Of a DNA stretch of 64,000 bases, positions 1-64,000 are shown piece by piece. How positions within the stretch are numbered: position 1 is the stretch's first letter; each line of letters begins with the position of its first letter. The position numbers and the translations under genes were made by a program. The notes below the pieces were generated by a model. It was not told where the DNA came from, did no database searches, and saw nothing but the letters and a program-made list of their open reading frames with translations. The stretch is from the NCBI RefSeq assembly GCF_000015105.1, contig NC_008610.1, positions 620,001-684,000 of the forward strand, in the 5' to 3' direction. Source of the DNA: Candidatus Ruthia magnifica str. Cm (Calyptogena magnifica) (GTDB lineage Bacteria; Pseudomonadota; Gammaproteobacteria; PS1; Pseudothioglobaceae).

Positions 1-1135
1 ATAAATCAAGATAAATTCTACCAATGAGTCCATTTTTATCACTAACATTTAAAACTTTAACATCAACATGATAGCTATCTTGCTGTATTTTCTCAATTTT
101 AATTTGATATAAATTTTCAATAGTTGAGAATAGTCCGTTTAATACACTACTCTCTGGGAAGTATGGAGTTAGATCAGATTTTTTAAATCCAAATTTTTGC
201 TCTTTAAGTTTTTCACTATAAAACCCAAAATCCCACGGTTTTAAATCAATTCCTGAAAGCTTCTTTAGTTCTTCTAACTCTAATTGCGCCTGAGGCTTTG
301 AACGCTCTACCAAATTATACAAAAACTGAAGCACTTCATCAATTGTACTAACCATTTTAGACATAATAGATAACTGCGCATAATGCTCAAAACCTAAGAT
401 ATTAGCCATTTCAGCGCGCAATGATAAAATCTCATCCATAATTGGCTTGTTATTATAATCAGTTGAAGTAATACCCAATTCTGAAGCTCTTGATACATAA
501 GCTCTATACACTTCTTCTCTTAAATCTCGGTTGTCTAAATAAGTCATAACATCCATATAAACAGGCATTTGTAAACTTAACTCATAACCCTTATCAGTTT
601 TAATTTTTTCTAGTTCATTATCACTATAGCCTTTTAACTCATCTTTATCTACAATTTTTTTCCACTCATTAGTGGACTTTAAAACGTTTCTAGAAAATTC
701 ATTACTAAGTAGACTTAGTTTTTTCTTAATGGATTTAAATCTATGCGCAAAATTGCCTTCCAAGTCCACACCTGAAAGCTCAAAGCTCTTTATGACATCT
801 TTAACGATATGTTGTTGTTGCTTATTAAGATTAGTTTTTTTGAGTGTTTTATAAGCTTGATATAAACCTTTGTTGGTAGATATATTAGAATAAAAATTAG
901 TAATGATTGGCAATGTTTTTTCATATTGTTGATTAAATTCATCACTAAACATGACTGCATTTAAGTGTGAGTTAACACTAGTGAACTTATCCAATTCAAG
1001 AGCCGTTTGATCAGTAGCTGCAACCACACTATTCCAACTAGTACCAAGGCTTGCTTTTTCTACCACCTTAAGCCCATTTCTGGTTAATTTTTCAATGGTT
1101 TTGACAATATTTTTAGGTTGGAAATTTGGTTTCAT
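1..1135 (-). CDS. prlC: Oligopeptidase A (M3 metallopeptidase), N-terminal part; runs off the window
   Basis: The frame is open from an ATG at 1135 to the left edge, about 378 codons beginning MKPNFQPKNIVKTIEKLTRN. The text reads as the helical N-terminal half of an M3-family oligopeptidase, with segments such as GVDLEGNFAHRFKSIKKKLS and YRAYVSRASELG. M3 enzymes of this type are cytosolic zinc oligopeptidases that degrade short peptides, including cleaved signal peptides. The HEXXH zinc motif would lie further downstream, outside the window, so catalytic integrity cannot be judged. A tRNA-Ser gene ends just upstream of the start. Dipeptidyl carboxypeptidase is a related alternative, but the N-terminal text fits PrlC better. 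Confidence 0.8.
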   Translation of the reverse strand, partial: MKPNFQPKNIVKTIEKLTRNGLKVVEKASLGTSWNSVVAATDQTALELDKFTSVNSHLNAVMFSDEFNQQYEKTLPIITNFYSNISTNKGLYQAYKTLKKTNLNKQQQHIVKDVIKSFELSGVDLEGNFAHRFKSIKKKLSLLSNEFSRNVLKSTNEWKKIVDKDELKGYSDNELEKIKTDKGYELSLQMPVYMDVMTYLDNRDLREEVYRAYVSRASELGITSTDYNNKPIMDEILSLRAEMANILGFEHYAQLSIMSKMVSTIDEVLQFLYNLVERSKPQAQLELEELKKLSGIDLKPWDFGFYSEKLKEQKFGFKKSDLTPYFPESSVLNGLFSTIENLYQIKIEKIQQDSYHVDVKVLNVSDKNGLIGRIYLDL

Positions 1136-1147
1136 AATAAATTAATA

Positions 1148-1235
1148 TGGTGGAAGGAGTGGGATTCGAACCCACGGTACACAAAGGTACACACACTTTC
1201 CAAGCGTGCTCATTCGGCCACTCTGAAATCCTTCC
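1148..1235 (-). tRNA. tRNA-Ser (anticodon GGA)
   Basis: The 88-nt cloverleaf includes an encoded CCA. The acceptor GGAAGGA pairs with TCCTTCC. There is a 3-bp D stem, anticodon stem CACGC/GTGTG with loop TTGGAAA, a long class II variable arm, and T arm GTGGG-TTCGAAT-CCCAC. The long variable arm together with GGA identifies serine. The base before CCA reads A; the serine tRNAs of E. coli have G there. Confidence 0.95.
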
Positions 1236-1276
1236 GAAAAAAATTATTTTAATCAAAAATGGCTAATATTTCAAGG

Positions 1277-1605
1277 TTAGCTGATTTTCATACCTAGTTT
1301 GACATTAGAATCAACTGACAAAATATGCAATGATTCACCATCACCTGCTGCAAAGCACCATACCTTGTGAAATACCAAAACGCATTTTTCTAGGTACTAT
1401 GTTTGCAACCATAATGGTGAGCCGTCCTTCTAATTCCTCATTTGTATAATACGCTTTAATGCCTTGCAAACACATTGCGTGTTTCTTGTTCGCCAATATC
1501 TAATGTTAATTGTAATAATTTATCCGTGCCTTGTACATTTTTGGCTTTGATAATTTTAGCAACACCTAAATCAATTTGAATCATATTATCATTCTAGTAT
1601 TTATT
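1277..1605 (-). pseudogene. metG: Decayed C-terminal tRNA-binding (Trbp111/EMAPII-like) domain of MetRS
   Basis: The codons after the metG stop stay in the same frame across a second TAG at about 1596. They then read [34 protein letters not shown] and VFA. After an extra base they continue as [20 protein letters not shown] and [17 protein letters not shown], and after a second extra base as [20 protein letters not shown] up to a TAA at 1277. This is the oligonucleotide-binding beta domain that forms the C terminus of dimeric bacterial MetRS. Two in-frame stops and two single-base insertions show it is no longer translated as part of the enzyme. Confidence 0.9.
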
Positions 1606-3258
1606 CTACGCAACTACTTGCATGTTTTGTTTTGAAGCTTCAATAACTTGCTCAATTTTTTCATCTTCAATACGTGACATTAAAGGTTTGAATGTATTAA
1701 TTTGATGCTTGGTTAAAGGACGTTTTAAATCCTGCCAATTGAACGCATCTATATTTAAAAACATCTCAGCTTGTTTTGCCATAACAGGCAATACTGGTTT
1801 AAGATAAGTCATTAACACTCTAAATAAATTAATAGCAAGTGAAGTCACGTCATGCACTTGTTTAGTATCTTTTTTTACCAGTTGCCATGGCTTATGCTCA
1901 TCGATATATTGATTAGCTTTATCGGCTAATTTCATAATCTCACGCATAGCTTGATTATAATTACGCGCTTCATAGTGTTTTTTAATGATATCACCACAAG
2001 CAACAAATTCATGATAAAGCTCAGGATCAATAGCATAATCAGATAAAGTTTTGTTAAATTTCTTAACAAGAAATCCCGTACTACGTGAAGCAATATTAAC
2101 CACTTTACCTACTAGGTCTGAATTTACACGTTGTTTAAAATCAGTCAAATTAAGATCTATATCGTCAATTTTAGCAGACAGTTTATAGGCGTAATAATAA
2201 CGCAAACATTCAGGATTAAGATGATTAAGATAAGTTCTAGCCTGAATAAATGTGCCACGAGATTTGCTCATTTTTTGTCCGTTCACGGTTAAAAATCCAT
2301 GTACAAAGATTGCACTTGGCGTACGATAATTCGAGCCCATCAATATAGCCGGCCAAAAAAGTGCATGGAAATAAACAATGTCTTTACCGATAAAATGATA
2401 AAGCTCTGTATTTGAGTCTTTATTAAAGTATTCATCGAAATCCAAACCCTGTTCATCACAAAGCTTTTTAAAACTTGCCATATAGCCAATCGGTGCATCT
2501 AGCCAAACATAGAAATACTTGCCTTCCACATCAGGAATTTGAAAACCAAAATACGGCGCATCACGAGAAATATCCCATTGTTGAAGGCCTTGTTCAAACC
2601 ACTCAGATAATTTGTTGCTAACTTCATCTTGTAAATGCCCTTCTTTGATCCACGCTTTAAGTTGCGTTTCAAATTGAGGCAAGTCAAAGAAATAGTGTTC
2701 CGAGTCTTTAGCGATTGGAGTTGCATCTGAAATAATAGATTTGGCATTTTTTAGTTCTGTTGGCGAATAGGTTACCCCACAAATTTCACAATTATCACCA
2801 TATTGGTCATTAGCACCACATTTAGGACAATCACCTTTAATGAAGCGATCGGGTAAAAACATCTGTTTTTCAGGATCAAACGCCTGAGAAATGATACGTG
2901 TTTTAATAAAACCAGCATCATTTAACTTGTGATAAATATTAGCAGAAATGTCTTTATTTTCCTGACTATGAGTTGAGTGATATTTGCTAAAACCTATTGA
3001 AAATTCTTTAAAATCTGCTTGATGGCGTTCACTCACACCCTTAATTAACGTCTCAGGAGTAATACCAAGCTCATCAGACTTAAGCATAATGGGCGTGCCA
3101 TGTGTATCATCAGCACAAACATAATAACACTCATTACCCATCATTTTTTGAAAACGCACCCAAATATCAGCTTGAATGTATTCCAATAAATGCCCCAAAT
3201 GAATTTCACCATTAGCATAAGGCAATGCTGAGGTAACGAGAATTTTTCGCGATGTCAT
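1606..3258 (-). CDS. metG: Methionyl-tRNA synthetase, core enzyme without C-terminal dimerisation domain
   Basis: Charges tRNA-Met with methionine in the cytosol. This is a class I synthetase of 550 residues: HIGH-type motif HLGH at residues 20-23, a four-cysteine zinc knuckle (CPKC and CEIC) around residue 142-160, KMSKS within GQKMSKSRG, then the helical anticodon-binding domain. E. coli MetRS is about 677 residues. The missing part is the C-terminal tRNA-binding domain, whose remains lie directly downstream. The enzyme ends at NMQVVA. The divergent neighbour is mrp, 84 bp away. The catalytic and anticodon domains look intact, so a monomeric working enzyme is expected. Confidence 0.96.
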
Positions 3259-3342
3259 GTTAATAGGCTTGTTAATATTAAGGGTGGCTTATACCATTAT
3301 ACGATAAAATATCGCTATTTTACTTAATTGGATACAACAAAG

Positions 3343-4425
3343 ATGGCAGATTTAACGAACAAGGAAATTGAAAATATTTTATCCAAGGTTGTTGATATTT
3401 ATACCGAACAAGATATTGTTTCTTCAAATATCATTAATGATATTAACATTGATGGTGATAAAATTCAGGTTAACATTGAACTTAATTATCCTGCTAATAG
3501 TTACCACGCTATCTTATCCAAAACCATTACCGATACATTAGCAAAAAATGGTATTAACCATGTTAGTGTTGATATTAAAACCAAAATTGTTAAGTACATA
3601 GTTCAAAAAGGTGTTGATGTCCTGCCAGAAGTTAAAAATATCATTGCAATTGCCTCGGGTAAAGGTGGCGTTGGCAAATCAACCACTGCAGTTAATTTAG
3701 CATTAGCACTACAAATGGAAGGCGCAAAAATTGCTATTTTAGATGCTGATATTTATGGCCCTTCTCAACCTAGAATGCTAGGCGTTAGCAAAGTAAAGCC
3801 AGAATCCACTGCTGAAGGAAAATTATTACCTATTTTGGGCCATGGTATACAAAGTATGTCAATCGGCTACTTGGTGGATGAAGACAATCCTATGATTTGG
3901 CGTGGTCCTATGGTTACTCAAGCTTTAGAGCAAATGCTAAGAGACACCTTATGGCGTGGTATTGATTATATGATCATTGACTTGCCACCAGGCACAGGTG
4001 ATACACAACTAACACTATCACAAAAAATTCCAGTAAGTGGTTCTGTGATTGTAACAACCCCGCAAGACATTGCACTAATTGATGCTAAAAAAGGCTTAAA
4101 AATGTTTGAAAAAGTTAACATTCCTATTTTGGGTATTGTTGAAAATATGTCATTACATATTTGCTCAGAATGCGGACACCAAGAGGCTATTTTCGGAACA
4201 GGTGGTGGTGAAACTATGGCTGCTGATGCGAATGTTGAATTTTTAGGTGCTCTCCCTTTAGAGATGGATATTCGAACTGATGTTGACGAAGGTACGCCAA
4301 CAGTTATTAAAGATCCAGAAGGCAGAATATCTGAGATTTATAAAGAAATAGCTAAAAAAGTCAGTGCCAAATTAACCCAACAATCTCGCGCAACCAATGC
4401 TTTCCCAAGTATTACCATTGAATAA
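3343..4425 (+). CDS. apbC: Mrp/ApbC-type P-loop ATPase, Fe-S cluster carrier
   Basis: A 360-residue cytosolic ATPase that binds and transfers Fe-S clusters. The N-terminal MIP18/DUF59-like domain covers roughly residues 1-95. It is followed by the deviant Walker A GKGGVGKST, a Walker B region around YMIIDLPPGTGD, and a CxxC (CSEC) near the C-terminal third that holds the bridging cluster in this family. I chose the ATG at 3343 (MADLTNKEIENI); an in-frame TTG at 3328 would add five residues and is less likely. It is divergent from metG. The isc operon on the opposite strand about 1 kb away fits the same Fe-S role. Confidence 0.92.
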   Translation: MADLTNKEIENILSKVVDIYTEQDIVSSNIINDINIDGDKIQVNIELNYPANSYHAILSKTITDTLAKNGINHVSVDIKTKIVKYIVQKGVDVLPEVKNIIAIASGKGGVGKSTTAVNLALALQMEGAKIAILDADIYGPSQPRMLGVSKVKPESTAEGKLLPILGHGIQSMSIGYLVDEDNPMIWRGPMVTQALEQMLRDTLWRGIDYMIIDLPPGTGDTQLTLSQKIPVSGSVIVTTPQDIALIDAKKGLKMFEKVNIPILGIVENMSLHICSECGHQEAIFGTGGGETMAADANVEFLGALPLEMDIRTDVDEGTPTVIKDPEGRISEIYKEIAKKVSAKLTQQSRATNAFPSITIE

Positions 4426-4689
4426 TATTAAATAAGTAAATATGGATTATACAAAGTGGCTTTAAGGTAGATTTATTTGGCATCATATAATGTGTGGATA
4501 TGATTGCCCATATACTGTTCAGCAATCAAAATGACTGGTATCTTATATGACACGTACTAAAAGCGGTTGCCAATACAAATGAATCTATTAACACATTAAG
4601 TAGTATTAAGAAATCATTAAAAGTGAACATCAATAAAAATATTGTGATACTATTTATATCAATGGTTTAGACAGCCTTGATTTTGTCAA

Positions 4690-5204
4690 AATATTTCACT
4701 CAAATAATCTAGAAAAAACTTTGTTAATATAGTGAAAAATCCGCCAATTAATGGGCTTGAGTAGTCAGTTGGATGTCATAACCTGTGCTAAGTCCTTTCA
4801 GTATTAATCAGCGATAAAGTTAGTACGTTGGTATTCTAGACCAATGTTTAAACGTTTATGTGCAGATTTTTGATTTCATAATCGGTAAACTCTAATACCC
4901 ACGATTGCCATGTCATTTTCAACCAAAATACGATGACCAATATCTAAGTTAATGGTTTCACCAGGGGTGAATTGATCTTGAAAAAGATTAAGTCTTTGCT
5001 GTTGTAGTTAGCTAAGTTGAATGGTTTTAAATACTATAGTCAAGTTCTTTTGAATTAAATCCATGAATATTAATTTCAATACGACCATAACCAAACTGAT
5101 TAAAAAACTTGTTAGCTTTGTTATTAATCAAACCTTCGGTTTTAGTAATGGCTTGTGCTTTTTAAGTCTGAAAATATTTTATTGCTTAATTCTTTAGTAT
5201 CCAT
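4690..5204 (-). pseudogene. Remnant of an inverse autotransporter (intimin/invasin-type) beta domain
   Basis: The whole interval 4426-5470 has no intact gene. On the minus strand, broken frames give in order MDTKELSNKIFSDL, GLINNKANKFFNQFGYGRIE, LFQDQFTPGETINLDIGHRI, MAIVGIRVYR, HKRLNIGLEYQRTNFIAD and LSTGYDIQLTTQA. This order and wording follow the inverse autotransporter beta domain: the NxxNxFFxQFG start, the loop before 'hkRlglGaEyrt', then 'nGyDiqL'. Stops and frame shifts interrupt it throughout. It would have been an outer-membrane adhesin barrel. The call rests on recognition by eye of short blocks. Confidence 0.55.
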
Positions 5205-5470
5205 AGTGTACCATAAAGTTCTTTGAATAAGGTGGTGATTGTTAGCTATCTTTTGTGCTCAGTGTTTAAATATAGATAAGTAAATTTATAAAAAATATTG
5301 GTGTCTTATATGCTAATGGAGAATAAAAAGGTAGAAAAAGTGAGTGATGGCTTGAAGAAAGCTCGAGTGTCTGGGGTATTTTTGAACGTGCTTGTTGCTA
5401 AATTTTATGATATTAAGTGCTTCTTGTATTTGAAAGTATTTTTTAGTGTTTTACTTTAAAAAATAATATT

Positions 5471-5809
5471 TTAGTGGTTTTCAGAGACTTGGTTAATGGT
5501 GTATTTTGGAATTTCAATCACTAAATCAGTGTCACCCATAATCGTTTGGCAAGATAGACGAGAATTCGGGTCTAAGCCCCAAGCTTTGTCTAATAAATCA
5601 TCTTCTATTTCATCTGATTCCTCCACTGAATCAAACCCCTCACGTAGGTAAATATGACAAGTTGTACAAGCGTTTGACATTTCACAAGCGTGTTCGATTT
5701 CAATGTCATTAGCAAGTAGCGCATCGCAAACACTAACACCTGATTGAGTTTCAATAACAATGCCTTCTGAGCATAATTCATGATGGGGTAATACAATGAT
5801 TTGTGGCAT
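5471..5809 (-). CDS. fdx: ISC-type [2Fe-2S] ferredoxin
   Basis: A 112-residue adrenodoxin-type ferredoxin that supplies electrons during cluster assembly on IscU. The ligand cysteines are visible as CEMSNACTTC (C-x5-C-x2-C) plus a fourth in RLSCQTI. The start MPQIIVLPHHELC matches the family. It is the last gene of the isc operon, 23 bp after hscA. The length is normal for Isc ferredoxin. Confidence 0.95.
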   Translation of the reverse strand: MPQIIVLPHHELCSEGIVIETQSGVSVCDALLANDIEIEHACEMSNACTTCHIYLREGFDSVEESDEIEDDLLDKAWGLDPNSRLSCQTIMGDTDLVIEIPKYTINQVSENH

Positions 5810-5832
5810 ATTAGGTTTCCTAAATATTTTTC

Positions 5833-7677
5833 TTAAAATTCATCAACATTATGACCTTGCATGGCTTTCATAACGGTGTTGTTCATACGCATTTCAACAA
5901 ATTTTGAGCAGGTGTTCTCAAGATTTTCAAGGGCAGTTTTAATAGCTTTTTCATCATCAGAATGAGCCATGTTAAACAGTATCGTTCTTGCAGTTAAGAT
6001 ATTGTTAAGCATTTTAACATCAAGCATGTGCTTATCTTTTTTAAGTGCTAAATCTATTGCTTGAATAGTTCTGTTTGCCTCTACTTGTGTTTCATGAAGT
6101 TGTCTAGTTTGAATATCAGTTTTGGCAAATAAAATAGAATCTTTTAGCATCTTTTCCATTTGTACATCTGTTAACCCATAAGATGGCTTAATGGTGATAT
6201 TTGTTTTAACACCCGATATTTGCTCAACAGCACTCACAGATAACAAGCCATCAGTATCCACTTGAAACTCAATTTGAATACGAGCACTACCTGCTACCAT
6301 TGGTGGAATACCTTGCAAATCAAATTTAGCTAATGAGCGACAGTCCTTAACCAACTCCCTTTCACCTTGCAATACATGGACACTCATTGCTGTTTGCCCG
6401 TCTTTAAAGGTGGTAAATTCTTGTGCGCGAATAATCGGAATTGTAGTATTACGATGAATGACCTTTTCCACTAATCCACCCATCGTTTCAAGCCCAAGTG
6501 ACAATGGCAATACATCTAATAACAACACATCACCTTGTGATTTATTACCAGCCAAAATATTGGCTTGTATCGCCGCACCTTTAGCAACAACTTCATCTGG
6601 ATTAATGGAGCACAAAACCGGTTTATTGAATAAATCACTTACCATAAAGCGAACTAATGGCATACGCGTGGAGCCACCTACCATAATAATGTCCTTAATA
6701 TCTTCAACATCAACTTGCGCATCTCTAATAGCTCGTTTGGTTAACAATAAGGTGCGTTTAATAAGTACTTTGGCTAAAATTTCAAATTTTTTCTTAGTAA
6801 TGCGATAAGATTTTTCAATACAGTTAAATTTTGCAAACTCATGGTTACTCAGAGTTTCTTTGGCGGTGCGTGAAAATTGCTTAATTTTCTGCATTTGAGT
6901 AGGTGTAAGTTTATTAATACCCAATTGCTTGATGCAATCATCAACAATCAGTGCATCAAAATCATCTCCACCCAAAGTGGAGTCACCGCTTATTGCTAAT
7001 ACTTTGAACACACCCTTGCTAAAGCTTAAAATTGAAATATCAAACGTACCACCACCTAAATCATAAATTGCATGTACACCCTCTTCACCAGATTCCAAAC
7101 CATAAGCAACTGCTGCTGCCGTTGGCTCATTAAGCAAGCGCAAAGTTTTAAGTCCAGCTAAAGTTGCTGCATCTTTAGTTGCTTGACGTTGTGCATCATT
7201 AAAATAAGCAGGTACAGTGATTACTGCGCCAAATAGCGCACCACCCAATGATTTCTCAGCACATTGCTTAAGTGAAGCTAAAATACTAGCAGAAATTTCA
7301 ACTGCAGATAGATCCCCTGTAGCAGTATGAAATAATACATTATTGCCATTTTCAAGCAATTGATAAGGGCAATTTTTAAATGTACTAACTTCTTTATAAC
7401 TCATGCCCATAAAGCGTTTCACTGAAATAATAGTATTAGTCGGATCAGTTTTTGCATAATGGTAAGCATTACAACCAACTGTTAATTTATTATCCTTACC
7501 ACAATGCACAACCGAAGGTAAAATTGTCTCATTGTTCTCATGGATGAGAACTTTACTTTGACCACTCATCACAGATGCAACCAATGAATTAGTCGTGCCT
7601 AAATCAATACCAATCGCTAACTTATGCTGATGTATTGCGGATACTTGACCAGGTTCTGATATTTGTAATAAAGCCAT
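5833..7677 (-). CDS. hscA: Fe-S assembly Hsp70 chaperone HscA
   Basis: A 614-residue specialised Hsp70 that drives cluster release from IscU with HscB. The ATPase domain begins with [13 protein letters not shown] around residue 22; further ATPase signatures are [14 protein letters not shown] and VGGSTRMP. The substrate-binding domain carries [17 protein letters not shown]. The short N-terminal extension before the ATPase motif and the operon position after hscB mark it as HscA rather than DnaK. It is 15 bp downstream of hscB and 23 bp upstream of fdx. Confidence 0.96.
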
Positions 7678-7692
7678 TATTGATATTGATTG

Positions 7693-8208
7693 CTACAACC
7701 ACTCATCCATTAATTGTTTTGCATGAACATTTAATTGCTCATAAAATTTTAATTCCCTAACTAAGTCTTTAATCTCATTTAATGCTTTTATATTAGCAAA
7801 TGAAGCTCTAATACTGTCTATATTGTGTTTAATTTTTTCATCTATTCTTTCAGTAAAATTATCTAAAGCTGTTTCGTCTTTGCTGATTTGAATTGACTCT
7901 AAAACCTCTCTTAGCTCAATTTGAGACATTAAAAAATCAACCGTCATTGTTGTGTCTTTTTCGTCAAATACGTTAATACCATTTAATTCTAATAAATAAC
8001 TAGCACGATTAAGTGGAGATTTTAAGGTGTCAAATGCTGTGTTAATTAACGAAGTATTTTGTAATGCCAAAGCCCTTTCTTTATTACTACCAGAGACAAA
8101 TTTATCGGGATGAAATTTTACGACTTGTTGTTGGTATTCAATGTTAAGCTTAGTGATATTTATATCAAAATCAGCTGCTAATGAAAACAACTCAAAATAG
8201 TTTTCCAT
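7693..8208 (-). CDS. hscB: J-domain co-chaperone HscB
   Basis: A 171-residue J-protein that delivers IscU to HscA. The N-terminal J domain (residues about 1-75) includes HPDK in VVKFHPDKF, the catalytic HPD of J proteins. The C-terminal helical part is the IscU-binding domain. The length matches E. coli HscB (171). It lies between iscA and hscA with short spacers. Confidence 0.94.
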   Translation of the reverse strand: MENYFELFSLAADFDINITKLNIEYQQQVVKFHPDKFVSGSNKERALALQNTSLINTAFDTLKSPLNRASYLLELNGINVFDEKDTTMTVDFLMSQIELREVLESIQISKDETALDNFTERIDEKIKHNIDSIRASFANIKALNEIKDLVRELKFYEQLNVHAKQLMDEWL

Positions 8209-8220
8209 TTTTTTAAAAAA

Positions 8221-8544
8221 CTAAACCGTAAAAGATTCGCCACAGCCACATTCAGCTTTAGCATTTGGATTGTTAAACTCAAAACCCTCATTTAAACCTT
8301 CTTTAATATAATCAACTTGCGTACCATCTAAATAAATTAAACTCTTTGCATCGACAATAACTTTAATGTCGTTGCCTTCAAATACAGTATCATCGTTGTT
8401 TGTATTATCAACAAATTCTATGTTGTAACCAAGACCAGAACAACCTGTAGTTTGTACGCTCAAGCGAATGCCTATGCCAAAACCACGATTAGTTAAAAAA
8501 TCAGCAACACGCTCTACCGCACGATCAGTTAAAGTAATTGCCAT
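8221..8544 (-). CDS. iscA: A-type Fe-S carrier IscA
   Basis: A 107-residue HesB/IscA-family protein. The three conserved cysteines are present: TTGCSGLGY around residue 35 and CGCGES at the C terminus. It acts as a cluster carrier downstream of IscU, especially toward [4Fe-4S] targets. It is 6 bp from iscU and 12 bp from hscB in the isc operon. Confidence 0.95.
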
Positions 8545-8550
8545 TATTGA

Positions 8551-8928
8551 TTAGGCTTTGCTTTTTATATCATTAATGGCTGCTTTTATGGCATCTTCAG
8601 CCAAAACTGAACAATGTATCTTAACGGGTGGTAAGGATAACTCTTCTGCAATATCAGAATTTTTAATTTCTGCCGCTTCATTTAGTGTTTTTCCTTTAAC
8701 CCATTCTGTTAATAATGAACTTGATGCAATGGCAGAGCCACAACCATAAGTTTTAAACTTAGCATCTTCAATCACGCCATTATCATCAACTTGAATTTGC
8801 AAACGCATCACATCACCACATGCGGGTGCACCCACCATACCTGTGCCAACATTTTTAGCGTCTTTGTCTAATACGCCTACATTACGTGGATTTTCATAAT
8901 GATCCATTACTTTTTCACCATATGCCAT
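8551..8928 (-). CDS. iscU: Fe-S cluster scaffold IscU
   Basis: A 125-residue scaffold on which [2Fe-2S] clusters are built. The three ligand cysteines appear in GAPACGD, TYGCGSAIAS and KIHCSVLA. The LPPVK motif recognised by HscA precedes the third. It starts MAYGEKVMDHYENPRNVG, preceded by an AGGAG-type ribosome site (cttttctcct on the plus strand). It follows iscS. Confidence 0.96.
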   Translation of the reverse strand: MAYGEKVMDHYENPRNVGVLDKDAKNVGTGMVGAPACGDVMRLQIQVDDNGVIEDAKFKTYGCGSAIASSSLLTEWVKGKTLNEAAEIKNSDIAEELSLPPVKIHCSVLAEDAIKAAINDIKSKA

Positions 8929-8987
8929 CTCTTTTCTCCTTTTTAGTCTTGTTGTTAGTCGCTAAACCATGTATTTATTACATTCAT

Positions 8988-10202
8988 TTAATGCGCTGTC
9001 CATTCAACTTTACTGATGTCAATGCCATCCTTGAACATATCCCAAAGCGGAGATAAATCACGTAATTTATCAACTTTAGTACGTACCAAATTAATAGCCT
9101 TATCAACTTGTGCTTCAGTTGTATAACGTCCAATGGTAAATCTAATTGATGAGTGTGCCAATTCATCACTCAAACCTAGTGCACGCAAAACATATGATGG
9201 CTCAAGACTTGAACTAGTACAAGCTGAACCTGAAGACACAGCAATATCATTAACAGCCATCATTAGTGATTCACCTTCAACATAGTTAAAACTGATATTT
9301 AAATTGCCTGGAATACGATTTTTCATATCACCATTGATCACAACCTCTTCCATATTAACAAAACCTGCTAATAAACGATCACGTAATTGTCTAATTTTTG
9401 AGTTTTCCTCTTTCATCTCAGCTTGTGCAATCGCAAAAGCCTCACCCATACCAACAATTTGATGTGTGGCTAAAGTGCCTGAACGCATACCTCGCTCATG
9501 CCCACCACCATGCATTTGTGCTTCAATGCGCACACGTGGTTTACGACGCACATAAAGCGCACCCATTCCTTTAGGTCCATAAATTTTATGGGCTGAAAAA
9601 CTCATTAAATCAACGGGTAATTTTGATAAATCAATCGTCACTTTTCCTGCTGATTGTGCCGCATCAACATGAAAGAAAATCTTATTTTCACGACAAAGAT
9701 TACCAATAGCCTCAATATCTTGAATCACGCCAATTTCGTTATTAACATGCATGATTGACACCAGTATAGTATCTTCACGTATTGCTTTTTTTAAAACATT
9801 TAAATCCAATAAGCCATTGGGCATCGGATCTAAATATGTTGCTTCATAATTTTCACGTTCTAATTGCCGACAAGTGTCTAATACAGCCTTGTGTTCAGTT
9901 TTTAAAGTGATGATGTGGTTACCTTTTTTGTGATAAAAATGCGCAATACCTTTAATAGCTAAATTATCAGACTCAGTTGCGCCTGAAGTCCAAACAATTT
10001 CTTTTGAGTCAGCGCCCACTAAATCAGCCACTTGATGTCTAGCTTTTTTAACAGCCTCATCAGCTTTCCAGCCGTAATAATGAGAATTTGATGCTGGATT
10101 ACCAAAATTACCATCCGTAGTTAAATATTGCATCATTTTTTGAGCAACACGCTCGTCAACGGGTGTTGTTGCTGAATAATCCATATAAGTAGGTGTTGAC
10201 AT
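8988..10202 (-). CDS. iscS: Cysteine desulfurase IscS
   Basis: A 404-residue PLP enzyme that takes sulfur from cysteine for Fe-S clusters and tRNA thiolation. The PLP lysine lies in [12 protein letters not shown] (around residue 206) and the catalytic cysteine in [10 protein letters not shown] (around 328). The length equals E. coli IscS. It lies 2 bp after iscR and supplies sulfur to IscU next door; TtcA, 2 kb upstream, uses the same type of sulfur relay. Confidence 0.97.
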
Positions 10203-10204
10203 AT

Positions 10205-10624
10205 TTACACTCCTTTGTTTGAGCTATGATCGTCAATCACCATTTGCAAGGTTTTACCGTTCAAAAATGTTCTAATTTGTTGACTAACTTCGCACCATAA
10301 TTGGTGAGAAATGCACTGACGCCCATTGTTACATCCTTTAATGCCTTTACAACGACGCAAGTCAATATTTTCATCTACCGCTTCGATAATTTGAGTTAAA
10401 TTAATATCAGAAACCTTGGCATCAAGCAAATAACCACCGCCTGGACCACGTACACTTTTAACCAATTCAGCACGACGCAATTTAGCAAATAATTGCTCCA
10501 AATAAGACAATGAAATATTTTGTCTTTGTGAAATAATATCTAAAGTAATGGGTTTTCCAGTGTCGTTAGATGCCAAATCTAACATTGCAATTACTGCATA
10601 ACGACCTTTGGTTGTTAATTGCAT
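10205..10624 (-). CDS. iscR: Rrf2-family Fe-S sensing regulator IscR
   Basis: A 139-residue winged-helix regulator that represses the isc operon when holding a [2Fe-2S] cluster. The helix-turn-helix occupies the N-terminal half. The three cluster cysteines are seen in [18 protein letters not shown], spaced six and six as in E. coli, and the histidine ligand follows three residues after the last cysteine. First gene of the operon, behind a strong promoter. Confidence 0.95.
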
Positions 10625-10656
10625 ATCATTCCTAATCCTAGTTAATAACAGGATTG

Positions 10657-10686
10657 ATTATACACTTAACCAAGTTATTTAGTCAA
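10657..10686 (-). promoter_or_regulatory. Sigma70-type promoter of the isc operon
   Basis: On the minus strand TTGACT (10681-10686) and TATAAT (10657-10662) are separated by 18 bp, upstream of iscR. The spacer and flanks (TTGACTAAATAACTTGG) contain an imperfect inverted repeat that could be an IscR type 1 site, which is how this operon is autoregulated in E. coli. The promoter is directly visible; the IscR site is inference. Confidence 0.65.
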
Positions 10687-10709
10687 GTAAAAAATTTAAT
10701 ATTAAATGG

Positions 10710-11414
10710 TTATTTACTTTCAATCTCCAAATCGTTTACAGAAGTGTCTTGCTGATCTTTGATGTTTAATTTTTTTGACACTTTGTGCAATTGAGAATCC
10801 ACGTCATGCAGGTGTGCTAAGATAGAATTAATAGCCTTAACAGTAGGATCATAAACATCACCACCCACAGCATAAGAATCAAAATGGTTTGATTTAACTT
10901 GTTGGTCTTTCAATACACGACCAGGTACACCAACAACCGTTTGAAATTCATTGATAGACTTAACCACAACAGAATTTGAACCGACTCTAACATGATTACC
11001 AAGTGTAATAGGACCTAGTATTTTTGCACCAGCACCAATCACGACATTATTACCTAGGGTAGGATGGCGTTTACCTTTTTGCCAAGTTGTACCACCAAGT
11101 GTAACACCATGATATAAAGTACAGTCATTACCAATTTCAGCAGTTTCACCAATAACTACGCCCATACCATGATCAATAAAAAAACGCCGACCAATAATAG
11201 CACCTGGATGGATTTCAACACCTGTAAACCATCTTGCTAGTGATGATATAAATTTTGCCAACCATTTAAATTTTAATCGCCATAATCGATGGCTCAAGCG
11301 ATAAAATAACATAGCTTGTACACCTGAATAGCAAGTTATAATTTCAAAGGTGTTTCTGGCAGCAGGATCACGATTAAAAATACTTTTAATATCTTCAAAA
11401 AATTTCATGTTCAA
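10710..11414 (-). CDS. cysE: Serine O-acetyltransferase
   Basis: Makes O-acetylserine, the carbon skeleton for cysteine. The 234 residues include a helical N-terminal part and a left-handed beta helix built from hexapeptide repeats ([51 protein letters not shown]). HPGA and DHGMG residues of the active site are present. It is shorter than E. coli CysE (273), as in the epsilon/SrpH-like short class. It lies immediately upstream of iscR on the same strand, a cysteine-to-sulfur arrangement found in several bacteria. Confidence 0.93.
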
Positions 11415-11472
11415 ATTATATCACACAACCCTAATGTCTTAAATTTCGTTTATATGTAAAAGTCTTTATTGA

Positions 11473-12312
11473 CTAATATTTAACGACCGATTTAAAACGC
11501 TTGTAATTCCACAAATATTGTTCTGGTTGGGTTATGACCAAATCTTCAATGGCTTTATTCATCAGCGACACATCATCTTCAAGTGTATTGGTGTCAGACA
11601 GTATTTTTACTGGTTTAAGGTTAAGCTCATAGCCTTTAGCGATGGGCAAGCGTTTTGCCCATGCCATTACTACTTGAGCATTATTCTTTCTAGCAAGTCT
11701 AGCCAATAAGGTCATTGTACGTGTATTTTGAGAAAAAAATGGTGCCAAAATACTGCCTACTTCTCCAGGGTCTTGATCGGGTAATATAGCAATAAGTTGC
11801 TTATTATTAATTGCTCTTTGTAATTTAATAATGCCTTTTTTATTGGCTGACGCCATGAATAAATCGCCCTGCTCCCGTTTTGAAAGTAATAATGCGTTTT
11901 GCTGCTTGTTTTTTAACGCCTTATACATAAATACGACTGGTTCAGATAATGATACCATTCTAGCCACCAATTCCCAACAACCAAAATGAGGCACTAATAA
12001 GATAACAGTCTTGTCGCTTTTAAGATATTCTATGCCTATTTTTTTTGTAATATACTTGGCATTATCATCAAAATTTCTAAACCAAATAAATCCAGACTCA
12101 CTTAAACTCTTACCTGACTCTATCAGTGATTTTTTAATTAGTATTTGTTGTTGCTCTAGGTTAAATTTTGGAAAACAAAGTTGAATATTCTTACTCACCA
12201 CAGCTCTGGAATCAGACTTTGTTAAATATAAACATTGGCCAATCAATGTACCAATAAAATGGTTTAATCTCAGTGGCATAATTGAAAAAACCCAAAGAAT
12301 AAGCCTAATCAT
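11473..12312 (-). CDS. lpxL: Lipid A biosynthesis acyltransferase, LpxL/HtrB family
   Basis: A 279-residue membrane-associated acyltransferase that adds a secondary acyl chain to lipid A or Kdo2-lipid IVA. An N-terminal hydrophobic anchor (LILWVFSIMPLRLNHFIGTL) is followed by the HX4E catalytic motif in VPHFGCWELVA. Downstream IAILPDQDPGEVGSILAPFF fits the LpxL/LpxM fold. Its start overlaps the end of ttcA by 8 bp. Which secondary acylation it performs cannot be told from sequence alone. Confidence 0.85.
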   Translation of the reverse strand: MIRLILWVFSIMPLRLNHFIGTLIGQCLYLTKSDSRAVVSKNIQLCFPKFNLEQQQILIKKSLIESGKSLSESGFIWFRNFDDNAKYITKKIGIEYLKSDKTVILLVPHFGCWELVARMVSLSEPVVFMYKALKNKQQNALLLSKREQGDLFMASANKKGIIKLQRAINNKQLIAILPDQDPGEVGSILAPFFSQNTRTMTLLARLARKNNAQVVMAWAKRLPIAKGYELNLKPVKILSDTNTLEDDVSLMNKAIEDLVITQPEQYLWNYKRFKSVVKY

Positions 12313-13150
12313 TCAAACATTCCTTAGCCTCATTTAGCATGGGTTTCATAGCACTTAGTAGATTTTTATACAAATTTGGCGTACGCTTTTCTTCAGTTAA
12401 CAACCAATGTTTAAAATGTACTCGTTCGGTAGGCATTTGGTAGCAAGCTGGGCAAGAATCTTTAATTACAGGCAAACATATTGTTTTGGCAAAATTAGCT
12501 AATTGTCTTTCTCGAACGTACGCTAATGGTCGAATAATACGCAAATCCTTTGCGTCGTTAATATAATGTGCTTTCATGGTCTGAATTTTGCCATTATGAC
12601 ATATTGACATTATTAATGATTCAGCCAAATCATCTAAATGCTGTCCCAATGCTAAAACATTATAGCCTTCACGCCGTGCCACTTGATACATTAGTCCTCG
12701 TTTAATACGAGCACAAAAAGAGCAATATGAATTACCCTTCATGCTTTTTTCGGCTTGTTTCATAATTGGAAAGGATTCAAAAAAATAAGGTACGTCAAAT
12801 TTTTTAAAAAAACTTTTCAAAGCCTGTGGCTCAAAACCATCTACTTGAGGGTCAATCGTGACTACACCAAGTTCAAAACTAATTGGGGCTGAAGCAAGAA
12901 AATGGCGCAAAATATGGAATAAACTCAGCGAGTCTTTACCACCAGATACTGCCAAAAGTATTTTATCCCTCTCTTTAATCATTTTAAAATCACTAATTGC
13001 ACGCCCGACTGGTTTAACTAATAATTTTGGTAAAATCATTCTAAGTTTAATAGTGTGTGTGTTTTTAGGATTATTTATTTTACTTGTGAAGACCATTTTT
13101 ATCTTTCTAGGGTTTCTGCACTCAAATAATTTTGAGTGCTTAGCATACAA
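12305..13150 (-). CDS. ttcA: tRNA 2-thiocytidine(32) synthetase TtcA
   Basis: An ATP-dependent enzyme that thiolates C32 in several tRNAs using sulfur relayed from IscS through an Fe-S cluster. The PP-loop SGGKDS is at about residue 70. Two CxxC pairs (CSFC and CPAC) provide the cluster cysteines. The annotated 281-residue frame has an N-terminal tail not typical of TtcA; an internal ATG giving MILPKLLVKPVGRAISDFKM is a plausible true start at about 13039. It overlaps lpxL by 8 bp. Confidence 0.9.
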   Translation of the reverse strand: MYAKHSKLFECRNPRKIKMVFTSKINNPKNTHTIKLRMILPKLLVKPVGRAISDFKMIKERDKILLAVSGGKDSLSLFHILRHFLASAPISFELGVVTIDPQVDGFEPQALKSFFKKFDVPYFFESFPIMKQAEKSMKGNSYCSFCARIKRGLMYQVARREGYNVLALGQHLDDLAESLIMSICHNGKIQTMKAHYINDAKDLRIIRPLAYVRERQLANFAKTICLPVIKDSCPACYQMPTERVHFKHWLLTEEKRTPNLYKNLLSAMKPMLNEAKECLND

Positions 13151-13185
13151 GAAGTCTTTTCGCTATTGATTATGTTAACGAATAT

Positions 13186-13900
13186 CTAAAATAACAATTC
13201 ATCTCCTAAAATCTCTATTTCAATTACTTCATGAATAGCGTACTAATTGATTGTTGCCAGCCAAACTATGCTTACTCACTTTTTCACGGTTAACCATGAT
13301 GATTTTATCACTTAATAGTATTGTCTTCTAGTCCAATGTGTCATAACTAGACTCTGCTAAAGATTGTTGCACTCGCGTTATGGTTTAGGCAAAAAGGGGT
13401 TAAGTATTTCTTTGGCGTTAAAATTTGGACGTATAATAAAGATAGTTTATCATAATATGACATAAAACCTTCAAAAATACACAATTGACACGTGTAGTTT
13501 TTCTGTTAATGGAAAAGCAGATTTGATGGTTTTTAAAAGTTAAAAATAAATATGATGAGTGTACATAATTGACAAATCCTTTGCTAAACATTTGATATCT
13601 ACATTGTACTTTCTAGTAATTACCATTTTATGGTTAGTCTCTTACATCAAACTCTAAATCTACCATTTCTACAGGATAGTCAATCTTGATAATTATAAGC
13701 GATAAAGTTCATATAATTTTTTAACTGGTATTTTCTGGTGGTGGTTTTTGGCTTTAATACTGATAATATTTTTAGCAAAATAACGAATCAGGTAACTACC
13801 AGGAGTCCAATTGGATGATAAGAACAATTGCCCTATAATGAATTAGAGTTATTTTAGTGTTAGTAAAACCTTAAAAACATAAGTATGAGCGTTTTATAGT
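13186..13900 (-). pseudogene. Remnant of an M61 family aminopeptidase with PDZ domain
   Basis: The stretch 13151-13946 has no intact frame. On the minus strand, fragments in order give SNWTPGSYLIRYFAKNIISI (M61 consensus 'WtPGSYmIReFARNi'), later QSLAESSYDTLD ('rQSLaesSFDaW') and a PDZ-like end DKIIMVNREKVSKHSLAGNN with IEIEILGDELLF. M61 enzymes are about 600 residues, so more than half of the gene has been deleted and the rest is broken by stops. Followed on the same strand by nothing intact before ttcA. Confidence 0.6.
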
Positions 13901-13946
13901 AACCATGTATTTAATGTTCATAAAGCGTTTCTTAAAGCAAAATTCA

Positions 13947-15338
13947 TCATGGCAATAATTGATCAATAGTCGCCTTGAAATCAAGCACTGATTGTTGATA
14001 TTTTTTTGCTACTTGGATGTGGTTAAGATTTACACTTTGCTCATTGTTTTGTGCTGAAATAACAAAACTTGTTTGAGAGTTGGTGTTGTTGTATCTTCGT
14101 TTTTCCTCTTTAGTGCGCGCCTTGGCAATTTTGATTTGCATTTTATTGGATTCAAGTATTTCCACCAAATACTGAATTTTTTGCTTTAATGCTTTTGCTT
14201 TGGCATGGATGTTTAATAATTTCTCTTGCTTTTGCTCTTTAGCTCTAGCAAGTTTTATTTGTGTTTTTTCAATGGTCGACTTGGCTTGCGTACTACCAAT
14301 AGGATAACTCAACTCCAAACCAATATTCCACGATGGACTTTGATTAAAAATAGAATCTATATAACGACTATCTTCACCTTCACTACTAATACCAAATTTC
14401 AAGTCAAGTTGTACTTTCGAATTATTTCTGTCACTCTTTAGTTGACGTTTTAGTAAGTCTTGACTTAAATCAGCTATTTTTAATATTCTAGAATTAGTTA
14501 ACAAATATTGTTTAAGATTGTCATCATTAGTTGTATAGCGTTGATATAAATCAAATTCAGCTTTAACATCAGAAAAACTAATGTCTAAAGTAATGGCCAT
14601 TTCATGGCGCAAAATATTTAAATCTTGCTGGGCTTGAAGTTGTTGCTGTTTAGCACTTTGATAAGCATCTTCTTGTAACAATACATCAACCTTATCAACG
14701 ACTAACATGGTAAATTTTTGTTTAACCAGAGTCAATTCTTGAATGGCTAAATTTAGCCGTTGATTATTAATCATTAAACGCACTTGAGCATAAGCTAAAT
14801 CAATAAATTTTTTTAGTTGGGTAAGTATAAAAACCTCTTGTTGCTCAGTAGCTTCAAGCTTAGATATTTGTATGTCAATATTAGATAAATCTATATTTAG
14901 ACGATCATTAATACCACTTGCATTTTTCAAAAGTGGATGAACATAATCAATAGAAAATTTATTTCTATTGGTGTTTAAACTGGCAGTTGTAGCCTTATTT
15001 TTATCTTTCCAACTATGCTTGAGAGTAATATTAGCACCTAAACTTACTATTTTTTTAGTTGCTGAAAAATCAACTAAAGTGGTATTTAAATTATTATAAG
15101 TCGTTATGGATGAAATATTATTCACATCTTCACTCTTAAAATTAGTGTTTACGCTAACGATCCAATCTTGATTAGCCGTGGTTGCTTGTTGATCAATTTT
15201 CTTAATTTGTACAGATAAATCAAGCTGTGTAAAAAAAGGATGCGTATCTTTTAAACGCTTAATAAATTCATTTTGTGTTATTGCTTGAACATCAAGACAA
15301 GTAATAAAAATCAACGCAGTCGTTAGGTTTTTTTTCAT
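13947..15338 (-). CDS. TolC-like outer membrane efflux protein
   Basis: 463 residues with a signal peptide (MKKNLTTALIFITCLDVQA) followed by two long coiled-coil, glutamine- and lysine-rich halves separated by a beta-strand region (SPSWNIGLELSYPIG), as in the outer membrane efflux protein family. Such trimers form the exit duct of ABC or RND exporters. Its start overlaps the aroK stop by 4 bp (ATGA), implying translational coupling. No intact inner-membrane partner is nearby; remnants of an MMPL/RND exporter lie 3 kb away. The substrate is unknown. Confidence 0.78.
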   Translation of the reverse strand: MKKNLTTALIFITCLDVQAITQNEFIKRLKDTHPFFTQLDLSVQIKKIDQQATTANQDWIVSVNTNFKSEDVNNISSITTYNNLNTTLVDFSATKKIVSLGANITLKHSWKDKNKATTASLNTNRNKFSIDYVHPLLKNASGINDRLNIDLSNIDIQISKLEATEQQEVFILTQLKKFIDLAYAQVRLMINNQRLNLAIQELTLVKQKFTMLVVDKVDVLLQEDAYQSAKQQQLQAQQDLNILRHEMAITLDISFSDVKAEFDLYQRYTTNDDNLKQYLLTNSRILKIADLSQDLLKRQLKSDRNNSKVQLDLKFGISSEGEDSRYIDSIFNQSPSWNIGLELSYPIGSTQAKSTIEKTQIKLARAKEQKQEKLLNIHAKAKALKQKIQYLVEILESNKMQIKIAKARTKEEKRRYNNTNSQTSFVISAQNNEQSVNLNHIQVAKKYQQSVLDFKATIDQLLP

Positions 15339-15856
15339 GCTGAAACGACCTTTTTAATCTCGTTAATAATAACATATAACTTCTTATCTGTGGTATCAAT
15401 CACCACATCTGCTACCTCTTGATATAAAGATTCACGCTTTGATACTAAATCACGAATGATTTTTTCTCGATTGCTTGATTGTTCAAGTAGTGGCCTAGAT
15501 TTAGAATTTATGGTACGTTTGAGCAATTGTTCAATTGTTGATGATAAATACACTACAAAATTATCATGTTTAAGCATTTCTCTATTTTTAAGATTAATGA
15601 CAATACCGCCGCCAGTGGCAATGATAATATTCTTAATCTCACATAAATCAGCCAACATTTGTGTTTCGCGTTTGCGAAAGCCTTGTTCACCCTCTACATC
15701 AAAAATATGCTCAATGGCCACACCTGTACGTGCTACTATTTCAAAGTCTGAATCAAAAAAATCACGCTTAAGAGAGCAGGCCAAACGACGACCAACTGAT
15801 GTCTTGCCAGAGCCCATCGGTCCAACTAAAACAATATTTGACGAATTACCGCTCAT
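15335..15856 (-). CDS. aroK: Shikimate kinase
   Basis: A 173-residue kinase that phosphorylates shikimate in the route to chorismate. The P-loop GPMGSGKTSVGRRLA is near residue 12, the shikimate-binding FFDSDFEI follows, and ATGGGIVI is the conserved glycine-rich loop. The length matches AroK. It is coupled to the TolC-like gene downstream. Upstream, 15857-16052 holds no recognisable gene. Confidence 0.94.
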   Translation of the reverse strand: MSGNSSNIVLVGPMGSGKTSVGRRLACSLKRDFFDSDFEIVARTGVAIEHIFDVEGEQGFRKRETQMLADLCEIKNIIIATGGGIVINLKNREMLKHDNFVVYLSSTIEQLLKRTINSKSRPLLEQSSNREKIIRDLVSKRESLYQEVADVVIDTTDKKLYVIINEIKKVVSA

Positions 15857-16052
15857 TAAAGTTTTTTCCCGTAACTGGTACTACAGTACAACAAGATGCT
15901 TTATCATTACTGTTGTATTTTAAAAATGTCTTGGGGTGCAGGTGCATGTTTCACTTTTGCGCCTTTAGTGGTGGACAATGAAATGACAAATATTTTTCTT
16001 CCACAACACTAAAACTCACATGTTTTTTGAAAATTATCTACGAATAAATCCA

Positions 16053-16982
16053 TTAACAAAACCCCTTGGCAATCCAGTGTTGGTATTGCTCATTTCTACC
16101 ATAAACAGAATCAAAATATAAGGTTTGCAACTGTTCAGTTACTGGACCGCATGTACCTAAACCGATTGTACGATTATCAAGTTCACGAATAGGGGTTATC
16201 TCTGCCGCTGTACCTGTAAAAAATGCCTCATCTGCAATACACACTTCATCACGAGTGATACGTTTTTCAATCACTTCATAACCCAAATCAGTTGCCAATT
16301 TGAATACAGTATCACGGGTAATACCTGCCAGTGCTGAAGTTAAATCAGGTGTGTAAATAACATCATTTTGCATAATAAAAATATTTTCACCACTACCTTC
16401 AGCCACAAAACCATCAACATCTAACATTAATGCCTCATCATAGCCATCAGTTAAAGCTTCTTGCAAAGCCAGCATTGAGTTAATGTAATTTCCATTGGCC
16501 TTGGCTTTAGTCATAGCAACATTAACATGATGGCGCGCATAACTTGAAGTGCGAATGCGAATGCCATTTTTCATATTATCTTCACCTAAATACGACCCCC
16601 ATTTCCAAGCAGCAATAATGGTATGCACTTTAAGTCCATCAGCACGTAATCCCATGCCTTCCGAGCCATAAAAGCACATAGGGCGAATATAGGCACTATC
16701 AAGATTATTTTTAACAACTGCATCTTTTTGGGCTTGGTTAAGTTCGTCTTTGGAAAATCCAATATTCATGTTCATAATTTTGGCAGAATTAAACAACCTG
16801 TTGGTATGTTCTTCAAGGCGAAAAATTGCTGGTCCTTTTTGGGTTTCGTATGCACGAACTCCTTCAAATACGCCCATGCCATAGTGCAGAGTATGAGTTA
16901 ATACATGGACTTTGGCCTCACGCCAATCTACCCACTCACCATCAAACCAAATTAAACCATCCCTATTGTCAAATGTATGCAT
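16053..16982 (-). CDS. ilvE: Branched-chain amino acid aminotransferase
   Basis: A 309-residue fold-type IV PLP enzyme for the last step of leucine, isoleucine and valine synthesis. WFDGEWVDWREAKVHVLTHT at the N terminus, the lysine region TKAKANGNYINS (about residue 160) and GFVAEGSGENIFI are typical. The length is normal. It starts 2 bp after the lysC stop, so the two are probably cotranscribed. Confidence 0.95.
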   Translation of the reverse strand: MHTFDNRDGLIWFDGEWVDWREAKVHVLTHTLHYGMGVFEGVRAYETQKGPAIFRLEEHTNRLFNSAKIMNMNIGFSKDELNQAQKDAVVKNNLDSAYIRPMCFYGSEGMGLRADGLKVHTIIAAWKWGSYLGEDNMKNGIRIRTSSYARHHVNVAMTKAKANGNYINSMLALQEALTDGYDEALMLDVDGFVAEGSGENIFIMQNDVIYTPDLTSALAGITRDTVFKLATDLGYEVIEKRITRDEVCIADEAFFTGTAAEITPIRELDNRTIGLGTCGPVTEQLQTLYFDSVYGRNEQYQHWIAKGFC

Positions 16983-16984
16983 TT

Positions 16985-18208
16985 TTATTCCTTATCCAAT
17001 TCAAACACAACGTGTAATGAACGCACTGCCAATTCCAAATACTTCTCATCAATCACCACTGAAATTTTAATTTCGCTGGTGGAAATCATTTGAATATTAA
17101 CACCCTCATTATGCAATACCTCAAACATTTTCGAGGCAATACCCACATGAGAGCACATACCAATACCCACTAATGATACTTTAACTACTTTATTATCACT
17201 TTGAACAGCTATTGCGCTTAATTCTTGACACAAACGATCTAGAATTTTACTAGCGATTTTAAAATCATTTCTATGCACAGTAAAAGCAAAATTAGTCAAG
17301 CCTTCACGTGCTGATACACTTTGCACAATCATATCAACTTCGATATTAGCTGCGCTAATTTGGCTTAAAATTTTAAATGCAATACCAGGCTTATCTGGTA
17401 CACCGATTAAACTTAATTTTGCCTCATCTTTATTATAAGCAATGCCTGAAATAACTGCCTGTTCCACAATATTCTCCTCACTGGTAATTAACGTACCTAC
17501 TGGATTGTCAATCAAAGATGACAATACCCTTAATGGTACTTTATATTTTGATGCAAGCTCCACTGAACGAATTTGCAAAACTTTTGAGCCAAGCGACGCC
17601 ATTTCTAACATCTCTTCATAACTCACAACATTCATTTTTCTAGCATTTGGCTCAATACGAGGATCAGTTGTAAACACACCATCTACATCAGTATAAATTT
17701 GGCATTCGTTAGCCTTAAGCACAGCCGCAAGTGCCACAGCAGTAGTATCAGAACCACCACGACCTAACGTGGTAATGTGTCCATTTTCATCCACACCTTG
17801 AAATCCTGCTACAACAACAACTTTGCCTTGAGCTAGGCTTTGACAAATACGATGATCATCAATCGACTTGATGCGTGCTTTACTATGTTCAGAATCAGTC
17901 ATAATACGTACTTGCGAACCTGTATAAGAAATCGCATCACAACCTAACTGTTGCAACGCCATAGTAAGCAAAGCAATCGTCACTTGTTCACCAGTCGTTA
18001 ATAAAACATCCATTTCTCTTAGAGAAGGTGTATTTTGAATAGTTTGTGCAAGTGCAGTCATTCGATTGGTTTCACCACTCATGGCAGATACACTTACTAC
18101 CAATTGATTGCCTGTTTCTTTAAATGCTTTGATTTTTTGTGCAACCGCCTGAATACGTTCAGCCGAAACGACTGAAGTGCCACCGTATTTTTGTACAATT
18201 AACGCCAT
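16985..18208 (-). CDS. lysC: Aspartate kinase
   Basis: A 407-residue kinase that opens the lysine, threonine and methionine pathway. It starts with the KYGGTSV motif, has GRGGSDTTAVALAA for nucleotide binding and two C-terminal ACT domains (around KLSLIGVPDKPGIAFKILSQ and KVSLVGIGMCSHVGIASKMF). ACT domains in this class allow feedback control by lysine and/or threonine. It heads a lysC-ilvE pair. Confidence 0.95.
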   Translation of the reverse strand: MALIVQKYGGTSVVSAERIQAVAQKIKAFKETGNQLVVSVSAMSGETNRMTALAQTIQNTPSLREMDVLLTTGEQVTIALLTMALQQLGCDAISYTGSQVRIMTDSEHSKARIKSIDDHRICQSLAQGKVVVVAGFQGVDENGHITTLGRGGSDTTAVALAAVLKANECQIYTDVDGVFTTDPRIEPNARKMNVVSYEEMLEMASLGSKVLQIRSVELASKYKVPLRVLSSLIDNPVGTLITSEENIVEQAVISGIAYNKDEAKLSLIGVPDKPGIAFKILSQISAANIEVDMIVQSVSAREGLTNFAFTVHRNDFKIASKILDRLCQELSAIAVQSDNKVVKVSLVGIGMCSHVGIASKMFEVLHNEGVNIQMISTSEIKISVVIDEKYLELAVRSLHVVFELDKE

Positions 18209-18359
18209 TAATTATAATTCAATCAATAATTATCAAAATTATACGTTAGCAATCACGCTTTCAGTAATAAAAAAGCACTCTATCCATTATTAAAATAAGT
18301 CTTGTTTGTCAATCAAAAAAGTCCACAAAAGCAACCTTTTTTTAAAAAATTAACGTTTA

Positions 18360-19310
18360 ATTATTACTTATTATTAAAGACATATTTTGGCTTGAAAGTA
18401 TAAACTAGCAATAAAATGGTTGTTAGTGCAATCAGCACATCAATAATTAACGCCTCAGAAATAAAAATAGCTAATACCTAAATATTTACTAATTGTGTCA
18501 TCAATAATGGAATAAAGCTTACTAATAATACTAAAATAGATGCAAACACTGTGTGTAATGCTCGTTATTTCTAGCGTATTTTTAAGAGAAGCAACCCATT
18601 TTTCACCAGTAGAGAGTATTTCTTACTGGTATTGGTCTCTAACAAGTCATTAAAAACCTCAGCATTGTTAAATGCACCTTGCGGACTATCCTCTTTCTCA
18701 TTCCAGCAACGATTTTCTTTTACCATTGCTATCTACACACACAAGTCGGCAACATTGGAAAATACTTCGACTTATCTTTAATCGAAATGTCGACTGCTAC
18801 CATTCCCGGTATTATCCTGTCCAAACGATATAAGTCAATATTAGCATCAGAATCATACTAAAACGTAGTGCGTGAATAATTAAATCCCTATTTCAATTTC
18901 TGGTATTACAGATTCTGCAGTAGATGTTAATATTTTAGTTTATATAATCGACCAAACAATTGGAATAAATTTTAGCTTGTCAGTAATAAATTTAGTTAAA
19001 AAATTAATCATTAGATTTTCTAATTTAGAGGTTTCGCATAGATATTTTTTTATCTTTTGGGCAAAAAGTTACCATAAAAATTGGTATAATGGTGGTCATG
19101 GTAATCAAAATTGTGAACATATTAAAATAAGTATCAGACCTATTAAAAGAAAATATCCGCAAACAATAAAGTAAAAAAATCAATCATGTTGCTTACAATC
19201 GCTAAAGTTTCAAGAATAATAGTGGCAGCAATTACACTTTGTGTTGCATCAACTGGACTCAGATTTTAAATATGTAACTCATTCACCACCTAACAACTTA
19301 CACTGCACGC
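18360..19310 (-). pseudogene. Remnant of an MMPL/RND-type inner membrane exporter
   Basis: No intact gene lies in 18209-21219. Minus-strand fragments, in N-to-C order, read DATQSVIAATIILETLAIVS (TM region of the first half), IFFLIGLILILI (TM7), YRLDRIIPGMVAVDISIKDK (periplasmic loop, '...ipG...vvi.'), DSPQGAFNNAEVFNDLLETN ('p.vl..l..l') and SILVLLVSFIPLLMTQLVNI followed by TTILLLVYTFKPK (C-terminal TM segment). The order and hydrophobic pattern fit MMPL-type exporters. Stops and shifts are frequent. Family assignment is by eye only. Confidence 0.5.
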
Positions 19311-19649
19311 CCTGTCAATAGCAAGCAACAACATTAGTTTCAACACCATCATGGTGGTAAGTTTATATTCGGTAAATCTTATTAAACCTAGCATAATTAG
19401 ATTTGTTAATTACGTCAATGAGTTGGAAAATCGAGCCATAATAGACTTTATTTAACTGCTAAAGTGCAATGATTACAACTAAAAGTGAGATTAAAAACAA
19501 ACGCCATTTCTGTATCAAGTTATATAACATAAATACTAAGAAATATGGTTCACCATCAATTTTGTTACCAGATCAATCGTAGAAGAAACCCAAAGCAAAT
19601 AATCGGTTTTAATTGTGTCAGCACTGAATTATTTTCAATATATTAATAA

Positions 19650-20255
19650 ACCACGATTGATACATATTAGATGAAATATCCCACTTACCGCCTGCATTTT
19701 CACAAATTTCTTGTGTCATTTTTACTGGTTCAGATTCGTTAAGTCGTAATTCTATTTCAAAATCATAATTGACAATTTCATCCGAATCAACATAAGGATT
19801 ATTGCCACTAATACAATCTTTCTCAACATTTAGTATTCAAGTAGTAATACGCAAATATTTTATTTGTTTTATGCTGTATCAGAATAATCAGTTGGATTAA
19901 TCGTATCTAATAGCTTAATATCAACTACCTTATCATCAAACACATCTTGAATCTCCACATGAAAAGTAGAATCTTTAATATCTCCATCAAAAAATATTTA
20001 TATTTTGGCTTCTGATTTAGATAAATCACCTAAACTATATGAAAGTGTGTGGGTTGTTGTGACCAAACCATACTGAGAGTTAGTGGCATCAACAGTTGAA
20101 TTGCCAAAATTACCAATGGTTGAACTAAATCTACTAAACGTAGAGTCTTCATAAATCATTTTGTCTATCACTTTTGTTTGATTGTCAACGAACTGGTAAA
20201 TAATGTCACCAAAGCAATGGTTAGTATTTTATTCATCTGTTTCATTTTCTTTCCT
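19650..20255 (-). pseudogene. Remnant of an unidentified exported protein
   Basis: Minus strand from about 20255: a signal-peptide-like start MKQMNKILTIALVTLFTSS, then broken frames reading KMIYEDSTFSRFSSTIGNFG, TTTHTLSYSLGDLSKSEAKI, FHVEIQDVFDDKVVDIKLLD and later EICENAGGKWDISSNMYQSW. Frame shifts and stops separate the blocks. It lies just upstream of the exporter remnant on the same strand, so it may have been an exported partner. I do not recognise the family. Confidence 0.4.
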
Positions 20256-20289
20256 CGTTTAAATCGTTCAGTATTGACAGTTATTTAGT

Positions 20290-21030
20290 TTTTTAGACAT
20301 TTTTTTAGCGTTCTAGTCGACCATAAATTTTTTATTTTGTACTTAAAGGTTTTTCCATGCCAATAGTACAAAACCACCAATAATTAACATATTTATCAAC
20401 TAAATTGTCCGAAACCAAATTTCTCTCAATTGCTTTAATCTTATTACCATTTTTTTAAAAGTAAAAAGTACAATAATCAACAAATATTATATCAATATAA
20501 CTAATACGATTGTCATATCACTAATTAAATTTTTTAGTAGTTGGCTTGAGTTTGTGAACTTTTTACCATCGACAGAACAATCTGCTTTAATGTCGGTATT
20601 TTAAATGTAGTTACGTTTCATGTTTTCCATCATACCCAAGCAGTCATAAAAACTATAGGTTTCATGTTTAAGTTTTCGTAAAATAACATCACCAAAAGTA
20701 AAGTCTGAAACGCCACCGTATTATCACGTACAGGCTGGGTAAACGGCGAACTTTGCGAATAGAATGAATAAAAATTTCATACGACTACAATTTATTTTGA
20801 TTTTTAAAATCAGTAATCGGCATACCCGCACCTTTAAGTTTATCTGAGCGAAAAATTGGCAAGTCTTGTGCATTAATAATATTAGCAGATTTTGGTTTAT
20901 TATTTAAATAACGCTCTAATATTAGCGTTAGTGGTTTTGAATCTTTTGACCTTGAAATAAGTGCAGTAATATCTTTCACCTTACCTGGTGATAGTATAAT
21001 TATTAAAACAATAAAAATGATTAACAAAAT
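20290..21030 (-). other. Eroded coding stretch, unidentified
   Basis: The minus strand has an 80-codon open piece (about 20785-21027) starting MLIIFIVLIIILSPGKVKDI, a transmembrane start, followed after stops by SDFTFGDVILRKLKHETYSF and DCSVDGKKFTNSSQLLKNLI. The pieces look like decayed protein rather than random sequence, but no family is recognised. The 80-codon frame has no supporting ribosome site or neighbour and is probably part of the same wreck. Confidence 0.3.
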
Positions 21031-21234
21031 GAGTTTGTATCATAATATCATCAGCTAATAAATAATTAGATGAGTACACTAAGTTCTTATTAATGCTTAC
21101 TTAAGCCTACTCCTGTATTAAAACAATTGGTAAAAATACTAATAATACTATTTTTTTTAAAAATAAGCAAAATTATAATACTTATCAAAACCTGTTTATC
21201 TAGGTAAAATAGCAGTTTTTTGTTTCAAAAAAAT

Positions 21235-22485
21235 ATGAAATTTAATCTATTCACTCTAATTTTTTTAATAGCTACTTTTAGCTATGTTATTACTTTGTTG
21301 TGGCTAAATGTTAGACAAAGTAAGGTAGTTATTCAATCATTTGATAAAATACCTAATGAATTTAGAAAAAAAATTACGCTAGAAGAACACCAAAAAGCAG
21401 CTAAATATACACAAGCAAAGCTTAAACTAAATTATTTTGAAATTATATTTTCAACTGCCGTGTTACTACTATGGACACTTGGTGGTGGATTGAATTACTT
21501 AGATAATATTTGGCAAGCGCAAATCAACAATATTTTGTACACAGGTGTGGGTTTTGTAATAAGTTTGATGGTAATAGGCAGTTTGATTGATTTGCCATTT
21601 AGCATATATCGAACTTTTGTATTAGAACAAAAATTTAAGTTTAATCAAACCGATACGAAAACTTTTATCATGGATTTACTTAAAGGCGTACTACTCATGC
21701 TGATTATTGGCTTACCACTGATTTTTGCCATTCTTTATTTAATGAGTGTTATGGGTGAATATTGGTGGATTTATGTTTGGTTGGTTTTCACTGGATTTTT
21801 GCTATTGATATTTTGGCTTTATCCCATTTATATTGCACCCATTTTTAATAAATTCAAGCCACTAGATAATGTTGAGTTAAAAACCAAAATTAACAATCTA
21901 CTTGAACGTACAGGATTTAAAAGTAATGGCGTGTTTGTGATGGACGGATCTAAAAGGTCATCGCATGGTAATGCCTATTTTACAGGTATTGGAAAAAACA
22001 AACGTATTGTATTTTTTGACACACTACTTAAAAGCATGAATGACGATGAAGTTCAAGCAATTCTTGCTCATGAACTGGGGCATTTTCACTATAAGCACAT
22101 AAAAAAGCACATGATTAGTTCATTTACAATTTCCTTGCTTGGTTTGGCCTTTCTTGGTTATTTGATTAATCAAGATTGGTTTTTTCATGGGCTTGGTATT
22201 AGCAATCCATCAAATCATACAGCTCTTATTTTATTTACACTAACTATACCAGTGTTTAGTTTTTTTATTGCACCTGTTAATAATTACCTATCACGAAAAT
22301 ATGAGTTTGAAGCTGATGCTTTTGCTGCTAAACATACCAATGCAGACGATTTAGTATCTTCGCTGGTGAAGTTATATAAAAATAATGCCATAACCCTCAC
22401 GCCAGATTATTTATACTCAACTTTTCATGACTCTCATCCAAGCGCATTAATTCGCATTAATCAGCTCAAGACTTACAAACAATAA
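21235..22485 (+). CDS. M48 family (Ste24/CAAX-type) membrane metallopeptidase
   Basis: 416 residues from the ATG at 21235 (a TTG at 21220 would add five). Several transmembrane helices occupy the N-terminal half, matching the CAAX prenyl protease N-terminal domain. The zinc motif HELGH appears in LAHELGHFHYKH around residue 280, with the third ligand likely in YEFEADAFA. It probably degrades or trims inner-membrane proteins, as inferred for bacterial homologues. Downstream genes on the same strand are a small cytochrome c and rsgA. Confidence 0.88.
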   Translation: MKFNLFTLIFLIATFSYVITLLWLNVRQSKVVIQSFDKIPNEFRKKITLEEHQKAAKYTQAKLKLNYFEIIFSTAVLLLWTLGGGLNYLDNIWQAQINNILYTGVGFVISLMVIGSLIDLPFSIYRTFVLEQKFKFNQTDTKTFIMDLLKGVLLMLIIGLPLIFAILYLMSVMGEYWWIYVWLVFTGFLLLIFWLYPIYIAPIFNKFKPLDNVELKTKINNLLERTGFKSNGVFVMDGSKRSSHGNAYFTGIGKNKRIVFFDTLLKSMNDDEVQAILAHELGHFHYKHIKKHMISSFTISLLGLAFLGYLINQDWFFHGLGISNPSNHTALILFTLTIPVFSFFIAPVNNYLSRKYEFEADAFAAKHTNADDLVSSLVKLYKNNAITLTPDYLYSTFHDSHPSALIRINQLKTYKQ

Positions 22486-22519
22486 ACGGTATACTTAAAA
22501 TCGATTAGAGGAAGAATCT

Positions 22520-22798
22520 ATGAACCAATTATTGTTAAGCACAATGTTAATTGCATCAAATGGCACACTTGCCAATGAAGAAGGTAGGGAGTTACACAAG
22601 GAATCTTGTATTACCTGTCATATTATTGAACATGACGATACTTTTTACACACGAAATAATTCGCGTTTACACAATCATTTTGAGTTACGTCATCAAGTGA
22701 GAAATTGTGTTAGTGTATTTAGCATTGATTGGTTTCCTGATGAGGAAAAATCAGTTGTGGATCATTTAAACAGTGAATATTATAAGTTCAAAAAATAG
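22520..22798 (+). CDS. Small periplasmic monohaem cytochrome c
   Basis: 92 residues with a cleavable-looking signal peptide (MNQLLLSTMLIASNGTLA) and one haem-binding CITCH motif at about residue 30. The rest (FYTRNNSRLHNHFELRHQVR, DWFPDEEKSVVDHLNSEYYK) resembles a compact family with 'yTR..r....L..qV..C....WF.dE...V..yLN..yYkF'. No methionine follows the haem motif, so the usual Met axial ligand is absent. A GAGGAA ribosome site precedes the ATG. Role likely electron transfer; partner unknown. Confidence 0.8.
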   Translation: MNQLLLSTMLIASNGTLANEEGRELHKESCITCHIIEHDDTFYTRNNSRLHNHFELRHQVRNCVSVFSIDWFPDEEKSVVDHLNSEYYKFKK

Positions 22799-22816
22799 TA
22801 CACAACTTTACCTCTA

Positions 22817-23773
22817 ATGCACCATCAAAAGTGGCGACTTAAAAAAACTCAAGTTGAACGTATTGCTAGAACAAATAAAGCCTCAAATAATTTTGAAGAA
22901 TTACCCGTTAATACTAATAAAAAACAAACAGGCTTGGTCATTACTCGTTATGGACAACGTTTATTAGTTAAAGCAAACTCAGGTGAGTTATATCAATGCA
23001 CTGCTAGGCGAAATATTGACTTATCTATTGCTGGTGATCAAGTTATCTTTCAAATAACGCAGTCCAATCAAGGTATTGTCACCGCCCTGATTAAGCGTCA
23101 TAATCAACTTCATCGCGCACATAAACTCATTGCTGCCAATATTGATCAATTATGGTTGGTGGCTGCCATTGAACCGCATTATCAATTTGAATTAATTGAT
23201 CGCTATTTAGTGGTAGCTGAAAATGCAAAATTGCCTATTAATATAGTAGTCAATAAAATTGATCTGGCAAGTGATATGAAAAAAATTAAATTTGATTTTT
23301 CTATGTATGAAAATATCGGCTATTCTGTGAATTATTTAAGTGTTAAAAAACAAATCAATATTAATCAACTTAAAACTCAGCTTAATAAAAAATCTAATAT
23401 TTTTTTAGGTCAATCTGGTGTAGGAAAATCTTCATTAATCAATGAGTTAATACCTAATTTAAATTTAGGTGTTAACGAAATATCTGCTAAAAGCAAACTT
23501 GGTAAGCATACAACAACTAACACCATACTTTATAACATACCTTCAGGTGGTGATTTAATTGACTCTCCAGGCATTCGTGAATTTCAATTAGATGAACTCA
23601 TCAATCAAGAAATTTTAAATGGGTTTAAAGAATTTAAACCGCTCATTAATGCCTGTAAATTTAGAAACTGCGCTCATATCTTTGAACCAAAATGTGCAAT
23701 TAAATTAGCAGTCAAATCAGGCAAAATTCACCAGAAACGTTACCAATCTTACTTGACTCTAGTTTCATCATAA
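22817..23773 (+). CDS. rsgA: Ribosome small subunit-dependent GTPase RsgA
   Basis: A 318-residue GTPase that matures the 30S subunit. The order of motifs is circularly permuted as expected: OB fold first, then NKIDLAS (G4), GQSGVGKSSLINEL (G1) and DSPGIREF (G3). A C-terminal zinc knuckle shows CKFRNCAHIFEPKC. It starts 18 bp after the cytochrome gene. The length is slightly short but complete. Confidence 0.95.
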   Translation: MHHQKWRLKKTQVERIARTNKASNNFEELPVNTNKKQTGLVITRYGQRLLVKANSGELYQCTARRNIDLSIAGDQVIFQITQSNQGIVTALIKRHNQLHRAHKLIAANIDQLWLVAAIEPHYQFELIDRYLVVAENAKLPINIVVNKIDLASDMKKIKFDFSMYENIGYSVNYLSVKKQININQLKTQLNKKSNIFLGQSGVGKSSLINELIPNLNLGVNEISAKSKLGKHTTTNTILYNIPSGGDLIDSPGIREFQLDELINQEILNGFKEFKPLINACKFRNCAHIFEPKCAIKLAVKSGKIHQKRYQSYLTLVSS

Positions 23774-24240
23774 AACAAGATTAATCATTCAAATTTTATC
23801 AAGTAAATCATTATCTAATATTTTACTAACTTGAGTGCGCATATAAACCAAATAATTTTTAGTAAATTTAATAAAGACTGCCAAATCTATTAGTACACTA
23901 TGTCCTGGATGATTATTTTAGATTGTAAGGTTTCAAGCCTATCCTAGGATTTAATTTAGCCAACTCAGAAAGGTATACGTACAGTCTTTTGGTCAGTAGA
24001 AGGGTTTTTAATTCATCTGTGTTAATTATTGACGTAACTGATTCTAACATTTAATTGCCACTAATAATGCCAATATCAGCATGAGTGTCAATCAGTATAA
24101 AAATGCAACTAATTGCTAAAAAAATAACGATACATCATTCCAATTTTTGGATGAAAAAAATATTTATTAGTTATGACAGATAAGAACTCAATATTTTGGA
24201 ATTATCTTTTTTACAAAATAAAGATTGAAGTAGATAGATG
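23774..24240 (-). other. Gene-free interval with eroded coding text
   Basis: No intact frame. The minus strand has protein-like pieces, for example MLESVTSIINTDELKTLLLT with KRLYVYLSELAKLNPRIGLK, and HPGHSVLIDLAVFIKFTKNY, separated by stops. This suggests one decayed gene between rsgA and the DUF423 gene. Family not recognised. Confidence 0.3.
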
Positions 24241-24315
24241 TTATTTTAGTTTGTTAAAAATAAAAGAAAGTCTTACCAGGCTTAGCCAGCCAAGTATCAA
24301 TAGCACACCGCCTAT

Positions 24316-24624
24316 TTATGTAATAAAGAAAAAACCTTGTAGTTTGGTAAAAGTATATAAGTACAAACTACCTGAAAATAACACAATACCTGCTATAAAA
24401 ATCCAAATACTTTGATCGATAGACCTAGACTTAAATGAGACACGCTGCGAATACATAGCTAATATTGCAATCATTAAAGTATGATACATTTGATAAGTTA
24501 TCGCTGTTTGTATGCGTGTAATATCTTCTACTTGCATAATACCCTTTAAAATATGCTCTGACATTGCGTCCATTATCACTACTAAAGCACCACCTAATGC
24601 TATAAATATCCAAAAAAAATTCAT
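24316..24624 (-). CDS. DUF423 family small membrane protein, cut short by a nonsense codon
   Basis: A 102-residue membrane protein. ITYQMYHTLMIAILAMYS and WIFIAGIVLFSGSLYLYTF match DUF423 ('avrYqmyHalall' and 'lagillFSGSLYll'). The frame stops at TAA 24316-24318. Reading through that stop, the same frame continues IGGVLLILGWLSLVRLSFIF to another TAA at 24241, which is the normal last helix of the family. A nonsense mutation has therefore removed the C-terminal helix; the product may be non-functional. Function of the family is unknown. Confidence 0.7.
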   Translation of the reverse strand: MNFFWIFIALGGALVVIMDAMSEHILKGIMQVEDITRIQTAITYQMYHTLMIAILAMYSQRVSFKSRSIDQSIWIFIAGIVLFSGSLYLYTFTKLQGFFFIT

Positions 24625-24639
24625 CAGCTATTTTTCTTA

Positions 24640-25470
24640 TTTATATAAAATATTTATAATTACACGTTTAAATTAAACAGGTTGTCTGTTTGAATTTTAT
24701 TTAAAGAATAAAACAGTATCATCACCATAAATACGCCTCATTTATTGACAGGATAGTTCAAATAGTCATTTTTCTAAAAAGCATATATGTATTGAAGTTG
24801 AGCACGTTGATCATATCAACATAGTAAAAGGCCTATCTAACTCAAATCCAAGCTTGTCAAAATATTCTATCATTTCAGTTAAGGCAATAAAATCATAATG
24901 ATTATTAAAAATTAAGGTGTGGTTTGCATAGAAATTGTCGATAATGTAAATCGTATCTATATTTTTCTTGAATACCGCTTAAATAACATTCAACAAGTAC
25001 GAAAATTAACTCACATTGAGTACAAATAAAATAATCTAAATCTTTGTTCTTAACAATAGTATTTTAAATCAGTTGATTGGCATAAACTGGAATATACACA
25101 TGCTCCATGTGTACAGTTTATCCTTTGGGTCTCTTTATGTTTCAATACTTACACTGAAATGCAATGTTTCGTCTGCCAATTATTTTCTTATTAATGCATT
25201 TAACATGAAACAATAAATGGATTTTCTTGTTCATCTTGAGATTACAACTCCTCCACCTACTATTAAATTATCAATACTTCGCAAGGCTTTCATAGGAATA
25301 TCTTGAACGGCTTTTGGATGATGAATACCATATAATCATATTTCGGCTTTACTGACACCTCTTAAGAGTAACCTATTTTTCATGTCCTCCAGTGCGCCTC
25401 TCTAATCCTAGAATAATGTCACCAAAACCTTGAATAAATGACATACAATAATTTTGAATCCATTTTAAGG
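24640..25470 (-). other. Gene-free interval with eroded coding text
   Basis: No intact gene between the DUF423 gene and tRNA-Lys. The minus strand reads, with stops and shifts, FIQGFGDIILGLERRTGGHE, GIHHPKAVQDIPMKALRSID followed by NLIVGGGVVISR, HVYIPVYANQLI, and IDNFYANHTLIFNNHYDFIA with LTEMIEYFDKLGFELDRPFT. This looks like one or two dead genes. I could not name the family. Confidence 0.35.
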
Positions 25471-25472
25471 CA

Positions 25473-25548
25473 TGGTGGGGCGTGAGCGACTTGAACGCTC
25501 GACCAGCGGATTAAAAGTCCGATGCTCTACCAACTGAGCTAACGCCCC
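25473..25548 (-). tRNA. tRNA-Lys (anticodon TTT)
   Basis: A 76-nt cloverleaf with encoded CCA. The acceptor GGGGCGT pairs with ACGCCCC, the D arm is GCTC/GAGC, the anticodon loop CTTTTAA gives TTT, and the T arm is GAGCG-TTCAAGT-CGCTC. The outermost anticodon-stem pair is a T-C mismatch, otherwise canonical. Confidence 0.96.
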
Positions 25549-25634
25549 TATTTATTTAACGATCTAAAATTTTAACACTTTACGTAAAAAAAATGAAATT
25601 ATACATTAATCACACCTTATGAATTAATCAAAAA

Positions 25635-25913
25635 CTAGGTTTTATTAACGATTTCTTTAAGTAATTTACCAGGCTTAAAAAACGGTACAAACTTCTCACC
25701 TACTTGTGTCCTTTCACTAGTTTTAGGGTTAATACCTTGACGAGGCTTACGATGTTTCTTGTAAAAACCACCAAAACCTCTTATCTCAATACCTTGACCA
25801 GAAACAATACCTTGCGTTAATTCTTGCAAAATTACTTCAACCGCTATTTTGGCATCAATTTTAGACAAATCAGAACTATCTGATAAGTTTAAAATAAGGT
25901 CAGTCTTTTTCAT
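25635..25913 (-). CDS. ihfB: Integration host factor beta subunit
   Basis: A DNA-bending HU/IHF-family protein of about 92 residues from the ATG at 25913 (MKKTDLIL). A longer frame from 25940 adds nine residues that IHF-beta proteins lack. The beta-arm region IEIRGFGGFYKKHRKPRQGI with NPKT, and FVPFFKPGKLLKE at the end, are diagnostic for IhfB. It lies directly downstream of rpsA, the conserved gammaproteobacterial order. Confidence 0.92.
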   Translation of the reverse strand: MKKTDLILNLSDSSDLSKIDAKIAVEVILQELTQGIVSGQGIEIRGFGGFYKKHRKPRQGINPKTSERTQVGEKFVPFFKPGKLLKEIVNKT

Positions 25914-25960
25914 ATATAGGTAAAAACAACCACATATCATTATATAATTGTTTTTAAATA

Positions 25961-27637
25961 CTACTTATTGTCTTTTGCTTCTTTTAGTAAATCACCTAAT
26001 GTAGAACCAGATGCATCAGAAGATTGTTTGTTGTAATTTTCCATTGCTGCTTTTTCTTCAACTGAGTTTTTAGCTTTAATACTGACTGAAATATTACGAG
26101 TCCTTCTGTCAACATTCACAATCGCAACCTCCACTTCTTCGCCAATTTTTAATATCGAGGTTACGTCATCAACACGATTTTCTGAAATTTCACCTGCTTT
26201 CAAATAGCCTGTAATATCTTCACCCAAACTAATGATTGCACCATGTGAATCAACTTCCATAATCACACCCTTAACAATTGAACCTTTTCTATTGGCAGAT
26301 GCGTATTGCATGAAATTATCTTCTAAAAGTTGCTTAATACCTAAAGAAATACGTTCTTTTTCAGCATCAATATTCAAAATAATCACTTCCAATTCTTGTC
26401 CTTTAGAATAACTAGATACCAACTGGTCTGAGGATTGTTTTTCCCATGAAATATCAGCTAAGTGAATCAAACCATCAATACCACCTGGAAGACCAACAAA
26501 TAAGCCAAAGTCAGTGATTGATTTAACACTAACAAGGATTTTGTCACCTTTGTTATGTGTTACCTCAAATGATTCCCAAGGGTTTTCTTGGGCTTGCTTC
26601 ATAGATAATGAGATACGGTGCTTGGACTCTTGAACATCTAATACAACCACTTCAACTTCTTGACCTAATTTAACAATTTTAGAAGGACGGGCATTGGCAT
26701 TTGTCCAATCCATTTCACTCACATGAACTAAGCCTTCAACACCCTCTTCAATACGCACAAATGCACCATAATCTGTTAAGTTAGAAACCGTGCCTGGTAC
26801 TTTCTTGCCGATAGGCAAGCGATCTGAAATATTGTCCCAAGGGCTGGCAGTTAATTGTTTAAGTCCCAATGATACACGTATTTTTTCTTTATCGTAATTA
26901 AGCACTTTAACGATAATTTTATCACCAATTGTTAATTTTTCAGATGGGTGGTTAACACGTTGCCAAGAAATATCTGTAATATGCAACAAACCATCAACAC
27001 CACCAAGATCAATAAATGCACCATAATCTGCAAGATTTTTAACAAGACCTTCGATTTCCTTGCCTTCTTCAAGACCTTCAAGTAGTATTTCTCTATCGGC
27101 AGAGTTGGCTTCTTGTAATACAGCTTTTCTAGAAATCACAATATTGTTTCTAATTTCGTCCATCTTAATAACAGTAGCTTCAATTTCTTGACCTATTAAG
27201 TATGAGAAATCTTTTACTGGGCGTATATCAACTAATGAGCCAGGTAAGAATGCTTTAACTACACCAATATCAACCGTCAAACCACCTTTAACAGCACCAG
27301 TTACAACGCCAGTTACAACTTCCTTAGAATTCATCGCCAATTCAAGTGATTGCCATAATTTAATACGCTTAGCATCTGTATATGACAACAAGGTATTGCC
27401 TAAGCCATCATCAATTGATTTAAGTGCAACTTCGACAATATCGCCCTCCTCAACCTCTAATTCTCCTTGTGGATTTTTAAATTCATCTAGAGAGATAAAA
27501 CCCTCTGATTTAAGTCCAACATTAATAATCGCTTTTTCACGATTAATACTAACAATAGTCCCCATTAAAAGAGAACCAACTTTTACGTTTTGTTGTTCTA
27601 CACTATTTTCAAATAACTCAGCAAATGATTCTGACAT
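25961..27637 (-). CDS. rpsA: 30S ribosomal protein S1
   Basis: 558 residues, the usual length, made of six successive S1 (OB-fold) RNA-binding repeats. Repeats 3-6 show recurring blocks such as DYGAFIDLGGVDGLLHITDI, DYGAFVRIEEGVEGLVHVSE and DFGLFVGLPGGIDGLIHLAD. It binds mRNA leaders and recruits them to the 30S subunit. Upstream is cmk, separated by a hairpin; downstream is ihfB. Confidence 0.97.
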   Translation of the reverse strand: MSESFAELFENSVEQQNVKVGSLLMGTIVSINREKAIINVGLKSEGFISLDEFKNPQGELEVEEGDIVEVALKSIDDGLGNTLLSYTDAKRIKLWQSLELAMNSKEVVTGVVTGAVKGGLTVDIGVVKAFLPGSLVDIRPVKDFSYLIGQEIEATVIKMDEIRNNIVISRKAVLQEANSADREILLEGLEEGKEIEGLVKNLADYGAFIDLGGVDGLLHITDISWQRVNHPSEKLTIGDKIIVKVLNYDKEKIRVSLGLKQLTASPWDNISDRLPIGKKVPGTVSNLTDYGAFVRIEEGVEGLVHVSEMDWTNANARPSKIVKLGQEVEVVVLDVQESKHRISLSMKQAQENPWESFEVTHNKGDKILVSVKSITDFGLFVGLPGGIDGLIHLADISWEKQSSDQLVSSYSKGQELEVIILNIDAEKERISLGIKQLLEDNFMQYASANRKGSIVKGVIMEVDSHGAIISLGEDITGYLKAGEISENRVDDVTSILKIGEEVEVAIVNVDRRTRNISVSIKAKNSVEEKAAMENYNKQSSDASGSTLGDLLKEAKDNK

Positions 27638-27712
27638 ATTATTATTTTGATATTGACCGGTAATTTTTAAGCTATTTACGGTATATACGCTTAATACATT
27701 ATCGGATAAATT

Positions 27713-27740
27713 TATTAAAAAGGCTTAACCGCTTAAGCCT
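27713..27740 (-). terminator. Hairpin with T tract at the cmk 3' end
   Basis: The minus strand reads AGGCTTAAGCGGTTAAGCCT (27740-27721), an 8-bp perfect stem with a four-base loop, followed by TTTTAATAAAT. It straddles the cmk stop codon (27733-27735). This looks like an intrinsic terminator or attenuator between cmk and rpsA. Confidence 0.6.
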
Positions 27741-28410
27741 CAATTAATGCTACCACTTGAGTGATAACCTCATCAATAGATAACTTAGTGGTATCAATGA
27801 TAAGTGCATCTTTTGCAGGTTTAAGTGGAGAGTATTTGCGCAAACTATCATGCTTATCTCTTACTTTCACCTTTGCTAAGATTTGTGAAATTATACCCTT
27901 ACTACCTTGCATTTGCATTTGTCTTAAGCGCCTATTAGCTCGCTCATCAGCACTTGCAGTTAAATATACTTTAAATAGTGCATTAGGAAAAACAGTTGTA
28001 CCCATATCTCTACCATCTGCTACCAGACCTGGAGCTTTGGCAAAGTCTTTTTGCCACTTTAAAAGAGTAGCACGAACCATGCCAATAGAAGCAATTTTTG
28101 AAGCCATCCCTCCTATTTTCTCTGTGCGTAAAATATTAGAAACATCTTTACCATTAAGATAAACACTCACAAGTTCATTACCTAGTTTGGTTTTAAATTC
28201 TAAATCAATGGTTTGTGCAATTTTCTCCAAAGCCTCTTCATTAGAAATATCAATTTTTCTAGCATCAACCGTTAAAGCAAAAGCACGATAAATCGCCCCA
28301 GAATCTAACAAATTCCAGTTTTGTTTTTGTGCTACAATTCTTGCCACAGTACCTTTTCCAACCCCACTTGGGCCGTCAATGGTTAAAATTGGTATTGTAT
28401 TTTGACTCAT
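27733..28410 (-). CDS. cmk: Cytidylate kinase
   Basis: A 225-residue nucleotide kinase that phosphorylates CMP and dCMP. The P-loop is IDGPSGVGKGTVARIVA, followed by LLDSGAIYRAFAL and VADGRDMGTTVFPNA, all typical of Cmk. It precedes rpsA as in most gammaproteobacteria, but aroA, its usual upstream partner, is 29 kb away in this window. Confidence 0.95.
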   Translation of the reverse strand: MSQNTIPILTIDGPSGVGKGTVARIVAQKQNWNLLDSGAIYRAFALTVDARKIDISNEEALEKIAQTIDLEFKTKLGNELVSVYLNGKDVSNILRTEKIGGMASKIASIGMVRATLLKWQKDFAKAPGLVADGRDMGTTVFPNALFKVYLTASADERANRRLRQMQMQGSKGIISQILAKVKVRDKHDSLRKYSPLKPAKDALIIDTTKLSIDEVITQVVALIEA

Positions 28411-28689
28411 TTATCCACACCTCGAAATTCAGACACACTGACGTTTATCAAGTTTTTTATAAAAGTCCTGATTAAGGTCAAAATTAGCACTAATTGCTGT
28501 ACCTATTTAGTAGAATCAACAAATCTTCTGATTTTTTTGACAAATTTTCATTTCGTGAAATGATTGTACGATTACCAACATAGACTAATAAGAATCTTGA
28601 TTCATTTGCTTACACCATTAAGTTCAAACAATTAATATTTTTCATTTTACTTCAGAACTCCAAAAGAACACTTTTTTAGTTGGCTCGTT

Positions 28690-30183
28690 TTACTTACCAA
28701 TTTCGGAGCGCATATGTGGAAACAGAAGTACGTCACGAATTGATGGTGAATTAGTGAATAACATTACTAATCTATCAATGCCAATACCCTCACCTGCTGT
28801 AGGCGGCATGCCATATTCTAGAGCACGAATATAATCAGCGTCATATTGCATGGCTTCATCATCGCTTGCATCTTTTTCTTCAACTTGTTTTTTAAAGCGT
28901 TCAGCTTGATTTTCAGCATCATTTAATTCAGAAAAGCCATTGGCAATTTCACGACCACCAATAAACAATTCAAATCGATCAGTAATAAATGGGTTATCGT
29001 CATTGCACCGTGCTAGTGGTGATACTTCAGTTGGATATTCAGTGATAAAAGTAGGTTGAATGAGCTTTTCTTCAACAGTAGCTTCGAAAATTTCGATTTG
29101 AATTTTGCCCAAGCCCCAATTTTCTTTGACTTGAATACCTAATTTTTCTGCTATTTTTTTAGCGTTGTCCTGATTTAAATTGGTTGCTGTTAGATTTGGG
29201 TTGTATTGTAAAATTGAATCAAACACACTAATACATTCAAATGGCTTTGAAAAATCAAAATCATTACCTTGGTAATGAATATTGGCGCTACCATAGACAT
29301 CAAACGCAATACCGCGGAATAATTTTTCTGTCAAATTCATTAAATCATGATACGTAGCATAGGCTTGGTAAAATTCAATCATGGTGAATTCTGGATTGTG
29401 CCTCGTGGAAAGCCCTTCGTTTCTAAAGTTACGACTAACTTCAAATACCCTGTCCATACCGCCAACAATTAAACGCTTCAAATAAAGCTCAGGTGCAATA
29501 CGTAAATACATAGGCATATCTAATGCATTATGATGAGTCTCGAATGATTTGGCTATTGCGCCACCTGGAATAGTTTGCAACATAGGTGTTTCTACCTCGA
29601 TAAAATCATGATTATTAAAAAAATTACGAATATAGCTAACAATTTGACTACGGCGTTTAAACGTATTGCGTGACGTCTTGTTCATAATCAAATCAACATA
29701 ACGCTGACGATAACGAGTTTCTTGATCGCTCAGTCCATGAAATTTTTCAGGCAACGGGCGCAGTGATTTGGTTAATAATTTAATATCACTAATACGAATT
29801 GATAGTTCACCTACACTGGTTTTGAATAAAACACCTGTAGCACCAACAATATCACCAATATCCAATTTTTTAAACTGCTCATTATAAAAATTTTCTGGCA
29901 ACTCATCACGAGTGATAAAAAGCTGAATTTGTCCACTAGAGTCCTGTACATGGACAAAACTAGCTTTGCCCATCACACGTTTGAGCATCATCCGACCTGC
30001 TATAGATACTTGTACGTTTTTTTGCGCTAACGCTTCTTTAGAAGAACTATCAAATTTTTGAATAATATCTTGCGCTAAATTTTCAGGCTTAAAATTATTA
30101 ACAAATGGATTGCCAGCCTCTCTTAATAAAGCCAATTTTGATTTTCTTTCAATAATTAATTTGTTATTATCTTGGTCGCTCAC
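28690..30183 (-). CDS. lysS: Lysyl-tRNA synthetase (class II)
   Basis: 497 residues. An N-terminal OB-fold anticodon-binding domain ([20 protein letters not shown]) precedes the class II catalytic core: motif 2 in [20 protein letters not shown] and motif 3 in [14 protein letters not shown] near the C terminus. The length is close to E. coli LysS (505). The preceding 438 bp (30184-30621) contain no gene. Confidence 0.96.
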
Positions 30184-30621
30184 TAGGCCTCCTTTTATAT
30201 GTGTTTCTTGTTCTAGTTCTATTTTGTGCCAATACCTTTGCTTTAATGATTAAATCACTTAGTTCATTTTTATTACTCATGATAACATCATAATCAATTT
30301 TATGACGTTATCATCGGCTCGATATTCGTATAAAACAACCTTTAAAATTGTGCAAATATACCCTGACATATTAAAATCACCTTCGTTGTTATGTCGATAT
30401 TATAGGGTTTACATTTAGCACTATTTTTGCAAATAATCTTCAACATCCAACAATATATCTAAATCTTCACTGGTAATAATCATGAGTGATGCTGAACTGT
30501 AAGCAATAAACAATAGATGACACAACTCAATTAAATGACCTTGTGTAATAATATTATTCACTTTTTATGTAATTTCAAACAACGCTATGTTCACAGATTT
30601 TAATAAGCAGTTACTACTGAT
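30184..30621. other. Gene-free interval between lysS and ccmH
   Basis: No intact coding sequence. On the minus strand, the downstream side of ccmH, one frame gives NIITQGHLIELCHLLFIAYS followed by SASLMIITSEDLDILLDVED, then stops. It may be the tail of a dead gene. I see no convincing family, RNA gene or repeat. Confidence 0.3.
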
Positions 30622-31059
30622 TCATTTTAATAAATTTTTAGCCTTAGATGTGTCCACAGTGCTTTTAATACTAGACTTTTTAACCAATAAAGAACGTACC
30701 AAAAAGAACAAGCCTAAAACCAAAAATACAAAAGGTGCAAACCATAATAAATAGGTATTTTTATTAACTGGCGGTTTAAACACGATAAAATCACCATATC
30801 GATCAGTCATAAATTTACGAATATTATCATCGGTATTTTGCTTTAATATTAACTCTCTGACTTTTTCACGTAAATCTTTAGCCAATCCTGCGTTTGAGCT
30901 GCCAATGCTTTGACCCTGACAAACTGGACAGCGAATTTCGTTGATTAATGCTTGATAGCGTTGTTGTTGATTATTAACAAAACTTTTAACTTCAACATTC
31001 TCAGCATGGGCAGGATTAATAAGTTCTAATAGAAACAAAAATTGAATAAAATAACGCAC
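30622..31059 (-). CDS. ccmH: Cytochrome c maturation protein CcmH (CcmH/CycL/NrfF family)
   Basis: 145 residues with a signal peptide (MRYFIQFLFLLELINPAHA), the haem-lyase thiol motif EIRCPVCQGQSI around residue 40, and a C-terminal transmembrane helix (LLWFAPFVFLVLGLFFLVRS). It helps keep apocytochrome CxxCH reduced for haem attachment in the periplasm. It is the short single-domain form; no other ccm gene is in this window, so it is separated from the rest of the pathway or is the last gene of a broken cluster. Confidence 0.9.
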   Translation of the reverse strand: MRYFIQFLFLLELINPAHAENVEVKSFVNNQQQRYQALINEIRCPVCQGQSIGSSNAGLAKDLREKVRELILKQNTDDNIRKFMTDRYGDFIVFKPPVNKNTYLLWFAPFVFLVLGLFFLVRSLLVKKSSIKSTVDTSKAKNLLK

Positions 31060-31094
31060 AATAAAATTGTGTTTTAAATTAATAATTTTAACCT

Positions 31095-32942
31095 ATGCCA
31101 TTGATTACGCTTGACAATATTTCTCTTAGTTTTTCTGACAAACCTATCCTAAACGAGATAAATTCAACCATCCATAAAGGCGATAAAATCGCACTTATTG
31201 GTAGAAATGGTGAAGGAAAATCTACTTTTATGCGTATTCTTGCTGGCACAATTGAGCCAGATGATGGTAAATTAAAAATAAAAAAAGGTACCAAAATTAG
31301 CTATTTAGAACAAACACTGCCACAAGATAATGATAAAAATCTATTTGACATTGTGGCAGAAGGTCTGGGAGAAATTGGCATTATTCTCAAAAAATACAAG
31401 CATTTAATTAATGATGGAAAATTAGAAAAGGTTGACGAGGTACAAGAAAAAATTGATCAGTTAAATGGTTGGCAATATTTACATAAAATTCAAGCTATTC
31501 TTAATCGTTTTACACTCAACGCTGATACGATTTTATCCACACTTTCTGGTGGTTGGAGAAGGCGTGTTATGCTAGCTCAAGCGTTAATTCAAGAACCAGA
31601 TGTGTTATTGCTTGATGAACCAACTAACCACATGGATATTACTGCCATCCTTAATCTTGAGTGTATGTTAAAAGATTATCATGGTACTTTAGTACTTATT
31701 AGTCATGATCGCTCATTTGTTAAAAGTATTGTTAATCGTGTGTTTGATCTTGATCGTGGAAATTTATCAGTATTTAATTGTGATTATATTGATTATGTCA
31801 AACGCAAAGGTGAACAACTGCACGCCGAAGAAATTGCTAACACACGATTTGATAAAAAACTTGCACAAGAAGAGACTTGGATCAGACAAGGCATTAAAGC
31901 TAGACGCACTCGCAATGAAGGACGCGTTCGCGTTTTACAATCTATGCGTGAATTATTTATAAATCGCCGTACGAAAAAAGGCCAAGTTAAAATCCATGCA
32001 CTAAATGATGAAAATCGCGCCTCCAAATTGGTGTTTGAAGTTAAAAAAATTAACTATCAAATTGCCGACCTAACCTTGATTAAAGATTTTTCTATGCCGG
32101 TACTCAAAGGTGAGAAAATTGGTATTATTGGCGACAATGGCACTGGAAAATCAACCTTTATTAAGCTTTTACTTGATGAGTTGCAACCCAATAGTGGTTT
32201 TATTCGTCGCTCTAAAACCATTCAACTAGCCTACTTTGATCAAATGCGTGAGCATCTTGATCCTAACATGAAAGCTATGGATTTCGTCTCTGAAGGTCGT
32301 GAACGTATTGATATTGGCGGAAAAAATAAGCATATTATTGATTACTTACGTCAATTCTTATTTACTGGAAAGCAAGCCATGACAGCAATTAAAATGTTCT
32401 CTGGTGGTGAAAAAAATCGTCTCATGTTGGCTAGAATCTTATCCAAACCCGCTAATTTATTAGTGCTTGATGAACCAACAAATGATCTTGATGTAGAAAC
32501 ACTTGAATTGTTAGAAGAAATGTTGATAGATTATAGCGGTACTTTAATTTTAATCTCTCATGATAGGACTTTTTTAAATAATATTGTTGGCTCTACAGTT
32601 GTTATGGATGGTAATGGCATTATCAATCAATACGCTGGTGGTTATAATGATTATCTGATTCAAAAACAAGACAAATTAAACCAGCAAAAAGATAAGCCTA
32701 AAATTAAAATAACTAAAAAACCAACAGAAAATACTAAAAAATTAAGTTACAAACAACAGAAAATACTAAAAAATTTACTAAAAAAAATTGAGAAAGTTGA
32801 AATAAAAATTGAGAAAGTTCAATTACAATTATTAGACCCTGAGTTTTTTCAACAAGAAAAATCTCAAGATTCCTTAATCGCACTTGCCAGATTAAAGTTT
32901 GATCTTGAAAGATATTATGAGAAATGGGAAGCTTTGGAATGA
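31095..32942 (+). CDS. uup: ABC-F family ATPase Uup
   Basis: A 615-residue soluble protein with two ABC ATPase domains and no membrane segment. Walker A motifs are GRNGEGKSTF and GDNGTGKSTF; signature motifs are LSGGWRRR and FSGGEKNR; both Walker B regions read LLDEPTN or VLDEPTN. The C terminus is a lysine-rich coiled coil. The start MPLITLDNISLSFSDKPIL resembles E. coli Uup. ABC-F proteins act on ribosomes; Uup also affects transposon excision. It overlaps the following HAD gene by an ATGA. Confidence 0.9.
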   Translation: MPLITLDNISLSFSDKPILNEINSTIHKGDKIALIGRNGEGKSTFMRILAGTIEPDDGKLKIKKGTKISYLEQTLPQDNDKNLFDIVAEGLGEIGIILKKYKHLINDGKLEKVDEVQEKIDQLNGWQYLHKIQAILNRFTLNADTILSTLSGGWRRRVMLAQALIQEPDVLLLDEPTNHMDITAILNLECMLKDYHGTLVLISHDRSFVKSIVNRVFDLDRGNLSVFNCDYIDYVKRKGEQLHAEEIANTRFDKKLAQEETWIRQGIKARRTRNEGRVRVLQSMRELFINRRTKKGQVKIHALNDENRASKLVFEVKKINYQIADLTLIKDFSMPVLKGEKIGIIGDNGTGKSTFIKLLLDELQPNSGFIRRSKTIQLAYFDQMREHLDPNMKAMDFVSEGRERIDIGGKNKHIIDYLRQFLFTGKQAMTAIKMFSGGEKNRLMLARILSKPANLLVLDEPTNDLDVETLELLEEMLIDYSGTLILISHDRTFLNNIVGSTVVMDGNGIINQYAGGYNDYLIQKQDKLNQQKDKPKIKITKKPTENTKKLSYKQQKILKNLLKKIEKVEIKIEKVQLQLLDPEFFQQEKSQDSLIALARLKFDLERYYEKWEALE

Positions 32943-33568
32943 TACCATTAATCGTTGACTTGGACCATACATTAATTAATACAGACTTATTGTATGAGTC
33001 TTCAATGGGTGTATTAAATAAAAATCCACTACTTATTTTTATTTATCCCTTTTGGTTCTTGCATGGAAAAGGCCACTTAAAAGAACAATTAACTAAGCGA
33101 TTTTCTATTGATGTCAGTACCTTACCTTACAATCAAAATGTCATTGACTATATCAAAAAACGTAAAAAACAAGGTGACAAAATCATCCTTGCTACTGCTT
33201 CACACAAACTATACGCTTTTGCTGTTAGCAATTATCTTAAAATAAAAAAAACTCAGGCAAAAAATAAACAACAAGATTTTGATCTTTTTACTCACAATGA
33301 CCAACAAACAACCGTTAAAAAAATTGATTTATTTGATGACGTCATGGCAAGCAACAAAAATTTTAATCTATCTTCATACAATAAAGCAGAAAAACTAATT
33401 GAACGTTTTGGCGATAAAGGTTTTGACTACATGGGCGATCATATGCGTGATTTACCTATTTGGGAAGTATCCAATTTGTCAATTTTAGTTAATGCTTCAA
33501 ACAAAGTGATTAATAAAACTAAGCATCTTAATACGCTAATTTTATCAAAAAAAGTGCACTATTTTTAA
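32939..33568 (+). CDS. HAD-family phosphatase domain protein (UbiA-fusion type, without the UbiA part)
   Basis: About 209 residues from the ATG at 32939, which overlaps the uup stop (ATGA). The HAD nucleophile motif is IVDLDHTLINTDLL, the second motif ATASHKLYA, and the acidic motif YMGDHMRDLPIWE, where the first D and D are the usual Mg ligands. The wording (NPLLIFIYPFWFLHGKGHLK and VSTLPYNQNVIDYIK) matches the N-terminal HAD domain of proteins whose C-terminal half is a UbiA-type membrane prenyltransferase. That half is absent here and no trace follows. Substrate unknown. Confidence 0.8.
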   Translation: MIPLIVDLDHTLINTDLLYESSMGVLNKNPLLIFIYPFWFLHGKGHLKEQLTKRFSIDVSTLPYNQNVIDYIKKRKKQGDKIILATASHKLYAFAVSNYLKIKKTQAKNKQQDFDLFTHNDQQTTVKKIDLFDDVMASNKNFNLSSYNKAEKLIERFGDKGFDYMGDHMRDLPIWEVSNLSILVNASNKVINKTKHLNTLILSKKVHYF

Positions 33569-33670
33569 AACTGCTACTTTTTTAGTACAATTCTAAAAGA
33601 TAAAGTGTTAATTTACGCAACTTAATATTCGCTTTTTAAATAAAAAAGTTCAAATCGTTATATCTTATCT

Positions 33671-33847
33671 TTAGACCCTTTCAATTAAATATGATAGAAT
33701 ACCTAAAAGCAGGTATATAAAGCTTGTAACAATAAATGTGACAATAATTACTCTGGTTATTTTTAAATTTTTTCCAAAAACTCGATTGTTAATCCACCAC
33801 ACAAAATAGCTAATAACAAAAACAATGATAAGTATTCTAATAAACAT
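33671..33847 (-). CDS. Small two-helix membrane protein coupled to uvrC
   Basis: A 58-codon frame, below common ORF cut-offs. It begins with ATG at 33847, one base after the uvrC stop (TAA-t-ATG). The product MFIRILIIVFVISYFVWWIN... has two hydrophobic helices (residues about 3-20 and 32-54) with a basic NRVFGKNLKITR linker. The frame is open in an otherwise stop-rich spacer, and the near overlap with uvrC argues that it is translated. Function unknown. Confidence 0.55.
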   Translation of the reverse strand: MFIRILIIVFVISYFVWWINNRVFGKNLKITRVIIVTFIVTSFIYLLLGILSYLIERV

Positions 33848-33848
33848 A

Positions 33849-35633
33849 TTAACTTTTTATTTTTTTAACTATTTTAGTCGCTAATACTAAATTAATACCG
33901 CTGACTTTTTGAATTTCATGAATAGATGCTTTTTTTATTTCTTGCAAACCACCAAAATAATTAAGTAACGCCATTCTGCGTAATTTTCCTACACCTTTAA
34001 TAGATTCTAATATTGAGGTTGTACGTCTTGAAGCGCGTTTCTTTCGATGATTTTTAATCGCAAAACGGTGTGATTCGTTTCGAATGTGATTGACTAACAT
34101 AAGCGCAGGGTCATAAGGTAGTAGATTGATTTTATTGACATTATCATCTTTAATCGTAATTAAAGTTTCAAGCCCTGCCTTTCTATTTTCTCCCTTGGCA
34201 ATGCCTACCAATTGCACATCATCCACGCCAATTGAATTCATCACCATAATAGCCTGATTAAACTGTCCTAATCCGCCATCAATAAAGATAATATCTGGTA
34301 AAGGCTTTTTATCCTTTAGTAGTTTAGAATAACGCCTATACACAACTTGATTCATTGCAGCATAATCGTCACCAGGGATAATGTTTTTAATATCAAATTG
34401 GCGATATTGACTCGCTTTTGGTACACCTTTTTCAAACACCACGCATGAGGCAACAGTTGCCTCACCCATCATATGGCTAATATCAAAGCATTCAATATAA
34501 TTAGGTAATTTGCCCAATCCTAAAATAACTTGCAAATGAACAAGTGTTGATTTTTTTCTAAATTTTGATAATAAATTTTGATTAAGATTTTCCTTAGCGG
34601 TTAAATTGGCAATATTTAGATAATGCTTTTTGTCTTTGTTCGGTGTATCAATAATATGTGTATTTAAAGCCGAAGCAATTATTTTTTTATCACTCAATTT
34701 ATGGCTAATTAATATTTGTTTTGGGGTATTTTTACCCAAATAATATAAAGGCAAAAACGCAGATAAAACTTGCTTAATATCTTGGTTATTTGAGTTTTTA
34801 GGTAAAATAAATACTTGCCCAATTTGCTTACCAGAGCGTATAAATAACACCTCAACACCGTTTACCCCATCTTGTTGAGCGATACTAACCACATCTAAAT
34901 CATTACTAGAACTTGAGGTGTGTTGTTCTTGGATGGTGCGTAAATCAATCAATTGGTCACGTAAACGCGCTGCCAATTCAAACTCTAGATTTTTAGAGGC
35001 AAGTTGCATTTTTTTTGACACTCTTTCTAGGGTTTCTCTGCCTTTACCAGATAAAAATAAAGACATCATCAATACATCTGATTGATAATTTTCATCGCTA
35101 ATTTTGTTAACGCAAGGTGCACTACATAGCCCTATTTGATATTCTAAACAAGGTCTGGAACGTGAGCGATAAGTGCTATTGGTACATTGTCTAACTTTAA
35201 AGATTTTTTTAAGTAGACTGAGCGAATCTCTAACCACATGAGCCGAAGGGTAGGGACCGAAATATTGAGCACTCTGACACTTTTTTCCTCGATAAAAACC
35301 CACTCTAGGATGTTTGTCATGGCTGATAAAGATATAGGGATAACTTTTTGAATCTTTTAATAAAATATTATATCTTGGCATATGTTGCTTAATTAGTTCA
35401 GATTCTAATAATAAAGCCTGAGTTTCCGTTGCAGTAACGATTACTTTAAAATCTTTAATATTTGCAACTAAAACCCTGGCCTTGTTCTGCTCATGTGTTT
35501 TAACAAAGTAGCTTGATACTCTATTTTTTAGATTTTTAGCCTTACCGACATAAATCACTTGATCTTGTTTATCAAACATTTGATAAACACCAGGATTAGT
35601 AGTTAAATTCTTTAGCTTTTCTTGAATTAGCAT
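33849..35633 (-). CDS. uvrC: UvrABC excinuclease subunit C
   Basis: A 594-residue nuclease that cuts both sides of DNA lesions. The GIY-YIG domain begins PGVYQMFDKQDQVIYVGKAK; a UVR motif sits near residue 200 (LASKNLEFELAARLRDQLID); the RNase H-like 5' nuclease domain follows; tandem helix-hairpin-helix motifs end the protein (SIKGVGKLRRMALLNYFGG). The length is close to E. coli (610). Nucleotide excision repair is retained although recO is dead. Confidence 0.95.
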   Translation of the reverse strand: MLIQEKLKNLTTNPGVYQMFDKQDQVIYVGKAKNLKNRVSSYFVKTHEQNKARVLVANIKDFKVIVTATETQALLLESELIKQHMPRYNILLKDSKSYPYIFISHDKHPRVGFYRGKKCQSAQYFGPYPSAHVVRDSLSLLKKIFKVRQCTNSTYRSRSRPCLEYQIGLCSAPCVNKISDENYQSDVLMMSLFLSGKGRETLERVSKKMQLASKNLEFELAARLRDQLIDLRTIQEQHTSSSSNDLDVVSIAQQDGVNGVEVLFIRSGKQIGQVFILPKNSNNQDIKQVLSAFLPLYYLGKNTPKQILISHKLSDKKIIASALNTHIIDTPNKDKKHYLNIANLTAKENLNQNLLSKFRKKSTLVHLQVILGLGKLPNYIECFDISHMMGEATVASCVVFEKGVPKASQYRQFDIKNIIPGDDYAAMNQVVYRRYSKLLKDKKPLPDIIFIDGGLGQFNQAIMVMNSIGVDDVQLVGIAKGENRKAGLETLITIKDDNVNKINLLPYDPALMLVNHIRNESHRFAIKNHRKKRASRRTTSILESIKGVGKLRRMALLNYFGGLQEIKKASIHEIQKVSGINLVLATKIVKKIKS

Positions 35634-35673
35634 CTATACAAAAAACACTTACAAAGGTAAAATTTGGTTTAAG

Positions 35674-36345
35674 TTGACTTCTCTTTTAAAAATTGTGATT
35701 AAAACACTACTCATTATATTGTCTATTTTTCCTATAAATTTTGTTTTAGCAATAGACAAAATGTCAAATATAACTCATCAAGCAATTGTGAATATTATTG
35801 ATCCGCCTAATTCAGCTGCGCTTAATATTATGGTTAGCGTCCTAAGCTCTTTAAAAGAATTAAAAAAACAAAAAAAAGACACTAAACAAAATGTTGAAGC
35901 CTTAGTTCGATTAAAACTTCTACCTAATATTGCTATAGGTGTGTTCACTAAAATTGCATTAAGTAAACATTGGGATGGCTTGAATATCCAACAAAAACAG
36001 TTCTTTCAATACTATTTTTCAGAATCTTTAATTCAAGATTATGTGGGTATTTTATCCAATTATGACAAACTTGATAGTGTTCAAATCTCAGTAGACCCTG
36101 ACATTAAACATAAGGATCATAAAGCCATTGTAAAATTAATTATTAACATTAACGATAACCTAAAGCCTAGTATTATTTTTCTAAGAATGATACGCCTAAA
36201 TATTTGGCATATATATGACATCGTGTTTTCTGGCGTAAGTATTGTTAAAAATTATCGTGCTCAATTTAACTCATATATTAAACACAAAGGTATTGATAGC
36301 TTGATTCTAAAGTTAAAAAAGAAACTTGAAAGATTGTCTAAATAA
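35674..36345 (+). CDS. mlaC: MlaC-like periplasmic phospholipid-binding protein
   Basis: 223 residues with a signal peptide ending near FVLA. The MlaC/Ttg2D fold is suggested by LLPNIAIGVFTKIALSKHWD, FFQYYFSESLIQDYVGILSN and the C-terminal pattern ending GVSIVKNYRAQFNSYI. MlaC ferries phospholipids between outer and inner membrane. The best start is TTG 35674, as no ATG is well placed. The stop overlaps the murA start (TAATG). In E. coli mlaC lies in mlaFEDCB-ibaG-murA; here only mlaC remains next to murA. Confidence 0.82.
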   Translation: MTSLLKIVIKTLLIILSIFPINFVLAIDKMSNITHQAIVNIIDPPNSAALNIMVSVLSSLKELKKQKKDTKQNVEALVRLKLLPNIAIGVFTKIALSKHWDGLNIQQKQFFQYYFSESLIQDYVGILSNYDKLDSVQISVDPDIKHKDHKAIVKLIININDNLKPSIIFLRMIRLNIWHIYDIVFSGVSIVKNYRAQFNSYIKHKGIDSLILKLKKKLERLSK

Positions 36346-37604
36346 TGTATAAGCTTATTATTAATGGTGGCATTGCGCTAAATGGCCACGTTAAAACCGC
36401 AGGATCAAAAAACTCATCTTTACCCATTTTATTTGCCTCAATATTGGCCAATGGCCCCATTACTTTAACCAATACACCACATTTAAGTGATGTTTCAACC
36501 ACACTTAGGTTATTAATGGACATGGGCGCAGAATTTATACTAGAATCAGATAATTCTTTGTTTATAGATAGCTCAAATTTAACCAACTTAGTTGCTCAGT
36601 ACAATTTAGTTAAAACCATGCGTGCTTCAATTTTAGCACTCGGGCCAATGCTTGCTAAATATTGTAAAGCAAAAATATCTCTACCTGGTGGCTGTGCAAT
36701 TGGTTCACGTCCTGTTAATTTACACTTAAAGGCATTAGAAGATTTAGGTGCTTTTATTAAGGTTGAAAATGGCTATATTTACGCCACAGCTAAAAAACTC
36801 ATTGGCACTGAAATACATTTTGACCAAATCTCAGTAACTGCCACTGAAAACATTATTATGGCAGCAACTTTGGCAACGGGCATAACTACAATTTATAATG
36901 CCGCACAAGAGCCTGAAATTGTAGATTTGATTAATTGCTTAATTAAAATGGGCGCTAAAATTTCTGGCGCTGGTACTTCAATTATCACCATTGAAGGGGT
37001 TGATGAATTATCAGGTGTGACTTATGCAGTTTGTCCTGATCGGATTGAAGCAGGCACTTATCTTGTTGCTGCAACCATCACAGGTGGCAAAATTACAATT
37101 AAAAATGTATGTTATCAATCAATGCGTGCTATTCTTGTAAAATTACTTGAAACTGGCGCGGACATTAAAACTGAAAAAAATTCAATCACACTTGATATGA
37201 AAGGAAAACGACCCAAGGCTGTTAATATCAAAACCAGTACGTATCCAAATTTCCCAACAGACATGCAAGCACAATTTACAGCACTCAACGCTATTGCTGA
37301 TGGTTATAGTACCATCACAGAAACCATTTTTGAAAATAGATTTATGCACATTCCTGAATTATCACGTATGGGCGCAAGTCTTGTTTTAGAGGGTAACACT
37401 GTTGTCTGCAAAGGGGTAAAATCTTTAACGGGTGCGTATTTAATGGCAACTGACTTAAGAGCTTCAGCATCCTTAGTATTGGCAGGACTAGCAGCAATAG
37501 GCACCACAACGATTGAACGTGTTTATCACCTAGATCGTGGTTATGAAATGATTGAGGAAAAATTAAAACTATTAGGCGCTCAAATTGAACGTGTACAGGA
37601 TTAA
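36345..37604 (+). CDS. murA: UDP-N-acetylglucosamine 1-carboxyvinyltransferase
   Basis: A 419-residue enzyme for the first committed step of peptidoglycan synthesis, same length as E. coli MurA. The N-terminal AGSKNSSLPILFASIL and the active cysteine loop LPGGCAIGSRPVNLHLKALE are visible. Cysteine at this site is the fosfomycin target in the family. It overlaps mlaC by one base and is 5 bp from hisG. Confidence 0.96.
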   Translation: MYKLIINGGIALNGHVKTAGSKNSSLPILFASILANGPITLTNTPHLSDVSTTLRLLMDMGAEFILESDNSLFIDSSNLTNLVAQYNLVKTMRASILALGPMLAKYCKAKISLPGGCAIGSRPVNLHLKALEDLGAFIKVENGYIYATAKKLIGTEIHFDQISVTATENIIMAATLATGITTIYNAAQEPEIVDLINCLIKMGAKISGAGTSIITIEGVDELSGVTYAVCPDRIEAGTYLVAATITGGKITIKNVCYQSMRAILVKLLETGADIKTEKNSITLDMKGKRPKAVNIKTSTYPNFPTDMQAQFTALNAIADGYSTITETIFENRFMHIPELSRMGASLVLEGNTVVCKGVKSLTGAYLMATDLRASASLVLAGLAAIGTTTIERVYHLDRGYEMIEEKLKLLGAQIERVQD

Positions 37605-37609
37605 AAATT

Positions 37610-38227
37610 ATGCTAACGATTGCATTATCCAAAGGTAGAATTTTAGAACAAACACTGCCTTTACTTGAAAAATCAGGTTTAATCATTGCTAAAGAAGAAC
37701 TAAACTCACGTAAATTAATTCTTGATACTAATCTTACTGACGTTCAAGTCATTATCATTCGTGCAACTGATGTACCTGTCTTTGTACAACACGGCGCTGC
37801 CGATATAGGTATTGCTGGAAAAGACGTCTTGCTTGAGCATGGCGCTAATAATTTATTCGAAGTGCTAGATTTAGACATTACTAAATGCAAACTGATGGTG
37901 GCTGCTGAGTCAAAAGACAAGCTCAAGCAAAACACACTTAAAATAGCCACCAAATATGTCAATTCAACTAAACGTTATTTTCAAAATAAAGGCCAGTCTT
38001 GTGAAATAATCAAACTTTATGGTGCAATGGAATTAGCACCTAAGGTTGGCTTGGCGCATTGTATTGTTGACTTGGTCGATACTGGAAACACCTTGAAAGC
38101 CAATGGTCTTATTGCAGTTGAACGCATTGAAGAAATTAGCTCACGCTTGGTGGTAAATACCGCCTCGTTTAAAACCAAAAATGCACAAATTAAGTCTTGG
38201 ATTCAAAATATTGAGTACAACTTGTGA
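37610..38227 (+). CDS. hisG: ATP phosphoribosyltransferase, short form
   Basis: A 205-residue catalytic subunit for the first step of histidine synthesis. [19 protein letters not shown] and [16 protein letters not shown] are typical, and E[20 protein letters not shown] covers the PRPP site. The short form lacks the C-terminal regulatory domain and in known systems works with HisZ, which is not in this window. Its end overlaps hisD by 4 bp (GTGA). Confidence 0.94.
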
Positions 38228-39531
38228 TTACTAAATTAACCTCAACACAATCTGATTTTCAAGAAAAACTTACTTCATTGCTTGTATGTAATAGCTTTTA
38301 TAACAAAGAGGTCACTCAAACAGTTGATGATATTATTACTAATGTTCGTAATAATGGCGACAGCGCTTTAATTGATTACACAAATAAATTTGATGGTGTT
38401 AATGTCTCTAACATGAAAAATTTAACTATTAAATTGCCTGCGCTTAAACAAGCATTTAATACACTAAATAAAAAGCAGAAATCCGCACTAACCATAGCAG
38501 CAAACCGCGTACACCTTTACCACGAAAAACAAAAGCAAAGCACTTGGACCTATATAGAAGATGATGGCACAATGTTGGGACAAAAAATCACACCACTTGA
38601 TCGTGTTGGTTTGTACGTTCCTGGTGGAAAAGCAGCTTACCCCTCTTCTGTTTTAATGAATGCTATTCCAGCTAAAGTTGCTGGTGTAGAGTCCTTAATT
38701 ATGGTTGTGGCAACGCCCAATGGAATCAGCAATTTATTGGTATTAGCAGCAGCATACATTTCAGGCATCACTCAAGTATTTACAGTGGGTGGCGCACAAG
38801 CAATAGCAGCACTTGCCTATGGCACACAAACCATACCAAAAGTAGACAAAATTGTAGGTCCTGGTAATATTTATGTGACAACAGCCAAGCGTGCAGTATT
38901 TGGCCAAGTTGGTATTGATATGATTGCTGGCCCTAGTGAGATTTTAATTATTTGTGATGGAAAAACTAATCCTGACTGGATTGCCATGGATTTATTTTCT
39001 CAAGCAGAACACGATGAAGACGCACAATCAATCTTATTATGTCCAGATACTGACTTTATTAATCAAGTTGAAAAAAGCATTGCTAAATTACTACCTACCA
39101 TGGATAGAAAAGCCATCATTAAGACTGCACTTAAAGACCGTGGCGTACTCATTCACACAAAAGATATGAATGAAGCCATTACTTTATCTAACCAAATTGC
39201 ACCTGAACATTTAGAGCTGTCTGTTGAAGATCCACAAGTTATGTTAAATGACATAAAACACGCAGGCGCAATTTTCATGGGTCGCCACACTTGTGAATCA
39301 TTAGGGGATTATTGTGCAGGGCCAAATCACGTACTACCCACATCAGGAACAGCACGCTTTTCATCCCCTTTAGGTGTGTATGATTTTCAAAAAAAATCAA
39401 GTTTGATTATGGTATCACGCCAAGGCGCAAATACATTAGGTAAAGTAGCTGCTATTTTAGCGGATGGTGAGGGTTTACAGGCCCATGCTCAATCTGCAAA
39501 ATATCGAATAATTCATCAACACAAAATATGA
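38224..39531 (+). CDS. hisD: Histidinol dehydrogenase
   Basis: A 435-residue Zn enzyme that oxidises histidinol to histidine in two steps. [37 protein letters not shown] and the [11 protein letters not shown] metal region are conserved. It starts with GTG overlapping the hisG stop. Its own stop (TGA) overlaps the ATG of the PhzF remnant downstream, showing that a third gene was once coupled to this operon. Confidence 0.96.
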
Positions 39532-40075
39532 CATTAACCATCTGTCAAATTAATGTCTTTTCAAAAACTAAACTATTTTAAAGTAACCATATAACAGCTT
39601 GTTCACTTTAAAAGCGCTCATCTGATGAACTTATGTAATCAATAACAAGTGAACATGATTAAGTATTCCACGCTAAATTAATCAAATTAGGTGATTCACG
39701 CCCTCTAAAAATAGAGAATTGTCAGAAATAGATTTTACAGATTAACAAACATTCGAACAAATTTTAAGCTCATTTTCAATAGCATCCATTGCATGTCTCA
39801 AATTTGAAGATTATATTATCATTTTAAAACGGACAAAGCATATTAACTGCAAAACTAGATTTATTTTTATTAAGACAATGGCTTTTAGAGCTGTTGTTAT
39901 CACAACAAAAGGACGTAATTTCAACTTTGTCATTCAATATTTTACACCAAAATATGGTATTAATGAAAATCCTGTTACGTTGCAAGATAACTTTCAAAAC
40001 AAGATGGTTAAATTAGACGTTAACAATCTAAATTAGAGAGTAAAAATTTCTGATAAATCTGTAAAATACATGGAA
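39528..40075 (+). pseudogene. Remnant of a PhzF-family epimerase/isomerase
   Basis: The plus strand after hisD starts [17 protein letters not shown] at the ATG overlapping the hisD stop, corresponding to the PhzF start 'iyqvdaFt...F.GNpaAV'. It then breaks up, giving LGDSRPLKIENCQK and finally AVVITTKGRNFNFVIQYFTP with KYGINENPVT, which matches 'fvsRfFaP..GipEDPVTGSah'. Several stops and shifts are present and the conserved centre is gone. No other gene lies in 39532-40100. Confidence 0.65.
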
Positions 40076-40100
40076 ATGTTCTATTAAAATTTAGCAATCC

Positions 40101-41495
40101 TTAAAAAAGAAATTTGTTACCAACACCCATATTAGACAATTTAATTTTAGAAAAATCAGGCATACCATCAGTACCTGCCATTTTAGCCATCATTTTTTGA
40201 ATCTTCCCGCTACTCATTTTTTTTTGCATTTTTTCAAATTGTTTGATAAGTTTATTAACTACTTGAATGTTCGTACCAGAGCCATTAGCAATGCGCATCT
40301 TGCGCGAACCTTTAATCAGTTTAATGTGGTTACGTTCTTTAGGTGTCATAGAATTAATAATAGCGATCATTTTCTTAGTTTCAGTCCCAACTATCATTTG
40401 ATTTTTAACATTTTGTGGAACTTGACCCATGCCTGGAAGTTTGTCCATCAACGCTTCCATGCCACCCATTTGCTCCATTTGCAAAAGTTGATCACGCATA
40501 TCAGATAAATCAAATTGACCTTTGGCCATTTGCCGAGTGTACTTTTGCACTTTTTTATGGTCAACCTTGCGTGAAATTTCTTCTACCAGAGAGAGTACAT
40601 CACCCATACCCAAAAGCCTTGAAACTACACGTTCTGGATGAAATGGCTCCAATGTATCAATTTTTTCACCAACACCTAAAAACTTAATCGGTTTGCCAGT
40701 AATATGACGTACAGACAATGCTGCACCGCCCCTAGCATCACCATCAATTTTGGTAAGAATAACTCCTGTTAATGGTAACGCATCAGCAAACGCTTTGGCA
40801 GTATGTGCCGCATCCTGACCAGTCATAGAATCAACCACAAACAAGGTTTCAATTGGATTGACTTTTTTCTGTAAGACTTTAATTTCATCCATCATTTGCT
40901 CATCTATATGCAAACGTCCCGCAGTATCAACCAATAAAACATCAAAAAACTGTTTTTGTGCATACTTTTTAGCACTAGCTACAATATCTGAGGGCTTGTC
41001 ATCAATCGTTGATGGGAAAAAATTCACTTCAACTTGCTTGGCCAATACTTCTAATTGCTCAATGGCAGCTGGACGATAAACATCAGCACTAACTACTAAT
41101 ACTTTTTTGTTTTCACGCTGTTTCAAATAAAGCGCAAGCTTAGCAATTGAGGTGGTTTTGCCCGCACCTTGCAAACCTGCCAGCATAATAACAGCTGGCG
41201 GTTGAATTTTTAAATCAAGCGATTCAGCCTCTCCGCCAATAATCTCAGTTAATTCAATTTCAACCAATTTAATAAATGCTTGTGCTGGTGTTAATCCTTG
41301 TCCAACCTTAAGACCTAATACTTTAGTTTGAACTTGATCTAAAAATACTTTAATTACCTCAAGTGCAACATCAGCTTCAAGCAGTGCACGGCGTACTTCA
41401 CGAATCGCCTCTTTAATGTTAGATTCAGATAGTTTATTTTTTCCTTGTAAAACTTTAAAACTATTTTGTAGACGCTCGGTTAAATTATCAAACAT
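40101..41495 (-). CDS. ffh: Signal recognition particle protein Ffh
   Basis: A 464-residue SRP54 GTPase that targets inner-membrane proteins with 4.5S RNA. N domain, then G motifs GLQGAGKTTSIAKLA, DTAGRLHIDEQMM and TKIDGDARGG; the methionine-rich M domain at the C terminus carries the RNA-binding KMRIANGSGTNIQVVNKLI. The length is normal. ypjD is divergent, 62 bp away, the same pairing as in E. coli. Confidence 0.97.
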   Translation of the reverse strand: MFDNLTERLQNSFKVLQGKNKLSESNIKEAIREVRRALLEADVALEVIKVFLDQVQTKVLGLKVGQGLTPAQAFIKLVEIELTEIIGGEAESLDLKIQPPAVIMLAGLQGAGKTTSIAKLALYLKQRENKKVLVVSADVYRPAAIEQLEVLAKQVEVNFFPSTIDDKPSDIVASAKKYAQKQFFDVLLVDTAGRLHIDEQMMDEIKVLQKKVNPIETLFVVDSMTGQDAAHTAKAFADALPLTGVILTKIDGDARGGAALSVRHITGKPIKFLGVGEKIDTLEPFHPERVVSRLLGMGDVLSLVEEISRKVDHKKVQKYTRQMAKGQFDLSDMRDQLLQMEQMGGMEALMDKLPGMGQVPQNVKNQMIVGTETKKMIAIINSMTPKERNHIKLIKGSRKMRIANGSGTNIQVVNKLIKQFEKMQKKMSSGKIQKMMAKMAGTDGMPDFSKIKLSNMGVGNKFLF

Positions 41496-41557
41496 TTTTT
41501 AATAAATAAAACTAAAGTACCGTATTATAGTGCTTTATATTAATTCAAAAGTTAATT

Positions 41558-42343
41558 ATGTTTTTATCTTACTTTGCAATAGCTTTGTATTTGGCTGCAG
41601 CCCTTTTACTAATGCGTTATTTTGTGAAAAATGAAACCCAACACCAGCATCAAAAAACCATTTTTTTATTGGTCAGTTTTGCCATAATTGTACAAGCGCT
41701 CACTTTTAACCATTTTTGGAGTGAAAAAGGTATTATTTTTGGTCTGGCAAATAGTGCTTCATTTGTTACTTGGATGATTGCTGTTTTGTTGTTTTTATCA
41801 TCATTATCCAAACCTGTGCATGTATTAGGTATATTGGTTTATCCATTAGTGGCATTCACACTAGTCTTTAGTATTATCTTTCCAGATACAACAAGTAAAG
41901 TCATTCCGCTGAACATTTCTTTACACGTATTTTTATCAATAACTGCCTATGCCCTATTGGCTTTAGCAGTGTGCCAATCTGTATTGTTAAAAATTCAAGA
42001 AAAGCACTTACACGCAAGAAAAGTTAATGACTTTATTAACAAACTGCCAGCATTACAAACCATGGAGACGTTACTATTTCAAAGCCTTAAAATTGGTTTT
42101 TATTTATTAACCTTATCACTACTTTCCGGTTTTATTTTTATACAAGATATATTTGCTCAGCACTTGATACATAAAACCGCTCTTTCAATCATTGCATGGA
42201 TTATTTTTGCCACACTTGTATTTGGTAGAAAAGCCTTTGGCTGGCGTGGAAAGCAAGCCATCACTGCCACACAAATTGGTTTTGGTATTTTGGTTGTTGC
42301 TTATTTTGGCTCTAAGTTTGTTTTAGAGCGCCTTTTGAACTAA
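41558..42343 (+). CDS. ypjD: Inner membrane protein YpjD, CcsA/HemX-like family
   Basis: 261 residues with about eight transmembrane helices, in the cytochrome c assembly (CcsA/CcmC/HemX) fold. PLNISLHVFLSITAYALLAL and GWRGKQAITATQIGFGILVV are typical blocks. E. coli YpjD, also next to ffh, is 263 residues. Exact biochemical role is unsettled; membrane transport or cytochrome-related functions have been proposed. Confidence 0.88.
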   Translation: MFLSYFAIALYLAAALLLMRYFVKNETQHQHQKTIFLLVSFAIIVQALTFNHFWSEKGIIFGLANSASFVTWMIAVLLFLSSLSKPVHVLGILVYPLVAFTLVFSIIFPDTTSKVIPLNISLHVFLSITAYALLALAVCQSVLLKIQEKHLHARKVNDFINKLPALQTMETLLFQSLKIGFYLLTLSLLSGFIFIQDIFAQHLIHKTALSIIAWIIFATLVFGRKAFGWRGKQAITATQIGFGILVVAYFGSKFVLERLLN

Positions 42344-42387
42344 TACTTATTTAAAAATAATACTTTAAATTTGCAAACTTAAAAACT

Positions 42388-44175
42388 TTAGTCAATATGT
42401 AAAACAGCTAGAAATACCTCTTGAGGAATGTTTACCTTACCCACACTACGCATACGTTTTTTGCCTTTCTTTTGTTTATCAAGTAGCTTTCGCTTACGCG
42501 AAATGTCACCACCATAGCATTTAGCAGTCACATTTTTTCTGAGTGCTTTTACATTTGAGCGTGAGATAATCTTAGAACCAATACAGGCTTGAATAGTAAC
42601 ATCAAACATTTGCCTCGGAATGAGCTTTTTCATCTTTTCAACCAACTCTCGTCCTTTATGTACAGAATCATTTCGATGAATAATAAGTGCTAACACATCT
42701 ACTGGCTCTTGATTAATCATGATGTCTAAACGAATTAAATCAGATTTTTGATAACGCTCAAAACGGTAATCCATGGAAGCAAAACCACGTGATATAGATT
42801 TTAATCGGTCAAAAAAATCAAACACAACTTCATTAAGTGGCAATTCATAAACAAGGGACACTTGCCCACCCATATAAGTAATATTTTTTTGTACACCACG
42901 TTTTTCTACACACAAACTAATTATCACACCTACGTATTCGTCAGTCACTAAGATATTTGCAGTAATAATTGGCTCTCTAAATTCAGCAATACTTTGATTG
43001 ATTGGTATTTTTGAGGGGCTATCTATTCTATAAATAACCCCTTTAGTGTCAAGAATTTCATAAATAACAGTCGGTGCAGTGGTAATTAAATTAAGATTGT
43101 ATTCGCGCTCCAAACGTTCTTGAACAATTTCCATGTGTAGTAAACCTAAAAATCCAATGCGAAAACCAAAGCCCAGTGCATCTGAATTTTCAGGCTCATA
43201 TTGTAACGCTGCATCGTTTAGGCGAAGTTTTGCCAATGCATCACGAAACTTCTCATAATCTTCGCCAGAAATGGGGAAAATACCTGAAAATACACGAGGT
43301 TGTACTGGTTTAAAACCTTCCAAAGGTTTTGATGCAGAATTTTTAGCACCTGTAATAGTATCACCCACTGGTGCACCATCAATATTTTTAATACTGGCAA
43401 TTAAAAACCCAACCTCTCCTGCTTTTAAACTGTTTGTTTTTTTACGCTTAGGTCTGAACACACCCACTTCATCTACTAAATGTTCTTTACCATTTGAAAA
43501 AATCTTAATTTTTGTTTTGGTTCTAATTTCACCATCAATCACACGAATTAAAGACACTACACCTAAGTAATTATCAAACCAAGAATCAATGATTAAAGCT
43601 TTAATGGGTGAGTCAATATTACCTTTTGGGGCGGGTATTTTTTCTACAATTTGTTCTAAAATATCCTCAATACCCATGCCTGATTTAGCACTAGCATAAA
43701 CCGCATCATGCGCCTCAACACCAATTACATCTTCAATTTCATCCACCACACGATCAGGGTCTGCTGCTGGCAAGTCAATCTTATTAAGTACAGGTACTAC
43801 TTCTAGCCCTTGATCTAGTGCAGTATAGCAATTTGCAATCGTTTGCGCCTCAACCCCTTGCGATGCATCAACAATAAGTAGTGCACCTTCACAAGCAGAA
43901 AGTGAGCGAGATACTTCATAAGAAAAATCCACATGACCAGGTGTATCAATAAAATTCAGCTGATAAGTTTCATTATTTCTAGCCTGATAATCAAGCGTAA
44001 CACTTTGAGATTTAATCGTAATACCACGTTCTTTTTCAATGTCCATAGAGTCCAGTACTTGTGCTGACATTTCCCGATCGCTCAAACCACCACAAAATTG
44101 AATAAAGCGATCAGCAATAGTTGATTTACCGTGATCAATATGAGCAATAATTGAAAAATTACGAATGTTTTTCAT
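42388..44175 (-). CDS. lepA: Elongation factor 4 (LepA)
   Basis: A 595-residue translational GTPase that remodels stalled or back-translocated ribosomes. G1 [15 protein letters not shown]3 DTPGHVDF, G4 [10 protein letters not shown], and the LepA-specific C-terminal domain ending [20 protein letters not shown]. It has no downstream lepB; in many gammaproteobacteria lepA-lepB-rnc-era form one cluster, but here the pieces are dispersed within about 14 kb. Confidence 0.97.
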
Positions 44176-44216
44176 GTGATAAAATATGGTTTTTATAAAA
44201 ACATCATTATACAGTT

Positions 44217-44666
44217 ATGAATAAAGTTCAACCAATTACCTGTACTGCTACAAGCGATTTAGAAATAAATATTCCTGATACTCAAGGACGTCATATCGTC
44301 TTGTATTTTTATCCCAAAGACGCCACCCCAGGGTGCACCACTGAAGGACAGGATTTTAGAGACAATCATCAAGCCTTTGCAGATGCCAATACGGTGATTT
44401 ATGGTGTTTCAAAAGATGATTTAACCAAGCATGAAAAATTTAAAGCCAAACAAAATTTCCCTTTTGAACTGATTACTGATGTTGGTGGCACTTTGTGTGA
44501 ATTGTTTAATGTTTGGCAGTTAAAAAAGTTTATGGGGAGTGAATATATGGGTATTGTAAGATCAACTTTCTTGATTGATGCCAATGGCAATATTCTTAAA
44601 CATTGGAATAAGGTTAAGGTTAAAGGTCATGCTGAGGAAGTTTTAGCTTATTTACAAGCATTATGA
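44217..44666 (+). CDS. bcp: Thiol peroxidase of the Bcp/PrxQ family
   Basis: A 149-residue peroxiredoxin that reduces peroxides with thioredoxin-type donors. FYPKDATPGCTTEGQDFRDN contains the peroxidatic cysteine (residue 40). The second cysteine found five residues later in E. coli Bcp is missing (TTEGQ), so it is either a 1-Cys enzyme or resolves elsewhere, for instance at LCELF. Its stop overlaps ubiG (ATGA). Confidence 0.92.
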   Translation: MNKVQPITCTATSDLEINIPDTQGRHIVLYFYPKDATPGCTTEGQDFRDNHQAFADANTVIYGVSKDDLTKHEKFKAKQNFPFELITDVGGTLCELFNVWQLKKFMGSEYMGIVRSTFLIDANGNILKHWNKVKVKGHAEEVLAYLQAL

Positions 44667-45367
44667 GCAACATTGATTTTAACGAGGTTGATAAATTCGC
44701 TGCTCTAGCATCACGCTGGTGGGATAAAAACTCTGAATTTAAACCCCTACACGACATTAATCCACTCAGGCTAAATTATATCAAAGAGAAATGTGGCTGC
44801 TCACTCAAAGGAAAAAAAATCCTTGATGTTGGCTGTGGTGGTGGTATCTTAGCAGAGTCTCTTGCTTTAGAAGGCGCGATTGTGACAGGTATTGATATGG
44901 CAGAAGCAGGTTTAGAAGTTGCTAAATTACACTTAATTGAATCGGACTTAGAAGTGGATTATCAAAAAATACCTGTAGAAAAATTTACCGAGCAATACAC
45001 CGAAAAATTTGATGTTATTACCTGTTTAGAAATGTTAGAACATGTGCCTGACCCCAGTTCAATTGTCAAAGCTTGTAGCAAATTAGTCAAACCTAGCGGA
45101 CAAGTATTCTTTTCAACCATCAACCGCAACATCAAATCTTATTTGTTTGCTATTATCGGTGCAGAATACATCCTCAAACTCCTACCCAAAGGTACGCACG
45201 ACTGGAATAAATTCATCCAACCTAGCGAAATGGACGAATGGGCAAGAGACTCATCTTTATCACTTAAAAGCATGATTGGAATAACCTACAACCCCTTAAA
45301 AAAAACCTACAAATTTGAGAATGATGTAAGTGTGAATTATTTGTCTTATTATCAAAAACAACTGTAG
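44663..45367 (+). CDS. ubiG: Ubiquinone biosynthesis O-methyltransferase UbiG
   Basis: A 234-residue SAM methyltransferase acting twice in ubiquinone synthesis. The SAM motif ILDVGCGGGILAESLALEGA and post-I GIDMAEAGLEVAK are clear; VDKFAALASRWWDKNSEFKP at the start and LPKGTHDWNKFIQPSEM are UbiG-specific. Overlaps bcp by 4 bp. Confidence 0.96.
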   Translation: MSNIDFNEVDKFAALASRWWDKNSEFKPLHDINPLRLNYIKEKCGCSLKGKKILDVGCGGGILAESLALEGAIVTGIDMAEAGLEVAKLHLIESDLEVDYQKIPVEKFTEQYTEKFDVITCLEMLEHVPDPSSIVKACSKLVKPSGQVFFSTINRNIKSYLFAIIGAEYILKLLPKGTHDWNKFIQPSEMDEWARDSSLSLKSMIGITYNPLKKTYKFENDVSVNYLSYYQKQL

Positions 45368-45378
45368 ATAAATAAAAA

Positions 45379-45687
45379 ATGAAAAAAATACTCACTTTTT
45401 TATTACTTACCACTACTGGTCTTAATGGATTAGCACTTTCACCCAACAAAATGCTAGCAATTGTTGGTGCGGTGAAGTATTACAATGAAAACTGTGGAGG
45501 GTTAAATTTAGCAGGTTTACGCAGAATGAATAAAGGCTTGAAGCGCTTTAAAATGCATAAAATCCCTAGACCCTTACTAGAACAACATCCTTTATCTATA
45601 TCTAGTTATCAAACCGCAGAAAAATTTGGCTGTACTGGCACTAAGAATGAGGCTTATAAAGCGGGGTTTGGTCAATATATCAATTAG
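45379..45687 (+). CDS. Small exported protein of unknown function
   Basis: 102 residues starting with a clear signal peptide (MKKILTFLLLTTTGLNGLA). The mature part is basic and has two cysteines (NENCGG and KFGCTG), possibly a disulfide. It starts 11 bp after ubiG and its stop overlaps the convergent acpS stop by 4 bp. No family recognised; the intact frame in a decaying genome suggests it is used. Confidence 0.65.
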   Translation: MKKILTFLLLTTTGLNGLALSPNKMLAIVGAVKYYNENCGGLNLAGLRRMNKGLKRFKMHKIPRPLLEQHPLSISSYQTAEKFGCTGTKNEAYKAGFGQYIN

Positions 45688-46067
45688 TCTTCTGTTTCTA
45701 GAATGACAAACGCTACAGTGTTAAATTTCTCATCCGATAGGCTTAAATGCGCCTGTTTAATGTTTTTATTTACAAGATATAAACGTAATTTTTCGCTAAG
45801 AAAAAAATTCGGTTTACCATTTTCATTATTACGTACGGTTAAATCTTGAAAACTAATAATCTTGCCAATGCCCGTACCTAAAGCCTTTGCAAAAGCCTCT
45901 TTAGCGGCAAAACGCTTGGCGCAATAAGCGGCACTATCGCCTTTATTGGCGAATAGGGCTTGTTCGTGTTCGGACAATACGCGCTTGACAAAACTTTGTT
46001 TGTTTTTGCTTAATATATGTTCAACACGTTTGATATTGATAATATCGATACCTACGCCATAAATCAT
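45684..46067 (-). CDS. acpS: Holo-[acyl-carrier-protein] synthase
   Basis: A 127-residue phosphopantetheinyl transferase that activates acyl carrier protein. [13 protein letters not shown] at the start supplies the Mg-binding aspartate, and [17 protein letters not shown] the conserved glutamate. Length is normal. Its start overlaps the pdxJ stop by 4 bp, the usual pdxJ-acpS coupling. Confidence 0.95.
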
Positions 46068-46789
46068 AATCTCGCCTCTAGCATTAATGTTTTCATCTCA
46101 CGAGTAGCAACTTCAAGACCAACAAACACGGCTCTGGCAATAATTGAATGTCCAATATTGAGCTCAACAATTTCAGGTAATTTAGCAATAGAGGTTGTAT
46201 TTTCCAAGGTCAATCCATGGCCTGCATTGACTTGCAAGCCAATTGAGTGCGCATAAGTGGTCATGGTTTTAATTTTTTCAAATTCTACTAGTTGCATCTC
46301 ATTAGTTGCATTAACATAATGTCCAGTATGTAACTCAATCACAGGTGCACTACACTCACGCGCTGCATCAATTTGATCTTTTTGCGCGTCAATAAACAAA
46401 GAGACAATAATTTTTGACTCGCTCAAACGTAGGCAAACATCTTTCATTCTGGATATTTGCGATGCTACATCAAGTCCACCCTCAGTGGTTAACTCCTCAC
46501 GCTTTTCAGGTACTAAACAACAATCTTGGGGTTTAATTTTGCTAGCAATAGTAATCATCTCATTTGTTGCTGCCATTTCTAAGTTCATTTTTGTGGTGAG
46601 TTGATTACATAGAATTTCAACATCAGCATCTTGAATATGACGCCTATCCTCACGTAAATGTAGCGTAATACTGTCTGCACCTGATTTTTCACACAATAAA
46701 GCCGCTTCTATCAGCGAGGGGTAGTTTGTACCTCTGACCTGTCTAATGGTGGCAATATGATCAATATTAATGCCTAAATAAATACTCAT
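46064..46789 (-). CDS. pdxJ: Pyridoxine 5'-phosphate synthase
   Basis: A 241-residue TIM-barrel enzyme that joins 3-amino-2-oxopropyl phosphate and deoxyxylulose 5-phosphate into [23 protein letters not shown] at the start, [19 protein letters not shown] and [14 protein letters not shown] are characteristic. Followed by acpS, preceded by the dead recO. Confidence 0.96.
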
Positions 46790-46819
46790 TGTTTTTATGG
46801 TTTAGTAAAAAGAACTTAT

Positions 46820-47450
46820 AGCCTAAAAGAGAGTGTGATCACTGTTTGTTCAAATCACGATAAACCTTTAATTATTGTGAATTTGGACTATTTTCAATTA
46901 CTTCTATTAATAATTCGTTAATTAATTTTTCCGATATTTTACCCAAATAATTGGATATAAATTCTACTTGGGACTAATATTCGTAATAGCTATTTAGGTT
47001 AATTTCATTGTCATTAATATCAGTTTCAAAATTAATGTCGTAATCTAACTCAGTTAATAGACTATTTTCAAATATCCTAAAATACCAATGCCTAGCACTT
47101 TGCTTTAAATATCCCAGACGCTTGACTCAAAAATTATTGATAACGTTCAAATAACCCAGAATATAGGTCTTATTCATGTAATAATCTTGATATTAACTCA
47201 TTTACATACATACCCAATATCAATTTCTTCGCCCTTAAAATTTTTAAATACATCATCAATTTATCAATGGCTTAATATCTTTGACTCAACCCCCACTACC
47301 TGAAAATAAAATACTTAAATGTTGAAATATCTAAAATATAGGTTTTGAGCTTATCCACTAAACGAATTTTTCCAAAATTATAGGTAAAAAAATCAAGCAG
47401 TAGATGAATCTTAAAAGTCCGACGATGAATTAAAAAATAGGAGTTGGTTC
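46820..47450 (-). pseudogene. recO: Dead recO (recombination mediator)
   Basis: The interval 46790-47454 sits exactly where recO belongs in rnc-era-recO-pdxJ-acpS and has no open frame. Minus-strand pieces read LLLDFFTYNFGKIRLVDK ('slLv.lFT...G.i.lvaKG', the OB-fold start), YLNVINNF, and RIFENSLLTELDYDINFETD ('R.FE..LL.elGy.ldl') then SNYLGKISEKLINELLIEVI. Order, position and wording agree with RecO; stops and shifts are numerous. Confidence 0.8.
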
Positions 47451-47454
47451 AACT

Positions 47455-48381
47455 TTAATTATATCCCAATGAAGCCAGTGCGCGCTTATCATTAGACCAA
47501 CCTTGTTTGACTTTGACCCAAAGTTTTAAGAATACTTTTCTATCTAAAAAGCCTTCAATACTTTTTCGTGCTTCAGTGCCAATTAGTTTGAGCATTACGC
47601 CCTTGTTGCCAATCACAATATTTTTTTGTGAGGCTTTGTCAACAAAAATACGGGCAGAAATTCGCTGTAGGTTGCCATTTTGTTCAAATTGTTCAATTTC
47701 AACAGTTAAATCATAAGGCAACTCATCTTTTAAATGACGCATAAGTTTTTCTCGAATAAATTCAGAAACAATAAATTTTTCACTTCTATTAGTTATATAA
47801 TCAGCATCAAAAATAAGAGCTTGTTCTGGTAAATAATGCAAAACTAATTTACGCAATGCGTGGATATCATTCTTTTTAAATGCCGATAAGGGAAATAAAT
47901 CTGTTGGTTGGTATTTTTGAGAAACTTTATCCAAAAATGGCAATACCTCTTTCGCATATTTTAATTTGTCAATTTTGTTAATACATAAAATAACGGGCGT
48001 CTTTATTCGAGTAATATGTTCTAAAACCCTTGAATCCTCTTTGGTCCATTTACCCACCTCTGTCAGCCACAAAATAACATCCACATTTGCTATGGTTGAA
48101 CTGGCCGCTTTGTTCATATAAGAATTAATAGCTTTGCAATTACCCATATGAATGCCTGGCGTATCTACAAATACCATTTGATAATCATCAGTTGTGTCAA
48201 TGACATGGATGCGGTGACGCGTAGTTTGTGGACGATGCGAAGTGATGGATAATTTCTGCCCAATTAATTCATTAACAAGCGTAGATTTACCAACATTAGG
48301 TCGTCCAACAACTGCAATAAAACCTGACTTAAAATTTAACTTAGTGGTTTTATTGCTTATTTTAAATTGTTTAGGATTCAT
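47455..48381 (-). CDS. era: GTPase Era
   Basis: A GTPase that binds 16S rRNA during 30S maturation. GTPase motifs GRPNVGKSTLV, DTPGIHMG and NKIDKLKY, then a C-terminal KH domain (RKVFLKLWVKVKQGWSNDKR). I chose the ATG at 48381, which overlaps the rnc stop (ATGA) and gives 308 residues; a longer frame from 48417 would lie inside rnc. Coupled to rnc as usual. Confidence 0.95.
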   Translation of the reverse strand: MNPKQFKISNKTTKLNFKSGFIAVVGRPNVGKSTLVNELIGQKLSITSHRPQTTRHRIHVIDTTDDYQMVFVDTPGIHMGNCKAINSYMNKAASSTIANVDVILWLTEVGKWTKEDSRVLEHITRIKTPVILCINKIDKLKYAKEVLPFLDKVSQKYQPTDLFPLSAFKKNDIHALRKLVLHYLPEQALIFDADYITNRSEKFIVSEFIREKLMRHLKDELPYDLTVEIEQFEQNGNLQRISARIFVDKASQKNIVIGNKGVMLKLIGTEARKSIEGFLDRKVFLKLWVKVKQGWSNDKRALASLGYN

Positions 48382-49043
48382 GATTCTTTTAATTTTTTTA
48401 ATAAGGTTTGTGCACAAGATTGTTCCGCTTTTTTAATGCTTTTGGCAGATTGACTAACTTGCAAGTTTTGGTCCTTTAAAAGGCAATTTATTGTAAATAT
48501 TGCATTATGATCTTTGCCTATTGTATCAGTGAGTTCATATTTTGGCAAAACATTACCATATTTTTGCAAGTATTCTTGTAATTGTGTCTTTGGATCCTTT
48601 AGCGAATCATCTGGACTAATATTGTTTAATAACATCTCAAAAAGATCTAAAACAACTGTACTCGTGGTCTCAAAATTAGAATCTAATAACACCGCACCAA
48701 ATATTGCCTCAATAGCATCTGCTTGAATAGATTCTCGTCTGTAACCACCGCTTTTCAATTCACCAAAGCCTAAAATTAAACTGTTTGATAATTCTAATCC
48801 AGCACTTAACTGTGTCAAGGTTTGATCTCTAACTAAGTGTGATCTTAATCGGGAGAGTTTACCTTCATCAATATTTGGAAAACGCTGATAAAGCTCTTTT
48901 GAGATTATCACACCTAAAATACTATCACCTAAAAATTCTAAACGTTCATTATTGTTTTTTCCCATGGAACAATGTGTTAAGGCAAGTTTTAACAAAGACA
49001 AATCTTTAAATTGATAATTAATTTTTTTTTGTAATTTTTTCAT
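48378..49043 (-). CDS. rnc: Ribonuclease III
   Basis: A 221-residue double-strand-specific RNase. The signature NERLEFLGDSILG holds the catalytic acidic residues; the C-terminal half is a double-stranded RNA-binding domain (DPKTQLQEYLQKYGNVLPKY). It is followed by era and is divergent, across 76 bp, from the Cas6-like gene. Confidence 0.96.
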   Translation of the reverse strand: MKKLQKKINYQFKDLSLLKLALTHCSMGKNNNERLEFLGDSILGVIISKELYQRFPNIDEGKLSRLRSHLVRDQTLTQLSAGLELSNSLILGFGELKSGGYRRESIQADAIEAIFGAVLLDSNFETTSTVVLDLFEMLLNNISPDDSLKDPKTQLQEYLQKYGNVLPKYELTDTIGKDHNAIFTINCLLKDQNLQVSQSAKSIKKAEQSCAQTLLKKLKES

Positions 49044-49079
49044 TACTTTGTATCAGGTTTTGTAAACGAGCAATTCGTT

Positions 49080-49085
49080 TATAAT
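49080..49085 (+). promoter_or_regulatory. Probable -10 box for the Cas6-like gene
   Basis: A perfect TATAAT lies 34 bp upstream of the ATG at 49120, in the 76-bp spacer shared with divergent rnc. The -35 is weak (TTTGTA at about 49059 with a short 15-bp spacer). Prediction only. Confidence 0.35.
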
Positions 49086-49119
49086 ATGTTTTTTCTTATT
49101 ACAACTTAAGTATTTTTTT

Positions 49120-49782
49120 ATGTTTTGGCAAGAAGACACTAAAAAGGAACATTTTACGCTGCCTGAAACCATACAAGATGCGGTGTTTAATATCTTTGCT
49201 AAGATTTTACCTATTAATCATAGCTTTTTACTAGCACAAACACTACTTAAACACTTACCATGGCTTGATGAGGTGGATGCTGGTATATTTAATATTAGTG
49301 TGGCAGATGGTAATGGCTGGACACAAAATCACAAAGATGGGTTTTATTATCCTTCCAAACGCTCAAAACTAACCATTAGAGTGCCAAAAGACAAACTTTA
49401 TGAAACCCAGCAATTACTTGGAAAAACACTAGATTTAGGCAAATATCAAATAAAAATTATCAAATCTTTGAAACCAAAATTACTCAGTGACATGCCTGTA
49501 CTGTTTTCAAAAAATATTGCTTGTAATGAAGCAATGAGTGAAGACGATTTCTTACAGGTGACTTTTGAACAATTAAAAATACTTGGTATTTCTGTTAAAA
49601 AAATGATGGTTGGTCTTGAAAAGAACATTAAAACCGACACTCACATTATTCACACTCGTTCACTAATGATAGCTGATTTAAAAAAAGATGAATCAGTATT
49701 ATTACAAGAAAAAGGTCTTGGTGATTATCGATTATTAGGCTGTGGGTTGTTTATTCCTCACAAAGACATCACAAGCATTTAA
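49120..49782 (+). CDS. Stand-alone Cas6/Cmx6-like (type I-MYXAN style) RNA-processing protein
   Basis: 220 residues. The wording follows the Cas6/Cmx6 family: an N-terminal ferredoxin-like strand then ILPINHSFLLAQTLLKHLPW ('ip.dHgy.Ly.als..lP'), SKRSKLTIRVPKDKL ('krS.L.lRlP'), LLGKTLDLGKYQIKI ('LaGk.L.i....i'), FLQVTFEQLKILGI, and the glycine-rich C terminus EKGLGDYRLLGCGLFIPHKD ('GLG..r.mGCGiFvPhk'). Cas6 enzymes cut CRISPR precursor RNA; a histidine early in the protein (INHSF) is at the family's usual catalytic position. There is no CRISPR array and no other cas gene in the window. The frame is intact and starts with its own promoter-like box. Function in this setting is unknown. Confidence 0.75.
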   Translation: MFWQEDTKKEHFTLPETIQDAVFNIFAKILPINHSFLLAQTLLKHLPWLDEVDAGIFNISVADGNGWTQNHKDGFYYPSKRSKLTIRVPKDKLYETQQLLGKTLDLGKYQIKIIKSLKPKLLSDMPVLFSKNIACNEAMSEDDFLQVTFEQLKILGISVKKMMVGLEKNIKTDTHIIHTRSLMIADLKKDESVLLQEKGLGDYRLLGCGLFIPHKDITSI

Positions 49783-49849
49783 CTTACACTAAAAATATTT
49801 TTGTACTACAATTAATTAACAACTTCTAAAAATAAATTGTGCGTGCTTT

Positions 49850-50750
49850 AATATATTATTTTCTTTACTTCTTTCATTTTAATCTATTGCAATTAAATCT
49901 TTAGGTGTCAAAATCGTTCACGAGATGCCTAATTGGTTTAAAGCTTCTTTTGTAGATTTTTCTGAAGGTTTGAAAAGTAGGTAGCAAACAATAACAAATA
50001 TATGATGATTTACTTTTATCAAAATAGCTGCCCTTATTACACTAAATTTATTGAAGATAATTTTCACAATACTTCTTTATAGTCTAAAAACTACAAAAAT
50101 ATTTTGACATTTTTGACTAATTGTCAAGGTAAAGAATTGATGGAAAAATAATTTTCAGCTTTGATGAAAGTACAATTCACCTCCAATCAACGTACTTAAA
50201 TTCAATGGCTATCAATCAGTTGAAAATTTAAATCAAGGTTTTTACAATTATACTAATAACCTTAAAAAAAAGATAAAACGGATAACCTAAACAAAAATTC
50301 ATTATTAAAAACAGAACCACATATGCTATCTCGTAGAAAAACCTTGCATATACAAAACTATTTAGTTGTTTTTTGAAGAGCCTAATTGTTAAGAATGCAA
50401 CACCTTTTATCAAACGCTCATGCAGATAGAACAAACCAAAGCCTTATTAAAAACCATGCAAATGGTATAACTCAATACTCTATCAGACACTAAAATTATT
50501 ATTCCATCAGATAAATGAACCACCCCTAAAAAATGGAATGAAGATTTAAAACTTACTTATAAGCTAGCCATTATGTTTTTAAAAAAACAAGATAAAGAAA
50601 TTATCAGAAAAGATGCTTTTTAAGGCTTATCACTTCCACGGTATTATGACTTACATCACTTCAGGGAATACAAACACCAACTAAACTTTCAGTGTTATTT
50701 ATAAGATAAGTTTTACGCTCAAGATATTACAGTGAATATTTAGAAATAAT
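49850..50750 (+). pseudogene. Remnant of a two-domain thioredoxin-like protein (SoxW-like)
   Basis: No intact gene between the Cas6-like gene and thyA. Plus-strand pieces in order: LGVKIVHEMPNWFKASFVDF, NNNKYMMIYFYQNSCPYYTK ('yFhQdgCPYC.k'), VQFT with FNGYQSVENLNQGFYNY ('TPtl.F...rlnGYr.pe.f'), then a second domain YLVVFEEPNCxECNTFYQ, LNTLSDTKIIIPSD, LTYKLAIMFLKKQDKEIIRK and YHFHGIMTYITSG. The first CxxC has become CPYY. Many stops interrupt it. The small minus-strand frame at 50228-50434 is fortuitous. Confidence 0.7.
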
Positions 50751-51545
50751 TTAAATTGCAACTGTCGCTTTAATGTATGCATCAAACACGTAATTTATAA
50801 ACTCAAAATCCTCAAAATTGTAATCAAAAATACTGTCAGGCTTGTTATTGATTTTAAGTGTTGCTAGTGTTTTTGGAGTGCGAGCTAATTGTATTTCTAC
50901 TTGTTTAGTATGATTGGAATAAATATGACAATCACCGCCACTCCAAATAAAATCACCCACTTCCAAATCACACTGTTGCGCCATCATGTGGGTTAGTAAT
51001 GCATATGAAGCAATATTAAATGGTACACCAAGGAAAACATCTGCACTTCTTTGATACAACTGACAAGATAGCTTCCCAAGCGCAACGTAAAACTGAAAAA
51101 ATGCATGACAAGGTGGTAATGCCATATTTTCCAATTCACCAACATTCCAAGCTGAAACAATAATTCTACGAGAATCTGGCGTATTCTTAATTTGCTCTAT
51201 CACTTGCATAATTTGGTCAATACTTTCACCTCTAACATTTTGCCAATTTCGCCACTGTACACCATAAATTGGGCCTAAATCCCCGTTTTTATCTGCCCAT
51301 TCATTCCAAATTCGCACACCATTTTCTTGTAAGTATTTAATATTAGTAGCACCGCTAAGAAACCACAACAACTCGTGCACAACTGAAGGTAAGTGTACAC
51401 GTTTGGTGGTTATAAGTGGAAATCCATCAGATAAATCAAAACGCATTTGGTATCCAAACAAGCTGGTTGTTCCTATGCCTGTTCTATCGGTTTTATTGGT
51501 GCCAGTATTTTTAACCAGCCTTAAAAAATCTAAGTATTGTTTCAC
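50751..51545 (-). CDS. thyA: Thymidylate synthase
   Basis: 264 residues, same length as E. coli ThyA. It makes dTMP from dUMP using methylene-tetrahydrofolate. The active cysteine is in [12 protein letters not shown], and [20 protein letters not shown] and [20 protein letters not shown] are signature blocks. Overlaps the lgt stop by 4 bp. Confidence 0.97.
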
Positions 51546-52321
51546 ATTGTTTCCTTTTTAAGATATGCTTTTCTCAATAGCATAATGCCAAGTGCTACCA
51601 TTGGTAGACTTAATAATTGTCCCATGGTAAGCCAACCAAAAGCCAAATAACCTAACTGCGCATCTGGCACTCTAACAAACTCAATTATAAATCTAAACAA
51701 CCCATAGAAAATCAAAAATAATGCTGAAATTGACATAGATGGATACAATTTATTACTAAATACCCAAAGAATAATAAATAAAATTAAACCCTCTAAAAAT
51801 GCTTCAAGTAATTGTGATGGATATCGACTCACACCTTGTTGTTCAATGTACATACCAAATGGACTAATCGTTGTTTTGCCCCAAAGTTCGCTATTAATAA
51901 AATTACCTATTCTACCAAAGCCTAATCCTAATGGCACAAGTGGTGCAACAAAATCCATTGTGGTAAAAAAAGCTTTGTTATATTTTCGATTAAATAAAAT
52001 CATTGCCAATAACACGCCCAAAAAACCACCATGAAAAGACATGCCACCATTCTGAATAGAAAAAATTAACAAGGGGTCGGATAAAAAATTTGGTAAATTG
52101 TAACACAACATGTAGCCCAAACGACCACCAGTAACCACACCAATTGCACCATAAAAAATTAAATCTTCAACTTGTTGTGCATTCCAGTTGTTGAGTTGCT
52201 TAATACGATAACTTGCTAATAAGTAAGCTGTAAAAAAAGCCATTAAATACATCAATCCATACCAATATATTTGTACAAAACCTAAATCTAGTGCAATTGG
52301 ATTAATAACTGGGTAAGTCAT
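51542..52321 (-). CDS. lgt: Prolipoprotein diacylglyceryl transferase
   Basis: An inner-membrane enzyme that lipidates lipoprotein signal peptides, about 259 residues with seven helices. Conserved HGGFLGV and [13 protein letters not shown] are present. I chose the ATG at 52321 ([14 protein letters not shown]); a longer frame to 52369 would lie inside the tRNA-Arg gene. Coupled to thyA as in E. coli. Confidence 0.95.
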
Positions 52322-52336
52322 GCTTAATACTCCTAA

Positions 52337-52413
52337 TGGTGCGCTCGAGGTGATTCGAACACCCGACATTTAGCTTCGGAGGCTAACACTCTATCCAGCT
52401 GAGCTACGAGCGC
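52337..52413 (-). tRNA. tRNA-Arg (anticodon CCG)
   Basis: A 77-nt cloverleaf with encoded CCA. Acceptor GCGCTCG/CGAGCGC, D arm GCTC/GAGT, anticodon stem TTAGC/GCTAA with loop CTCCGAA (CCG, Arg codon CGG), T arm CGGGT-GTTCGAATC-ACC(T)-type. Discriminator A. Confidence 0.95.
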
Positions 52414-52440
52414 ATAGATAAAAGTTTGTTAAAATTAACT

Positions 52441-52746
52441 CTACTCAGAGCAGAATACTGCTTGTATATTGGACATCAATTTTAAAACTTTTGCATCTTT
52501 AACCCTACACAGTATTTTATTACCATCACGCCGAGATTCGACAATATTTTTAGTTCTAAGAATGTCAATATGTTGTGAAATATTAGATTGTGAAGAGCCT
52601 ACTTTTTTTACAATTTCTAATACGGGCAATTCGTCATTCTTTAGTGCACATAAAATCTTTAAACGTAGTGGGTGTGCCATTGCCTTTAAAGCTCTTGTTG
52701 CTTTTTCAATATCTTCTCCTTTTTCTAGTAATGCTATTTCACTCAT
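52441..52746 (-). CDS. ArsR-family repressor with SqrR/BigR-type cysteine pair
   Basis: A 101-residue winged helix-turn-helix repressor. AMAHPLRLKILCALKNDELP begins the DNA-binding fold and SSQSNISQHIDILR is the recognition region. Cysteines at 33 and 99 (LKILCALK and QAVFCSE) sit 66 residues apart, the same spacing as the Cys41/Cys107 pair by which SqrR senses persulfide; a third cysteine is at 80. SqrR/BigR repressors control sulfide detoxification genes. Target genes are not evident nearby; the upstream gene on the same strand is MlaC-like. Confidence 0.85.
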   Translation of the reverse strand: MSEIALLEKGEDIEKATRALKAMAHPLRLKILCALKNDELPVLEIVKKVGSSQSNISQHIDILRTKNIVESRRDGNKILCRVKDAKVLKLMSNIQAVFCSE

Positions 52747-52774
52747 AATTAACTCTCTATTTCTTAAAAATTAA

Positions 52775-53356
52775 TTAAAGTCTACCTAACATGCCATAAA
52801 TACCATATCGCCTAACTTTGATTAATACCATCTTTTGATAATAGTTGATTAGGCTGCCATTATTAAGCACAATATCAAAAACTTGCCATTGCTTATTTTC
52901 GTTTTGATGGAATAACAAATCAAGATAAATATCACCAAATGAAGCATATCTATTAACTTTAAGTTGTACTGAAATTGAACCACCCATCATTAGCCTAGCA
53001 GATATAAATTGAAACGAGGTAGAATTTATTTGGGATAATCTTGTTAATAAAGTTGACATCATATTGTTTTTTATCCTATTGACAAAAAACCTGGTCTCTT
53101 CTTCATCCAAGCGATTATTGGTCACCAATAAAACCTCACTGGCAATGTGTTTAAAGTCAAACAATGGTGCAATTTCTTTTTCGACAAAAAAATTAAGCAT
53201 TTTTGGCGAATACGCTACCGTTGTTAACTGATTAAGCTTTATAATTGCTGTTTGTATTGCCTGAACTGGACTATTATCTTGTGCTACTTTTTCCGCAAAA
53301 GAAGTTAATGAGGTAAACATCATTAAAGCTAACAAAATTACATTTAATCTTTTCAT
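52775..53356 (-). CDS. MlaC/Ttg2D-like periplasmic protein, second copy
   Basis: About 193 residues from the ATG at 53356, preceded by a GGAGAAAAA ribosome site; a longer frame from 53386 is unlikely. Signal peptide MKRLNVILLALMMFTSLTSF. YSPKMLNFFVEKEIAPLFDF followed by a family-typical 'F....l..ll..L' region and VFDIVLNNGSLINYYQKMV fit MlaC-type phospholipid carriers. It is distinct from the murA-linked copy. Without MlaFED nearby its partner is unknown. Upstream of the SqrR-like repressor by 28 bp. Confidence 0.75.
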   Translation of the reverse strand: MKRLNVILLALMMFTSLTSFAEKVAQDNSPVQAIQTAIIKLNQLTTVAYSPKMLNFFVEKEIAPLFDFKHIASEVLLVTNNRLDEEETRFFVNRIKNNMMSTLLTRLSQINSTSFQFISARLMMGGSISVQLKVNRYASFGDIYLDLLFHQNENKQWQVFDIVLNNGSLINYYQKMVLIKVRRYGIYGMLGRL

Positions 53357-53447
53357 TTTTTCTCCATTTGTTAAAAACAAAACCAAGTAAAATTAATTAT
53401 TAATAATATTGATTTCACAGTATTATATTTAAACTTTCTATAAGCAG

Positions 53448-54800
53448 ATGATTATATCTATGACTTTCTTAAACTTTTTTAAATATTCACTATTTTTAAC
53501 TCTTTTTTGTACATTTTTTGGCATTTGTGCACCAGTATTAGCTAAAAATGATGTTGAAAAACAAAAAATAGAAGCTTTCTTTAAAGACCTAAAGACGTTT
53601 ACTGCTGTTTTTAGTAATATTAAACAGCTATACGTTGATGATGTTGATAATAAAAAATTATTTAACCATGCCATAAAAGGTATGGTCAATGGATTAGACC
53701 CACATTCAGACTATCTTGAACCTGAAGAACAAAAAAACCTACTTGAAAACGCCTTAGGAAAATTTGGTGGTCTTGGTATTATTATTGGTATGAAAAATAA
53801 GACCATTCAAGTTATTTCTCCTATTGACGATACGCCGGCTTATAAAGCCGGCATCCAAACAGGTGATTTAATTGTCAAAATTGGTGATAAGCCAGTACGT
53901 GGTATGACTTTGGAGGATGGTGTTGGGTTAATGCGTGGCAAAGCGGGTACTGACATCAAAATTACTATTGTGCGTAAAAATAAGAAACCATTTGTTGTTA
54001 ATATTACTAGAGAAATAATTACTATTATCTCAGTTAAAGGCTATTTATTGGAAAAAAATATTGGTTATATACGCATCTCTAGTTTTCAAAACCCAACAGC
54101 GAAACTACTCAAACAGACTTTTAATGACTTAGTTAAAGAAAACAATGCCCAACTTAGTTCATTAATTCTTGATTTAAGAAACAATCCAGGCGGTGTTTTG
54201 AATGGTGCAGTTGATGTATCAAATTTATTTCTTGATAAGAAGGGACTGGTGGTTTATACTAAAGGCAGAATTCCAAGTTCAAACCTCAAATTTAAAACAA
54301 AACCAGGTGACATCATGCAAGGATTGCCTATTGTTGTGCTAATCAATGAAGGCTCAGTTTCTGCATCAGAAATTGTTGCAGGCGCATTGCAAGATCATAA
54401 ACGTGCTATTATCATGGGCAGTACTTCGTTTGGAAAAGGTTCAGTACAAACTATTCTTGAACTTCAAAAGGGTTATGGACTTAAACTCACAACTGCCAGA
54501 TATTACACGCCAAATGGACGCTCTATTCAAGCTAAAGGTATTGTGCCTGACATTAAACTAAAAAACATTAGTCTAGAAAATGAAGCAGAAAAATCAGTGG
54601 TTGAGATCAAGGAAAAAGACCTTAATGGTCATTTAGAGGCTGAAAATCCTTCTGAATTATCCCCTGAGGAAATATTAAGCACCCAAAAAAAGAATAAAGA
54701 AAAACAAAACAAAACAATCATTGAAAAATTGAAAAAAGATTATTTTGTGCATGAAGCTACAAATTTATTAAAAGCTTTAACGATTTTAAACAATCAATAA
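53448..54800 (+). CDS. C-terminal processing peptidase (S41 family, CtpA/Prc-like)
   Basis: 450 residues with an N-terminal signal or anchor (about residues 10-27), a PDZ domain (GIQTGDLIVKIGDKPVRGMT) and the S41 core. The catalytic Ser/Lys dyad is seen in NEGSVSASEIVAGAL and STSFGKGSVQ. It trims or degrades proteins in the periplasm by their C termini. Start ATG 53448; an ATG at 53460 is a second option. The C terminus is lysine- and glutamate-rich. Confidence 0.93.
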   Translation: MIISMTFLNFFKYSLFLTLFCTFFGICAPVLAKNDVEKQKIEAFFKDLKTFTAVFSNIKQLYVDDVDNKKLFNHAIKGMVNGLDPHSDYLEPEEQKNLLENALGKFGGLGIIIGMKNKTIQVISPIDDTPAYKAGIQTGDLIVKIGDKPVRGMTLEDGVGLMRGKAGTDIKITIVRKNKKPFVVNITREIITIISVKGYLLEKNIGYIRISSFQNPTAKLLKQTFNDLVKENNAQLSSLILDLRNNPGGVLNGAVDVSNLFLDKKGLVVYTKGRIPSSNLKFKTKPGDIMQGLPIVVLINEGSVSASEIVAGALQDHKRAIIMGSTSFGKGSVQTILELQKGYGLKLTTARYYTPNGRSIQAKGIVPDIKLKNISLENEAEKSVVEIKEKDLNGHLEAENPSELSPEEILSTQKKNKEKQNKTIIEKLKKDYFVHEATNLLKALTILNNQ

Positions 54801-54829
54801 TAACAATTACTCTTCCGTTACAAACAAAA

Positions 54830-55435
54830 AAGTCGATTGTTTGGAAGACAATAACAGCTGTTAATTACAGTATTAAAAGCTATAAAGAAGGGGCAACTGT
54901 TGTATTACTTCTTCAAGGCAATGTAACGATAGGTTGTTGTTGATAAATACAACCTTATCACTCTTCTATACGAGTTGCTATTAGACAAGTTTTGAATATA
55001 TTATTAAGATAAGTGCCTTCTATAGGAGAGTAAACTGATTTTGAAAATAACTTAAAAAATATTAAATGTTTATTGGTTGCAACGAGGAAAATTACAACCT
55101 AGAAACGACATTAACCACGACACGCTAAAAATGAATTGGCTAATTTTATTATTTCACAAGATGTCATTCAGCCATTGGCTGTACGCAAAAATTAGGCTGT
55201 TGTCGAAGCCGCAAAAATTTCCGGTTTAAATGAAGCTTCCGTTATCATTCGTTTACTATTGACCTGATTGAAAATATTCAATACGAATCCTTGATGATAT
55301 AAATAGATCATGCTCGATCTTTTTATTACTAACAAAAGCAGCAACCTCTAAGTAAAATATGGCTTCAAAAACTGAAATTAAATCAAACGGTAATCAATAG
55401 ATGAATTAGATAATATTCTAAATCACATTAACTAA
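54830..55435 (+). pseudogene. parB: Dead parB (chromosome partition protein)
   Basis: No open frame in 54801-55431. Plus-strand pieces read GKLQPRNDINHDTLK ('..lqPn.yqpR...d...L'), ELANFIISQDVIQPLAVRKN ('eLa.SIk..GviqPlvVr'), AVVEAAKISGLNEASVIIRL ('rwrAaklagl.evPviir'), LIENIQYESLDDIN ('liENiQRedLn') and C-terminal IDELDNILNHIN. The order is that of ParB/Spo0J and the conserved GERR core is damaged. Frame shifts and stops occur between the blocks. Confidence 0.8.
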
Positions 55436-56313
55436 TCAAAACTACCGATTCTATCAAGCTTTAAAGATTCATCCCAATGCATCCAAATGCCAAATGCTTT
55501 GCCAAAAATATATGATTCTGGTACAAAACCCCAAAAACGAGAATCACTGCTACGAGCGCGATTATCACCCATCACAAAGTAATGCCCTTCTGGTACAGTT
55601 AACCTGACATCTTTAGAGTGGTAATTTGGGTTTAGTAAAATATCATGCGGATTGTTGTCTAATAATTCACGCTTATGCTTAAAGCCAGTCATGGTTGAAC
55701 CAGACTCAATACCTCGATATGTACCAATATTTTTATTGTCAATTTTTACATCATTCACATACAAGCTATCTGCACGGTAAATTATTTTATCACCTGGAAT
55801 ACCAATGACACGCTTAATAAAATCAGCACCCTGATATTTTGAATTTTTTTCATAATTAGGATACCTAAATACAACAACATCACCCCTTTTAGGCTTTGAA
55901 AACTCGATTATTTTTTTATTTAAAATTGGAATACTAACGCCATAATCAAACTTTGATACCAAAATAAAATCTCCTGTTAATAAGGTTGGCATCATTGAAT
56001 TTGAAGGAATTCTAAAAGGCTCAATAATAAAACCTCGAAACAAAAATACCAATAACAATACTGGGAAAAATTCAGCTGACCACTGTACTATTTTAGGGCG
56101 ATTTAGATACTTTTCAGATTTATTAAAACGCAGAAATAAAGAAAAATAAAGAAACCTCAAAAAAATTGATTTTTGCGCTCTATTTGTAACTGGTGTTTGT
56201 ATGTGATTAAAAAATAATTGATCAATAGTCACAATAAAAAAAGCCAATGCTAGAAATAAAGCCAAGAATGAAGAAACATCCCATGCAAAAAAATGTGAAG
56301 CGTTTTCAATTGT
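55432..56313 (-). CDS. lepB: Signal peptidase I
   Basis: About 293 residues with two N-terminal membrane helices and a periplasmic catalytic domain. Box B PSNSMMPTLLTGDFILVSKF holds the nucleophilic serine; FIKRVIGIPGDK the general-base lysine; MGDNRARSSDSRFWGFVP the last box. It cleaves signal peptides of the exported proteins in this window. I chose ATG 56313 (MTIENASHFFAW); the longer frame to 56337 would run into the palindrome. Confidence 0.94.
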   Translation of the reverse strand, partial: TIENASHFFAWDVSSFLALFLALAFFIVTIDQLFFNHIQTPVTNRAQKSIFLRFLYFSLFLRFNKSEKYLNRPKIVQWSAEFFPVLLLVFLFRGFIIEPFRIPSNSMMPTLLTGDFILVSKFDYGVSIPILNKKIIEFSKPKRGDVVVFRYPNYEKNSKYQGADFIKRVIGIPGDKIIYRADSLYVNDVKIDNKNIGTYRGIESGSTMTGFKHKRELLDNNPHDILLNPNYHSKDVRLTVPEGHYFVMGDNRARSSDSRFWGFVPESYIFGKAFGIWMHWDESLKLDRIGSFD

Positions 56314-56335
56314 CATAATAAAAATAAGCGAATTC

Positions 56336-56367
56336 AAAAAGTAATTATTATATAATAATTACTTTTT
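56336..56367. repeat. Perfect 32-bp palindrome upstream of the DsrC-like gene
   Basis: Positions 56336-56367 equal their own reverse complement without a mismatch: arms AAAAAGTAATTATTAT and ATAATAATTACTTTTT. It contains a TATAAT in each strand and lies between divergent lepB and the DsrC-like gene. It could be a dimer-binding operator over a bidirectional promoter, or a weak hairpin. Confidence 0.9.
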
Positions 56368-56384
56368 AATTTATGGAGAAAGAA

Positions 56385-56711
56385 ATGGCATTAGCTAATT
56401 TAGAAAGAGATGACCATGGTTACCTAAAAGATCTTAATGAGTGGAACGAAGACATTGCTCGTGAGTTGGCAGAAGAAGAAGGTGTCAACTTAACAGATGA
56501 TAGCTTTAAATTAATTAATTTTTTACGTAATGAATACATCAATAATAATGCCAACCAGCCTAACGAGCGTAATATAGTTAAAGGCTTAAAAGATAACTGG
56601 AAAGGCAAGTTAAAAACTAAAGAGTTATATACATTATTTCCAAAAGGCCCTGCCAAGCAAGCGGGTAAAATTGCTGGATTACCTGAAACTAAACGTAAAG
56701 GTGGTTATTAA
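56385..56711 (+). CDS. DsrC/TusE-family protein lacking the C-terminal cysteines (RspA-like)
   Basis: 108 residues from the ATG at 56385, which has GGAGAAAGAA placed as a ribosome site; an upstream ATG at 56373 overlaps that site. DDHGYLKDLNEWNEDIAREL and the C-terminal arm LFPKGPAKQAGKIAGLPETK are DsrC-family text. Redox-active DsrC carries two cysteines in this arm ('GPAKQGCKIAGLP..tGCV'); here the first position reads AGK and the last RKGGY, so both are absent. Such cysteine-less homologues (RspA group) are thought regulatory rather than sulfur carriers. A helix-turn-helix is part of the fold. Confidence 0.88.
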   Translation: MALANLERDDHGYLKDLNEWNEDIARELAEEEGVNLTDDSFKLINFLRNEYINNNANQPNERNIVKGLKDNWKGKLKTKELYTLFPKGPAKQAGKIAGLPETKRKGGY

Positions 56712-57357
56712 TCTTTAATAAAATCTGGCGTTGATACTTTTTGGCATTACTTGCTGAGCTAGCTTATCTCTTTCACAAATTCATTAAAATCTTCTAGAAC
56801 ACTTTAAGAAGTTCTTAAGCACCCTTAAACCATCATTCAAAAAATGGAGCCAGATATACTTTTCTAGTTTCATTATCCTTTCAACACTTGCTAAAAATGA
56901 ATTAACTACACCTACATTAATATCAAAAAATGATAAAATCTTGATGCTTAAATCTTAATTACACATATGATAAGTTGATTTAATCATTACATCATCATTT
57001 GCACACCAATTGAACCATCCTATTACCTTCAACTATCGTGTTAATTTACGGATTTCTTTCAATGATTTTTACAAATTTGTATATTGATTAGTCCCTTCAT
57101 ATAAACCTTTTTACCAAGTACTCCACTCCAAACTGTGTTATTTATTTTAGTGTTCGTGCATAAAATCTTACTAATTTCTTTATTAGTTGCGTCTGATAGT
57201 GATTTTGAAGGATGCTAACTAAACAATGTAAAATAATCAATATCGATGTAAACAACTTTGCGACAAAAACAAGATGACATAGCCTGGCAACAAAATCTAA
57301 TACAATCAAAATACGACATAATAAGCAAAAACAAAAGATGAGTATATTGATAGTACT
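56712..57357 (-). other. Gene-free interval with eroded coding text
   Basis: No intact gene between the DsrC-like gene and aroA. The minus strand shows stretches such as RKVVYIDIDYF, SLSDATNKEISKILCTNTKI and NNTVWSGVLGKKVYMKGLIN, broken by stops, suggesting a dead gene read toward 56712. I could not assign it. No RNA or repeat noticed. Confidence 0.3.
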
Positions 57358-58665
57358 TTATGAATTAACTAAATTAATATTCATTCCTATTTGGTTTGCA
57401 AGCTCAACAAAATTAGGAAATGAAGTTTTAACATTATCTACATCTTCAATTTCAATAATGTACTGGCATCTTAAAGAGGCAATGGCAAATGACATAGAAA
57501 TGCGGTGGTCATGATGAGATTCAATCACAATGCCTGGTTTTGAAAAAACCCCACCTTGAATCTTAATGCCATCTTCAAGCACTTCGTTTTTGATACCAAG
57601 AATGCTTAAACCGTCTGCCATCACTTGAATACGGTCAGATTCCTTAACTCTTAATTCTTTAGCGTCAGTCAGTATGGTTTCGCCCTTGGCGCAGCTTGCT
57701 GCAATAAAAATAACAGGGAGTTCATCAATGGCTAGTGACACTAATTCCTCAGGGATGCGAATACCTTTTAGCTGCTCTGATTGAATACGAATATCAGCTA
57801 ACAACTCTCCACCAATTTCACGCTCATTTGATAAGCTTAAATTAGCACCCATTAACTTCAAAATATCAATAACACCTATTCGTGTTGGGTTAATATTAAC
57901 ACCAGTAAGGGTTATATCTGCTTTTGGTGCGATTGATGCTGCCACCATAAAAAATGCAGCTGAAGATATATCACTTGGCACTTGTATTGCAAAAGCGTTT
58001 AACTGGGTACCACCTATTAAACATATTTTATTTTTATTAACATCTATCTTGTAACCAAAACCTTTTAACATGCGCTCAGTATGATCTCGTGTGGGTGCTA
58101 ATTCTTTAATGCAAGTTTCGCCTTTTGCATATAAACCTGCTAAAAGCACACAAGATTTTACTTGAGCTGAAGCCACTAGCAAATCATAATGAATACCATT
58201 TAACGCTTGTCCGCCCTTAATTTTAAGTGGTAATTTGCCATTATTACTTTCAATCATCGCACCCATTTTGGTTAAAGGATTAATAACCCTACCCATCGGA
58301 CGTTTTGAAAGTGACTCGTCTCCGCACAATTCACTATCAAATTTTTGCGCCGCTAATATGCCAGATATTAAACGAATGGAAGTGCCAGAATTACCTAAAT
58401 CAAGTGGCGTCAAAGGTTTCTTTAACCCATTAAGGCCAACACCATAAATAGTAACATTGTCACCATTGTACTCAATTTTAACCCCCATGTCTTGAAAGGC
58501 TTTTAACGTTGATAATGTGTCTTCTCCTTCTAAAAAACCACTAATTTTAGTAACACCATTAGCTAAAGAACCTAGCATAATGCTTCGATGGGAAATTGAT
58601 TTATCACCAGGAACTTTTAAACAACCAGACAATGAATTGGTTGGCTTTACAACAAATTTACTCAT
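57358..58665 (-). CDS. aroA: 3-phosphoshikimate 1-carboxyvinyltransferase (EPSP synthase)
   Basis: A 435-residue enzyme of the shikimate pathway, joining shikimate 3-phosphate and PEP. VPGDKSISHRSIMLGSLANG and LGNSGTSIRLISGILAAQ are the substrate-binding motifs. Normal length. It follows tyrA by 6 bp. In relatives cmk-rpsA follows; here a dead region does. Confidence 0.96.
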   Translation of the reverse strand: MSKFVVKPTNSLSGCLKVPGDKSISHRSIMLGSLANGVTKISGFLEGEDTLSTLKAFQDMGVKIEYNGDNVTIYGVGLNGLKKPLTPLDLGNSGTSIRLISGILAAQKFDSELCGDESLSKRPMGRVINPLTKMGAMIESNNGKLPLKIKGGQALNGIHYDLLVASAQVKSCVLLAGLYAKGETCIKELAPTRDHTERMLKGFGYKIDVNKNKICLIGGTQLNAFAIQVPSDISSAAFFMVAASIAPKADITLTGVNINPTRIGVIDILKLMGANLSLSNEREIGGELLADIRIQSEQLKGIRIPEELVSLAIDELPVIFIAASCAKGETILTDAKELRVKESDRIQVMADGLSILGIKNEVLEDGIKIQGGVFSKPGIVIESHHDHRISMSFAIASLRCQYIIEIEDVDNVKTSFPNFVELANQIGMNINLVNS

Positions 58666-58671
58666 ATTTTT

Positions 58672-59526
58672 TTAACTATCCAACCAGTTATCTCGTGCAG
58701 ATTTAGCCTCTTGAAAAAGCTTTTCCAGTGCTTGTACTTGATTATTTTTAATCAAGTTTGATATTTTTTCTAACGTTTGTTGATAGCCTTCAATGTGCTT
58801 TACAATTTCCTTAGAATTATTAATGCAAATATCACGCCACATAAGTGCATCTGATGAGGCAATACGTGAAAAATCCTTAAACCCTCCTGCCGCATAACGA
58901 CAAGCATTTGGATTGTTGCTGATTAAATAATCCATCAACCCATACACCAACATATGTGGCAAATGAGAGGTCATGGCCAGTAAATTATCATGCTTTGTAT
59001 CACTCATAATTTCTACTTTAGCACCGAGCGAACGCCATAGACTACTTAATATATCCACTGCTTGAGCATCTGCATTTTCTTCTGGCGTTAAAATAACACG
59101 TTTATGGTTAAATAATTGAGCATCAACTGCCTCAATACCGCTTTTTTCCTTGCCAGCAATTGGGTGAGCTGGGATAAACCTGGCTGGCATTTGAGAAAAT
59201 ACCAATTTAGCAATTTTTATCACACTACCCTTGGTACTACCAACATCAGAAATAATAACCGATTCATCAATATGAGGCTTAATCAATTCTAAAATAGCTT
59301 GAAAGCTATTCACTGGCGTTGCAATAATAACCATTTGCACTTGTTTTAAAGCTTGAGCAATATCTAAACTATACGCATCAATAATGTCCATTTCTTGTGC
59401 TTTCTTTAGATGTGACTCCTGCCTAGAAAAACCAATAATAGTTTTAACTTGATTAACTCGTTTTAATCCAGCTGCAAAAGAACCACCAATTAACCCAACT
59501 CCAATAATGCAAATTTTATCTATCAT
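58672..59526 (-). CDS. tyrA: Prephenate dehydrogenase
   Basis: A 284-residue NAD-dependent enzyme toward tyrosine. Rossmann fingerprint IGVGLIGGSFAAGLKR at the start; HPIAGKEKSGIEAVDAQLF and SHLPHMLVYGL carry the active-site region. No fused chorismate mutase or ACT domain. Overlaps hisC by 4 bp. Arogenate dehydrogenase is the alternative within the family. Confidence 0.92.
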   Translation of the reverse strand: MIDKICIIGVGLIGGSFAAGLKRVNQVKTIIGFSRQESHLKKAQEMDIIDAYSLDIAQALKQVQMVIIATPVNSFQAILELIKPHIDESVIISDVGSTKGSVIKIAKLVFSQMPARFIPAHPIAGKEKSGIEAVDAQLFNHKRVILTPEENADAQAVDILSSLWRSLGAKVEIMSDTKHDNLLAMTSHLPHMLVYGLMDYLISNNPNACRYAAGGFKDFSRIASSDALMWRDICINNSKEIVKHIEGYQQTLEKISNLIKNNQVQALEKLFQEAKSARDNWLDS

Positions 59527-60587
59527 AAGATTGATTTTAATGCCTTTAAAAAATCATTATTTTCTTTTAACGTACCAACAGACACTCTTAAATAATTCCC
59601 CATTTCCACTGGTCGTACAATAAAGCCCTTTATCAGTAACTTTTGATAAGTGTCGGTTGCATTATCAACCTTTAGTGCAATAAAATTTGCAAAAGATTTA
59701 ATATAAGAAAGTTTTAATTCATCAAGCCCTTTTGATAATTGAATTAATCCATTTTTATTAGCGAGTACTGACTTTGTTAAAAAAGAATCGTCAGCTAATG
59801 CTGATATAGCAGCTGTTTGCGCAATATGATTAACATTAAATGGCTGGCGAATACGGTTTAAATAATCAGCTATCTTGGCGCTTGATACGCTATAGCCCAC
59901 TCTCAATCCTGCTAAAGCATAAGCTTTAGAAAAAGTGCGGGTAATGATTAAATTATCAAATTCTTTTAGCCATACAATCATTCTATCCTCAACATTTAAA
60001 TATTCAAAATAAGCCTGGTCTAACACCACAACAGCTGATTTTGACACTTTTTTTAAAAACTGATGAATGCTCTCATCGCTTAAAAGCGTGCCTGTTGGAT
60101 TGTTTGGATTGGCAATGAAAATAAGTTTGGTTTTATCACTAATTGCCACAAGCATTGCGTCTAAATCATGCCCAAAATTCTTAGATTTTGTCACCACTGC
60201 CTTTGCACCAAGCGCTTGAGTCACCAAAGAGTAAACCATAAACGCATATTCTGAAAACACCACTTCGTCATCAGCATCACAAACATAAATCCTAGCAACC
60301 AATTCTAAAATATTATTTGAGCCATTACCTAATGTAATGCAATTAGTATCAACATTCAAATGCTCACTAATTGCTTGTTTTAGTTCAAAGCCATTGTTAT
60401 CAGGATATCTACTAACCTCGGTGATGGCTTTTTGTATGGCTTTTTGAACTCTAGGCCCGATACCCAATGGATTTTCATTACTAGCAAGCTTAATAATATG
60501 TTCCAGCTCCAGTTCACGACGCAACTCAGAAATGGGCTTACCACCTTGATAAGGTCTTAAAGACTTTATTGCCAAGCAAACACTCAT
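59523..60587 (-). CDS. hisC: Histidinol-phosphate aminotransferase
   Basis: A 354-residue PLP aminotransferase of histidine synthesis; enzymes in this gene position often also transaminate aromatic keto acids. ASNENPLGIGPRVQKAI at the start, FIANPNNPTGTLLS, and the PLP lysine in RTFSKAYALAGLRVGY are visible. Its place between pheA and tyrA suggests the dual role. Confidence 0.93.
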   Translation of the reverse strand: MSVCLAIKSLRPYQGGKPISELRRELELEHIIKLASNENPLGIGPRVQKAIQKAITEVSRYPDNNGFELKQAISEHLNVDTNCITLGNGSNNILELVARIYVCDADDEVVFSEYAFMVYSLVTQALGAKAVVTKSKNFGHDLDAMLVAISDKTKLIFIANPNNPTGTLLSDESIHQFLKKVSKSAVVVLDQAYFEYLNVEDRMIVWLKEFDNLIITRTFSKAYALAGLRVGYSVSSAKIADYLNRIRQPFNVNHIAQTAAISALADDSFLTKSVLANKNGLIQLSKGLDELKLSYIKSFANFIALKVDNATDTYQKLLIKGFIVRPVEMGNYLRVSVGTLKENNDFLKALKSIL

Positions 60588-60690
60588 AGTAAAAATTCTT
60601 CAAATAAAAAAGAGTTTTGTAAATGTATAAAAGAAAAAGCCATTCCTTTAAAAATCAATATTTTCATAACGATTAATACGAAAAATCACC

Positions 60691-61770
60691 TTATAAAACA
60701 GCAACAGGATACGAGCCAAGTACACTAACTTTAAGTACTCTACTAGCAACTTCTGCTAATGCTAGTTTTACTTTTTTATCGTCTTTATGCCCTTCAATAT
60801 CAATTAAAAATAGATACTCCCACTTAACACCAGGCATGGGGTGTTTTGCCAGTTGTATTATATTAATATCTTGCTGTTTAAATGGCTCTAATAAATCAAA
60901 AAGCGCGCCAGATTCATACTTGGTCACAACCAAAAGCGAAGTTTTATCTTCACCAGAAGCAGGAACACCATCTTTGCCAAGAATTAAAAAGCGAGTAACA
61001 TTGCCAACCTTATCTTCAATATTTTTAGCAATTCTTTCTAACCCATATAAACTTAATGCCGCTTCTGAAGCAATAGCTGCAGCACCGACTTCATCTTTAA
61101 CAATACGCGCAGCCAATGCATTTGATGCCACTGACTTTAACTCTGTGTTTAGATAGTGATTACTTAACCAACGCTGACATTGATCTAATGCTTGAGAGTG
61201 AGCATAAATAACTTTAATCTCTTGTGATTGATTTGCACTCATTAATTGATGCTGAATTGAAATTTCTACCTCGCCACAAATTTTCAAATTTTGAGAATAA
61301 AGCATATCAACCGTAGCACCAATCACACCATTAGATGAATTCTCAATAGGCACAACGCCATAATGTGCATCACCCTTTTCAACTTGATGAAAAATCTCAT
61401 CAATACTTGCACAATCAAGTGTGGATACACTATGCCCAAAATATTTAAGTGCTGCCTCTTGTGTAAAAGTGCCTTCAGGACCTAAATAAGCAATACTTAA
61501 TGGCTGCTCAAGTGCAAGACAAGCTGACATAATTTGGCGAAAAATATACGCCATGTCTTTATCTTTTAATAAGCTGTCATTTCTTTTAATAATTGAACGT
61601 AGCACTTGTGCCTCACGCTCAGGTCGATAAAAAACACTATTATCGTCTGAGTCTTTTTTCACTTGTGCAACCTCAGAAGCTAATTGCGCACGATTACCAA
61701 TTAGTAATTGGATTTTTTTATCCAATGCATCAATCCCATCGCGCAATTCTAACAGTGTTTTTTTACTCAT
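60691..61770 (-). CDS. pheA: Bifunctional chorismate mutase / prephenate dehydratase (P-protein)
   Basis: 359 residues: AroQ chorismate mutase (about 1-90), prephenate dehydratase (about 95-270, with YLGPEGTFTQEAALKYFG and the catalytic NVTRFLILG), then an ACT domain. In the ACT domain the family's feedback motif ESRP reads AKHP (in IIQLAKHPMPGVKWEYLFLI), while GALFDLLEPF is kept. It makes phenylpyruvate for phenylalanine. 10 bp after serA. Confidence 0.95.
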   Translation of the reverse strand: MSKKTLLELRDGIDALDKKIQLLIGNRAQLASEVAQVKKDSDDNSVFYRPEREAQVLRSIIKRNDSLLKDKDMAYIFRQIMSACLALEQPLSIAYLGPEGTFTQEAALKYFGHSVSTLDCASIDEIFHQVEKGDAHYGVVPIENSSNGVIGATVDMLYSQNLKICGEVEISIQHQLMSANQSQEIKVIYAHSQALDQCQRWLSNHYLNTELKSVASNALAARIVKDEVGAAAIASEAALSLYGLERIAKNIEDKVGNVTRFLILGKDGVPASGEDKTSLLVVTKYESGALFDLLEPFKQQDINIIQLAKHPMPGVKWEYLFLIDIEGHKDDKKVKLALAEVASRVLKVSVLGSYPVAVL

Positions 61771-61780
61771 ACTTTATCTC

Positions 61781-62938
61781 TTAAAGACCCCTAACAGTCA
61801 ATATATCTTTTACTTGTTTTAAATTATTAAAAACCGAAGGTGAAATTTCATGCTCCAAATCAACCAAAGTATAAGCAATATCACCTTTCGATTTGTTAAG
61901 CATATCAACAATATTAGCACCAGAATCTGCAATGGTTGTTGAGATTTGACCCACCATATTAGGAATATTTTTATGGGTAATAGCCAGTCGTTCCTTGCCT
62001 GCTCTTGGCATTGACGCTTCTGGAAAATTCACCGAGTTGAGAATATTACCATTTTCCAAATAATCTCTTACTTGATTTATTACCATAATAGCACAGTTAT
62101 CTTCAGCCTCTACTGTTGACGCACCTAGGTGTGGCAAGGCAATCACTCTGTCATGATTTTTTTTATCATCAATCGGAAAATCAGTCACGTAATACTTAAC
62201 TTTACCACTATCAAGTACAATCATTAAAGCCTCCTCATCAACAATACCATCACGGGCAAAATTAAGAATTGTTGCATCTTTTGGCAATAAAGCGATACGC
62301 TCTTTATTTAATAAGTTTTTAGTACCTTCAAGTAATGGTATGTGGAATGAAACAAAATCACTGCGTAAAAACAACTCATCAACACTTAACACTTGCTCTA
62401 CACCTGCAGATAACTTCCATGCACTTTTAATAGTTATATTTGGATCAAAACCAATAACGTCCATCCCCAAAGCATATGCTGCATTAGCAATTTGTACGCC
62501 AATCGAACCCAAACCAACAATCCCTAAAGTTTTACCTGGTAATTCAGAGCCAGTATAATTTTTCTTGCCTTCTTCAATAGCAGTTTTTAAATTATCAAGT
62601 GGCAAACTGTTAACATAATTCCAAGCTTGGCAAATATTACGACTTGCCAAAAGCATAGAACTAATGACCAATTCTTTTACTGCATTAGCATTCGCACCCG
62701 GTGCATTAAAAACCACCACACCCTTGTCGCTCATTTTATCCAGTGGAATGTTATTAACGCCTGCACCAGCACGACCAACAGCTTTAAGGTTGTCATTAAT
62801 TTCTATATCATGCATTTTTGCACTACGCACTAAAATTGCATCAGGATTACTCATTTCTGCAGCAATTTCATAATCCTTCCTTGGTAATTTTTCCAAGCCA
62901 ATTAGTGAAATGTTATTAAGCGTAAGAATCTTAATCAT
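61781..62938 (-). CDS. serA: D-3-phosphoglycerate dehydrogenase
   Basis: A 385-residue NAD-dependent dehydrogenase that starts serine synthesis from 3-phosphoglycerate. AVGRAGAGVNNIPLDKMSDK, the Rossmann motif GLGSIGVQIANAAY and HLGASTVEAEDNCA with the catalytic histidine are visible; a C-terminal ACT domain begins near IPNMVGQISTTIADSGANIV. Its start overlaps the serC stop by one base (TAATG). Confidence 0.94.
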   Translation of the reverse strand: MIKILTLNNISLIGLEKLPRKDYEIAAEMSNPDAILVRSAKMHDIEINDNLKAVGRAGAGVNNIPLDKMSDKGVVVFNAPGANANAVKELVISSMLLASRNICQAWNYVNSLPLDNLKTAIEEGKKNYTGSELPGKTLGIVGLGSIGVQIANAAYALGMDVIGFDPNITIKSAWKLSAGVEQVLSVDELFLRSDFVSFHIPLLEGTKNLLNKERIALLPKDATILNFARDGIVDEEALMIVLDSGKVKYYVTDFPIDDKKNHDRVIALPHLGASTVEAEDNCAIMVINQVRDYLENGNILNSVNFPEASMPRAGKERLAITHKNIPNMVGQISTTIADSGANIVDMLNKSKGDIAYTLVDLEHEISPSVFNNLKQVKDILTVRGL

Positions 62939-64000
62939 TAGGTATTTTCCTTTTCAAATACTTTCATAAAATTCACCAATTCATTAATCCCATCTTGTGG
63001 CATAGCATTATAAATACTAGCACGCATACCACCTACACTACGATGGCCTTTTAAGGTGATTAAATTATTAGCAATTGCTTTTTCCAAAAAAAAGCCATTG
63101 AGGCTTTCATCAGCTAGCAAAAATGGCACATTCATCCAAGAACGATATTTTATTGCTACAGGATTTGAATAAAAATCAGAACCATTAATAGCATCATAAA
63201 GGGTTTTTGCCTTAGTTTGGTTAATCTTGGCCATAGCGCTCAATCCGCCTTGTTGTTTAAGCCATTCAAACACGCGAGAAGCCGCGTACCAAGAATACGT
63301 TGACGGTGTGTTATACATCGAATCATTATTCGCTTGAGTTGTATAGTCAAACAATACAGGTTGATTAGCCAGCACATTACCCATCAAATTCTCTCTAACA
63401 ATTACAATGGTAAGTCCTGCAATACCAATATTTTTTTGCGCACTTGCATAAATAACACCATACTTTGACACATCAACCTCACGCGACAAAATACTTGATG
63501 ACATATCAGCCACAAGCGGCATGTCTACCTCTGGCACATAGTCAAACTCTAAACCTGCAATGGTTTCATTAGGTGTATAGTGCAAATAAGCGCCATCAGG
63601 ATCAATATTCCAATTTTCAAAGACATCGATATCGGTGTATTTATTGTCTGAACTATCGGTGCAAATATTTACCTCGCAATAACGCTTACCTTCAGTAATT
63701 GCCTTTTTAGACCAATGACCAGTATGTGCATAATTAGCCTTAGTTTTTCCCTGAAGTAAATTAATCGGTACCATTGAAAATTGAGCCGATGCACCACCTT
63801 GCAAAAACAAAACTTTATAATGGTTGGGAATGCCCATTAAGTCTCTTAAATCTTGTTCTAATTTTTGCGCCATTGCTATAAAATAAGGATCACGATGCGA
63901 AATTTCCATCACTGATGCTTTAGTATTGCCATATTCTAATAACTCATCTTGCATTTGTTTTAGTACCTGTGTTGGCAACATAGCAGGGCCAGCACTAAAG
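62938..64000 (-). CDS. serC: Phosphoserine aminotransferase, 5' end beyond the window
   Basis: The frame is open to the right edge, where it reads FSAGPAMLPTQVLKQMQDEL, the N-terminal SerC signature; only a few residues are missing. A PLP enzyme for the second step of serine synthesis (and of pyridoxal synthesis). The PLP-lysine region is VIYASAQKNIGIAGLTIVIV. A shorter frame from the internal ATG at 63981 is an artefact of the edge. It heads the serC-serA-pheA-hisC-tyrA-aroA cluster. Confidence 0.95.
   Translation of the reverse strand, partial: FSAGPAMLPTQVLKQMQDELLEYGNTKASVMEISHRDPYFIAMAQKLEQDLRDLMGIPNHYKVLFLQGGASAQFSMVPINLLQGKTKANYAHTGHWSKKAITEGKRYCEVNICTDSSDNKYTDIDVFENWNIDPDGAYLHYTPNETIAGLEFDYVPEVDMPLVADMSSSILSREVDVSKYGVIYASAQKNIGIAGLTIVIVRENLMGNVLANQPVLFDYTTQANNDSMYNTPSTYSWYAASRVFEWLKQQGGLSAMAKINQTKAKTLYDAINGSDFYSNPVAIKYRSWMNVPFLLADESLNGFFLEKAIANNLITLKGHRSVGGMRASIYNAMPQDGINELVNFMKVFEKENT

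Follow-up and report, generated by a model that had tools for sequence, protein, structure and literature searches.

A Cas6-family gene outside CRISPR, a probable accessory of reverse-Dsr sulfur oxidation in Gammaproteobacteria

Cas6 is known as the enzyme that processes crRNA, and the genome of Candidatus Ruthia magnifica str. Cm raises the question of what a Cas6-like gene is doing where no CRISPR system was found to explain it. The gene lies in a 64-kb stretch of this genome (hereafter the window, meaning the whole stretch of DNA that was analysed), and the source genome itself is a single contig of 1,160,782 bases. An initial annotation, made from the sequence of the window, had recognized a Cas6/Cmx6 layout in the product and had proposed a domesticated role in RNA processing, partly because the gene stands head to head with rnc. 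The following features are referred to below:

48378..49043, minus strand: rnc (RNase III), head to head with the Cas6-like gene; its neighbour in the window's own family alone
49120..49782, plus strand: Cas6-family (Cas6/Cmx6-like) gene, intact frame of 220 aa, characterized by Pfam, NCBIfam, PADLOC, predicted fold and dN/dS
49219..49221, plus strand: codon of His34 (CAT), a conserved His near the N-terminus, in the position of the catalytic His of Cas6
49783..50760, plus strand: decayed thioredoxin-like gene, directly downstream of the Cas6-like gene, with an open counterpart in the relative L001
56373..56711, plus strand: DsrC paralogue of 112 aa without C-terminal Cys, ending in GLPETKRKGGY, with a profile match to PF04358

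Family, predicted fold and conservation of the frame

We compared the 220-residue product with profiles of the Cas6 family, and both its Cas6/Cmx6 layout and its intact frame at 49120-49782 on the plus strand were confirmed. The Pfam family Cas6 (PF09559) matched with 142 bits (E = 2.9e-41), well over the cut-off of 26.7, and the PADLOC Cas6 profile matched with E = 2.7e-67. Against the NCBIfam equivalog TIGR02807 (cas6_cmx6) the protein scored 98.6 bits and remained narrowly below the cut-off of 98.85, which two of its sampled relatives exceeded with 115.8 and 126.4 bits. Automatic annotation by TIGR02807 would label such genes as CRISPR genes where no CRISPR system explains them. The closest named relative among the matches came from a Candidatus Ruthia MAG (89% identity), and the best sequence match in the PDB was Cas6 of a type I-B CRISPR-associated transposon (CAST; PDB 8fcj and 8fcu, E = 2.2e-4).

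An AlphaFold2 model, built from 11 sequences and of middling confidence (mean pLDDT 67.8), pointed to the same protein. Foldseek ranked the type I-B CAST Cas6 first (E = 2.8e-11), and a structural aligner likewise gave it as the best match (Z = 17.6 over 187 residues), with the remaining Cas6 entries at Z = 12.9-10.7. The top structural matches were thus all Cas6 chains, as expected of the double ferredoxin-like Cas6 fold, within the confidence of the model. Judged by sequence and predicted fold, the window gene is a true member of the Cas6 family. The type I-B CAST Cas6, its best structural and best PDB sequence match, is according to the record title a subunit of a guide-RNA complex, whereas such partners were not found for the window gene.

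The frame is also maintained. Its dN/dS relative to 11 relatives was 0.09-0.21 (NG86), and YN00 gave 0.19-0.30 for the nine computable pairs, with dS saturated for the relatives L002 and L006; by these ratios, the Cas6-like frame is under purifying selection. Directly downstream, window positions 49783-50760 aligned with the thioredoxin-like locus of L001 at 72% DNA identity, and the window copy carried many stops and gaps where the L001 copy is open. Decay has hit the downstream gene yet spared the Cas6-like gene, which bears out for this neighbour the contrast between an intact frame and decayed accessory genes drawn in the initial annotation. A match to the thioredoxin-like gene was present in 16 of 19 own-family loci.

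The head-to-head arrangement with rnc (48378-49043, minus strand) was correctly described, and it is conserved within the family: rnc adjoins the gene in 19 of 19 own-family loci but was present in 0 of 87 loci from the rest of the class. The use of rnc as a clue to function is accordingly unsupported, and we rejected rnc as a functional partner.

CRISPR context

A script-based scan of the 64-kb window found no CRISPR-like repeat array, in agreement with the initial reading, and an Rfam scan of the window at gathering thresholds returned three tRNAs and nothing else. Profile searches of the whole source genome gave no match to Cas1 (PF01867), to DevR/Cas7 (PF01905) or to PF10040, so the partner genes cas1 and cas7/devR of a type I-MYXAN system were not found there. 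As far as the searches for these three families reach, we rejected a CRISPR system elsewhere in the source genome as the explanation of the gene; the array scan covered the window.

The same separation from CRISPR was seen across the class. None of 99 loci scanned contained a cas-like array; the lone flagged locus, L173, holds a 69-base tandem repeat (positions 5276-5546) that is not a CRISPR array. Among 369 gammaproteobacterial genomes, the gene and Cas1 occurred together in 50, the gene only in 68, Cas1 only in 85 and neither in 166 (phi 0.08, p = 0.13), showing that the presence of the gene is not tied to Cas1. These figures bear on the idea that the protein is a spare crRNA-processing enzyme that serves the CRISPR arrays of other loci in trans. 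Membership in the Cas6 family and the Cas1 match in 50 of 118 gene-carrying genomes would suit it, but with 68 of the 118 lacking such a match, no association between the two genes, no Cas1 in the source genome and no array at the scanned loci, we consider it highly improbable. As a separate observation, a genome of the same genus that keeps the Cas6-like gene has a Cas1 match containing stop codons (G009:C1:859020-859609).

The nearest known relatives make the difference in setting plain. Cas6/Cmx6 of type I-MYXAN (I-B) systems (TIGR02807, PF09559) belongs to the same sequence family as the window protein and agrees with it in predicted fold and in the N-terminal His motif; in contrast to these systems, no cas3, cas5, cas7 or cas8 adjoins the gammaproteobacterial gene. 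For cyanobacterial Cas6, cas3 and other cas genes adjoin cas6 in six of seven records examined. A plasmid search yielded eight cyanobacterial Cas6 proteins, seven of them with a query coverage of at least 80%, as well as a weak Rhizobium match (E = 0.3). These seven were 25.6-31.2% identical to the representative gammaproteobacterial protein used, and in a quick tree, which has long branches and no known root, they split from 123 gammaproteobacterial proteins with an SH-aLRT of 99; the direction of the change of role between CRISPR Cas6 and the gammaproteobacterial branch is something we infer. One of the plasmid genes, a Cas6/Cmx6 gene from Gloeobacter (L230, 7974-8765), is the only cas gene annotated over 16.6 kb and lies near genes of the PAPS-reductase and cupin families; it is perhaps another Cas6 outside CRISPR.

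Two kinds of mobile cargo were considered and rejected: phage cargo, with no relative in a viral-contig scan and none in phages, and plasmid cargo, with plasmid matches confined to the cyanobacterial Cas6 proteins and the weak Rhizobium protein and with none from a DNA search of plasmids using a stretch of L141.

Since the protein belongs to the Cas6 family, no CRISPR locus was found to account for it and the frame is under selection, an RNA role independent of CRISPR is the natural reading. The proposal of a domesticated RNA role is thus supported in part, having lost its basis in rnc; the gene is also no peculiarity of Ruthia, as its distribution makes clear.

Occurrence and linkage with dsr genes

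Of 58 near relatives, 34 carry PF09559, as do 118 of the 369 genomes sampled throughout Gammaproteobacteria, with one gene per genome (G298, counted among the carriers, shows two neighbouring pieces). The distribution of the gene closely followed that of dsrA. With dsrA called by TIGR02064 at E = 1e-30 or better, both genes were found in 111 of the 369 genomes, the gene only in 7, dsrA only in 8 and neither in 243 (phi 0.91), and with the curated cut-off the corresponding numbers were 106, 12, 6 and 245 (phi 0.89); these genomes share ancestry, so that such co-occurrence statistics overstate independence and their p values should not be read literally. In this table dsrA accompanies the gene in every single-contig genome that carries it (13 of 13), and all eight dsrA-only genomes are in more than one contig.

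Most of the 15 exceptions with a single gene coincide with contig ends (11 genomes; contigs were examined for 14, leaving out G272, which is 55% complete). On the gene-only side, G352 retains a dsrA fragment at a contig edge beside the cluster, and in G103, G129, G351, G221 (L105) and G162 (L144) the contig ends at the expected place of dsrA. On the dsrA-only side, the contig of G158 breaks within the 235-aa gene, which adjoins dsrQ and dsrA, and stops just short of the expected site, and in G106, G115, G145 and G242 it ends within about 0.4 kb on the expected side of the gene, or inside dsrA. We do not assign G333, G246, G388 and G272 to contig ends: the family of G333 (gene only) keeps the gene away from dsr, and the gene is absent from the expected side of dsrA over several kb in G246 and over 1.8 kb in G388.

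A similar pattern was seen in the window's own family, where 29 of 37 genomes have both genes (counting G015, G016 and G027, in which dsrA is present as fragments only), three have dsrA only (G025, G028 and G032; 86-93% complete), five have neither (G019 and the four genomes of genus g2), and no genome carries the gene with no trace of dsrA. Both genes are also missing in G304, G318 and G169 of families f2, f33 and f134. The gene is thus present together with dsrA as part of the gammaproteobacterial rDsr gene set; it is a single-copy feature of dsrA-carrying gammaproteobacteria and not a Ruthia or symbiont event. The tie is confined to this class: in a phylum-wide draw of 200 genomes, 45 passed the dsrA cut-off, all but one of which (44) belong to other classes, and PF09559 was found in the source genome alone. 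With these 44 dsrA genomes of other classes lacking PF09559, the protein is not a requirement of Dsr chemistry in itself. Across a bacterial class, the gene follows dissimilatory sulfur oxidation almost one to one, which makes it a testable case of a metabolic housekeeping role for a Cas-family protein.

We next describe the neighbourhood of the gene, for which 105 loci were clustered and profile HMMs from the clusters were used to rescore 87 loci, which come from the 114 gene-carrying genomes of the class that lie beyond the own family. dsrA lies near the gene in 69 of the 87 loci, always on the opposite strand in a divergent arrangement. Frequent neighbours on the strand of the gene are one for a protein of about 64 aa (75 of 87 loci, within the bases examined), a DsrC-type gene (71 of 87, a number that refers to the DsrC family as such, since the profiles of DsrC and its Cys-less paralogue overlap) and a dsrQ/tauD-like gene (65 of 87). 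Genes for proteins of about 67 aa and of 235 aa were found in 45 and 33 of the 87 loci, and neither these nor the ~64-aa gene belong to a Pfam or NCBIfam family. Small conserved genes of the ~64-aa and ~67-aa types can be seen beside the cas6-like gene in L228 (5719-5907 and 7223-7426) and in other loci. Eighteen of the 87 loci lack dsrA, six of them cut by contig ends (L080, L081, L087, L105, L106 and L144), and L098, L122, L123 and L159 have no usual neighbour within the stretch examined. The linkage does not extend to the window itself, as dsrA was found in 0 of 19 examined stretches of the own family.

The Cys-less DsrC paralogue at 56373-56711 (PF04358), one of three DsrC-family genes in the source genome, shares the strand of the Cas6-like gene and sits 7.25 kb further downstream, and its counterpart usually follows the cas6-like gene in other lineages. 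We take RspA to be the name for such Cys-less DsrC proteins. Within the own family the paralogue was found in four of 19 loci (the window, L001, L007 and L169), on the strand of the Cas6-like gene and 6.4-8.0 kb downstream of it; the 8-kb flanks of L002, L004 and L006 yielded none, and the remaining own-family flanks are shorter. The tauD-like gene, a member of PF02668 with dsrA on one side and the cas6-like gene on the other, very probably corresponds to dsrQ, a tauD-like gene beside dsr that PMC7596348 describes with a citation of Lenk et al. 2012. The dsrQ passage of that paper names no Cas6-like gene, and the word "CRISPR" is absent from its main text. Literature searches covering open-licence papers found no publication on the Cas6-like gene. 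The tie to sulfur oxidation also directs attention to an unstudied gene group next to a familiar operon of the sulfur cycle, among free-living as well as symbiotic sulfur oxidizers.

It could be argued that the role of the protein, in RNA processes generally or in defence, is unrelated to sulfur and that the same old gammaproteobacterial lineages merely inherited it along with dsr. The other-class dsrA genomes without PF09559 are compatible with such a role, as are L098, L122, L123 and L159, which lack dsrA as well as the usual neighbours, and the position of the gene by rnc in the own family; however, the divergent linkage to dsrA and the concerted absence of both genes from the dsrA-less members of gene-carrying families (g2 and G019; G304, G318 and G169) make it improbable. 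We instead favour, with a probability of about 0.6, a Cas6-fold endoribonuclease outside CRISPR that is passed on vertically and serves as an accessory of gammaproteobacterial sulfur oxidation by the reverse-Dsr (rDsr) pathway.

Putative active site and candidate RNA substrates

The N-terminal His of the family (His34 in the window protein), which we take to correspond to the catalytic His of Cas6, is kept in 122 of 123 distinct gammaproteobacterial proteins, the sole exception, L139, having Asn instead, and G207 and G209 of the glycine-rich C-terminus are present in 123 of 123. The proteins thus combine the N-terminal catalytic-type His and the glycine-rich C-terminal motif of the Cas6 family, and their Asp-His motif is also visible in cyanobacterial Cas6 sequences. 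Some Cas6-like proteins bind RNA without cutting it, and the Cas6 fold is an RNA-binding fold. A protein that has lost cutting and acts as an RNA-binding regulator or chaperone, with a dsr leader or a hairpin between genes among its conceivable targets and with conserved residues that serve structure and binding, would accommodate the Asn of L139, but seems to us rather unlikely, as the retention of the His across many families suggests retained catalysis. In the endoribonuclease reading that we prefer, the Cas6-like protein would work apart from CRISPR immunity and probably binds and cuts hairpin RNA, and the expression of sulfur-oxidation genes may be tuned by this cutting.

In many lineages the gene belongs to one small same-strand group, namely a dsrQ/tauD-like gene, the ~64-aa gene, sometimes the 235-aa gene, the cas6-like gene and the Cys-less DsrC paralogue, divergent from dsrABEFHC; in the window's family its place is next to rnc, where in the window it has been retained despite the decay of its downstream neighbour. 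Rather more tentatively, and at somewhat less than even odds, the whole vertically inherited Cas6 branch outside CRISPR could be an rDsr RNA-processing enzyme that forms an RNA-level dsr control unit with the Cys-less DsrC paralogue, DsrQ and the ~64-aa protein, for example by cutting a hairpin between dsrA and dsrB. For the oxidation of stored sulfur, a major pathway of the sulfur cycle, the gene points to a partner at the RNA level that has been overlooked.

The dsrA-dsrB hairpin is one candidate substrate, with mixed evidence. Hairpins in the gaps between dsr genes were scored by script against mononucleotide shuffles, after gaps of <20 bases and, in the set from outside the class, identical gaps had been dropped. 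The dsrA-dsrB gap (median 84 bases over 73 loci) often contains a strong stem-loop, the sequence of which varies between genomes; that of the source genome is TTAGGTGAA-CGTAAAT-TTCACCTAA. The core pattern of this stem-loop, AGGTGA-N4..11-TCACCT, occurs in one place of the source genome, this gap, and a reversed control pattern also occurs once. The hairpin was significant in 43 of 71 loci of the class outside the own family, in 12 of 25 own-family loci and in 3 of 20 loci from outside the class, which are dsr loci of genomes without the gene (43/71 vs 3/20, Fisher's exact test, 3e-4). The 71 loci include five genomes in which the gene was not found (L214, L215, L217, L218 and L220; two with the hairpin) and the 25 include three (L190, L191 and L192; two with the hairpin), leaving 41 of 66 and 10 of 22 among gene-carrying genomes. 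Conversely, the hairpin was absent or not significant in 28 of the 71 and 13 of the 25 loci, and it was lacking in the own-family gene carriers G014, G018, G020, G021, G023, G024, G030, G031 and G035.

Hairpins were less frequent in other dsr gaps (dsrB-dsrE, 8 of 29; before dsrA, 17 of 80; dsrH-dsrC, 4 of 45) and directly beside cas6 (8 of 86 and 8 of 87 outside the own family; 2 of 18 and 0 of 18 within it). After dsrC, a strong hairpin was as common as that between dsrA and dsrB (37 of 49 loci), and the two showed no resemblance within a genome (22 genomes, p = 0.75). The hairpins after dsrC suggest partial termination at this site. In the source genome, the hairpin after dsrC (L221, about 3520-3550) leads into a run of T and resembles a terminator.
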